A model generated the notes under the pieces. It ran no database searches. It saw only the letters and a list, made by a program, of their open reading frames with translations, and was not told where the DNA came from. Source: Bacillota bacterium (GTDB lineage: Bacteria; Bacillota; Sulfobacillia; Symbiobacteriales; ZC4RG38). Taken from it: a DNA stretch of 40,931 nucleotides. The stretch's first letter is position 1, and each line of letters opens with the position of its first letter. The position numbers were made by a program, and so were the translations under genes. Location of the stretch: contig JAKKUO010000017.1 of NCBI GenBank assembly GCA_021890795.1, positions 1 through 40,931 of the forward strand. The letters are read 5' to 3'. Below are positions 1-40,931 of this stretch, piece by piece.

Positions 1-44
1 TAGATGGACCACATGCCTGACACCAGCGGTAAGGACAGGCCTGA

Positions 45-73
45 CCGGGGGCAGGGACGTCCCCTACCCCCGG
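45..73 (-). terminator. Hairpin after cas6e, possible terminator
   Basis: A strong inverted repeat (7-bp G+C outer stem, one mismatch, then four more pairs around a small loop) lies 22 nt past the cas6e stop codon. No T-tract follows on the minus strand, so intrinsic termination is only suggested. The rest of 1-94 shows nothing else that I recognise. Confidence 0.35.
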
Positions 74-94
74 CCACACCACATCCTCCTCCGC

Positions 95-766
95 CTAAAC
101 CGGCCCCACCGACAGGAGGCCGAATCCATACGCCTTGGCCGGCCCGATCCCGGTCACGAGGGCTTCCCGGAAGCGGTCGGCGTCCACGACCCGGAGGCGC
201 CCTTCGAATAAAACTCCCTCCAGGGTGATCCGCCCGGCGGGATGGCGGCCCTCGACACGGAAGGCGCTGCCGCCCAGTACCCGGACGTCTGCCAGGTTCT
301 GCACCGAGGAGAGCTCGGTCAACTCAAACCCCGCAGCCTCGGCCTTGCGCCGGAGCCACGCCACCGCCGCCTCCTCCTTCCGCAGCGGCACCCGCCGGCC
401 GTTGGGGTTCTCGCTGCGGATTTTCCGGGTGGCGTTGGCCAGGAGCCGAAACCGGAGCCAGAGTCCCGGGCGGATGGCCTCCAGGAGGCCGCTGATGTCT
501 TTCACGGCGCACCCCAGGGGGCCAGGAAGCAGGTATCCCTCAGGCAGGCGGCTCCAGTCGGGCTGCACCCGGGACTGCACCAGCACCATCACCGGACCGT
601 ATCCCCGGTGGGGTTCCACCCGGTAGAGCACCCCACAGGCGGCCCGGGCGGAGGGGCCGACCTCCGGGAAGGCCCGCATGATGGTGCGGTGCATCTCGTG
701 GCAGTCGGCCAGGTCCCGCTGTACCTCACGGCTCTGGGGGTTCAGCCGCAGCCGGCTCAGGTACAT
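95..766 (-). CDS. cas6e: Type I-E pre-crRNA endonuclease Cas6e (CasE)
   Basis: Cas6e cleaves pre-crRNA at the base of the repeat hairpin and stays on the 3' hairpin of the mature crRNA in Cascade. The 223-aa product has the family length. It carries the N-terminal D-C-H-E-M-H-R segment (residues 21-27), where His26 fits the catalytic histidine of Cas6e, and the C-terminal glycine-rich loop G-I-G-P-A-K-A-Y-G-F-G (about residues 207-217), both typical of RAMP proteins. Its start overlaps the cas5 stop by 10 nt, so the two are probably translationally coupled. It is the last gene of the cas3-cascade operon. Its likely substrates are the array at 11100-13082 and, by inference, the repeat-like hairpins in front of cas3. 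Confidence 0.95.
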   Translation of the reverse strand: MYLSRLRLNPQSREVQRDLADCHEMHRTIMRAFPEVGPSARAACGVLYRVEPHRGYGPVMVLVQSRVQPDWSRLPEGYLLPGPLGCAVKDISGLLEAIRPGLWLRFRLLANATRKIRSENPNGRRVPLRKEEAAVAWLRRKAEAAGFELTELSSVQNLADVRVLGGSAFRVEGRHPAGRITLEGVLFEGRLRVVDADRFREALVTGIGPAKAYGFGLLSVGPV

Positions 767-1473
767 GCAGTGGCTCCCCCCTCTCCTTGGGGCGCCTCCC
801 CGGGAAAGGGCACGTGACCGACCCGGACCGTCCGGTTGGCGTACATCCGGGCCGGGTTGACCCGAATCCGGTCTGGCCGGATGGCCTCACCGGCGGGATC
901 TTCCACGACAATCCGCAGGGTCGAAGGAGGTTCCTTGAGGGTCTGCCGGCCGCCCCAGTCCCACGGGTGCCGTTCCAGGGCTTCCTCGATGGAGTCGTAG
1001 GCGTCTGTCAGCCCCTCCAGCACAGGACGGGTGGGGATGCACGACTTCCGGCCCAGGTAAAGAGGCCAGCGGGGCGCCGCCAGGGCAGCGGCGCACCGGC
1101 GCAGCACCTCATCGGGACCGTCCAGCACGACCAGAAAGGCTGCGTCCTGCAGGTACGAACGGGGGGAGATCACCGTCGCCGGATCGTCAGGGCTCCCCCT
1201 CACGCCCCCGGACGCGATGGGCAGAACCCCGGTAATGGTCTGGAAATCCACGAGCCGAGTACCCGGATGCTCCACCCGGACACCCATCCGGAGTTGGGCA
1301 TCCAGTTCCTCCAGGCGGGGGTCTCCAACGGGGTAGCCAAGGGCGCAGCCCAGCAGCCCGACGATACCCGACTTCGAAGGCTCCTCCCCCGTGTCCCGAA
1401 CATCCCACCGGGAACGGAGGCCCCAGGACTGGAGCGGACCCTCCAGCCGCAGCAGGAGCAATAACTTACCCAT
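757..1473 (-). CDS. cas5e: Cascade subunit Cas5e (CasD)
   Basis: Cas5e is the RAMP subunit that caps the 5' handle of the crRNA in Cascade and contacts Cas8e. The N-terminus (MGKLLLLLRLEGPLQSWG, then S-R-W-D-V-R-D-T-G-x-E-P-S-K-S-G and G-L-L-G-C-A-L-G) is characteristic of Cas5 from type I-E systems. I chose the ATG at 1473 because the protein then begins exactly at the family's conserved first strand and the codon forms an ATGGGTAA overlap with the cas7 stop. The frame stays open upstream to 1560, but that part lies inside cas7. The product is 238 aa. It is co-transcribed with cas7 upstream and cas6e downstream. Confidence 0.94.
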   Translation of the reverse strand: MGKLLLLLRLEGPLQSWGLRSRWDVRDTGEEPSKSGIVGLLGCALGYPVGDPRLEELDAQLRMGVRVEHPGTRLVDFQTITGVLPIASGGVRGSPDDPATVISPRSYLQDAAFLVVLDGPDEVLRRCAAALAAPRWPLYLGRKSCIPTRPVLEGLTDAYDSIEEALERHPWDWGGRQTLKEPPSTLRIVVEDPAGEAIRPDRIRVNPARMYANRTVRVGHVPFPGEAPQGEGGATACT

Positions 1474-2692
1474 GTCGGGCCCTCTCCTCCAGGACCGCTG
1501 CCAACTGCCCGGTGAGGTCGTCCAGGGTATCGCAGAAGGTGGTGCCGGCCACCTCCACATCCCGGGTGGTGAACCACAGCCGGGCGATGCTTTGCAGGCT
1601 GAACTTCCGGGTGAGCTTCTCCACGTGCTCTTTCAGCTGCAGGATGGACTGCTCCACAAGGTCCCGGCTCCGGCCGCCCTGGTCTTCATCGCCCCAGTTC
1701 GTGCTCACCGGCACCGGCTTGACAAAGGCGTTAGCGTAGCTCACCGGGGTCGGGTACGGCCGAACTTCCACCAGAATGGCATCCGGAAGCTGGTGGGCGG
1801 CGAAGCTATTCTGCTTGCCGCTGGGGGTGGTGAAAACCGCGGCCTTCAGGAACGCCAGCACCGTCCGCCGGGCCACGGCCTCGGCCTCCCGGCGCGCCGC
1901 CGCATAGCGCTCCTGCTCCTCCGGCGTAGCCCCCGGCTCCGGCGCCGGCCCGGCGAGGTTATCCACCAGGCCGTCGAAGTCGATGGAGAAGTACTTGTAG
2001 TAGCAAGCGGAGTTGAACTCCACATCGCCGATCATGCCCGCGCCCCGCTCGTCCTCGGCTTCCTGGGGCCGGAGGAGATCGTCCACCGCGGTAAAGTAGT
2101 CGAACTCGTGTTCCATCTTGTGGGTGGAGATGGCGTGAGCCACCTGCACCGAGGCCTCCACATCCCGGAAGGCCTCGGAGGTGATCATCCGGCCAAAGAG
2201 CGCGATATCCGGCGTGATGGGCCGCCACCCCTTGCGGCCGATGCTCCGTTCAATATCCTTTGGCGAAACCTTCTTCGCCTCATCCGGAGAAGAGAGACCC
2301 TGCGCCACCTCAAAGAGGGAATCCACCACCGCCTCGATGTCCGCGGGGGAAAGGAACATCACCTGGGCCGTCTCACCGGCCTGCTGCTCCCTGCCCTCCT
2401 TGTTGCCAAAGCCGGAGGCCTTCTGGGCCACGATGGCAGCAATCTCTTCGGGGATCCCCCGTTCCACCAGCCGCTTGCGCACCAGCTCCGGCAGTTGCCG
2501 GGTGCGCACTCCAAGTTCGATCCCAAGCTCTGCAGCAAAGATGGGCGAACGGCGGATGGTGCGCTTCAGGCACTGGCTGGAGATCCGTGCCCGCCGCACA
2601 CCACCGAAGATGCAGTCTTTCGGGCTGCCGGTGTCGTCCCGGTTCAGGTTGGCCGGGGCATGGTTCTGCAGCATGTGGATCTCAATCAGCAT
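1466..2692 (-). CDS. cas7e: Cascade backbone subunit Cas7e (CasC/Cse4)
   Basis: Cas7e forms the six-copy helical backbone that holds the crRNA spacer and flips out every sixth guide base. The 408-aa product starts with the family signature (I-E-I-H-M-L-Q-N-H-A-P-A-N-L-N-R-D followed by R-R-A-R-I-S-S-Q-C-L-K-R), which is diagnostic for the Cse4/CasC family. The central part has the F-D-Y-F-T-A-V-D-D segment and a G-M-I-G-D-V-E-F-N-S-A-C-Y-Y-K-Y stretch, also typical. The start lies 3 nt after the cse2 stop and the end overlaps the cas5 start by 8 nt. It is slightly longer than the E. coli protein, without a break in the frame. Confidence 0.96.
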   Translation of the reverse strand: MLIEIHMLQNHAPANLNRDDTGSPKDCIFGGVRRARISSQCLKRTIRRSPIFAAELGIELGVRTRQLPELVRKRLVERGIPEEIAAIVAQKASGFGNKEGREQQAGETAQVMFLSPADIEAVVDSLFEVAQGLSSPDEAKKVSPKDIERSIGRKGWRPITPDIALFGRMITSEAFRDVEASVQVAHAISTHKMEHEFDYFTAVDDLLRPQEAEDERGAGMIGDVEFNSACYYKYFSIDFDGLVDNLAGPAPEPGATPEEQERYAAARREAEAVARRTVLAFLKAAVFTTPSGKQNSFAAHQLPDAILVEVRPYPTPVSYANAFVKPVPVSTNWGDEDQGGRSRDLVEQSILQLKEHVEKLTRKFSLQSIARLWFTTRDVEVAGTTFCDTLDDLTGQLAAVLEERARHG

Positions 2693-2695
2693 CCC

Positions 2696-3250
2696 TCACT
2701 GACCTCCCTCTGCCGCTACGGCCTGCGGCTCCTGGCTCGCCGCATCGCCGTGGAAGTAACTGCGGGCCCACCGCTTCTGGACGATCCGGTCGGGGTGCCC
2801 CCACCAGTTGAGGTCCAGGAGAAGCTGCACCCAGTCGACCCCCACCTGCTGGCTGGCCGCGAGCTTCACGGCCTGGCGCAGCCGGTAGGGGAGTTCGCCG
2901 GTTCCCCGCCGGCGGTCGTAATCAGCCTCCAGGAGGATCCGCATCCGGCTGTCCAGACCCTCCCGATTGGTCCGCTGCCGAAGGACGGCCATGGTGCGGC
3001 CAAAATCGCCGTCAACCGGCTTGTGGCCGTTGAGGGGGAACAAGGTGGCCACCAGGAAGAAGGTCTCTTCCGGGAACTGAGGCTCTGGGGGCAGGAGCCG
3101 GTAGAAGAGCCCGAGGGCGTTCCGGGCCGTGGCCAGCCGCTCACCGGCGCTCCGCCGGAGGACGGCCAGTTCGCCCCGACCCAGCGCCTGGAGACGCTCC
3201 ACAAACCGCTCTGCCTGCCGCCGGGCCTCCTGCCAGGGCCGTTCGCTCAT
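2696..3250 (-). CDS. cse2: Cascade small subunit Cse2 (Cas11e, CasB)
   Basis: Cse2 forms the dimer that stabilises the R-loop along the belly of type I-E Cascade. The 184-aa product is of normal length and mostly helical. It shows the family pattern: a basic N-terminal helix, the region G-E-L-A-V-L-R-R-S-A-G-E-R, an F-F-L-V-A-T-L-F-P-L-N core, then R-M-R-I-L-L-E-A-D-Y and the C-terminal V-D-W-V-Q-L-L-L-D-L-N-W-W segment. Its ATG overlaps the cas8e stop in an ATGA junction (3247-3250), so translation is probably coupled. It lies in the conserved place between cas8e and cas7. Confidence 0.93.
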   Translation of the reverse strand: MSERPWQEARRQAERFVERLQALGRGELAVLRRSAGERLATARNALGLFYRLLPPEPQFPEETFFLVATLFPLNGHKPVDGDFGRTMAVLRQRTNREGLDSRMRILLEADYDRRRGTGELPYRLRQAVKLAASQQVGVDWVQLLLDLNWWGHPDRIVQKRWARSYFHGDAASQEPQAVAAEGGQ

Positions 3251-4863
3251 CCTCTCCGCTGCCTCCTCTCACCTCGTCTCCGTTCCTTCCCTGCACCCTC
3301 GCCCCGCAGGCCGGCCACCACCCGGTGGAAGTGCTGCCGGGCCTGAACCTGCCGGGCCAGGGCGTCGGCATCGCTGTCCAGGGAATCCAGGGCCAGCTCC
3401 AGGGCCCGGCTGCCCGCCGCCTGAGCCCGATCCAGCCACTGGGCCGCCAGACGGGCCCGGGCGTCCAGATCCCCCGGGTCCAGGGCCGCGAGAGCGGGAA
3501 TGTAAAAGGTACGGAACTCATCGTGGAGTTCGGCCCAGTACGCCGCCACCGCGGTCTGGATCAGCCGTTCAAAGGCCCGCTGATTGCTCTTGCCGCCCCT
3601 CGGGTACGCCAGCTTGAGCGCGGACCGGAGGCCACCGGCCAGGCGCTCGGCGGTCTCGAGGGCCCGCTGCACCTGGCGGCCAGCGTCCGGCAGGGCCGCC
3701 ACCGCCTCTGGCAGGGCCAGTCGCTCGCACTGCCACTCAAAGACCTTGGCCTTGTCCACCCGCATCCCGTACACTTCCACGACCTCGTGGGTCGTCCTGG
3801 GGATGCGGCGTTCCTCTTTGAGGCGCCGGACCTGGGTCACCACGAGGGGGCGGGAATAGCTGATCCGGCCGTCCTCCGTCCGGTAGTCCTCCTTCCGGAG
3901 GAGCATGAGAGGGCCGATATCCCGCCATAGCTCCCGGTCCTCCCGGGGGCGGAGGGGCTGGCGCCGGTCCGACTCGACGTAGGCCACATTCGGGTCGATC
4001 CAGCCGTCGCCCTCCGCGTGCTTGTATCCGGGGCCATAGACAATCTCCCGGACCAGCACGGGGGACTCGACCCCGGAGTAGGTGCACCGCCCGCCCTCCC
4101 CCGGGATGAGCCGGACCCGCCGGGGCTGCCAGGTAAACCCCTCGCCCAGGGAGCGGCAGGGGCGCTCCTGGCCCGGGACCACCGGTTCCCGGGACCGCCA
4201 GGCCACCGGCGTGTCACCGGGCAGCCCCAGGGGCATCACGCAGCAGTTGAGCAGCAGCGTTTCAAACAGGGTCTCGCCCCGGACCAGGACGTACCAGGGC
4301 GGTGAACCGTTGACCGAGGGGGAATAGCCCCGGCCGCCAGCGGTCATGAAGGGGGCTATCGCCGTGAGGGCCCGGGCGCACACGGCCGGGGCGATGGCCT
4401 GCCCGTCCTCGTAGGCATGGTGGAAGTGAATCACGTTGGTGCCGGTGGGCAGGTGGAAGAAGAGGTTTGCGACGGAGACCGTGCTCTTGGCGTCATCCGG
4501 CCCGGGCGGGGACTGGAGGAAGGGCCATTCGGGATCAAAGAGGTCGAACCGCTGTTCCCCCACCTTCGCCACGTACCGCTCCACGGCCGCCATGTCAAAC
4601 CGGCCCTGCTTGTAAAGGTTGGTCAGGTCGGTCACCGTCCGCACCGGGAGGGCGTCCTGGATAAAGGCGATGAGGAGCCGGTAAAGGCCGAACTGGATGG
4701 GTGGAGCCGGGTCGTTGATGGCCACCAGGGCGGGTCTGCCGCTCCCCGTCACCCGGGGATTCTCCGCCCGCTCCAGGACCTCCAGAAGGCTCAGTTCCTC
4801 AACCCGGCCCGTCTGGTCCTCCACCGGAATCCAGCGTTCGTAGAGGACGTTGAACCTCGCCAC
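3247..4863 (-). CDS. cas8e: Cascade large subunit Cas8e (Cse1/CasA)
   Basis: Cas8e recognises the PAM, starts unwinding of the target DNA and recruits Cas3. The 538-aa product has the usual length for the family. It opens with F-N-V-L-Y-E-R-W-I-P-V, the standard Cse1 N-terminus, followed by the L-S-L-L-E-V-L and Y-R-L-L-I-A-F regions. A middle part contains P-F-M-T-A-G-G-R-G-Y-S-P-S-V-N-G-S-P-P, matching the conserved glycine-rich region near the PAM-sensing surface, and the C-terminal four-helix bundle follows. It starts 6 nt after the cas3 stop and ends in an ATGA overlap with cse2. Likely PAM: see the array entry, where spacer ends imply a PAM ending in G. Confidence 0.94.
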   Translation of the reverse strand: MARFNVLYERWIPVEDQTGRVEELSLLEVLERAENPRVTGSGRPALVAINDPAPPIQFGLYRLLIAFIQDALPVRTVTDLTNLYKQGRFDMAAVERYVAKVGEQRFDLFDPEWPFLQSPPGPDDAKSTVSVANLFFHLPTGTNVIHFHHAYEDGQAIAPAVCARALTAIAPFMTAGGRGYSPSVNGSPPWYVLVRGETLFETLLLNCCVMPLGLPGDTPVAWRSREPVVPGQERPCRSLGEGFTWQPRRVRLIPGEGGRCTYSGVESPVLVREIVYGPGYKHAEGDGWIDPNVAYVESDRRQPLRPREDRELWRDIGPLMLLRKEDYRTEDGRISYSRPLVVTQVRRLKEERRIPRTTHEVVEVYGMRVDKAKVFEWQCERLALPEAVAALPDAGRQVQRALETAERLAGGLRSALKLAYPRGGKSNQRAFERLIQTAVAAYWAELHDEFRTFYIPALAALDPGDLDARARLAAQWLDRAQAAGSRALELALDSLDSDADALARQVQARQHFHRVVAGLRGEGAGKERRRGERRQRRG

Positions 4864-4869
4864 CCCCGT

Positions 4870-7605
4870 TCACCCCTCCTCTCTGTGGTACACAAGGCCG
4901 TACACCGGGTGGTTCTCGATGACCACCGGCCTGCCTTCGGAAGACCGCCCCCGCCAGAGGCCTCCCTGGACCCGGAGCACCCGCACGCCGGGTAGCCACC
5001 CCGGGGCCGGGACCACGGGCTGGAAACCCGGCTCCGGCTCCACCCCGCTCAGCCACCAGGCAGGAATGCTGACCATCTGGAGGTGCATCGCCTGGAGCAC
5101 CTCCCGGCGGGGCGGCCGGCGGCCGGCCAGTTCTGCGGCGAAGGCGTCCCCCTCCGCCAGGAGCACCCGGACGGTGTAGTCACCCAGCCGGGTCTTTGCT
5201 GCCAGGTACCGGTCCGCGCCCTCGTCCGCCTCATCCCAGAGCCGTTCGGTGCTCTTCGCCGCCAGGCAGAAGAGGGAAGGGTCGGGTTCCGGCACCAGGT
5301 ACCGGAGGGCCTCGTCCGCCTCTTTCCGGATCCGTTCATGCCAGTCTTCTCTGGCTCTCCGGAGGACTTCGGCCGCCACCGGTAGGTCCGCCTGGGGAAG
5401 CGGGTCTTCGGAGTAGACCGCCTCGATGAGGGCCCGGATCTGGTCCGGGAGGCGAATCTCCATGCTGTCCCCTGCACCGGCAAGGGCCTGCAGGGTCCGC
5501 AGCAGGATGTACGGGTGATAGACGTTTTTCGTAGGGCCGAAGTCGAGATTCTCCGGACTGGGCCAGAAGATATGGAAGGTGGCCGGCCCGACCCGCTCGG
5601 GGCGGAAATGGCGGTGGAGCCGTCCGGCTCGCTGCAGCAGGAGGTCGATGGGGGCCGCTTCGGTGTACATCTCGTCGAAGTCAAGGTCCAGACTCTGCTC
5701 GATGACCTGAGTCGCTATGAGCACCGCCCGGGCTGGACGGACTGTCCGCCTGGGATCCCCTTCCGGCAGGGTCGAGCGGGCGTCAAACCGCTCCAGCACC
5801 GCCTCTTCAATTTCCTGCCGGCGCCAGGCCGGAAACCGGGCGTGGAAGAGCAGGAGTTCCACCGCCTCCGGGCCATCCCGGGGCAACAGCCGCTCCAGGG
5901 CCTGATAGATGCGCTGGGCCGAATCCACGGTGTTCGCGATGACGGCGATGCAGCCCCCCTCCCGGGCCCGGGTCGCCACGCACTGAGCCACCCCCTCCGG
6001 GTCGTCCAGGAGGCCGAAATGGTGCCGGACGGTAATCGACCGGACCTTCCGCTCCAGGGTGGCTGAGTCCCCTGCACCGTCGCCGAAGGGGATGATGTCC
6101 GGTCCCAGTTCCCGGACCGTTCCCTCCGGGTCCACCAGGGTGAGGAGCGGGTACGGTGCGGCATCCCCTGATCGGTCCGGCAGTTGCGCCCCGGGGGCGT
6201 AGGCAGCCGCCAGAGCGGCCCGGCGGGCCGCTGGTAAGGTGGCGGAGAGGAGGATCACCGGCACCCGGAGCACCCCGCACCACCGGAGGAGCAGGGTCAG
6301 GATCCGGTTCATGTACGGGTCGTAGGCATGGACCTCGTCAACGATCAGCACCTTGCCCGCCAGGGCGAAGAGGCGCAGGAAACCGTGGGCAACGTGCTGG
6401 ACGCTCCGGAGCGCCTGGTCAATGGTTCCGACGCCATAGGGAGCAAGAAGGCTGCGCTTGCGGGGCAGGAACCAGTCAAAGCTCTGAAGCCCGGCCTCGT
6501 CTGCCCCATGGATCTCGGGCACCGCGGACGGGATGGCGGCGTCCACCAGCCAGCTCGTGCCGTGGACCAGTTGGACCCCGACTGCGGCCTCCGGGTGATG
6601 TTGCCTCAGCCAGTCCCGGATCCGGCCGAACATCTGGTTGCTGGTGGCCGCTGTGGGCATCGCCATGTAGAGGCCGCCCGCGGCGCCCTCGCCGAGCCAG
6701 GCCGCCGCCAGATAGAGGGCCGCCTCGGACTTGCCGCCGCCCATCTGATCCTCAACGATGGCCAACCCGGGCCGCATGCCCTCCTGCACCAGCCGCTCCG
6801 CCAGCCGCTGGGCCGGCCGGGGCGAGGCCAGCCGGGGCCAGATGGCGGCGAAGGGGGGCTGGGGCTGCCACGGGAGAGGGCCGGAGAGCCCCACCCGGGC
6901 CACGGCGGCCTGAGCCACCTCCTGGCTCCGGGCGATGTAGTCCTCCCAGGACTCGCCGCGCCACCGCAGAGGAAACAGCTCCTCATTCGAGGCCAGCCAG
7001 TCCGCCAGCACCGTCAGGCCGGCCAGGAGGAGTCCGGCCGCGCTGTGGTGGCGGAAGACCGGCTGCCAGGGGGGCGGCTGGAAAACCTGCCGCACCGCCT
7101 GCACCAGTTCCCGCCGCAGCGCATCCCACTGGAAGGCCATCTCCTCCGGCTCTTCGGCCTCCGTTTCCGCCCCCAGGTCGCCGTGGTGCCCCCGCAGGGC
7201 CGATGCCACCGTGCGGGCGGACTCCTCGTTCCAGTGGCAGTCGTCGATTAGATGGTCAAGGAGCCAGGTAAAGGTGAGGACTTCGTGCCGGAAGCCTGGC
7301 TCCGGGTAAAGGAAGAGCCCCGCCGCCCGGAGCGGTTCGGCTAACTCCGAGACCTTGGCCTGGAAGAGGCCACTGCATTTGCCGAGGTCGTGGAGAGCCA
7401 CCAGGTAGGGGAGCCACCCCTCGGCCACCGCCGGGGAACAGCCCGCGGCCTCGGCGAAACGCTCCACCACCGGCCGGAAAACGGGTCCGGTGATCAGGGC
7501 CCGGGCCACGTGCCCGGCGTCGACAAGGTGGCAGAAAAGCGGGTGAAACGGGCTGCTCTTCGCCCAGATAAGACGCCAGATGGGTTGCGTCAGGACCCCG
7601 CCCAT
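4870..7605 (-). CDS. cas3: CRISPR helicase-nuclease Cas3 (HD + SF2)
   Basis: Cas3 is recruited by target-bound Cascade, nicks the displaced strand and degrades it processively 3' to 5'. The 911-aa product has both expected parts. The HD nuclease contains His21/His26, the H-D pair at 72-73 (L-H-D-L-G-K) and D202 in A-D-W-L-A-S-N. The SF2 helicase has Walker A M-G-G-G-K-S-E (288-294), D-E-V-H (423-426), S-A-T (454-456) and motif VI Q-R-A-G-R (658-662). All key residues are present, so it looks active. The ATG at 7605 follows a G-rich ribosome binding stretch (GGGTGGGG). It is the first gene of the interference operon, and its 5' leader holds repeat-like hairpins. Confidence 0.96.
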   Translation of the reverse strand: MGGVLTQPIWRLIWAKSSPFHPLFCHLVDAGHVARALITGPVFRPVVERFAEAAGCSPAVAEGWLPYLVALHDLGKCSGLFQAKVSELAEPLRAAGLFLYPEPGFRHEVLTFTWLLDHLIDDCHWNEESARTVASALRGHHGDLGAETEAEEPEEMAFQWDALRRELVQAVRQVFQPPPWQPVFRHHSAAGLLLAGLTVLADWLASNEELFPLRWRGESWEDYIARSQEVAQAAVARVGLSGPLPWQPQPPFAAIWPRLASPRPAQRLAERLVQEGMRPGLAIVEDQMGGGKSEAALYLAAAWLGEGAAGGLYMAMPTAATSNQMFGRIRDWLRQHHPEAAVGVQLVHGTSWLVDAAIPSAVPEIHGADEAGLQSFDWFLPRKRSLLAPYGVGTIDQALRSVQHVAHGFLRLFALAGKVLIVDEVHAYDPYMNRILTLLLRWCGVLRVPVILLSATLPAARRAALAAAYAPGAQLPDRSGDAAPYPLLTLVDPEGTVRELGPDIIPFGDGAGDSATLERKVRSITVRHHFGLLDDPEGVAQCVATRAREGGCIAVIANTVDSAQRIYQALERLLPRDGPEAVELLLFHARFPAWRRQEIEEAVLERFDARSTLPEGDPRRTVRPARAVLIATQVIEQSLDLDFDEMYTEAAPIDLLLQRAGRLHRHFRPERVGPATFHIFWPSPENLDFGPTKNVYHPYILLRTLQALAGAGDSMEIRLPDQIRALIEAVYSEDPLPQADLPVAAEVLRRAREDWHERIRKEADEALRYLVPEPDPSLFCLAAKSTERLWDEADEGADRYLAAKTRLGDYTVRVLLAEGDAFAAELAGRRPPRREVLQAMHLQMVSIPAWWLSGVEPEPGFQPVVPAPGWLPGVRVLRVQGGLWRGRSSEGRPVVIENHPVYGLVYHREEG

Positions 7606-7641
7606 TCGAACCCCACCCAGGAGAAGATGACGTGTCTGCCT

Positions 7642-7718
7642 CCAGCACCCCCACTATGGTGGGGAGAGTTCCCGTGTCAGAGACCAACCCGGTCCACCCC
7701 CCAGGTGACGGGGGAGCC
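7642..7718 (-). ncRNA. Putative crRNA-like regulatory RNA (CreR-like), pseudo-repeat/pseudo-spacer
   Basis: In the sense of the cas3 transcript, two degenerate copies of the array repeat flank a 20-nt pseudo-spacer. The first (7718-7690, including the final G) matches 17 of 29 repeat positions. It keeps a 5-bp CCCCC/GGGGG stem and seven of eight bases of the crRNA 5' handle (GTGGACCG against GTGAACCG). The second (7669-7642) matches 16 of 28 and keeps the 6-bp stem CCCCAC/GTGGGG exactly. Cas6e cutting at the usual place would give a 49-nt RNA, 7697 to 7649. The pseudo-spacer (7689-7670) starts GGTTGGTCTCT and matches 10 of its first 11 bases to plus-strand 7753-7763, next to an AAG PAM. By analogy with Cas-regulating RNAs, it could guide Cascade to repress this promoter. 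Function is inferred. Confidence 0.65.
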
Positions 7719-7740
7719 ATTCACTACGGGTTCGGTTCCA

Positions 7741-7769
7741 AGTATGTAAAAGGGTTGTTCTCTCTACAA
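7741..7769 (-). promoter_or_regulatory. cas3: Candidate sigma-A promoter for cas3-cascade
   Basis: A minus-strand -35 box TTGTAG (7769-7764) and -10 box CATACT (7746-7741) are separated by exactly 17 nt. The match to consensus is modest (3/6 and 4/6). The position fits: transcription would start near 7734, about 130 nt before the cas3 ATG, so the leader would include both repeat-like hairpins. Just upstream are two short dyads (CTCGG/CCGAG and TTGT/ACAA), possible operator sequences. Confidence 0.45.
7750..7763 (+). promoter_or_regulatory. Predicted Cascade target (PAM + seed) in the cas3 promoter
   Basis: The plus strand reads AAG (7750-7752) followed by GGTTGTTCTCT (7753-7763). The pseudo-spacer encoded at 7689-7670 reads GGTTGGTCTCT and then diverges. 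The only mismatch in the first 11 bases is at position 6, and the next is at 12. Both are guide positions flipped out of pairing in type I-E Cascade. The site lies between the -10 and -35 boxes of the candidate promoter, and a full 32-nt footprint would cover the -35. Short complementarity would favour binding without Cas3 cleavage. Confidence 0.6.
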
Positions 7770-7834
7770 CTCGGCCAAACCGAGAATGATGTGAAATAGC
7801 TTCCAATTCCTCCGACCCTCGCATCCACACCAAG

Positions 7835-8164
7835 TCACACGAATCCGCCACTCTCCTCCGGCGAATGAGGGGTCTCGCTTTCCTCCTCCCGGCGAGGCAC
7901 CCGAATGAGACACAGTCCTTCAAACTCCTCCACCACCCGGCTGGTCTCCCCCCAGGTGCGGATCACAAATCCCTGCTCGTTGGCCGCGGTGTGGATCAGG
8001 ATGGAACCGCCGTCCCGCAGCCCCTGGCAGACCTTGTCCCACAGCCGGTCCCGCACGGCAGCGGACACGGTGCCTACGAAGACCCCTGTCCTGGGTTCGA
8101 GCATCCAGCGGGTGAGCTCCCCCCGAAGACTGGCCGGAACCCGTTCAAGCACCAGGACCACCAT
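7835..8164 (-). CDS. cas2e: CRISPR adaptation protein Cas2e
   Basis: Cas2 forms the central dimer of the Cas1-Cas2 integrase that inserts new spacers. The 109-aa product matches the type I-E Cas2 family (E. coli YgbF-like): an N-terminal M-V-V-L-V-L-E-R-V-P-x-x-L-R-G strand and helix, a central G-V-F-V-G-T-V-S-A-A-V-R-D-R-L-W segment, and G-S-I-L-I-H-T-A-A-N-E-Q-G-F. I set the start at the ATG at 8164, where the family begins; the open frame runs further up but only inside cas1. It overlaps cas1 by 20 nt. A 229-nt intergenic region separates it from cas3, so the adaptation and interference genes probably have separate promoters. Confidence 0.93.
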   Translation of the reverse strand: MVVLVLERVPASLRGELTRWMLEPRTGVFVGTVSAAVRDRLWDKVCQGLRDGGSILIHTAANEQGFVIRTWGETSRVVEEFEGLCLIRVPRREEESETPHSPEESGGFV

Positions 8165-9101
8165 GGCTGGTGTCCCCCTCCTGGCCAAAGTTGCGGCCGC
8201 CCCACACCGGGCCGGTTTCCGGATCCCACAGCCCGCCCGGCAGGGCGTCGTCGATGTCGTAGTCGCCGGGCTCCTCCTCCTGGGGGGTGCCCAGAATCCG
8301 CTGGATGTCCGGAATGATCCGGGCCAGGAGCCGGGTCTCGGCAAAGATGTCCCGGCAGGCGCGCCGAACCCGGGTCTCCAGATCCTCCGTACCCTTGGCC
8401 GTCTCCCGGAAGGCCACCGGGATGGTGATCTCGGTCTTGTACAGGTCCGCCACGTCGTAGACGAAGGAAAGCATTTTGCCGGTGTGGATGAAGCCAAGCG
8501 CCGGTGAGTACCCGGCGGAGACAATCGCTGCGTGGCAGATCCCGTAGAGGCAGCTGTTGGCCGCGGAGAGGGCCCGGTTTACCGGGTCGGACTTCTTCCA
8601 CGATTTCCGGTTGTACGAGCGGCCTTGCCACGGAATCCCGGTCTCCTTGCTGGCCCTGGCATAGGCCTCTCGTACCCGGGCGCCCTCCAGTCCCCGGAGT
8701 TGCCGGAGCGTCAAAGTAGGAGACAGCGGTTCCCGGAACCGGACCTCGTACATCCGCCGGACCACCTGCATGTGCAGGACCGGATCCGCCCACAGCCGCG
8801 CCTGGTGAAGCAGGTTGGCGGCGCTCCGGGTCTCGCCCAGTCCCTGCGCGTAGAACCGGACGCCTTGCTCCCCACACCAGATGGCCAGGCAACCGTTCTC
8901 CGCCAGAGCGGCGACCGCGGCATGGGTGATGGTCGTGCCGGGCCCCAGCAGGAGGACCATCAGGCTGGCACAGGGGACAGGAACACTGCCCCGGGCGTCG
9001 TGGAGGACAATGGCGTTATCCTGCCGGTCGATCCGGCAGTGTTCCACATACAGGTAACTCCAGCTGTCCCGGACCTTAGGAAGGATGTGCAGGTCCTTCA
9101 T
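8145..9101 (-). CDS. cas1e: CRISPR integrase Cas1e
   Basis: Cas1 catalyses integration of prespacers at the leader-proximal repeat. The 318-aa product has the type I-E sequence pattern, including S-D-P-V-N-R-A-L-S-A-A-N, G-F-I-H-T-G-K and Y-D-V-A-D-L-Y-K. The metal-binding triad is intact: Glu139 (in L-E-G), His206 and Asp219. The C-terminus ends in an acidic and glycine-rich tail that overlaps cas2 by 20 nt. The ATG at 9101 lies inside the end of the exonuclease reading frame (26-nt overlap), which ties the three genes into one unit. Unlike the E. coli order, cas1-cas2 lie upstream of cas3 and next to the array trailer. Confidence 0.95.
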   Translation of the reverse strand: MKDLHILPKVRDSWSYLYVEHCRIDRQDNAIVLHDARGSVPVPCASLMVLLLGPGTTITHAAVAALAENGCLAIWCGEQGVRFYAQGLGETRSAANLLHQARLWADPVLHMQVVRRMYEVRFREPLSPTLTLRQLRGLEGARVREAYARASKETGIPWQGRSYNRKSWKKSDPVNRALSAANSCLYGICHAAIVSAGYSPALGFIHTGKMLSFVYDVADLYKTEITIPVAFRETAKGTEDLETRVRRACRDIFAETRLLARIIPDIQRILGTPQEEEPGDYDIDDALPGGLWDPETGPVWGGRNFGQEGDTSHGGPGA

Positions 9102-9775
9102 CGCCCGAGCCTCCCGTCCCAGTGCTCCCCTGCGGGCCGGTTGCGCCCACTCGCTGGCGGGCTGTCAGTGCCGGCCGCTCCCTTGATATGTGTCCCAACT
9201 CTGTCGCCAGGGCCGGCAACCCTACCAGGTCCTGAGCGTTGTGCGCCAAGATCCACTCCCGGTCCGCCGGATCCCGGCTCCGGAGCCATCGCCGGTAGAC
9301 CCCGGGCACGGCGCCGCCACGACTCGGCTTCTCGAGGGGGATGCCCACGCAACCCAGTACCGTCTGCAAGCGGCAGTCGGGCAAGGGCCCAAGCCCGGCG
9401 AGGTGCCGGCGCACCTCCGGCAAGAGATCCACGTGCGGAAGTGAAGACCACATCAAACCCGTGGCGAGCAGCCCGGATCCGCAGGAAGGGCAGGTCAAAC
9501 TGCGCTCCGTTGAAGGTGACAACCCCGCTGAAGCGGCGCACCCGGGCCGCCACGGACCGGAGGAGCTGCCCCTCTTCCGCCGGGCTTTCGGCAAACCACT
9601 GCTCCAGCGCTCCACCCCTCGGGCCTGCGTAGAGAAGCCCCACTGCGATCACCCGAGCCCGGAACGGATCGAGACCGGTGGTCTCGATATCCAGGTAGAC
9701 CGGGGATGGGCCAACTACCGCGGAACACCAGGCTGGGAGCGAGAGCGGGTCGACACTGCGGACCACCTGGTACAC
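9076..9775 (-). pseudogene. YprB-like DEDD 3'-5' exonuclease next to cas1, with +1 frameshift
   Basis: This is an RNase H-fold exonuclease read in two frames. The first part (9775 to about 9440) has the motif D-I-E-T-T-G and F-N-G-A-Q-F-D-L-P-F-L. The second part (about 9440 to 9076) continues the family pattern with H-V-D-L-L-P-E-V, a P-G-V-Y-R-R-W-L segment and the last catalytic motif H-N-A-Q-D-L-V-G-L. Skipping one base near 9438-9445 joins them into about 232 aa with all four acidic positions. The start is a GTG at 9775, 7 nt after GGAGG. The end overlaps cas1 by 26 nt. DnaQ-type exonucleases trim prespacers in some I-E systems, and Cas2-DnaQ fusions are known, so a role in adaptation is plausible. 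The shift could be a sequencing error, real decay or recoding. Confidence 0.7.
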
Positions 9776-9857
9776 GGCGCTGCCTCCAGACAAGTCCGAT
9801 GTACCCTCATCGTAAGTCACTTGAAGGTACAAATACTGACGCGCGCCTGTGTTCGGT

Positions 9858-10868
9858 TCACCGGATTGCCCGAGGGGTGGGAGAAGTAGCGGCCGAACTG
9901 CTGTAAACCGCAGCCATTCTGCGAATCTCTTCAACCACCATCTCCCGCAGGGCCGCCGGCGCCAGCACCTCGGCACTGCTGCCGAACTGAAGTAGCCACC
10001 GGGCCACCTCGGCGAGTCCCGCAACCTTCAGCTTGAGCACAAGGGATCCTTCCGGACCCTCCTGCAGTTCCTGGCTCGGGTGCCAGCGGCGCTCCCGGAT
10101 GTACCGGGCGGCCGGCGGCCGGAACCGGATCTGCACCTCCACCGGGTCACCTCCGTGGAGTTCCCAGGCGGTCTCCAGGAACTTCCGAGCGGAGAAGCGG
10201 GGCTGTACAGTGAACCGGCGACCGGTCAGGCGCAGGTCCCGCATCCGGTCCACGGCGAAGACAAGGATCCGCCGCCGCCAGTGGCAGCGGCCGATGACAT
10301 ACCACGCACCGCCCCGGTAGTGCAGATGGTACGGGTCGATGTACCGATGCCGCCAGGCATCCCGGTAAGCCGAGTAATAGTGGACCGCCACGGTCTGCCG
10401 GGAGACGAGGGCTTCCTGGAGGATTTCCAGGGCGGCTGTGACGTGCGCCTCGTCCCCCCGGATGGCTGGGAGGCCGAAACTCAGGTCCCCCTGGCCCTGG
10501 GGATCCACGGTGACAGCCTCCGGCATGGAGGCTACCAGGCGGTCAATAAACCCTCGCACCAGCCCTTCAAATGCGGACCCCGCCACGAGCCGCAGGAGGT
10601 GCGCCGCTGTCTGTAGGGCAGCCACCTCCATGGGGCTCACGGGCGGGGCCGGAAGTACGAAATCGGTGCGGGTGTAGTAGTAGCCACGCCTGCGGGGGTC
10701 GTAGGCCAGGGGAGCGCCTAACTGGTCCCGAAGCAGTTCCAGATCCCGTTGAACCGTCCTGACGCTCACTTCTAGCTCCTGGGCCAGGGTCCGGGCATTT
10801 GGAAAACGGCCGCTGCGGATGCGGGCAGCATCGATGAGTTGCAACCGCGCCATGAGCGGCCGGTTCAT
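9858..10868 (-). CDS. HTH-WYL domain transcriptional regulator
   Basis: The 336-aa product has a DeoR-type winged HTH at residues 1-60 (A-R-T-L-A-Q-E-L-E-V-S-V-R-T-V-Q-R-D-L recognition region). A WYL domain follows at about 140-215 (I-D-P-Y-H-L-H-Y-R-G-G-A-W-Y-V-I-G-R), then a WCX-type C-terminal domain. WYL domains sense nucleic-acid or nucleotide ligands and often control phage-defence loci, including CRISPR-Cas. The ATG at 10868 sits 7 nt behind AGGAGGGGG and gives the expected family N-terminus; an ATG-less extension to 10895 is less likely. It is the first gene after the array trailer and lies 82 nt ahead of the exonuclease start, on the same strand as the cas genes. Control of the cas operon or of itself is inferred. 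Confidence 0.9.
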   Translation of the reverse strand: MNRPLMARLQLIDAARIRSGRFPNARTLAQELEVSVRTVQRDLELLRDQLGAPLAYDPRRRGYYYTRTDFVLPAPPVSPMEVAALQTAAHLLRLVAGSAFEGLVRGFIDRLVASMPEAVTVDPQGQGDLSFGLPAIRGDEAHVTAALEILQEALVSRQTVAVHYYSAYRDAWRHRYIDPYHLHYRGGAWYVIGRCHWRRRILVFAVDRMRDLRLTGRRFTVQPRFSARKFLETAWELHGGDPVEVQIRFRPPAARYIRERRWHPSQELQEGPEGSLVLKLKVAGLAEVARWLLQFGSSAEVLAPAALREMVVEEIRRMAAVYSSSAATSPTPRAIR

Positions 10869-10927
10869 ACCCACACCCCCTCCTGACGTGCTCAACAGGC
10901 AATACGGTGATGTTGTTTTGTTCTAGA

Positions 10928-10939
10928 AGAAGTACTTCT
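10928..10939. promoter_or_regulatory. 12-bp palindrome upstream of the WYL regulator
   Basis: AGAAGTACTTCT is a perfect palindrome 60 bp upstream of the WYL gene start, in the only AT-richer stretch between the array and the gene. Possible -35-like TTGCTT sequences lie just upstream on the minus strand. It is a candidate operator for autoregulation. Apart from this, 10869-11099 holds only the direct repeat CCCTAGC (about 11009 and 11017) and no gene. Confidence 0.35.
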
Positions 10940-11099
10940 CTGCGAAAGCAAGCAACTCCTCTCCGTTACTTTGACTGCGGGAAGACTCTCGAGTGGGCAA
11001 CTGGAACCCCCTAGCCATCCCTAGCTCGAGATTCGCCCCCCAGTACGCAGGAACGGCAACTGCCTTGATGAGGAGCTTGGCGGTGCTGTATGGCCCTCA

Positions 11100-13082
11100 C
11101 TCCCACCCACACAGGGGTGGGGACGACAGGTAGAATCCGACGCCGGCCGCCTCCGTCGACGGTTCACCCCCCACAAGCGTGGGGACGACCGTGACGTTCA
11201 GCTTGTTCGCCACGCCGGGGTCAGTTCACCCCCACACGCGTGGGGACGACGTTGGGCTACTGATCCGCAGTACGTGTCTAAGCGGTTCACCCCCACACGC
11301 GTGGGGACGACTGAATGGCCCGGGCCACGACCCGCACCGGCCATGGTTCACCCCCACACGCGTGGAGACGACGGCCCGGTACGACGCCTACAGAGCCAGC
11401 GGCGCGGTTCACCCCCACACGCGTGGGGACGACCGGGCCAGCTCCTCCCCAGGCATGGGGAACACCGGTTCACCCCCACACGCGTGGGGACGACAGCCAG
11501 GGATGCGGCGGGACGTGGCCCAACTCCGGTTCACCCGCACACACGTGGGGACGACTGCGGTGTCACTTAACAACGGGGAGGCGGCAACGGTTCACCCCCA
11601 CACGCGTGGGGACGACCTCCGGGATAACTGGGATACGGTCGGCCCGGTCGGTTCACCCCCACACGCGTGGGGACGACGGATTCTGCTCCTCCACGAGGAG
11701 GAGCGTTCCCGGTTCACCCCCACACGCGTGGGGACGACTGCAGGTCACGCCGAACATCCGCACGGCTATGCGGTTCACCCCCACACGCGTGGGGACGACG
11801 AGCCTCTTGATGAGAGGCGGCAGGCCATTAACGGTTCACCCCCACACGCGTGGGGACGACGGCACGACATCCACGGTTACGGCGAGGACCTGCGGTTCAC
11901 CCCCACACGCGTGGGGACGACTACAACACCCCCGGCCGTCCGCCGGAGGCAAACGGTTCACCCCCACACGCGTGGGGGCGACGCAAGCCGCCGCATCACG
12001 TTCTCCTCGGTGAGCGGTTCACCCCCACACGCGTGGGGACGACATCAGGGCGTCCCTGGTCCGCACCCGCCGGATCGGTTCACCCCCACACGCGTGGGGA
12101 CGACTCGTAATCAGTCCGGCTGACTGCTGGCGCTGCCGGTTCACCCCCACACGCGTGGGGACGACGGGCTGGCCGCGACCGAGTTTGCTGGGCGCTTCGG
12201 TTCACCCCCACACGCGTGGGGACGACCGGTCGATGGTGTCGGCGCTGGCCTGAAGCCACGGTTCACCCCCACACGCGTGGGGACGACCGGAGTTCCGCCA
12301 GGAGCTCCTCGGTGGTGTACGGTTCACCCCCACACGCGTGGGGACGACGCCTCGAGCGGCAGCAGTCGCTGCTCCCCGGCCGGTTCACCCCCACACGCGT
12401 GGGGACGACCGGAACGGCACGTCTGAACGCCGGATGGCCTCCGGTTCACCCCCACACGCGTGGGGACGATGGCGTCTGGGATTACCGGCCGCTGCTTGAG
12501 TCCGGTTCACCCCCACACGCGTGGGGACGACTATGGCAGCAAACTCATCGTCGCCAATCGGTACGGTTCACCCCCACACGCGTGGGGACGACGATCTGGG
12601 CGATGAACGCATCGTACTCCGCCTTCGGTTCACCCCCACACGCGTGGGGACGACTTAATAATCGGCCGGGCGAAGGCGGCCCCAAGCGGTTCACCCCCAC
12701 ACGCGTGGGGACGACCCGCCCCCGACCCCCAAGCAATCGGGGCAGGTCGGTTCACCCCCACACGCGTGGGGACGACTTCCCCGGCGTCAATCACGCCGGG
12801 GAGCTTCTCCGGTTCACCCCCACACGCGTGGGGACGACTTCCACGTCTCCAGGAGACCGGCCGCCTCGGCCGGTTCACCCCCACACGCGTGGGGACGACC
12901 CCGTGTGCTTGTGGCCGGTGCTCTTGTCGAACGGTTCACCCCCACACGCGTGGGGACGACCAGGTCCAGGACCCACTCCCGGCGCCGGCGGCCGGTTCAC
13001 CCCCACACGCGTGGGGACGACGTGTCCAGTCGAGTGGCACCCTGCCGCCTCCCCGGTTCACCCCCACACGCGTGGGGACGAC
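11100..13082 (-). CRISPR. Type I-E CRISPR array, 33 repeats and 32 spacers
   Basis: The unit is a 28-nt repeat (plus strand GGTTCACCCCCACAC then GCGTGGGGACGAC) and mostly 33-nt spacers; the spacers before 12627 and 12811 are 34 nt. The base before the plus-strand repeat is C for 31 of 32 spacers. The functional repeat is therefore best read as 29 nt ending in G in the crRNA sense, with 32-nt spacers and a PAM ending in G, as in E. coli. The hairpin CCCCAC-GCGT-GTGGGG leaves an 8-nt 5' handle GTGAACCG. Degenerate copies sit at the low-coordinate end (11100-11127 matches 21/28; 11161 has an extra C). So the trailer is there and the leader is at 13083, giving minus-strand transcription. Variants occur at 11345, 11528, 11955 and 12443. 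Confidence 0.98.
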
Positions 13083-13166
13083 ACTTCCCAAACCGGCTCT
13101 GCATCGGCATCCATCAGCCAAAACCCCAGTTCAAGTGTCAAAACGGGCGATATCACATGCATGTGA
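13083..13166 (-). promoter_or_regulatory. CRISPR leader with candidate promoter
   Basis: This sequence directly upstream of the first repeat is the likely leader. A perfect -35 TTGACA lies at 13141-13136 (minus strand). Seventeen nt on there is a weak -10 (GCTGAT, 13118-13113), which would start transcription about 24 nt before the array. A perfect 12-bp palindrome CACATGCATGTG (13155-13166) lies just upstream of the -35. This is a natural position for a factor that controls array transcription or bends the leader during spacer integration. The protein that binds it is unknown. Confidence 0.5.
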
Positions 13167-13962
13167 AAGAAAGAAAGCGATAGTTACTGATAACAGCCGC
13201 TGACGACACTGACAATACACAAGGGGTGTACCTCTTGACCCACCAGACCACCCAGCGGCACAACTGGCCTCCAGTCCAAGCAGCCTTTGGGCAAGCCACT
13301 CGGGCAAGAGCGTCAAGCTCTACCTCCGGCCACTCCCCGGCACCCATTACACGTGTACCGGCACCAGTCAGCACACCGTCGCGGCCAGACTCCGCTAGTG
13401 GCCAAGGAGCCAATACCCATCGGCCCAGTGCGCCAACGCCCATCCGCCCAGTGCGAGTTCCACCCCCCATACGCTTGATTTCACTACGGTACATTCAGTT
13501 CCTTCCTCTGTCCAGTGCCCCCGGGAACACTGGCCTGGCCGGCGTCCAGGCGGTGCTTCCGCCGGCCCCAGCTCCACACCCGTCGTCCCAGGTGTCCTCG
13601 TCCCCCGCCTCCCCGCCACCGCCCCCGGTATAGGTGCAGGTCCCCCTCCTCCGGCCGGTGGGGCGCGCGCTGCCGGGGTCCGGGCCCCGGTCCCGTGGGT
13701 TCCCCGGCGGTCACCTCCCCCGAAACAGGTCCCGGCCCCGGTGCGGCGTCCCGGGCCTTCCCCGCCCCCGGCGGCACCCTCTTCCCGGGCCACTCCGGGG
13801 TGGGGGGCTCCGGGGCCACCTCACTCAGCAGCCCTTGGGCGAGCCACTTCCCGACCATCCAGGGGTCCAGGACCAGGGCCCGTCAGGCCCGTTCCCCGGC
13901 GCCCCGGCGTACTTCCTACCAGTCGTCCTTTCTATTTAAACTTATCTTCCCAGATTGGATAC
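13167..13962. other. Region without a recognisable gene
   Basis: About 800 bp between the leader and the protease promoter holds only proline/glycine-rich open frames on both strands, typical of non-coding GC-rich DNA. On the minus strand two short segments resemble each other: E-W-L-A-Q-R-L-L-G-L-E near 13270-13300 and K-W-L-A-Q-G-L-L-S-E-V near 13820-13850. They may be remnants of one decayed or duplicated coding sequence. An imperfect 23-nt tandem repeat containing CGCCCAGTGCG lies at about 13426-13470. An AT-richer stretch starts at about 13930. Confidence 0.4.
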
Positions 13963-13990
13963 TTGCAGCCAATACGTGATTCTGTATAAT
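13963..13990 (+). promoter_or_regulatory. Sigma-A-type promoter for the S8 protease
   Basis: TTGCAG (13963-13968) and a perfect TATAAT (13985-13990) are 16 nt apart. This is one of the best matches in the window and it sits in a short AT-rich island. Transcription would start near 13997 and leave a leader of about 120 nt before the protease start. That leader contains a 7-bp hairpin (14016-14032) and a G-rich, possibly structured second half. I could not assign it to a riboswitch class. Confidence 0.6.
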
Positions 13991-14118
13991 GATGGATAGA
14001 CTTTACCGACAAAACAGTTCTCTTGGAGAATTCATCGCCGACAACTTTGCCTCGACTCACCTGAACAGGGGACAAGCCACCGGTCGGGTAGCCCACAAGC
14101 GACAGAGGGGGGATCTTT

Positions 14119-17100
14119 TTGCGATTCAGGTTTCGGTGCCACTGGATCGTCGCGGCCGCACTGGTCCTCGGCGCCGCCCTGCCGCCAGGGGCTGCGGCGG
14201 CGGAAGCCAGGGCAGGTGGTCGGCTGGAGCCGGTCCCCGTCTCCGGACCGGTGGAAGCCAGCGTCGCCCCGCCGTCCCTCAGCCAGCACCGGGTGGAGGT
14301 TCTGGTCAAACTGCGCCACGAGCCCCTGGCCCGGGTCTACGCCCGCTCCCTGCGCCAGGGCCGGGCCCTCTCGGCACTGGAGCAGAAAGAGCACCGGGCC
14401 AGGCTGGAACAGGTCCAGAACCAGGTCCTCGGCCAGGTGGCGGCCCTGGGCGGCAAGGAGGTTTTTCGGTTCAAGAACGCCCTGAACGCCGTCCAGGTGC
14501 AGGTGCCGGCGGCCGCCCTGCCCAAGCTGGCGGAGCACCCGGAGGTAGCCGGCATCTACCCGGCCCGGCCGGTCACCTTGAATAACGAGACCAGCGTCCC
14601 CTTCATCGGGGCGGACAAGGTCTGGGACCTCGTGGACCAGGACGGGGTCCCGGTCACGGGCGAAGGCATCCGGGTCGCGGTCATCGACACCGGCATCGAC
14701 TATTACCACGCGGCCCTTGGGGGGTCCGGAAACCCTGACGACTACCGGAACGACAACCCCGACATGGTGGAGCCCGGCACCTTCCCCACGGCCAAGGTGG
14801 TGGGGGGTTACGACCTGGTCGGCGACGACTACGACGCCGGCTCGGACGACCCCGACCGGCGGATTCCCCGGCCCGACCCGGACCCCCTGGACGTCCACGG
14901 CCACGGCACCCACGTCGCGGCCACCATCGGCGGCGTCGGAGTGCCCGGTAAGATTGGGCCGGGCGTGGCCCCTGGGGTGCTCCTTTACGCTTACAAGGTC
15001 TTCGGCCGGGAAGGCAGCACCACCATGACCACCGCCGCGATCGAGATGGCCATGGACCCCAACGGCGACGGCGACCTGAGTGACCACGTGGACGTCATCA
15101 ACATGTCCCTGGGCTCCCCCTTCGGCGAGGAGATCGAGGCGGAGGTCGCCCAGGCGGCGACCGAACTCGGGATCATCGTGGTCGCCTCCGCAGGGAACAG
15201 CGGCAACGTGCCTTACATCACCGGCTCCCCCGCGGTGGCGCCGGGGGCCATCAGCGTGGCGGCGGCGGTGGACGACGGCATCGTCCGGGGCGCCATCAAG
15301 GCGACATACCCGGATGGGAACGAGACCCTCTTCGAAGCCGTCGAAGCGACCTTCACGCCGCCCCTGGCGGAGACGGGGGATGTGACCGGAACCCTGGTCG
15401 ACACCGGCGGCGCGGGCTGCGCACCGGAGGACTTCCAGAGCGATCCGGCCGGAGCCATCGCCCTGATTGACCGGGGCGTCTGCCCCTTCGTGGACAAGGT
15501 CCGTAACGCCCAGCAGAAGGGCGCCCTGGCGGTGGTGGTGGTCAACAACGTCGACGGCGATCCCATCACCATGGGCGGGGATCCGGACGGCTTCGAGATT
15601 CCGGCCGTCATGATCGCAAAGGCCTCGGGGCAGACCCTCCGGGAGGCCATCGCCGGCGGCCAGACGGTCCAGGTCACCCTTTCCGCCGCGTTCTCCATCC
15701 GCCGGCCCGACCTCGCCGACACCCTGGCGGACTTCACCTCCCGGGGTCCGGGCGGGGCCCGGAGCAGCTTCAAGCCGGACCTGGCGGCCCCCGGGTTTGA
15801 GATCCGGTCCGCTGCGGTCGGAAAGGGCACCGAGGGGGTGCTGATGAGCGGGACCTCCATGGCCGCTCCCCACGTGGCCGGCGCCGCGGCCCTCCTGCGG
15901 CAGCTCCATCCCGACTGGTCAGTGGAAGAGATCAAGGCGGTGCTGCAGAACACCGCCACGCCTGCGAGGGACCGGAGCGGCAGCCCGTACCCCCTCACCC
16001 TGCAGGGCACCGGCCGCATCCAGGTGGACAAGGCCGCCAGGGCGACGGTGCTGGCCCTGCCCGGCGGCGTCTCCTTCGGCTACGTTCCCGTTCCAGGCCC
16101 CACCAGCATCACCCGCACCGTGACCGTCCGGAACAAGAGCGACACGGCCCGGACCTTTGCCCTGGAGGTCGCCTTCAACGGTAACGCCCACGGCGTCCGG
16201 GCGCAGCTCTCCCGGACCAGGGTGACCGTCCCCGCAAATGGCGAAACCACTGTTGACCTCACCCTCACCTTTGACCCCACCCAACTGCCCAACCAGTGGA
16301 ACCAGCCCTTCGTGGAGGTGGGCGGCTGGATCCGCCTCACCGAGCGGGGCGGCGAGGGCGAAGACCTGGTGGTGGGCTTCACCGCCTTCCCCGAGGCGGC
16401 GGCGCAGGTGGAGGGTGCTGTCCGTTCCATCTCGGACCCTGACGAGGGCCCGGCTCAGGTGGAGCTGACGAACACCTCGCCCGTCGCCGGGTACGCCCTG
16501 CCCTTCCACTTCGTCACCGCCGACGAGGCCGACCCGGATCTGCGGGGATACGAGGCGGTGGACATCCGGTATGTGGGCGTCCGGGCGAGCCGGGACCCGG
16601 GGTCTGGCGAGGACCTGGTGGAGTTCGCGGTGGTCACCGAGGCCCCCTGGACCGCGGACGAAACCGTGGGCAAGGAGGTCCACCTGGACATCGACCTGGA
16701 CGGCGCTCCGGATTACGCCCTCTTCACCTACAACCTCCGGCACCTGGGCGGTGCGAATGCACCGGCGACCTTCGTCTACGACTTTGCCACCGGTGACGCC
16801 ACGGCTTACTACTACACCCCCCGCCCCACCTGGTACAACGCGCGGGTCACCGTCCTGACCGCCCCGATGGACGCCGTCGGGCTCCGCCCCGGCCAGCCCT
16901 TCCGGGCCACGGCCCTCACCATCCACGAGGGCGGGGTGGCTGCAGACACCGCACCCCCCGTCGAGGTGAATGCCTCTGTGACCCGGACGCCTTTGCCGGA
17001 CCTTGAGGTCGCGCCGGATGAGCCGCAACTCCTGGAGTGGAATGGCACCACCGACCCCCTGCTGCTGGTCTACCTGGAGAACCGACCGGAAGACCAACAC

Positions 17101-17748
17101 CAGGTCTTCACCTTCTCTGAGGCTGCCCCGGCGCCGCCGAGCAACCTGCGCGCCAGAAACCTCGATGGGGCTGTGCAGCTCACCTGGGACCGGAGCCCGT
17201 CTGCCGACACGGCGGAGTACCTCATCTACCGTACGGACCCGGGCGCCGGGACCCCCACCCTCGTCGGGGCGGTGCCCCAGGGAGAGGAAGACCAGCTCGC
17301 CTACACCGATTCGGGCCTCCAGAACGAAGTGGAGTACGAGTACCACGTGTACGCGCAGAGCCGGGCGGGCGTCCGGAGCGCACAGCCTGCCTCCGTGAAG
17401 GCCCACCCGAGCGCAGCGCCGGCACAGCCCCAGGACTTCTCCGGCAAGGCCAGCGCCGCTGTGGTCAATCTCTCCTGGCAGAAGAACACCGAGCCGGACC
17501 TCGGCGGCTACATCGTCTACCGGATGGACCCCGACGGCGGCTGGGTGGAGCTGGAACGGCTGCCCGCCAACAAGAAGACCTGGGTTGACCACGGTGCCGA
17601 CACCTCGGTGGACAACACCTACGGCCTGGTGGCGGTCGACCAGTGGGGCGTGGAGTCCACCATGGCCATCACAACGGTGAAGCGGTTCGCACCGCCGGGC
17701 CATGGGGACGGTGGCGGCGGAAAGGGCGGCGGCTCCGGGAAGCCGTAG
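14119..17748 (+). CDS. Secreted subtilisin-family (S8) serine protease with PA and FN3 domains
   Basis: The 1209-aa product starts at a TTG, 6 nt behind AGGGGGG. It has a Sec signal peptide (basic MRFRFR, hydrophobic core, A-A-A-A-E-A cleavage region near 30). An I9-type propeptide follows (about 58-150), then the catalytic domain: Asp190 (V-I-D-T-G-I-D), His262 (G-H-G-T-H-V-A), the oxyanion Asn360 (A-G-N-S-G) and Ser580 (G-T-S-M-A-A-P-H). A protease-associated domain is inserted at about 415-520, as in lactocepin-type and plant subtilases. After it come beta-rich regions and two FN3 domains (about 1010-1098 and 1100-1192). The C-terminus is a glycine/lysine tail without LPXTG or SLH motifs, so release into the medium is likely. 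It has its own promoter and is transcribed alone, converging on rtcB. Confidence 0.93.
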   Translation: MRFRFRCHWIVAAALVLGAALPPGAAAAEARAGGRLEPVPVSGPVEASVAPPSLSQHRVEVLVKLRHEPLARVYARSLRQGRALSALEQKEHRARLEQVQNQVLGQVAALGGKEVFRFKNALNAVQVQVPAAALPKLAEHPEVAGIYPARPVTLNNETSVPFIGADKVWDLVDQDGVPVTGEGIRVAVIDTGIDYYHAALGGSGNPDDYRNDNPDMVEPGTFPTAKVVGGYDLVGDDYDAGSDDPDRRIPRPDPDPLDVHGHGTHVAATIGGVGVPGKIGPGVAPGVLLYAYKVFGREGSTTMTTAAIEMAMDPNGDGDLSDHVDVINMSLGSPFGEEIEAEVAQAATELGIIVVASAGNSGNVPYITGSPAVAPGAISVAAAVDDGIVRGAIKATYPDGNETLFEAVEATFTPPLAETGDVTGTLVDTGGAGCAPEDFQSDPAGAIALIDRGVCPFVDKVRNAQQKGALAVVVVNNVDGDPITMGGDPDGFEIPAVMIAKASGQTLREAIAGGQTVQVTLSAAFSIRRPDLADTLADFTSRGPGGARSSFKPDLAAPGFEIRSAAVGKGTEGVLMSGTSMAAPHVAGAAALLRQLHPDWSVEEIKAVLQNTATPARDRSGSPYPLTLQGTGRIQVDKAARATVLALPGGVSFGYVPVPGPTSITRTVTVRNKSDTARTFALEVAFNGNAHGVRAQLSRTRVTVPANGETTVDLTLTFDPTQLPNQWNQPFVEVGGWIRLTERGGEGEDLVVGFTAFPEAAAQVEGAVRSISDPDEGPAQVELTNTSPVAGYALPFHFVTADEADPDLRGYEAVDIRYVGVRASRDPGSGEDLVEFAVVTEAPWTADETVGKEVHLDIDLDGAPDYALFTYNLRHLGGANAPATFVYDFATGDATAYYYTPRPTWYNARVTVLTAPMDAVGLRPGQPFRATALTIHEGGVAADTAPPVEVNASVTRTPLPDLEVAPDEPQLLEWNGTTDPLLLVYLENRPEDQHQVFTFSEAAPAPPSNLRARNLDGAVQLTWDRSPSADTAEYLIYRTDPGAGTPTLVGAVPQGEEDQLAYTDSGLQNEVEYEYHVYAQSRAGVRSAQPASVKAHPSAAPAQPQDFSGKASAAVVNLSWQKNTEPDLGGYIVYRMDPDGGWVELERLPANKKTWVDHGADTSVDNTYGLVAVDQWGVESTMAITTVKRFAPPGHGDGGGGKGGGSGKP

Positions 17749-17808
17749 GCCAGCCAAGGCCCTGGCGACACCGGCCCGCCGTAGCCGGTGAGCCCAGACA
17801 CACTGCTC

Positions 17809-17845
17809 GGGCCCCCGGCCTCCCGATCAGGGAGGCCGGGGGCCC
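17809..17845. terminator. Bidirectional hairpin between protease and rtcB
   Basis: A perfect 16-bp G+C-rich inverted repeat with a 5-nt loop (gatca) lies between two convergent stop codons, 61 bp after the protease and 43 bp from the rtcB end. No T-tract follows on either strand, but the position fits a shared terminator. Confidence 0.7.
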
Positions 17846-17887
17846 CGTCGCGCCGGTCACCTTCCTGCCCGCGGCTTCCCGCCCGAG

Positions 17888-19183
17888 CTAGTCCTGGTAC
17901 GGGTCGTACTCCTCCGGCGGCGCCATGGCCACCCCCACGGGCCGGAGGACGTGAAGCACCTCAAAGGTGGGGGCGTGGTACCGGAGCACCTCCCGGAGGG
18001 GCCGGTAGACCACCGGCGCCTCGTCGGCGCCGCCGCCCCGGAGTTCGATCCCCCGGGCCTTGAGTTGGCGGCGCACCTGGTCCATGTCCACCACGCCCCC
18101 CACCCGCACTCGCCGGCCGCCCACCCGCTTCCACTTGCCCGCCGCCTGGGTGCGGCTCATCACCCGGCCGGAGCCGTGGATGGTGCTGTAGAGGGCGGCC
18201 GCGGACTCCGGGCTCTCCACCCCCCGGATGACCACCGCCATGTCCCCCATCGACCCGCCCACAAACCCAAGTTGGCCGGGCCAGAGGGGCGTGGCACCCT
18301 TCCGGATCACCCAGAGCTTCCGCCCCCCGTGCTCCTCGAGCCAGGCGAAGTTGTGGTGGTTATGGACGGTAAAGGTCGCCCGGGCACCCAGGATGCCCAG
18401 GACCTGGTCCACCACGTAGTCCCGGCCCGCGTAGGCGTACCGGCCGGCCAGGTTCATGGCAGCGATGTACGCCTGGCCGAGTTCGCTGCTTACCGGGATC
18501 AGGGTGGGGGGCATATCCATCCCCGGCTCCCGGAAGGTCCCGTCAAAGGGCTTTCCGGAGGCCAGGTTGAGAAAGCCCGAGGCCACCTTGTAGCCAAAGC
18601 CCCGGCTGCCGAAGTGGACCGCCACCCAAACCGGGGCGCTGTCCGGGATCTCCTCCACCCTCACCCCGGCCGGCTGGTCTGCCCGGTCGGGCCCCGGTTC
18701 CAGGGCCCACCGGTCCCGGTCCACCTCCACCAGCAGGTCGACGTAATGGTTGCCCCCGCCGACGGTGCCCAGTTGCTCATAGGCGAGGGGTTTCAATTCT
18801 TGCAGGTGCTTCACTTCCCGCCAGGTGGGGTCGTCGAAGAGGGGATGGTCCACCGGCTGCGGGTTGCGCCGGCCGATGCCGAAGGAGACGGTGTTGAAGA
18901 TGGCATCCATGATCCGGGGCAGGTCCCGGCGGATCTCCCCCCAGGTGAGGTTGGTGCGGACGGCCTTGTTGCCGCAGGCGATGTCAAAGCCGACCCCCGA
19001 CGGGCTGATGTACCGCTCGTAGGCCACCACCCCGCCGATGGGCTGGCTGTAGCCCTTGTGGCCGTCGGCCATCAGGGCCGCGGCGGGCGCGCTGCCGGCC
19101 CGGGCGCAGGTCACCAGTTGCCGCAGGGTCTCCTCGTCGTGCTCACCCCAGACGGGAAAGTTCTCCCGAATCCGATAGGGCAT
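17888..19183 (-). CDS. rtcB: RNA-splicing ligase RtcB
   Basis: RtcB joins 2',3'-cyclic phosphate or 3'-phosphate RNA ends to 5'-OH ends, using GTP and Mn2+, in RNA repair and stress responses. The 431-aa product carries D-G-H-K-G-Y-S-Q-P-I-G-G and G-V-G-F-D-I-A-C-G near the N-terminus (metal-binding Asp and Cys). It also has G-T-V-G-G-G-N-H, V-H-F-G-S-R-G and H-N-H-H-N in the core, and H-G-S-G-R-V-M-S-R with the histidine that becomes guanylylated. I chose the ATG at 19183, 7 nt after GGAGGG; the frame is open to 19243 but lacks a family match there. No archease or RtcA gene is adjacent, and the gene stands alone. Confidence 0.95.
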   Translation of the reverse strand: MPYRIRENFPVWGEHDEETLRQLVTCARAGSAPAAALMADGHKGYSQPIGGVVAYERYISPSGVGFDIACGNKAVRTNLTWGEIRRDLPRIMDAIFNTVSFGIGRRNPQPVDHPLFDDPTWREVKHLQELKPLAYEQLGTVGGGNHYVDLLVEVDRDRWALEPGPDRADQPAGVRVEEIPDSAPVWVAVHFGSRGFGYKVASGFLNLASGKPFDGTFREPGMDMPPTLIPVSSELGQAYIAAMNLAGRYAYAGRDYVVDQVLGILGARATFTVHNHHNFAWLEEHGGRKLWVIRKGATPLWPGQLGFVGGSMGDMAVVIRGVESPESAAALYSTIHGSGRVMSRTQAAGKWKRVGGRRVRVGGVVDMDQVRRQLKARGIELRGGGADEAPVVYRPLREVLRYHAPTFEVLHVLRPVGVAMAPPEEYDPYQD

Positions 19184-19274
19184 GGGCCTTCCCTCCAGAA
19201 GAACGGCCAGGACAGAAATTGGCGCACCGGAAAACCGGCGCACCTCTTGTCGAACTTTGTCGCAAACGATCCTA

Positions 19275-19303
19275 TTGCATCATCCCAGGAATACCGATAG
19301 CAT
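19275..19303 (+). promoter_or_regulatory. Candidate promoter for the peptide transporter operon
   Basis: TTGCAT (19275-19280) and TAGCAT (19298-19303) are 17 nt apart on the plus strand, in the AT-rich divergent region between rtcB and the permease gene. The leader to the TTG start at 19465 would be about 155 nt. No clear riboswitch fold was seen. Confidence 0.4.
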
Positions 19304-19464
19304 TAATGAATAACCAGGAATTCCGCTTGCCGATGGATTGCCACGATTCCCCGGCCGGGACGGTACGGCTGCCGCCGCACCTGACCCGGGAACCAGACCG
19401 CGGCATTCCAGCGGAACTATTATCGCCTCAAACCGGAGGACTCGGGAAGGGGGAACGGCTTCCC

Positions 19465-20415
19465 TTGCTACGCTACCTCGTACGGCGGCTGCTGGTCGCA
19501 CTCCCCGTGCTCCTGGGGGTCACCCTCCTCTCCTACGCAATCATCTCCCTGGCCCCGGGGGATCCGGTGGACCTGCTCATCGACCCCAACATGAGCGCGC
19601 ACGACATCGAGCAGATGCGCATCCGCCTGGGGCTCGACAAGCCCTGGCCGGTCCGCTACGCCAAGTGGCTCGGAGAGCTGGCCCGGGGGAACCTCGGCTA
19701 CTCGTACCTGACGGGTCGGCCGGTGGCCGAGCGGATTGCTGAACGGGTCGGCCCCACCCTCTCCCTTACCCTGTCCGCCTTCCTCCTGACCTACCTGGTG
19801 GCCATCCCCGTGGGGGTCATCGCCGCCACCCGCCAGTACTCGTGGATCGACTACCTGACCAGCTTCTTCGCCCTCGCCGGCAATTCGATCCCTACCTTCT
19901 TCCTCGGGCTGGCGATGATCTACGTCTTCTCCCTGAAGCTCGACCTGTTCCCGACGGGCGGTTCCGCCACCCTGGGCGGCCCGGGGGGATGGCTTGACCG
20001 GCTGCATCACCTGGTCCTGCCCGCGGTGGTCCTGAGCACCACCGGCATGGGGCGGACCATGCGCTTCGTCCGCTCCGCCATGTTGGAGGTGACCCGTCAG
20101 GACTTCATCCGCACCGCCTGGGCCAAGGGGCTCTCCCGCCGGGCGGTGATCTACAAGCACGCCCTGCGGAACGCCCTGATCCCGGTGGTCACCCTCCTCG
20201 GCCTGGAGCTGCCCACCCTCATCGGCGGGGCGGTGATCACCGAGTCGGTCTTCGGCTGGCCGGGGATGGGCCGCCTGACCATCGAGGCCATCTCCCAGCG
20301 GGACTACCCGGTGATCATGGCCCTGAACCTCCTCACAGCCCTCATGGTGCTGGCGGGGCAACTGCTCACCGACCTGCTCTACGCCCTGGTCGATCCCCGC
20401 ATCCGCTACTCGTGA
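19465..20415 (+). CDS. dppB: Peptide/nickel-type ABC transporter permease (DppB/OppB family)
   Basis: This is the first membrane subunit of a binding-protein-dependent importer for peptides or similar solutes. With the TTG start at 19465 (ribosome site GGAAGGGGG about 11 nt upstream) it has 316 aa and begins MLRYLVRRLLVALPVLLGVT, the usual DppB N-terminus with the first membrane segment. The S-L-A-P-G-D-P loop and the EAA-loop segment G-L-S-R-R-A-V-I-Y-K-H-A-L-R-N (ATPase contact) are present. The frame is open upstream to 19219, but that part resembles no permease. The end overlaps dppC in a GTGA junction. Substrate cannot be told from sequence alone. Confidence 0.9.
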   Translation: MLRYLVRRLLVALPVLLGVTLLSYAIISLAPGDPVDLLIDPNMSAHDIEQMRIRLGLDKPWPVRYAKWLGELARGNLGYSYLTGRPVAERIAERVGPTLSLTLSAFLLTYLVAIPVGVIAATRQYSWIDYLTSFFALAGNSIPTFFLGLAMIYVFSLKLDLFPTGGSATLGGPGGWLDRLHHLVLPAVVLSTTGMGRTMRFVRSAMLEVTRQDFIRTAWAKGLSRRAVIYKHALRNALIPVVTLLGLELPTLIGGAVITESVFGWPGMGRLTIEAISQRDYPVIMALNLLTALMVLAGQLLTDLLYALVDPRIRYS

Positions 20416-21365
20416 CCGACGATGGACAACTCCGCAAGGTAGGTGATCCAACAATGCTCCTGGCCCTGCCTCTGGCCCGGCGGGAGGCGGAACCGGAGAC
20501 CCCCGGGCGACCGGACGATGCCACCGGGGCCCGGCAGGTGATCCGACGGTTCCTGCGCCACCGGCTGGCAGTGATGGGGCTGGTGATCCTGGCGGCCCTT
20601 GCCGTCCTGGCGCTCTTCGGCCGGCAGATCGCGCCCCACGACCCCAACGCGATCATCGCCGATGTGACCACCGACGCCCCCAGCCCCGGCCACCCCCTGG
20701 GGCTGGACCCCGTCGGCCGGGACAACCTCAGCCGGCTGATCGACGCCACCCGCATCTCCCTCTCCGTCGGCGTCGGCTCGGTGGCCATCTACGTCACCAT
20801 CGGCGTCATCCTCGGGGCCCTCGCGGGGTACTTCGGCGGCTGGGTGGACATGGTCATCATGCGCCTGGCCGACGTGGTCCTCTCCTTCCCCACCCTGATG
20901 CTGATCCTGGTGGTCACCGCGGTGGTGGGGCCGAGCTTCTGGAACGTCATCCTGGTCCTGGGCCTCCTGGGCTGGCCGCCGGTGGCCCGGCTGGTTCGGG
21001 GGGAGTTCCTCACCCTCCGGGAGCGGGAGTTCACCCAGGCCGCCCGGGCCCTGGGAGCCCGGGACAGCCGGATCATCTTCCGGCACATCCTGCCCAACGC
21101 CTCAGGCCCGATCCTGGTGGCCGCTACCTTCGGCACCGCCCAGGCGATCCTGGTGGAGGCCGCGCTCAGCTTCCTCGGCCTTGGCGTGCAGCCGCCCCAG
21201 GCCTCCTGGGGCAACATGCTCATCGCCGCCCAGTCCCTGACGGTGCTGGAGGAAAAGCCCTGGATGTGGCTGCCGCCCGGGCTGATGATCTTCATCTCCG
21301 TGCTGGCCATCAACTTTGTCGGCGACGGCCTGCGGGACGCCCTGGACCCGCGGCTCCGGCGATGA
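20412..21365 (+). CDS. dppC: Peptide/nickel-type ABC transporter permease (DppC/OppC family)
   Basis: Second permease subunit, partner of the DppB-like protein. The 317-aa product has the cytoplasmic N-terminus and first membrane helix (about residues 48-70) followed by the short D-P-N-A-I-I-A-D loop and H-P-L-G-L-D-P-V-G-R-D, a strong DppC signature. The EAA loop is A-R-A-L-G-A-R-D-S-R-I-I-F-R-H. The GTG at 20412 overlaps the upstream stop by 4 nt. An ATG 42 nt downstream (20454), with AGGTG 8 nt ahead, is a plausible alternative and would give 303 aa. A 103-nt gap separates it from the binding-protein gene. Confidence 0.9.
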   Translation: MTDDGQLRKVGDPTMLLALPLARREAEPETPGRPDDATGARQVIRRFLRHRLAVMGLVILAALAVLALFGRQIAPHDPNAIIADVTTDAPSPGHPLGLDPVGRDNLSRLIDATRISLSVGVGSVAIYVTIGVILGALAGYFGGWVDMVIMRLADVVLSFPTLMLILVVTAVVGPSFWNVILVLGLLGWPPVARLVRGEFLTLREREFTQAARALGARDSRIIFRHILPNASGPILVAATFGTAQAILVEAALSFLGLGVQPPQASWGNMLIAAQSLTVLEEKPWMWLPPGLMIFISVLAINFVGDGLRDALDPRLRR

Positions 21366-21468
21366 CCGGAGCCCGGAAAGTCCGGGGCTTGGCCCTCCCA
21401 CCGGGGGCCTGGCCCTCCCGCCGGCCGGCCCGGCGAGATGAACCAGAGCAAGAGAGCGAGGGGGTTCC

Positions 21469-23166
21469 ATGGTGAAGCGTGGTTTCCGTCGGCTTGCGGC
21501 CTGGATCCTTGCCGCAGCGGTGGCGCTGACCGGCTGTGGCGGCGGCCGCTCGGGCGATGCCCAGGGGACGCCGCCTCAGGGTGATCAGGCCCGCAGCGAG
21601 GCCCCGACCCAGCCCGGGGGCTCGAAGCAGGTCACCATCGGCATCTGGTCCAGCCCCAACACCTTCAACCCGATCTCCTACGACACCACCTACACCTACC
21701 TGATCATCCGGATGCTCTACCCCACCCTGCTGGAGATGAACGACAAGCTGGAGTTCGAGGGGCGGCTGGCGGAGAAGTGGACCGTCTCCGACGACAAGAC
21801 GAAATTCACTTTCTACCTTAATAAGAACGCCCGGTGGACCGACGGCACCCCCATCACCGCCCACGACGTGGCGGCCACCGTCAGCATGATCGCCCGGCCG
21901 GAGACCAAGACCACCCGGCGGTCCCTGATCGACACCATCGCCGGGCTGGATGAGAACGGCACCGCGCCGGAGGGGAAGGTCTCGGGCATCCGGGTGGTGG
22001 ACGACCACACCATCGAGTTCACCACCAAGGGGCCGGTGGACCCTGACGCCTTCCTGGAGAAACTCGGCGTCAACGTCTTCATCGTGCCCAAGGTCCTGCT
22101 GGACCAGGTGCAGAACCCGGCGGAGATTGACCGGGAGCCCTGGTCGATGGAGCCCAAGGTGACCGGCGGCCCCTTCAAGTTCGTCCGCTACGTCACCGAC
22201 CAGTACGTGGAGCTGGAGAAGAACCCGGACTACTGGCTGGGCGAGCCCAAGCTGGACAAGATCTTCGTCCGCATCGTCCCCCGGGCCACCATCGCGGCCG
22301 CGCTGGAGAAGGGCGAGATCGACATGACCGGCGGCGCCGGCATCGGCGAGGTGCCGGTGGAGGACTGGGAGAAGGTCGCCGCGATGCCCCACCTCACCCC
22401 GGCCACCTACGTGGCGCCGTCCTACCAGTACCTGGATGTGAACGCCGCGCAGCCCCACCTCTCGGACCCCCGGGTCCGGCGGGCCTTTGCCCACGCGATC
22501 AACCGGCAGCTGATCGTCGACCGGCTCCTCAAGGGGCAGGGGGAGGTCCTCAACACGCCCCTGAACAGCGCCAACAAGTACTACCGGCCCGAACTGCAGA
22601 AAGAGCTGGAGTACAACCCCGAGAAGGCCAAGCAGCTCCTCCAGGAGGCGGGCTGGGACTTTAACCGGGAGATCGTGCTGCTGACCCCCACGGGCAACAC
22701 CGTCCGGGAGCAGTCCGCGGACATCATCCAGGCCAACCTCCAGGCGGTGGGGGTAAAGGTCCGGGTTCAGAAGGTGGACTTCCCCACCCGGCAGGCCATG
22801 GCCCAGCGGGGCGAGTGGGAGATCTCCCTGGTGGGCTTCAGCGCCACTTTTGACCCCGACTTCTCCAGCCAGGTCTCGGCCAAGGGCGCGTACAACTACC
22901 GCCGCCTCCCCGGGGCCGAGAACGACAACAAGAAGTACTACAACCCGCGGCTCGACGAGCTGCTGCTCCAGGGGAAGAACACCGCAGACTTTGAAGAGCG
23001 GATGCGGATCTACACCGAGGCCCAGAAGGTCTTCATCGAGGACCTGCCGCTCATTCCCCTCTACGCGCCCAAGGCCCTGGTGGTGGTGAACAAGCGGGTG
23101 ACCGGGGTGAAGCCCGGTCCCCAGGGGCTCACCTGGAACACCCACGAGTGGGATGTGACCCAGTAG
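21469..23166 (+). CDS. dppA: Peptide-type ABC transporter substrate-binding lipoprotein (SBP family 5)
   Basis: Extracellular lipid-anchored receptor for the two permeases. The 565-aa product has a basic N-terminus, a hydrophobic segment and the lipobox L-T-G-C, so lipidation at Cys23 is expected. A short Gly/Ser/Pro-rich linker leads to the family 5 fold, with Y-P-T-L-L-E-M, L-A-E-K-W-T-V-S-D-D-K-T-K-F-T-F and R-W-T-D-G-T-P-I-T-A-H-D-V motifs. Late in the sequence is the R-V-R-R-A-F-A-H-A-I-N-R motif, also typical. The ATG at 21469 follows GAGGGGG. Opp/Dpp systems normally have two ATPases (DppD, DppF) in the same operon. None follow here; a terminator does. Confidence 0.92.
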   Translation: MVKRGFRRLAAWILAAAVALTGCGGGRSGDAQGTPPQGDQARSEAPTQPGGSKQVTIGIWSSPNTFNPISYDTTYTYLIIRMLYPTLLEMNDKLEFEGRLAEKWTVSDDKTKFTFYLNKNARWTDGTPITAHDVAATVSMIARPETKTTRRSLIDTIAGLDENGTAPEGKVSGIRVVDDHTIEFTTKGPVDPDAFLEKLGVNVFIVPKVLLDQVQNPAEIDREPWSMEPKVTGGPFKFVRYVTDQYVELEKNPDYWLGEPKLDKIFVRIVPRATIAAALEKGEIDMTGGAGIGEVPVEDWEKVAAMPHLTPATYVAPSYQYLDVNAAQPHLSDPRVRRAFAHAINRQLIVDRLLKGQGEVLNTPLNSANKYYRPELQKELEYNPEKAKQLLQEAGWDFNREIVLLTPTGNTVREQSADIIQANLQAVGVKVRVQKVDFPTRQAMAQRGEWEISLVGFSATFDPDFSSQVSAKGAYNYRRLPGAENDNKKYYNPRLDELLLQGKNTADFEERMRIYTEAQKVFIEDLPLIPLYAPKALVVVNKRVTGVKPGPQGLTWNTHEWDVTQ

Positions 23167-23201
23167 CCGTTGGGACGGGATCCAGCGGCGGCGCCCCAGC
23201 C

Positions 23202-23234
23202 GCCCCGGGCAGGCCCTTACGGCCTGCCCGGGGC
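23202..23234 (+). terminator. Intrinsic terminator after the peptide transporter operon
   Basis: A perfect 14-bp inverted repeat (GCCCCGGGCAGGCC and its complement) with a 5-nt loop lies 35 nt after the stop codon and is followed by the T/C-rich run TTCTCCTTCC. It separates the peptide transporter genes from the ECF transporter genes. Confidence 0.8.
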
Positions 23235-23409
23235 TTCTCCTTCCACGGTCCTTCCCATGAACCGGCCCCGGTGCTGTTGCGCCGGCCGCCGGCGGACCGG
23301 CACAACTCCAAGCCAGCCTAAGTTCCAAGTGGACAGGATTTTCTTGTTCCCGAGACGAATTGGTGAACTCGAATTTCCCTGATTCCCCATCGGAGGAGGC
23401 AACGCAGCC

Positions 23410-25095
23410 TTGTCCACCGCCATCGACCTGCGGGGCGTCCGCTTCACCTACCGGGGGGCTGCCCGCCCCGCCCTGGACGGGGTGGACCTCACCGTTGCCC
23501 CCGGCGAGTTCGTGGTGCTGGTAGGGCCCAGCGGCGCAGGCAAGTCCACCCTCTGCTACATCCTGAACGGTCTCGTGCCCCAGTTCCTCCGGGGCCGGCT
23601 GGAAGGGAGCGTCACCATCCTGGGGGAGCCGGCTGCAGGCCGGAAGGTCAGCGCCCTGGCGGAGAAGGTCGGCCTGGTCTTCCAGGACTTTGAGAGCCAG
23701 CTCTTCTCCACCAACGTGGAACTCGAGGTGGCCTTTGCCCCGGAGAACTTCGGGGTGGACCCGGCGGAGATCCGGCGCCGGGTGCGGGAGTGCCTGGCCA
23801 CCGTGGGCCTTACCGGCCTCGAGCACCGGGAGCCCGCCACCCTCTCCGGCGGGCAGAAGCAGCGGCTGGCCATCGCCTCGGTCCTCAGCATGGAGCCCCG
23901 GATCCTGGTGATGGACGAGCCCACCACCGACCTCGACCCCCTGGGGAAGGAGGCGGTCTTCGCGGTGGCCCGGCGCCTCCGGGAGCGGGGGCTCACCCTG
24001 GTGATCGCCGAGCACGAGACCGAGGAGGCAGCCGCCGCCGACCGGGTGGTGGTGCTCCACGAGGGGCGGGTGGTCGCCCAGGGGACCCCCCGGGAGGTCC
24101 TGACCCGGGCAGACTGGCTGGAGGAGCTTGGCGTCCAGCCCCTGGGGGCGGCCCAGATCACCGCCCGGCTGGGCCTGCCGCCGGCCCTCACCGTGGAGGA
24201 GGCCGTGGAGGTCCTGCGCGAGGCCGGGTACCGGGTCGACCCCGCCGCCCTGGTAGAACTCCGGGAGCGGGACCGCCGCCGGGCCGCGGCCCTCGGCGAG
24301 CCGGTCATCGAGGTGCGGGACCTCGAGCACCGCTACCCCAACGGGGTCGCAGCCCTGCAGGGGGTGAACCTCACCATCCGCCGGGGGGAGTTCGTGGCCC
24401 TGGTGGGGCAGAACGGCTCGGGCAAGACCACCCTGGTGAAGCACCTCAACGGGCTTCTGCAGCCCACCGGGGGCGAGGTGCGGGTGGCGGGGGTGCCCAC
24501 CGCCGGCCAGTCGGTGCTGCAGCTCGGCCGGAGGGTCGGATACGTCTTCCAGAACCCGGACCACCAGATCTTCGCGGAGACGGTCTACGACGAGGTGGCC
24601 TTTGGCCCCCGGAACCACGGCCTGCCGGAGCCGGAGGTCCAGGCCCGGGTAGAAGAGGCCCTGGCGGCGGTGGGGCTCACCGGCCGGGAAGAGGAAGACC
24701 CCTTCGCCATGACCCGGGGCGAGCGGCAGCGGGTGGCGGTGGCCTCGGTCCTGGCCACCCGGCCTGAGGTGATCATCCTCGACGAGCCCACCACGGGCCT
24801 CGACTACCGGGAACAGCGGCAGATGATGGAACTGGTGCGGCGGCTCAACGAACAGGGACACACCATCCTCTGCGTCACCCACACCATGTGGGTGGTGGCC
24901 GAGTACGCCCACCGCACGGTGGTCATGCGGGACGGCCGGATCTGGATGGACGGGCCGACCCGGGAGGTACTGGCCCGGGAGGAGGAACTGACCGCCGCCA
25001 GCCTCAAACCCCCGCAACTGGTCCGGATCACCGGCCGCCTCGGCGGTACCCTCCTCAGCCTGGAGGAGTGCCTCCACGCCCTCCGGAAGGGGTGA
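23410..25095 (+). CDS. ecfA: Fused double ATPase of an ECF transporter (EcfA1-EcfA2)
   Basis: Energy-coupling factor importers use two ATPases; here both are in one 561-aa chain. The first half has Walker A G-P-S-G-A-G-K-S-T (39-47), Q-D-F-E-S-Q-L-F, signature L-S-G-G-Q (145-149) and D-E at 169-170. The second half starts near 298, with Walker A G-Q-N-G-S-G-K-T-T (333-341) and the EcfA-typical F-Q-N-P-D-H-Q-I-F. Its signature is altered to M-T-R-G-E (434-438), and L-D-E-P follows. One canonical and one degenerate site implies asymmetric ATP hydrolysis. The start is a TTG, 10 nt behind GGAGGAGG. EcfT follows after 6 nt. Upstream, 23320-23390 holds the direct repeat CGAATT, 8 nt apart. Confidence 0.93.
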   Translation: MSTAIDLRGVRFTYRGAARPALDGVDLTVAPGEFVVLVGPSGAGKSTLCYILNGLVPQFLRGRLEGSVTILGEPAAGRKVSALAEKVGLVFQDFESQLFSTNVELEVAFAPENFGVDPAEIRRRVRECLATVGLTGLEHREPATLSGGQKQRLAIASVLSMEPRILVMDEPTTDLDPLGKEAVFAVARRLRERGLTLVIAEHETEEAAAADRVVVLHEGRVVAQGTPREVLTRADWLEELGVQPLGAAQITARLGLPPALTVEEAVEVLREAGYRVDPAALVELRERDRRRAAALGEPVIEVRDLEHRYPNGVAALQGVNLTIRRGEFVALVGQNGSGKTTLVKHLNGLLQPTGGEVRVAGVPTAGQSVLQLGRRVGYVFQNPDHQIFAETVYDEVAFGPRNHGLPEPEVQARVEEALAAVGLTGREEEDPFAMTRGERQRVAVASVLATRPEVIILDEPTTGLDYREQRQMMELVRRLNEQGHTILCVTHTMWVVAEYAHRTVVMRDGRIWMDGPTREVLAREEELTAASLKPPQLVRITGRLGGTLLSLEECLHALRKG

Positions 25096-25101
25096 AGCGC
25101 C

Positions 25102-25881
25102 GTGGACGTCTACCTGTACGTCGAGGGGAACTCGCCCCTGCACCGGCTGGATCCCCGGCCGAAGATGCTCCTGGTGGTGGGCCTCATCTTCCTGGCGGTG
25201 GCCGCCGAGCATCCCCTGGTACCGGGGGCGCTCCTCGGCCTGGTGCTGGCCGCCGCCCAGGTGGCCGGGGCGTGGCCGGCCCTCCGGCGGGTGCGGACCA
25301 TCCTCCTCACCATCGGCGGGTTCTCCACCGTCGCCTGGGCGCTCCTCGCCCGGGGCACCACCCCTCTCCTCGGCCCGGTGACGGTGGAGTCCCTCCTCTA
25401 CGGCCTGGGCACCGGGCTGAAGCTGGTGGCGACCATCGCCGGCAGCGTGGTCTTCCTGGCCACCACCAAGAACGAGGAGCTCGCCGCCGGGCTGATTCGC
25501 CTCGGCCTGCCCTACCCCGTGGCCTTCGCCTTCTCCACCGCGCTGCGGCTGGTGCCGACCTTTGTCGGCACCGGGGCGACCATCATCCAGGCTCAGAAGT
25601 CCCGGGGGCTGGACGTGGAGTCAGGCCACCTCCTGGAGCGGATGCGGAAGCACATCCCCCTGGTGGTGCCCATCTTCGCCGGCGCCATCCGGTCCGCCAA
25701 CCGTCTGGCCATGGCCCTGGAGTCCAAGGGGTTCGGGGCCCGCCCCCGGCGCACCTACTACCTGGAGCTGCGGATGGGGCCCGGGGACTGGGCGGCGGTG
25801 GCGGTGGCGGCGCTGATGTTCCTCGGCTTCCTCCTGATCCGCCTCACCGGCTGGGGGGAGATCCCGGGGCTCCACCGGTAG
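25102..25881 (+). CDS. ecfT: ECF transporter transmembrane subunit EcfT
   Basis: EcfT couples the ATPases to the substrate-binding S component. The 259-aa product starts at a GTG (site GGAAGGGGTG upstream) and begins with the standard S-P-L-H-R-L-D-P-R-P-K segment, followed by several membrane helices. Both coupling motifs are present: A-Q-K-S-R-G (164-169) and A-L-E-S-K-G (205-210), variants of the Ala-Arg-Gly motifs that bind the two ATPase grooves. The C-terminus ends with another membrane helix. Position and 6-nt spacing after the fused ATPase gene support one transporter. Confidence 0.93.
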   Translation: MDVYLYVEGNSPLHRLDPRPKMLLVVGLIFLAVAAEHPLVPGALLGLVLAAAQVAGAWPALRRVRTILLTIGGFSTVAWALLARGTTPLLGPVTVESLLYGLGTGLKLVATIAGSVVFLATTKNEELAAGLIRLGLPYPVAFAFSTALRLVPTFVGTGATIIQAQKSRGLDVESGHLLERMRKHIPLVVPIFAGAIRSANRLAMALESKGFGARPRRTYYLELRMGPGDWAAVAVAALMFLGFLLIRLTGWGEIPGLHR

Positions 25882-25979
25882 CCGGGGCAGGGGCCGGAGG
25901 GGTTCCCCCGCCAGCCTGGTCAGGCGCGGCGGGAGGTGCCGGGTAATCCACATCTGGAGTCGAAAGGGGTGTTCGGGTC

Positions 25980-26819
25980 GTGCGTGAGCTCTTCACCATG
26001 TGGCGGCATACCCGGATGATCGTGCTGACGGTGCTGGTGGCTGCGGTCTACGCCGCCGTGCTGATCCCCTTCAAGGCGATCCCCATCGTCCCGGGCATCA
26101 CCGAGTTGCGCATCGCCCAGGTGCTCCCGCCGGTCGCCTCCCTCCTCTTCGGCCCGGCAGCCGCCTGGGGCATCGCCATCGGCAACCTGATCGGCGATCT
26201 CTTTGGCACCTTTGGCCCCGGCAGCGCCTTCGGGTTCCTCGGAAACTTCTTCCTGGGGGCCATGCCCTACATGCTGTGGGGCCGCCTCGGCCCCCTCTCC
26301 GCCCACCAGGAGCCCGCCATGGCGAACCGCCGGCAGGTGCTGGAGTTCATCATCGTCACCGCGGTCTCCGGGATCGCCTGCGCCTTTGCCATCGCCTGGG
26401 GGCTGGAACTCCTCGGGCTCTTCCCCTTCACGGTGCTGGGGCTCCTCATCGCCATGAACAACGTGATCCTGCCCGGCGCCGTCGGCTGGATCGTCCTCCG
26501 GCTGCTTTACCGCCGGGTGAAGCGCTGGGGCCTCATCTGGACCGAGTTGATGGAGCCCGAGGAAGTGGGCAACCAGCCCACCGCCAGCGTCGCCGCGTGG
26601 CTCTGCGCGGTGGCGACCCTCGCCGGCTGGGCCCTCTGCCTGGCCCTCTCCGTGGGCGCCGGGGGCAAGTTCGGCGATGCGGGCCTCCAGGCCGGCACCG
26701 GCGGCGCCATGAACGTGGTCCTGGCCGGGGCACCCTTCCTGGCCGCGATCCTCCTGAGCTTTGTCCTGGGCAGCCCCCGCACCGACCTCGGTCAGCAGGG
26801 GGGCGAGCGGGCCGCCTGA
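25980..26819 (+). CDS. ECF transporter substrate-specific (S) component, QueT-like, ligand unknown
   Basis: The 279-aa product is a membrane protein with about six helices in its first 180 residues. The region I-T-E-L-R-I-A-Q-V-L-P-P-V-A-S-L-L-F-G-P then I-G-N-L-I-G-D-L-F-G resembles the QueT branch of S components, where R-x-x-E/Q-x-L follows an I/T-E-L segment. The protein is longer than usual (most S components have 180-220 aa), with an extra membrane hairpin after about 200. The start is GTG at 25980, preceded by GAAAGGGGTG. It closes the ECF cluster after a 98-nt gap. The ligand could be a queuosine precursor, but this is not established by sequence. Confidence 0.75.
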   Translation: MRELFTMWRHTRMIVLTVLVAAVYAAVLIPFKAIPIVPGITELRIAQVLPPVASLLFGPAAAWGIAIGNLIGDLFGTFGPGSAFGFLGNFFLGAMPYMLWGRLGPLSAHQEPAMANRRQVLEFIIVTAVSGIACAFAIAWGLELLGLFPFTVLGLLIAMNNVILPGAVGWIVLRLLYRRVKRWGLIWTELMEPEEVGNQPTASVAAWLCAVATLAGWALCLALSVGAGGKFGDAGLQAGTGGAMNVVLAGAPFLAAILLSFVLGSPRTDLGQQGGERAA

Positions 26820-26845
26820 CCACCGCCTCCGGAGCCTCCACCCAG

Positions 26846-26875
26846 GCGCAGGCCGGCGCTGCCGCCGGCCTGCGC
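26846..26875 (+). terminator. Hairpin terminator after the ECF transporter genes
   Basis: A 12-bp perfect inverted repeat (GCGCAGGCCGGC and complement) with a 6-nt loop lies 27 nt after the stop codon. It lacks a clear T-tract. The following region to 26993 contains the putative promoter area of the sigma-factor operon (AT-richer near 26930-26960). Confidence 0.55.
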
Positions 26876-26993
26876 TGCGTCGTCGCCGGTGTTACCGCCT
26901 GACCCGTGAACCGGATCGTTGCCGGGGCGTCTTCTTAGTTAGAGTGCTTTTGGCTCCGCAAAGGATGGACGCTCAGGAGGCGGTCGGTGCCCA

Positions 26994-27731
26994 GTGGTAT
27001 TCTGGAATGAAGCGGTACGGTGGGGCGGGCCCACCCCGTGGCTCCGAGAAGAGGCTTCCGCCCCCGGGGAGGACCCGCCGGCCAGGGCCCAGCCTACGGC
27101 CTGGGAGACTTCGGAGTGGATCGCTGGGCTCCGGGCCAGCGACCGGAAGGCTCTGACCCGGTTCGCCGAGGTCTGGGGGCCCCGGATCTACCGCTACGTG
27201 GCCCGCCGGGTGGCCAGCCCGGAGACGGCGGCGGACCTCACCCAGGAGAGCCTCCTCCGGGCCCTGGAGGCCATCCGGAGGGGTACGGAGCCCCGGGACC
27301 TGGCGGCCTGGCTCTACCGCATCGCCACCAACCTGCTCCGGGATGAGTACCGCCGGGCGGGCCGGACCCGGAATCTCCTGGCCGCGTGGCCGGAGGCCGG
27401 CGGTGATGGTGCTGCCGGCCCCTGGGGCGAGCCCGTGGGCTTTTCGGGGGCCGCGGACGCCCTGCCCCAGGCGGTCATCGACCAGATGCGCCGGGATGCG
27501 GTCCGCCGGGCGATTCGCAACCTGCCGCTGCCGCTGCAGGAGGTCCTGGTCCTGCGTTACTACGAGGCCCTCTCCGTGGAACAGATCGCCGAGGTGGTGG
27601 GCATCCCCCAGGGGACGGTGAAGTCCCGGCTGTACCGGGCCTACCGGCGGCTGGAACAGGAACTCGCACCGTGGCGGGAGGGGCCGCTGGGGGCCGGACC
27701 CGACAGGGAGGGAAGTCACCATGGGCGGTAG
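26994..27731 (+). CDS. ECF-type (group 4) RNA polymerase sigma factor
   Basis: The product has sigma region 2 at about 53-118 (R-I-Y-R-Y-V-A-R-R-V, D-L-T-Q-E-S-L-L-R-A-L, W-L-Y-R-I-A-T-N-L-L-R-D). A glycine/alanine-rich linker follows. Region 4 lies at about 165-225 (L-P-L-P-L-Q-E-V-L-V-L-R-Y-Y, then the HTH A-E-V-V-G-I-P-Q-G-T-V-K-S-R-L). Regions 1 and 3 are missing, as expected for the ECF class. The GTG at 26994, 13 nt behind AGGAGG, gives 245 aa; the first 45 residues look unconserved, so a later start is possible. It overlaps the next gene by 11 nt. The neighbours (membrane protein, ABC exporter genes) recall the sigY operon of Bacillus, so the sigma factor probably drives this operon. 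Confidence 0.88.
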   Translation: MVFWNEAVRWGGPTPWLREEASAPGEDPPARAQPTAWETSEWIAGLRASDRKALTRFAEVWGPRIYRYVARRVASPETAADLTQESLLRALEAIRRGTEPRDLAAWLYRIATNLLRDEYRRAGRTRNLLAAWPEAGGDGAAGPWGEPVGFSGAADALPQAVIDQMRRDAVRRAIRNLPLPLQEVLVLRYYEALSVEQIAEVVGIPQGTVKSRLYRAYRRLEQELAPWREGPLGAGPDREGSHHGR

Positions 27732-28749
27732 GGCGGATTGGGATCCCAGGTGGCTGGAGGCTTTCTGTGCGGACCTGCAGGAGGGGGCGCGGCTCAGCCG
27801 CGAGGAGCCACCGGACCCGGAGGCCGTCGCGGCCTTCGCCCGGCTCTTGGCCGAAGCCGACCCACCGCCGGTGCCCCCGGACCTGGTCCCTGCCCTGGTC
27901 GAAGCCCTGGCGCCGCCGGAGGCCGGGCACGCCGGCGCGGCGGGGGCGGCCGCTGCAGCAGAGGGGACGGCCGGTGCAGCGGCGGTGGCGGCAGCAGCGA
28001 GCCCTCCCCGGCCAGCCCCGGGGCTGGCAGCCCTCCTCCGGCTCCTCTGGGCCGAGGCCCGGTACCTGCCCCTCTCCTTCCTGGCCGTGGAGGCACTGCT
28101 GCTGGCAGCGGCGGTGCTGGTCAACCGGTATGTGGCCGCGCTCCTGGCGCTGCCCCCTGGCGAACCAGGCGCGGGGGCTGCCTGGTCTCACCTCCTGGCC
28201 CGGTCCCGGGACGCCCTGGTCCTGGTCGCGCCCGGGCTCGGGGCAGCGGTCGGCCTCTTCACGCTCTTGCCCTCCGCCCAGGGGGTGTGGGCGGACCTCG
28301 AGGCCCTCTCCCCCTTCTCCCGGTCCGCCCGGCTCCTGGCCCGAGCCGGGGTGGCCACGGTGGCGGCCCTCCTGGGCACCGGGGTCGCGGGGCTCCTTAG
28401 CCCCCATCCGCCGGGGGCAGCGGCGGCCCCGGCGGCGCTGGTGCTCCTCGCACGCACCGCCCCGCTGCTCCTCGCGGTGGGCTGGGCCCTGGTGTGGGCC
28501 CTCCGGCTGGGCACCCTGGGCGCGGTGGCCGCCTCCCTCCTCCTCTGGCTGGGCCTGGGGGTCCTGGGCGCCCGGGCCCCCCGGTGGGATCTCTTCGCGG
28601 TGCCGGCCACCCTCGGGGAGGCCTTGCCGCAGGCGGTGGCCCTGGCCCTCTCCCTGGCACTGATGGTCTGGGCGGCCGGGTCCGGGGACCCCGGCATCGC
28701 TCGGAGCACGGCCTTCCAGCGGGCCGGCGGGGCAGGCGGTCGTCCATGA
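27721..28749 (+). CDS. Membrane protein, probable anti-sigma factor
   Basis: The 342-aa product has a soluble N-terminal part of about 105 residues (acidic, then Ala/Gly-rich low complexity at about 67-98) followed by six predicted membrane helices. I see no Zn-binding H-x-x-x-C-x-x-C. Its gene overlaps the sigma-factor gene by 11 nt and shares an ATGA junction with the small ORF downstream. A cytosolic N-terminal domain, membrane anchor and coupling to the sigma gene fit a membrane-bound anti-sigma factor. No recognised family motif supports this, so the role is inferred from context. Confidence 0.6.
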   Translation: MGGRADWDPRWLEAFCADLQEGARLSREEPPDPEAVAAFARLLAEADPPPVPPDLVPALVEALAPPEAGHAGAAGAAAAAEGTAGAAAVAAAASPPRPAPGLAALLRLLWAEARYLPLSFLAVEALLLAAAVLVNRYVAALLALPPGEPGAGAAWSHLLARSRDALVLVAPGLGAAVGLFTLLPSAQGVWADLEALSPFSRSARLLARAGVATVAALLGTGVAGLLSPHPPGAAAAPAALVLLARTAPLLLAVGWALVWALRLGTLGAVAASLLLWLGLGVLGARAPRWDLFAVPATLGEALPQAVALALSLALMVWAAGSGDPGIARSTAFQRAGGAGGRP

Positions 28750-28862
28750 CCGCCGGGGCAGCGGAGCAGCCATGTTCAGTGGAGCAGGGGAGCGGCCGTG
28801 ATCGATGGGGCAGGGACGCGCCGAAGATCGATGGGGCAGGGGAACGGCCGTGATCGCAGTGG
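28733..28862 (+). repeat. Five-copy 26-nt degenerate tandem repeat across a gene junction
   Basis: Units begin at 28733, 28759, 28785, 28811 and 28837. The clearest unit (28785) reads CAGGGGAGCGGCCGTGATCG followed by ATGGGG; the others match it at roughly 18-24 of 26 positions by eye. Each unit carries a purine-rich ribosome-site-like stretch, and most have an ATG or GTG 8-11 nt later. The array spans the end of the anti-sigma-like gene, the 35-aa ORF and the start of the first ABC ATPase gene. Confidence 0.75.
28746..28853 (+). CDS. 35-aa linking ORF, coupled at both ends
   Basis: This ATG-started ORF begins in an ATGA overlap with the anti-sigma-like gene (28746-28749) and ends in a GTGA overlap with the ABC ATPase gene (28850-28853). 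The hydrophilic product (MTAGAAEQPCSVEQGS start, then R-D-R-W-G-R-D) is encoded almost wholly by the 26-nt tandem repeat and resembles no family I know. It could simply keep ribosomes moving to the ATPase start. Whether the peptide itself has a role is unknown. Confidence 0.45.
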   Translation: MTAGAAEQPCSVEQGSGRDRWGRDAPKIDGAGERP

Positions 28863-29545
28863 AAAGCCTGACCGTCGTCTACCCCGGCCGGCCGCCCCGG
28901 CGGGCCCTCCAGGACCTCACCCTCCGGATCCCGCCCGGGGTCACTCTTGTTCGGGGCCCGGCCGGGGCCGGGAAGTCGACCCTCCTCCGGGTTCTGGCCA
29001 CCCTCCTCGTCCCCGACCGGGGGCAGGTCCGGTACCCGTGGCCGGAATGCGGCCCCTGGGGGGACATGGGACCCTGGCACCTGCCCCGGCTCCGGACCCG
29101 GATCGGCTACGTGCCCCAGGACGGCCGCCTGGACCTCTCCCTCACCGTGGAAGGGGGCCTCGAATACCTGGCGGCCCTGCGGGGGGCGCCGGGGGAGGCG
29201 GTGGCGGCCCTCCTGGCCCGATGGGAGCTATGGCCGGTCCGGAAGCGGCGGCTCCGGGAACTCTCCGCGGGGGAGCTTCGCCGCTGGCTCCTGGCCCAGA
29301 GCCAGTTGGCGGCGCCGGACCTCTGGGTCCTGGACGAGCCGTCCCAGGGACTCGACGCCCCCGGGATGGTGACCCTGCGCCGAGAGCTGACCGGCTACCT
29401 TCAGGCGGCCCGGTCCGGGAGGGCCGTCTATGCGGTCGTGGCGACCCACGATGACCGGCTGGACGACCTCGCCACCGCGACGGTCTGGCTGGACGGTGGA
29501 CGGCTGCGGCTGGACGGACCGCCGGGCGAGGGGCGGCCGGGATAG
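28850..29545 (+). CDS. ABC transporter ATP-binding protein (exporter type)
   Basis: The 231-aa product, from the GTG at 28850 behind AGGGGAACGG, is a single ATPase domain. It has Walker A G-P-A-G-A-G-K-S-T, a Q-loop (V-P-Q-D-G-R-L-D), signature L-S-A-G-E, Walker B L-W-V-L-D-E-P-S-Q-G-L-D and the switch histidine in A-T-H-D-D. The signature departs from LSGGQ. The frame is also open from 28805, but the family match starts at 28850. It is the first of two ATPases in the operon, so the two may form a heterodimer with the two permeases, or serve one permease each. Confidence 0.88.
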   Translation: MIAVESLTVVYPGRPPRRALQDLTLRIPPGVTLVRGPAGAGKSTLLRVLATLLVPDRGQVRYPWPECGPWGDMGPWHLPRLRTRIGYVPQDGRLDLSLTVEGGLEYLAALRGAPGEAVAALLARWELWPVRKRRLRELSAGELRRWLLAQSQLAAPDLWVLDEPSQGLDAPGMVTLRRELTGYLQAARSGRAVYAVVATHDDRLDDLATATVWLDGGRLRLDGPPGEGRPG

Positions 29546-29652
29546 ATGGAGGGGCGGCGGCCGGAGTGAACCGGCTGCCGCCTTCTCCGTCTTCTCTCTG
29601 TGAAAAGCCTGCGGTCAAACCCCGCAGCCGCCAGAGCAGAGGAGGCGTCCCG

Positions 29653-30525
29653 ATGGAGATCGCAGTGGAGGACCTTACGGTGCGGTACGGCCGCCACCTG
29701 GCCCTGGCCGGGGTCAGCCTGCACCTCACGGAGGGGGTGACCGGCCTTCTCGGCCCCAACGGCGCCGGCAAGTCCACCCTGATGAAGGTGCTGGCGACCC
29801 TGCTTCCGCCCCAGGCCGGGCGGGTCCGGATCGGCCCCTGGGTGCTGCCCCGGGACCAGCATCCGGTCCGGGAGCGGCTGGGTTACCTTCCCCAGCAGTT
29901 CGGCCTCCCCGGCAACCTCACCGGTCGGGAGTACCTCCAGTACGCGGCCGCCATGAAGGGCGCCCCGGCCGCGGAGGCCGAGGCGCTCCTGGAGGCAGTG
30001 GGCCTGGCCGAGGCGGCGGACCGGCCGATCCGGACCTACTCCGGCGGGATGCACCAGCGCCTCGGCATCGCCCAGGCCCTCCTGGGGGACCCGGACCTGG
30101 TGGTCGTCGACGAGCCCACCGCCGGCCTCGACCCTGAACAGCGGACCCGGTTCCGGCACCTTCTCACCCGGCGCCGGCCAGGGCGGGTCACCCTCTTCTC
30201 CACCCACGTGGTGGCGGACCTGGACCAGGTGGCGGACCGGGTGGTGGTGCTCCACCGGGGGCAGGTCCGGTTCACCGGCACCCTGGGGGAGCTGGCCGCC
30301 CTGGCGGAAGGGTGGGTCTGGGTCATGGAGCGGCCGGTGGGCGCCCCGCCTCCCCCGGGCGCTACCGTAGTCTCGGAGCAGTGGGCCGACGGGCAGGTGC
30401 TCACCCGGGTCATCGCCCCGAAGCGCCCCGACCCCGCCGCCCGGCCGGTGCCGCCGACCCCGGAGGACGGCTACCTGGTCGTCATCCGGTCCGCCGCCCC
30501 TGCCGAGAGGGGGGACCGACGGTGA
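29653..30525 (+). CDS. ABC-2 type transporter ATP-binding protein
   Basis: The 290-aa product starts at the ATG at 29653, 7 nt behind GGAGG; the open frame from 29566 lacks a site. The ATPase domain is canonical: G-P-N-G-A-G-K-S-T, Y-L-P-Q-Q-F-G, Y-S-G-G-M-H-Q-R signature, V-V-V-D-E-P-T-A-G-L-D and F-S-T-H-V switch. This signature type is usual for ABC-2 exporters (bacteriocin, antibiotic, lantibiotic immunity). A C-terminal extension of about 75 residues, Pro/Ala-rich with a short beta-like part, follows. The stop overlaps the permease start in a GTGA junction (30522-30525), so this ATPase is most directly coupled to that permease. Confidence 0.92.
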   Translation: MEIAVEDLTVRYGRHLALAGVSLHLTEGVTGLLGPNGAGKSTLMKVLATLLPPQAGRVRIGPWVLPRDQHPVRERLGYLPQQFGLPGNLTGREYLQYAAAMKGAPAAEAEALLEAVGLAEAADRPIRTYSGGMHQRLGIAQALLGDPDLVVVDEPTAGLDPEQRTRFRHLLTRRRPGRVTLFSTHVVADLDQVADRVVVLHRGQVRFTGTLGELAALAEGWVWVMERPVGAPPPPGATVVSEQWADGQVLTRVIAPKRPDPAARPVPPTPEDGYLVVIRSAAPAERGDRR

Positions 30526-32906
30526 GGGAACTGGTCACCCGCACGCCCTCGGTTCGGGCGGGAAACCGCACCCCCTCGGTCCGGGTGGAAAGCCGCACCC
30601 CCCACCCATTTCCGGTGATGCTGGCCTACGAGGTGCGCCGAACCTGGCGCTCGCCCCTGCCCTGGCTGCTGGTCCTCGCGGCCGGGCTGCTGGCCGGTGG
30701 CGCTCCGTACCTGACCGGCGGAGCCCATGGGCCTGCGGGCTGGTGGGCTCCGGCCCTGGTCCGGCATCGTCAGACGGCCTTCCTGCTCCCCCTGCTGGGC
30801 ACTCTGCTCAGCGTTTACTCCGCCTGGGAGGCCCAGCGGGACCGGCGCACCCGCGGGGAGGAGGTCTTCCTGGCCTGGCCCCTGGCCGCCTGGCAGTGGC
30901 ATCTGGCCCGCTCCCTGGCCCTGGGGACCGTCACCCTCGCGGCCTGGCTCGCCCTGGCCGTCCCGGCCGCCGTCCACGCCCTCGCCTCCCACGGCGGGGC
31001 CGCACCGGCGGCAGAGGGCCTGTCCTGGATAGGTCCGGCCCTCCGGGACGTGGGCATCATCGCTGCGGACCTGCTGGCCTCCCTCCTGGGCGCCCAGGCC
31101 CTCGGCCAGGTGGCCGCGGCCCTAGTCCCGGGCACCGGGGGCCTCGTCGCCCTGGTCCTCTACCGGATGTTCGCGGTGGTGGCCCCAGGGGTGGTAATCG
31201 GGACCCTGCAGTGGCCCCATGCCCTCCTCGCCACCCCGGACCTGGGCACCTGGTATCCGCTCCCCGACCTCCGCTGGCAGCCCTACAGCGAGGCCTTCGG
31301 GCTCCGGCCCCATCAGGCGCTGTTCTGGACCCACCGGGCCTTCTGGGCCCTCGGGAGCCCGGCGGTCCTCCTGGCCCTGGCCCTCCTCCGCCACCGCCGG
31401 CGGGAGGCGCGGCCCTCCCGGTCCGGCCTCCTCGGCGCCCTGGCCCTGGCCGGCGCCCTGGCTGCGGCAGCGCCCTTCTTGGCCCACGAGCAGGCCCGGG
31501 TGGCCGCCTACCAGGCGGCCCTGGCAGCCTACGGCGAGGCGGTCAAGCCCGAACTGCGGCTGGGCCCCGATGACGCTGGCACCGACGGCTCCTCGAGTCC
31601 CGCCGGGACCCCGCAGGCCGAGCCCCCGGAGCCGTCCGGTGCGACGGCACCGACCGGCGCGCCCCCCGTCACCCCCCTCCGGTACGAGATCGAGGCGGAC
31701 CTGCGCCGGGCCCCCGAGGCCACCCTCCGGGCGGAGGTGGAACTCCTCCCCCGGGCAGCGACCGAGGAAATCCGGCTCACCCTGCGCCGGGTCTTCCGGG
31801 TCGAGACCGTGGCGGTGAACGGCCGCCCGGTGCCGGCCCAGACCGGCGTCGCCGCCCAGGGTGCCTCGCCCGGCGGGGGCGACCCGTCGCCGGGCGCCCG
31901 CGGCTTCTGGCAGCAGGGCGACGTGGTCGTCGTCCGGCTGCCGGAGCCGGCATCCTCCGACCAGCCCTTGCGGATCGCCATGACCTACCGGGGGCGGATC
32001 GCGGACTGGCGCCTCGCCCCCTATGAGACGCCGGTGGCCCTGGCGAACGCGGGGATGGTGGTCGTCCCCGCCACCTGGGGCTGGTACCCGGTCCCGGGGG
32101 AGCACCGGCTCACCTCCGAGATGGCCCTCACCTCCCTGGTCTATCGGGCCCTGATGGACCGGACCCGGCCCTTTAACGACGCCACCCCCGATTTCACCGT
32201 GACCGTCCACACACCTCCCGGCATCCGGGCCCTGGCGGGCTTCACCGCCCTTGGCCCCGCCCCCGGCGGCGGCACCACCTGGCGGCTCGCCGCCCGGCGG
32301 AACCGGGTGAGCCTCCTGGGCGGAGACTGGCACATCCAGGACCGGGGCCGCCTCACCTACCTGGTCCCGGCGGAGGAACTCGACACCTGGGAGGCGGCGG
32401 CCGCGGACCTGCACCGGCTCCTCACCGCAATCCTGGACTGGACCGGGCTGGAGTCCCTCGCCGTTGCGCCCCACTCCCTCCCGGACCCCCACATCCTGGG
32501 GACGGAACACCTCGGACCGGTCTTCCAGGCCGCCCCCGCCCGGGAACAGCTCGTCGACGGCCTCCGGCGGTGGCTCCTCCTGGAATGGCCATCGGCCACA
32601 CGCTGGGCGGCCCTCTCGTCGGACGACGAGGCTGAGGCCGCCGCTGCCTGGGACGCCTGGTCCCTCTACAACGGGGTAGTGGGCCTCGTGGTGGACAGGG
32701 CCGCGGCCGAAGCCTTCGGGGAGGCCCCGGACCCAGGCGATGGGCCCGGGAGCGACGTCCGGCAGCGGGTGGAAGCCTGGGCCGCCCGGACCCCAGTGCT
32801 GGAGCAGAAGCGTCAGCTCCACGCCCTTTTCGCCGCCGCCCGGGTGCGGCCCCTCACCCCGGCGGACTTCGCCTTCCTCGACGGGGGTGCGTCCGGTGCT
32901 CCGTAG
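30522..32906 (+). CDS. ABC-2 type permease fused to an M1-peptidase-like ectodomain lacking HEXXH
   Basis: The 794-aa product, from the GTG overlapping the ATPase stop, starts with a 9-residue repeat (R-T-P-S-V-R-A-G-N type). It then has a six-helix ABC-2 domain (about 35-320; R-T-R-G-E-E-V-F-L-A-W-P-L motif) and a membrane segment at about 312-330. The external part (about 390-780) looks like the N-terminal beta domain of M1 aminopeptidases (V-E-T-V-A-V-N-G-R-P-V and M-T-Y-R-G-R motifs). Such fusions occur beside ABC-2 ATPases. I find no H-E-x-x-H and no G-x-M-E-N, so it is probably not a peptidase. An ATG at 30619 (MLAYEVRRTWRSP) is an alternative start and would leave out the repeat. Confidence 0.8.
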   Translation: MRELVTRTPSVRAGNRTPSVRVESRTPHPFPVMLAYEVRRTWRSPLPWLLVLAAGLLAGGAPYLTGGAHGPAGWWAPALVRHRQTAFLLPLLGTLLSVYSAWEAQRDRRTRGEEVFLAWPLAAWQWHLARSLALGTVTLAAWLALAVPAAVHALASHGGAAPAAEGLSWIGPALRDVGIIAADLLASLLGAQALGQVAAALVPGTGGLVALVLYRMFAVVAPGVVIGTLQWPHALLATPDLGTWYPLPDLRWQPYSEAFGLRPHQALFWTHRAFWALGSPAVLLALALLRHRRREARPSRSGLLGALALAGALAAAAPFLAHEQARVAAYQAALAAYGEAVKPELRLGPDDAGTDGSSSPAGTPQAEPPEPSGATAPTGAPPVTPLRYEIEADLRRAPEATLRAEVELLPRAATEEIRLTLRRVFRVETVAVNGRPVPAQTGVAAQGASPGGGDPSPGARGFWQQGDVVVVRLPEPASSDQPLRIAMTYRGRIADWRLAPYETPVALANAGMVVVPATWGWYPVPGEHRLTSEMALTSLVYRALMDRTRPFNDATPDFTVTVHTPPGIRALAGFTALGPAPGGGTTWRLAARRNRVSLLGGDWHIQDRGRLTYLVPAEELDTWEAAAADLHRLLTAILDWTGLESLAVAPHSLPDPHILGTEHLGPVFQAAPAREQLVDGLRRWLLLEWPSATRWAALSSDDEAEAAAAWDAWSLYNGVVGLVVDRAAAEAFGEAPDPGDGPGSDVRQRVEAWAARTPVLEQKRQLHALFAAARVRPLTPADFAFLDGGASGAP
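30540..30602 (+). repeat. 27-nt tandem repeat at the permease start
   Basis: Two copies (30540-30566 and 30567-30593) and part of a third encode R-T-P-S-V-R-A-G-N, R-T-P-S-V-R-V-E-S and R-T-P. They lie between the GTG start and the first membrane helix. Lengths are multiples of three, so the frame is kept. Confidence 0.7.
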
Positions 32907-34317
32907 ACTCCCGGAACTCGGACGACGAATGGCCATGAGGCTCCGGTGCCTTGGGCGCCTGACGGCCGCCCAGGGGGTCTGGCTCCGCTGCCTCACCCGG
33001 TTGGTCGCCGCCCAGGGGGTCTGGCTCCGGCGCCCGCCGGTCCTGGCCGCCACCGCCGCCCTCGTCGCCCTGCCGCCGGTGCTGGCGGCATGGCATGCCC
33101 GGATGCAGACCGGGAGCCTGTACAATCAGCTCCTCGACTTCGACGAGCGGTGGCTCCCCCTCTGGATCCTGGTGGCCGGCCCGGTGGCCTGGGGGGACGG
33201 TGAGCCGCCCCATCGGCCCCTCCTCCTCTCCTGGCCCGCGGGCCGGGCGGGAGCCGCTCTGGCCAAAGCCAGCGCCCTCCTGGGCTGCTTCGCCCTCCTC
33301 TGTTTGCTGGCCGGGTGGGGCCTCCCGCCCCTCTACATCTGGGCGACGGGCGCCCCGGCCACCCTCCTGTCCGAAGGCACCCCCCCGTTCACCTTTCCCC
33401 TGCTCTTTAGCCGCCCCCTGGCGGTGGGCACCCTTCTCCTCGGCCTGGTCTTTGTGGCCGGGGCGGCCGGAGCGCCCTGGGCCGGGGTGGCCAGCGGGGT
33501 CCTCCTCTGGATAGGGAACAACATGGCCCCCGGAGCCTGGGCGGATCGATTCCTGGGGGGAGCCCTGAATCTCTTTGCCATGACCGGCGACACCGCCCAC
33601 GGCCTCGCCGCGGTCACCGGCCGGACCCTGGCCGCGGGCCTGACCCTCATCGCCCTGGCGGCGGTAGCCCTGGAAGGGAGCCGGATGGACCGGTGGGCCC
33701 GGCTCCTGAGGTGGCATCTGCCTTTCCTCCGCCACCCGGCCGTCTTCCTGACCGGCGCGGGCCTGGGCACACTGCCGGTGCTGCTCCTCCTCCTGTACTG
33801 GGATGGCCGCCTCTCGCCCCTCCATCTGGCCGACGGCTTCCGGGAGTTTCACCGACGGTTCCTACCCCTCCTGGCCCTGGCGGCAGGCGCCGCCCTCTGG
33901 GCCGACGCGGAGGCGCCCCACCGGCCGGCCCTCCGGGCCTGGCCGGTGACCGGCGGCCAGGTCGTCGCGAGCAAGTCCCTGGTGGCGGCTGCCGCCTTCC
34001 TCGCCGTGGCTGCGGGGGCCGCAGGGATCACCAGCGCCACCCTCCGTCACATCGCCGAAAGGCTCCCGCCGGAGGCTCCACCCCTGGCCCCCTACCTCCC
34101 ATCGGCCGGCGAACTGTTCCTCCTTTCCCTGACACCGGCCGCCCTCCTCCTGGGCTTTGTCGCCCTGGGGGGAGCCCGCGGCGGCCCCTGGGCCGGTGCG
34201 CTCCTGGGCACGGCATGGTGGCTCGTGGAGACGCTGGCCGGGGATCGGGCGGGGGCGGCCCTCGGCCAGGCCCTGGCCCTCCTGACGCGGGCCTGGCGGC
34301 AGGTCTTCTGCAGGTAG
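32887..34317 (+). CDS. ABC-2-like membrane protein with two homologous halves
   Basis: A very hydrophobic protein of about 476 aa with roughly 12 membrane helices. It is internally duplicated: in the first half W-L-P-L-W-I-L-V-A-G-P-V-A-W-G-D-G-E-P-P and then H-R-P-L-L-L-S-W-P, in the second F-L-P-L-L-A-L-A-A-G-A-A-L-W-A-D-A-E-A-P and then H-R-P-A-L-R-A-W-P. The acidic residue, H-R-P and S/A-W-P pattern recalls the cytoplasmic motif of ABC-2 permeases. The N-terminus carries a 14-residue tandem repeat. The start is uncertain: GTG at 32887 or 32896 overlaps the previous gene, and ATG 32929 lies downstream. It is probably the second permease of this exporter; substrate unknown. Confidence 0.7.
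   Translation: MRPVLRRLPELGRRMAMRLRCLGRLTAAQGVWLRCLTRLVAAQGVWLRRPPVLAATAALVALPPVLAAWHARMQTGSLYNQLLDFDERWLPLWILVAGPVAWGDGEPPHRPLLLSWPAGRAGAALAKASALLGCFALLCLLAGWGLPPLYIWATGAPATLLSEGTPPFTFPLLFSRPLAVGTLLLGLVFVAGAAGAPWAGVASGVLLWIGNNMAPGAWADRFLGGALNLFAMTGDTAHGLAAVTGRTLAAGLTLIALAAVALEGSRMDRWARLLRWHLPFLRHPAVFLTGAGLGTLPVLLLLLYWDGRLSPLHLADGFREFHRRFLPLLALAAGAALWADAEAPHRPALRAWPVTGGQVVASKSLVAAAAFLAVAAGAAGITSATLRHIAERLPPEAPPLAPYLPSAGELFLLSLTPAALLLGFVALGGARGGPWAGALLGTAWWLVETLAGDRAGAALGQALALLTRAWRQVFCR
32941..33024 (+). repeat. 42-nt tandem duplication at the second permease start
   Basis: Two adjacent 42-nt copies (32941-32982, 32983-33024) encode L-R-C-L-G-R-L-T-A-A-Q-G-V-W and L-R-C-L-T-R-L-V-A-A-Q-G-V-W. 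The last 17 nt of each copy are identical. The copies sit just before the first membrane helix. Confidence 0.8.
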
Positions 34318-34442
34318 CATCCGGCCGCAACCCCTCCTCTGGCACACCGGGGCCGGTTGTCCGGCATAGGATGACGGCGGCCCCCCCTTGTCCACGCATC
34401 TCCCAGCCGGAGGAAACGCCAAGCCGGATGAGGTGACGGACG

Positions 34443-35258
34443 ATGCCGAACGGTTCGGAGACCCGACGGGACGACGTGCTCGTCACCGTCGACCAGAGTG
34501 GCGAGGCGGGCTGGCAGGCTTCGGTAACCTCCCCCGGCGGCAGCGTCACCTTCCAGGCCGGGCCGGGGGTTTCGCCCATCGGCAACGGCAGCGTCTGCCT
34601 CTTCACGGGGAACAGCGGAGACCTGAGCGCAGAGATGCGGCTCACGACCTTTGACGGCCCCCTGCTCCGGGACTTGACGGACCTGCGGTACTGGACCTAC
34701 GGCGAGGTCAACAACGGCCAGCAGTGGCCCTATATCATCCTGCAGATCGACCTGGACGGCGACGGCGAGGTCGACGACCTGCTCTTCTTCGAACCCGCCT
34801 ACCAGACCCCTGCCTCCGGGAACCCCAACCTGCCGGACCAGGGCCCTCCTGTTCGGAACACCTGGCAGGGCTGGAACGCGCTGGTCGGGGGCTGGTGGTC
34901 CCTCAACGGGATCGGCGGACTCCAGCCCGGCACCGACGTGGGTCCCCTCTCCCAGTACCTGCAGAACGCTCCCGGCGCCCGGATCGTCAACAGCGACGAC
35001 GGAGGCGGCGGCATCCGGGTGGTGCAAGGCTTTGGCAGCCCTACCGACGTCTTTCGGGGCTGCGTCGACGCCTTTTCCATTCAGACCCGGACCGCCGGGA
35101 TCACCACCACCTTCAACTTCGAGCCGCAGGTGGCCCCACCGCCGCCGGCCCGTCGGCGGCGGGTGATCCGCCCACGCCGAGGCCTCTTCTCCAGCGAAGG
35201 AACCTGCAGCCGCGGCCGGATCTCCCGCCCGTTCAGAGGTCCTGTCCAACGGGGCTAA
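34443..35258 (+). CDS. Uncharacterised protein with D-x-D-G-D-G calcium-type loop
   Basis: The 271-aa product is mostly beta-like, with R-Y-W-T-Y-G-E-V-N-N-G-Q-Q-W-P-Y and then I-I-L-Q-I-D-L-D-G-D-G-E-V-D-D-L-L-F-F-E-P-A-Y-Q-T-P. This pattern occurs in poorly described proteins of Gram-positive bacteria that look like carbohydrate-binding or calcium-dependent beta-sandwich domains. No signal peptide or membrane segment is visible in this start (ATG at 34443 after GAGGTGACGG). The last 40 residues are Pro-rich, then strongly basic. It stands alone, 125 bp after the permease gene, and has a terminator after it. I do not know its function. Confidence 0.7.
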   Translation: MPNGSETRRDDVLVTVDQSGEAGWQASVTSPGGSVTFQAGPGVSPIGNGSVCLFTGNSGDLSAEMRLTTFDGPLLRDLTDLRYWTYGEVNNGQQWPYIILQIDLDGDGEVDDLLFFEPAYQTPASGNPNLPDQGPPVRNTWQGWNALVGGWWSLNGIGGLQPGTDVGPLSQYLQNAPGARIVNSDDGGGGIRVVQGFGSPTDVFRGCVDAFSIQTRTAGITTTFNFEPQVAPPPPARRRRVIRPRRGLFSSEGTCSRGRISRPFRGPVQRG

Positions 35259-35304
35259 GGGGCGCACCGACCTCCGGCCCACCGAGCGCCACCGATGACG
35301 ATCG

Positions 35305-35331
35305 GGGGCGCCCCCTCTGGGGCGCCCCTTT
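35305..35331 (+). terminator. Intrinsic terminator after the D-x-D-G-D-G protein gene
   Basis: GGGGCGCCCC, loop CTCT, GGGGCGCCCC, then TTT: a perfect 10-bp stem 46 nt after the stop codon. The stem half is itself self-complementary. Confidence 0.75.
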
Positions 35332-35460
35332 GACCCCTCCCCTCTACCACCGCTTCCGCACCTGCCATCGGTTGTGTCACCCGGAGAAGCCGCCGGGTAT
35401 GATGGACCGAGGGACTTGCGGCTCCCATCCTGGGTCGGGCCAGGGGTCGCGGAAGGGAGT

Positions 35461-35787
35461 GTGTTCATCGTGCTGTTTGGCGGTTTCGGCGGTCTCGGGT
35501 TCGCCCCGGACGCCTCCGGCATCGCCACTTCGGTGGTCTCGCCGTTCATCGGCGCCCAGGCCGGGGCCGACGACCTGTTCATCGCCCCGGGCGGGGTGGC
35601 CTATCCGGCGGCGAACGCCACTGTCTATCGGGTCTACGAGTACGCGGTGCCGGTGACCACCGTGGCCACGGTGCCCTCGGCCTACCCCACCACCGCCGGG
35701 ATCCCGGGGATCGCCGCCTACCCCGGCGGCTTCGGCGGCTTCGGCGGATTCGGCGGGTTCGGCGGCTTCGGCGGCTTCGGCATCTGA
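35461..35787 (+). CDS. Small Gly/Phe-rich protein with a GGFGG tail
   Basis: The product (about 105-108 aa) starts V-F-I-V-L-F-G-G-F-G-G-L-G-F and ends in seven G-G-F units, built from a 9-nt DNA repeat (GGCTTCGGC type). The middle is rich in Ala, Val, Pro and Tyr. The GTG at 35461 is only 2 nt from GGAAGGGA; the GTG at 35470 has a better spacing (11 nt) and begins MLFGGFGG. The hydrophobic, low-complexity makeup recalls small spore-coat or exoprotein-type structural proteins of Bacillota, but no family was recognised. It has its own upstream spacer and a terminator downstream. Confidence 0.6.
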   Translation: MFIVLFGGFGGLGFAPDASGIATSVVSPFIGAQAGADDLFIAPGGVAYPAANATVYRVYEYAVPVTTVATVPSAYPTTAGIPGIAAYPGGFGGFGGFGGFGGFGGFGI

Positions 35788-35818
35788 ACATCCATAGCGT
35801 CCGTGACCCCAATGTCAG

Positions 35819-35844
35819 AACCCCGGGCCCACCGGCCCGGGGTT
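35819..35844. terminator. Bidirectional terminator between convergent genes
   Basis: AACCCCGGGCC, loop CACC, GGCCCGGGGTT: a perfect 11-bp stem with A/T at both outer ends, between the GGF-rich gene (plus) and the DUF1232 gene (minus). Ends of both genes lie within 70 bp. Confidence 0.75.
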
Positions 35845-35909
35845 GCTGCTTACCTTATCGTGGCTTCTTTCCTGTAGTGGCAGCAGAGCAGCGGCAGCAA
35901 AGCCTCCCC

Positions 35910-36878
35910 TCAACGGCTGAGCCGGCGCCGGAGCCGGGTGATGAGCTCGGCGCTGAAGAACCGCCGCACCCACCGGGCGCCGTCCCGAATCAGGGCGATG
36001 ACATCCCCCTGGCCGGACCAGTGTTCCCGGAGGGCCTCCGGGGGCGCCTCCTCCACCAGGTCCGCCAGGGCGAGGATCAGAAGGGCCAGGTCGTCCCCCA
36101 CTCCCACCAAAGGCAGGAAGTCCGGGACCAGGTCGATGGGGCTGATGACGTAGGCGATGGCGATCCCCAGCCGCACCTTGGCCCCCGCGGGAACCCGGGG
36201 GTCGCCCATCAGCCGCACCAACATGGCAAAGAGGTCCGGCAGGAGCAGGAGCCAGGGGACGAGCCCCCGGTACCGGGGCGGCACCTGGGCCTCGGCCCAG
36301 CTCTGCACTTTCTGCCGCAGCCGGTAGTAGAAGTCGCCGTACTCCGGCGGGGGCGAGGGCTCCGGGCTGGGGAGCGGTAGGACCAACTCCACCTCCGGGG
36401 CCTCCGCCGCCGGCCCGGGATCGGCAGCCCCCAGGGCGTCCCCCAGGGTCAGGTCCCGCAGGGCCACCTCCACCCCGCCGGCGGTAAACCGGACCGACTC
36501 CAGGGCGAACCGGACCTGGAGGCTCTCCCCCAGGGCGGCCAGGTCCACCACCACCCGGTCCCCCTCCGCCCGGACAAAGGCAAGGCCGGTGCTGCGGACC
36601 AGATAGGCCAGCACCTCCCGGGCCACGGGGCCCGGCACCGGTACCCCGAGTTTCATCCCCGCTGCCAGCTCCAGCCGGTCCGGCCGGACATCGGCCACGG
36701 TCAGGGCGAGTTCCACCGGCACCTGCAGGCCGGCCAGCCGGTAGTCCACCTCAACCCGGAGCCGGCCGTCCTCCGGCCAGAGCCGGATCCCTGCCACCCG
36801 TTCGGGCAGGGGGCAAGCGGCAAGAAGCTCAGCCAGGTCCGTCCCGTCCAGTTCCAGGGCCACCCGTCGGATTCGCAC
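35910..36878 (-). CDS. DUF1232 (YkvA-like) protein with N-terminal lipid-binding-like domain
   Basis: The 322-aa product starts at the GTG at 36878, 8 nt behind AGGAGGGA; the frame open to 36947 has no site. The first 150 residues are alternating hydrophobic beta strands (L-E-L-D-G-T-D-L-A-E-L-L ... V-R-F-A-L-E-S-V-R-F) that resemble DUF2993/LmeA-type tubular lipid-binding domains. A Pro/Glu linker follows (about 172-185). The C-terminal part has the DUF1232 signature A-Y-V-I-S-P-I-D-L-V-P-D-F-L-P-L-V-G-V-G-D-D. DUF1232 proteins are small membrane-associated proteins of unknown function. The combination suggests a membrane-surface role. It is the last gene of the minus-strand group. Confidence 0.75.
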   Translation of the reverse strand: MRIRRVALELDGTDLAELLAACPLPERVAGIRLWPEDGRLRVEVDYRLAGLQVPVELALTVADVRPDRLELAAGMKLGVPVPGPVAREVLAYLVRSTGLAFVRAEGDRVVVDLAALGESLQVRFALESVRFTAGGVEVALRDLTLGDALGAADPGPAAEAPEVELVLPLPSPEPSPPPEYGDFYYRLRQKVQSWAEAQVPPRYRGLVPWLLLLPDLFAMLVRLMGDPRVPAGAKVRLGIAIAYVISPIDLVPDFLPLVGVGDDLALLILALADLVEEAPPEALREHWSGQGDVIALIRDGARWVRRFFSAELITRLRRRLSR

Positions 36879-36995
36879 CCGGTATCTCCCTCCTGACGCC
36901 GCGTCCCCGGGGCCCGGAGGGCACGGGGCCCAGAAGTCCTGGGGCACCGGTGCCAGGCTCCCGGGTCGGGAACCGGGGACGTCGAAACCATCGCT

Positions 36996-37946
36996 TCAGC
37001 CGGCTGCCGGCGGCTCCAGCAGGCAGACCGCCACGGCGCCCGGCCCCACGTGGCTAGCAAGGCCCGCCCCCGCCTCGGTCACCAGGATCCCTTCCGCCAG
37101 GGCCGGGAACAAGCCCGCGAGGCGCCGGGCCAGGTCCTCCGCCACCGCCGGGGTCGCGGTGTGGACCACCGCCAGTTCCCCCACCCCCCGGGCGAGCCGC
37201 TCCTGCACCCGCTCCACCAGCCGGTCCAGGGCCCGGGGCCAGGCTCGCACCCGATCCACCACCTCGATCGCGCCCCGGTGCACCTCCAGGAGGGGCTTTA
37301 CCGAGAGCAGCCCCGCCACCAGGGCCTGGCCCAGGGAGACCCGGCCGCTCCGGCGCAGGAAGGTGAGGTCCGGGATGGCGACCAGGACCCGCACCCGCTC
37401 CGCTGCGGCGTGGAGCCGCTGGGCGATCTCCCGGGCGGAGAGTCCGGCCCGGGCCCACCGGGCCGCGGCCCGGACCAGAAGCCCCAGGCCCATGGTGACG
37501 CTCCCCGAGTCCACCGGGTAGACCGGCACCTCGGGGAGCATCTCCCCGGCCATCCGGGCGCTCTGGAACACCGCGGACTTGCTGGCCATGACGTGGATGG
37601 AGATGATGGCCCGGGCCCCGGCCGCCGCGAGGGCCTTGTACCGCTCGAGGAACGCCCCCGGCGCCGGAGTGGAGGTGGTCGGGCGCTCGCCAGCCTCGAT
37701 CCGCCGGTAGAACGCCTCCACCGGGTCCACCCCGTCCAGGAAGGTCTCTTGGCCGAACTGGACCGGCACCGGCAGCACCGTCACCTTCCAGTCCCGGATC
37801 CAGGCGGGGGGCAGGCTGGCCGTGGCATCTGTGACGATTGCGACCTGCAGGGCAGTCGCCTCCCTCGAAGTCGTCCCCGCATGGTTCGACCCCGGGGCTG
37901 CGAATCCCTGCCGCCGGAGCGCCAGGAAAAAGTGGTGCAGGCTCAC
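36996..37946 (-). CDS. degV: DegV family fatty-acid-binding protein
   Basis: DegV/FakB proteins bind a fatty acid for phosphorylation by the kinase FakA. The sequence has V-A-I-V-T-D-A-T-A-S-L-P, the R-P-T-T-S-T-P-A-P loop (the serine/threonine region that binds the carboxylate), P-V-Y-P-V-D-S-G-S-V-T-M-G-L-G and L-R-R-S-G-R-V-S-L-G-Q, all typical. The GTG at 37946 overlaps the upstream stop as GTGA and gives 316 aa with a 34-residue extension before the family start. A CTG nearer V-A-I-V-T-D, 8 nt after GGGAGG, is an alternative. No fakA gene is in the window. Confidence 0.9.
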   Translation of the reverse strand: MSLHHFFLALRRQGFAAPGSNHAGTTSREATALQVAIVTDATASLPPAWIRDWKVTVLPVPVQFGQETFLDGVDPVEAFYRRIEAGERPTTSTPAPGAFLERYKALAAAGARAIISIHVMASKSAVFQSARMAGEMLPEVPVYPVDSGSVTMGLGLLVRAAARWARAGLSAREIAQRLHAAAERVRVLVAIPDLTFLRRSGRVSLGQALVAGLLSVKPLLEVHRGAIEVVDRVRAWPRALDRLVERVQERLARGVGELAVVHTATPAVAEDLARRLAGLFPALAEGILVTEAGAGLASHVGPGAVAVCLLEPPAAG

Positions 37947-40931
37947 CGCCCGCTGCCCCGGTGCTGCACCCGCCGCTTGGCGGCGAGGAGCCTTTGGGCC
38001 GTGGCCAACGGGGCCGGGGTGCCGCCATCGGCGGCGGTCCCGGCGGCTGCGGGCGGAGCCGGCTCCGTTCCCGAAGGAGCCGGTCCCGTTCCCGCCGCGG
38101 GCTCCTCCGGGCCAGCCGCACGCCTCTCGGGGAAAGGCCGGTCGGCCTCCGGGGACAGGCCCGTCGCGGGGGCTCCGGCCCCTTCACCCCGGGGCCCCTC
38201 CCCCAGGAGCCCTTGCCGCCTGCGCACCCGCTCCCGGGCCGCCTGGAGCCGGCCGAGCCCCGGCGCCGCCGCTGCCGCCCCCGGCCCCAGGGCCCCCTCC
38301 GCTTGGGCCGCCCGGCCCGGCCGGGCCCAGGGCAGCCGCCGCCGGACCCAGGCCAGGGCCCGGCCCCAATCCTCCCCGGTCAGGACCAGCCGGCGGCCGG
38401 CAATCTCCAGGGGCCAGGTAAGGCCCGCCAGGACCAGGAGAAAGGGCGCCAGGGGCACCCGGGCCCGGACCGGCGCCACCGGCCCGGCCATCGCCTCCCG
38501 GGGGTCGGTGAGCACCCGCCCCTTTCCCGCCGCGGCCAGGCGCTCCAGGGCGGTCCGGTCGACCCCCATCGCCCGGTACTCCGCCGGGTAGGGGGTGACC
38601 CAGGCGACCTCCGCCCGCTGGGAAGCCTCCCCCGGCAGCTCCCGGGTGATGGTGGCCACGTAGGCCCCCGGGGCGAGCCCCGTCAGCCGGGACCGGTAGG
38701 CCCCGGGGCCCGCGGGCGGAAGCTCCACCTCCTGCCCCTGGCCGTCGGGCCCCACCACCGTCGCCCGGACCGGGGTCACCGTCCAGTCCCCCGGGGTCTC
38801 CGCGGTGAGGGTGACACTGCCGTCGGCCGCTACCGCGGCCTGGACCTGGAGGCTGCCGGACCGGGCGCCCGGAAGCACCCAGCCCAGGACGTTGCCCCAG
38901 AGGGTGGCGAAGGCGGGGCTCCGGGCCCAGGCCCCGGCCCACCGGCCGCCGAGGTCGCTGGTCCAGGCCACCGCCCGGCCGGCCCCGTACTGCCAGGCCG
39001 CCAGCACCGGGTCCCCCTCCGGGGAGACCAGGGCCACCTCCGCCCGCTCCTTCGGGGTGGCGGCCACATATCCCTCCAGGGGCGGCACGTGGGTGAGTCC
39101 CCGGAGAAGAGGGCTCGGCGCCGCGGCGGCCGGGTGGAACCGGAGGTTCACTGCCAGGCTCCGGGCGATGAGGCTCGTCTCCCGGGTGAAGATCTCCGGG
39201 ATGGCCCCGGGGCTCTCGGTGAAGTAGTACCGGCCGCCCCCGGCCTGGGCCAGGGCCTCCAGGAGCAGGGTGTCCGCGTCGGCGCCCACCGCGACGGTGG
39301 AGAGGGTGATCCCGGCCTCCTGCATCTGCCGGGTGAGGGCGCCGTAGTCGCCGCTGCTCCCCGACCGGCCGTCGGTGAGGAGGATAACGTGCCTGAGGTC
39401 CGCCTCCGCCCCGGCCAGGGTAAAGTAGGCCGCCCGGAGGGCCGGGTAGATCTCGGTGCCGCCGCCGGCGTAGATGCGGCCGATGGCCTCCCGGAGCCCG
39501 GCCCCGTCCCTAACCTCCCGGAGGGGGACCACCACCTGGGCCACGCTGTCAAAGGCGATGACCGCCACCTGGTCCCGGGGCCGGAGGAGGCCGACGCTCC
39601 GGACCGCGGCCTCCTTCGCCAGCCCCATCTTGTCCGCGGCGCCGGCGCCTTCCCCCATCGACCCGGACTTGTCGATCACCACCGCCAGGGCGACGGTGGG
39701 CAGCCGCCCCCGGCCCCGGAGGTCCATGTAGACCGGCAGGGCCCGCTCCACCGGGGTCCCTTCCCAGCCGCCGAGGCCGAAGCTCCGGGGGCCGCCGGTC
39801 ATCACCAGCCCCCGGCCCAGGTCCCGGACGTAGGCCTCCAGCTGCTCCTGGGCCGCCGGGGGGAGAGCCCGGGCCGGCAGGTCCGCCAGCACCACCGCGT
39901 GGTAGGCGGCCCAGCCGGCGAGGTCCGCCGGCGCCCGGTCCGGCGTCCGGACCTCCACCTCCGCCGCCCCCGCGGCCAGGGCCGCGGCCAGGGGCTGGAC
40001 GGCCCCGGGGTCCGGGGTCAGGATCAGCACCCGGGGCGGCCCCTCCACCCGCTGCACCGCCCCCAGCCGGTTGTTGAGGGGGATGCTGTCGCCGCCGGGG
40101 GCGTCGGGGTCGAGGCTCACCTCGTACCGGTGGAGCCCCGGCGGGCCGGCCTCCACCGGCACCGTCACCGTCCAGTCCCCGGGACCCAGGCTGAGGGGCC
40201 GCTCCGCCACCAGGGCCCCGTCCCGATAGACCCGGAGCCGGGCGGCCAGGGGCCCGTCGGTCTCGATCCGGGTCGTGAGGGTCGACTCCTCCCCGGCGTA
40301 GGCCAACTCCGGCAGGGAGACCGCCGTGAGCCGGGCGTCGGCCGCCGCCTCCGGGCCGAGGGGCACCACGTCCACCGGGATCCCCCGGGCGGCCAGGGTC
40401 CGGGCGACGGCCTCCGGGTCCCCCCGGTTGCTCCGGCCGTCGGTCAGCACCACCACCCGGCCGGCGTAACCCTCCGGGAGGATCGCCCCGGCCAGCTGCA
40501 GCCCCGCGGCCAGGTCGCTCGCCCCCTGGGGGATCCGGACCGCGAGCCGGCCGAAGACCGGCGCCGGACCCGGGGGCTCCTCCACCCGGGCCCCGTCCGC
40601 GGCCACCACCACCCCGGCCCGATCCCCCTTCGGCAGGGCCGCCAGGGCCTCCCGAACCCAGGCCTCAGTCCGGTCCCGGACCCCCGCGGTGCTGGCGGAG
40701 CCGTCCACCACCAGGACCACCGCCTGCCGGCGCACCGGCCGGACCAGGGTGGGGCCCGCCAGGGCCAGGATGAGAAGGCTCACCCACAAGGCCCGCCGGG
40801 CGAGGATCCGCCCCTCCCGCCGCCGGGTCCCGGGGCCGGCCCGCCGGGCCGCCTGCCACCAGGGTCGGCGGATGGCCCATACCAGGGCCAGGGCCGGGAC
40901 CAGGGCCAGGAGGGCCCAGGGCGCGGCGAAC
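37943..40931 (-). CDS. Double VWA-domain membrane protein (BatA-like), 5' end outside window
   Basis: The frame stays open from the stop at 37943 to the window edge (995 residues visible); the true start lies beyond 40931. The visible N-terminus, A-P-W-A-L-L-A-L-V-P-A-L-A-L, and a second helix near 40770 are the membrane pair typical of BatA/aerotolerance-type proteins. The first VWA domain has D-G-S-A-S, and T-D-G-R-S-N follows. The central part (L-A-D-L-P-A-R-A-L-P, T-G-G-P-R-S-F-G-L-G-G-W) looks like the glutamine-amidotransferase-like domain found in this architecture. The second VWA domain has D-K-S-G-S-M. A late membrane helix precedes a Pro/Ala-rich tail. A TTG at 40789 is in frame but would cut off the first helix. 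The role is unknown, probably in metal- or MoxR-dependent assembly. Confidence 0.85.
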   Translation of the reverse strand, partial: FAAPWALLALVPALALVWAIRRPWWQAARRAGPGTRRREGRILARRALWVSLLILALAGPTLVRPVRRQAVVLVVDGSASTAGVRDRTEAWVREALAALPKGDRAGVVVAADGARVEEPPGPAPVFGRLAVRIPQGASDLAAGLQLAGAILPEGYAGRVVVLTDGRSNRGDPEAVARTLAARGIPVDVVPLGPEAAADARLTAVSLPELAYAGEESTLTTRIETDGPLAARLRVYRDGALVAERPLSLGPGDWTVTVPVEAGPPGLHRYEVSLDPDAPGGDSIPLNNRLGAVQRVEGPPRVLILTPDPGAVQPLAAALAAGAAEVEVRTPDRAPADLAGWAAYHAVVLADLPARALPPAAQEQLEAYVRDLGRGLVMTGGPRSFGLGGWEGTPVERALPVYMDLRGRGRLPTVALAVVIDKSGSMGEGAGAADKMGLAKEAAVRSVGLLRPRDQVAVIAFDSVAQVVVPLREVRDGAGLREAIGRIYAGGGTEIYPALRAAYFTLAGAEADLRHVILLTDGRSGSSGDYGALTRQMQEAGITLSTVAVGADADTLLLEALAQAGGGRYYFTESPGAIPEIFTRETSLIARSLAVNLRFHPAAAAPSPLLRGLTHVPPLEGYVAATPKERAEVALVSPEGDPVLAAWQYGAGRAVAWTSDLGGRWAGAWARSPAFATLWGNVLGWVLPGARSGSLQVQAAVAADGSVTLTAETPGDWTVTPVRATVVGPDGQGQEVELPPAGPGAYRSRLTGLAPGAYVATITRELPGEASQRAEVAWVTPYPAEYRAMGVDRTALERLAAAGKGRVLTDPREAMAGPVAPVRARVPLAPFLLVLAGLTWPLEIAGRRLVLTGEDWGRALAWVRRRLPWARPGRAAQAEGALGPGAAAAAPGLGRLQAARERVRRRQGLLGEGPRGEGAGAPATGLSPEADRPFPERRAAGPEEPAAGTGPAPSGTEPAPPAAAGTAADGGTPAPLATAQRLLAAKRRVQHRGSGR

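Follow-up and report, generated by a model that had tools for sequence, protein, structure and literature searches.

In the analysed DNA stretch of 40,931 nt (the window), a complete type I-E CRISPR-Cas locus lies on the minus strand, with cas1, cas2, an intergenic gap, cas3, cse1, cse2, cas7, cas5 and cas6e in this order. Every gene scored above its NCBIfam cut-off, and Cas3 was identified through HD and helicase domain models.

95..766, minus strand: cas6e (TIGR01907)
757..1470, minus strand: cas5e (TIGR01868)
1466..2692, minus strand: cas7e (TIGR01869)
2696..3250, minus strand: cse2/casB (TIGR02548)
3247..4863, minus strand: cse1/casA (TIGR02547)
4870..7605, minus strand: cas3 (TIGR01587, TIGR01596), HD and DEVH motifs intact
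7835..8164, minus strand: cas2e (TIGR01873)
8145..9101, minus strand: cas1e (TIGR03638)
11100..13083, minus strand: main CRISPR array, repeat GTCGTCCCCACGCGTGTGGGGGTGAACCG, 61-62-nt period

The gap between cas2 and cas3 measures 229 nt. Repeats of the main array carry the handle GTGAACCG, and degenerate repeats were seen at its low-coordinate end. The 29th repeat base was G in 30 of the 32 repeats, so the PAM is expected to end in G, as the sequence-only reading had deduced from the array. One spacer of this array, TTCGACAAGAGCACCGGCCA, also has an AAG-flanked 11/11 seed match on the minus strand of the window at about 19254, possibly by chance.

Outside the main array, between cas2 and cas3, we found a degenerate mini-CRISPR of two repeats and one spacer (7718-7641, minus strand), with the following parts.

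7690..7718, minus strand: degenerate repeat 1 (psi-R1, R1 below), GGCTCCCCCGTCACCTGGGGGGTGGACCG, with a GC-rich stem and the 8-nt handle GTGGACCG
7670..7689, minus strand: pseudo-spacer (the guide), 20 nt, GGTTGGTCTCTGACACGGGA, between the two repeats
7641..7669, minus strand: degenerate repeat 2 (psi-R2, R2 below), array stem CCCCAC/GTGGGG retained, handle lost (3/8)

The hairpin and near-identical 8-nt handle previously ascribed to R1 were confirmed, the handle being identical to that of the array at 7 of 8 positions and the stem being changed. The 20-nt pseudo-spacer and the second degenerate repeat were likewise recovered, and the stem of R2 (TCCCCAC....GTGGGGGTG) is that of the array. Both parts of a mature type I-E crRNA are kept, the handle in R1 and the hairpin in R2, and the repeats of the window decayed in a non-random way, with the 5' arm of R1 and the handle of R2 lost while the R1 handle and the R2 stem were kept. 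Among the three other loci with both repeats, L056 and L060 showed the pattern of the window, and L087 retained both handles. With two diverged repeats and a 20-nt spacer, against 33-34 nt for the spacers of the main array, the element is not an ordinary array. Crude similarity scores showed that neither R1 nor R2 alone was unusual within the GC-rich window; the case depends on the combination of handle, stem, seed and PAM. The stem and 5' arm of R1 are strongly diverged, and in the best fold of the 84-nt element R1 pairs with R2, so that processing by Cas6e is not assured.

The guide matches a site 64 nt upstream of it, within the same gap. The site and the promoter-like sequences around it are as follows.

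7750..7752, plus strand: PAM AAG, the PAM in 3/3 strict guide-target pairs (see below)
7753..7772, plus strand: target protospacer GGTTGTTCTCTCTACAACTC, seed part 7753-7763 GGTTGTTCTCT
7741..7769, minus strand: TTGTAG-17-CATACT, a weak promoter candidate that the target overlaps and that scores the same as the average shuffle
7653..7680, minus strand: CTGACA-16-CATAGT, the gap's closest match to a promoter consensus, located within the mini-CRISPR

When the guide was aligned with the target, AAG-GGTTGtTCTCTc at 7750-7764 of the plus strand, 10/10 bases matched at positions 1-5 and 7-11, positions 6 and 12 were mismatched, and nothing systematic was found past position 12. Both the seed match directly after AAG and its two mismatches thus agreed with the sequence-only reading. 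AAG plus the seed, with position 6 left free, occurs a single time in the 2.79-Mb genome, at this target. The earlier estimate of 1 in 8 million per position amounts to ~6e-5 over the gap, and in a permutation 29 of 200,000 composition-matched guides (1.5e-4) had a match next to AAG within the 116 nt upstream of R1. By these results, the probability of a chance origin is about 1e-4 or less. None of ~81,800 other 11-mers of the window matched an AAG site upstream of R1, such matches being confined to the guide and to the AAG sites themselves. Near matches in the host genome with CAG or AGG in place of AAG occurred at about chance level, among them a full 11/11 seed match with PAM CAG at L083 1500 (G000 contig 35), which possibly lies just upstream of a gene.

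The claim that the target lies between the -35 and -10 of a cas3 promoter was not borne out, since TTGTAG-17-CATACT scored 5.62 against a shuffle mean of 5.62; CTGACA-16-CATAGT (7680-7653) also fell within the shuffle range of the scoring used. Neither for the window target nor for that of the related genome G051 did any promoter stand out from shuffles, and a -35/-10 assignment at the window target is therefore only possible. The window target is best described as upstream of cas3 in the cas2-cas3 gap, a clear promoter location being seen in the relative G452.

Guide-target pairs were then sought in a locus sample built from Cas3 and Cas7 relatives of the class and the phylum, comprising 65 type I-E loci with cas genes. 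The scan was independent of the window: any cas-intergenic position after a handle (at most 2 mismatches) and hairpin was taken as a guide start, and an AAG-flanked site in cas intergenic DNA with 10/10 matches at positions 1-5 and 7-11 as a target. Three matches were obtained from 564 guide starts, in the window, L056 (G051) and L087 (G452), and 3/3 lie at mini-CRISPRs. Their seeds differ (GGTTGnTCTCT, GGTTGnAGGAT and TGTATnGCTGT, respectively), each target is changed correspondingly, and all three pairs have their mismatches at positions 6 and 12. GGTTG is common to the window and G051, whereas positions 7-11 differ on the guide and the target sides.

In G051, whose Cas3 is 51% identical to that of the window, the mini-CRISPR and its target lie together in the cas3-cse1 gap (guide GGTTGCAGGATC, target AAG-GGTTGtAGGATa). 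In G452 (guide TGTATGGCTGTG, target AAG-TGTATtGCTGTa) the mini-CRISPR sits in the cas6-cas1 gap, and the target is 5 kb away in front of cse1, adjoining a strong cse1 promoter, TTGACA-17-TATGCT, which scored far above shuffles and whose -35 is overlapped by the PAM. The same scan gave no matches with the control PAMs GAA and TTC or with guides shifted by 3 or 11 nt, and guides shifted by 7 nt gave two matches only, both between copies of one array repeat. Similarly, 982 ordinary array spacers had no such targets in cas intergenic DNA. The sequence-only reading had proposed a comparison of seed and target in relatives, and in G051 and G452 changed seeds were indeed accompanied by matching AAG-flanked targets. 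Judged from these sequences, guide and target co-vary between genomes, and the matched pairs are independent support for this form of self-regulation, which has been described only recently.

Outside the strict count, G148 carries a mini-CRISPR between cas6 and cas1 whose 13/14 match in the cas3-cse1 gap immediately precedes a strong promoter, TTGACA-18-TACCTT; it was excluded for a mismatch at position 2 and the PAM AAA, and is probably a fourth locus of the same kind. A lone degenerate repeat in G264 (L085 9901-10220), with 5 mismatches to the array, lies upstream of cas3 and 9 kb from the array. Its seed match in the gap covers only 7 nt (GATTGTG after AAG), which is suggestive and was not counted; the repeat may be a decaying or weak creR. 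A second guide in G051, GAGGCGGAACG, was rejected as having no target, its match being the other arm of a large hairpin. This inverted repeat, GAGGCGGAACG ... CGTTCCGCCTC (L056 1918-1985), follows right after the mini-CRISPR and perhaps serves as terminator of that element or as attenuator ahead of cse1. No mini-CRISPR near cas3 was found in G048, G290, G240 and others, and no strict guide-target pair in G048, G290 and most of the 65 loci. In G001, of the same genus, the gap DNA was matched nowhere, the type I-E contig ending before cas3, and a scan of genome contigs returned mostly distant Cas3 relatives.

Several known systems resemble the element. Haloarchaeal CreA, of the CreTA modules in H. 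hispanica and H. hubeiense (PMC8501985, PMC9458426), likewise has two degenerate repeats flanking one pseudo-spacer and a target that lies upstream, in the promoter region, and experiments showed that PAM-adjacent pairing at positions 1-5 and 7-11 is critical for repression while 6 and 12 are dispensable (PMC8501985). The window differs from it in that creT is missing, the neighbour is cas3, and the system is of type I-E with the PAM AAG, that of CreA being type I-B with TTC. Cas-regulating RNAs with partial matches, which the sequence-only reading had described as repressors of cas promoters, are named for types I-B, I-E and V-A as CreRs that mediate autorepression (PMC13131331, PMC12737573), and this repression is relieved by crRNA competition or by effector loss to anti-CRISPRs. 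According to both reviews, type I-E CreR autorepression was published by Liu et al. 2023 (Cell Host Microbe). Set beside CreRs as these reviews describe them, the window shares a CRISPR type named for them, a mini-CRISPR that lies in the cas locus but apart from the array, a partial match to putative cas regulatory DNA and the lack of a toxin gene, and differs in its 20-nt guide, in the position of the element, which sits in the cas3 leader with its target upstream, and in a cas3 promoter that is only a candidate. As outlined in PMC9458426, scaRNA with Cas9 in Francisella novicida is also a repeat-derived RNA that represses a chromosomal promoter region through short pairing, although that system is type II, acts on lipoprotein genes and lacks Cas6 hairpins.

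The element could instead be the decaying remnant of a former cas2-cas3 array, with a seed match that arose by chance or is the functionless trace of a self-targeting spacer. Full arrays directly upstream of cas3 do end in degenerate repeats in G061, G452, G337 and G467. We nevertheless consider this origin improbable, because chance accounts for the window match at a level of ~1e-4 or less, the strict pattern recurs at two further loci and only at mini-CRISPRs, the decay spared the very handle and stem of a crRNA, and the mismatches sit at the two positions shown to be dispensable. In the G337 array (L088 8215-8440), the trailer-end repeats beside cas3 contain long G runs, perhaps assembly artefacts.

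A CreTA-type addiction module, in which the guide would repress a small creT toxin RNA or peptide and not cas genes, has the same guide anatomy, seed rule and PAM arrangement as creA (PMC8501985). On the minus strand, however, only ~30 nt separate the target from R1, which leaves no room for creT, and the next gene is cas3; reading along the plus strand, one meets the cas2 3' end ~50 nt past the site. The G452 target, moreover, clearly belongs to the cse1 promoter, so we regard such a module as very improbable. Least credible is a guide without any role, where the hairpins serve purely as structure, either as an attenuator or by offering Cas6e a site in the cas3 leader, or where a protein operator is formed by the dyad GTTGTtctctctACAAC in the target (7754-7770, 5-bp arms, 7-nt spacer), for which a WYL-WCX-HTH regulator gene nearby is an example candidate, because a search of the gap found no terminator-like site, the targets of the two relatives are not the same dyad, and the 10/10 AAG-adjacent match here and in both relatives would be left unexplained.

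We conclude that the mini-CRISPR of the window is very probably a creR-type element that serves its own type I-E system by acting on transcription in the direction of cas3. This is the simplest reading in view of the CreA pairing rule, the CreR reviews, the degenerate repeats typical of ectopic mini-CRISPR elements, which guard against recombination (PMC9458426), and the finding that in the type I-B system of H. hispanica spacers no longer than 24 bp bring about repression but no interference (PMC10989794), which the 20-nt guide fits. The intact effector and adaptation genes were also counted in its favour. The creR-like interpretation of the sequence-only reading thus gains support from the co-variation, the CreA rule (PMC8501985) and the reported type I-E CreRs (PMC13131331). 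Since the pairing rule is experimental and type I-E CreR autorepression is published, the window represents a well-supported new case of a known kind.

The anatomy, the PAM-adjacent seed match with its uniqueness and the matched pairs in relatives are features of the DNA itself, and from them we infer Cas6e processing, Cascade loading, repression, derepression and the sensing of free Cascade or anti-CRISPRs. Transcription of the mini-CRISPR would run along the minus strand, either jointly with cas3 or before it, and Cas6e would cut both hairpins to yield a ~49-nt crRNA-like RNA starting GUGGACCG, made of the 8-nt R1 handle, the 20-nt guide and the R2 hairpin. Loaded into Cascade, this RNA would direct binding to the AAG-flanked site through guide positions 1-5 and 7-11 only. 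A partial R-loop of eleven positions could block transcription towards creR and cas3 and would be too short to recruit Cas3 for cleavage. Rising free Cascade would then lower cas transcription, and Cascade drawn off by crRNAs or anti-CRISPRs would relieve the repression. It is likely, as far as the sequences tell, that the guide RNA directs its own CRISPR complex upstream of cas3 and lowers the system through cas3 silencing.

A more specific form of this creR reading, which we hold as tentative and rather doubtful, is that creR makes up the leader of the transcript under its control and that a shortened Cascade binds without cutting. A single RNA starting near the target would carry both the guide and cas3, and therefore guide maturation by Cas6e would also trim the cas3 mRNA. 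The 20-nt guide would correspond to 32 minus two 6-nt Cas7 steps, giving the shortened complex. If so, the operator, the guide and the mRNA of the effector would together make up a single unit that limits itself.

With these results, a bacterial clade that has been little studied contributes probable type I-E cases of RNA-guided autorepression of cas genes, and natural guide-target co-variation replaces the reliance on a single case. A simple rule (hairpin and handle, AAG, positions 1-5 and 7-11) selected only mini-CRISPRs in 65 loci. The position of the element shifts within the operon, from cas2-cas3 to cas3-cse1 or cas6-cas1, while the targets remain before cas3 or cse1, and Cascade regulation in these organisms is now open to reporter assays.

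Two neighbouring genes were also observed in the window. An HTH-WYL-WCX regulator gene (9858-10862, minus strand) lies upstream of cas1, and a relative of it is found directly before cas3 in L060. Between this gene and cas1, an RNase_H_2/PolB-like 3'-5' exonuclease gene (9106-10024, minus strand) is split over two frames, the two ORF pieces matching profile positions 1-83 and 87-163, and is either a frameshifted pseudogene or the product of a sequencing error. A stretch resembling this split gene sits directly upstream of cas3 in L055.
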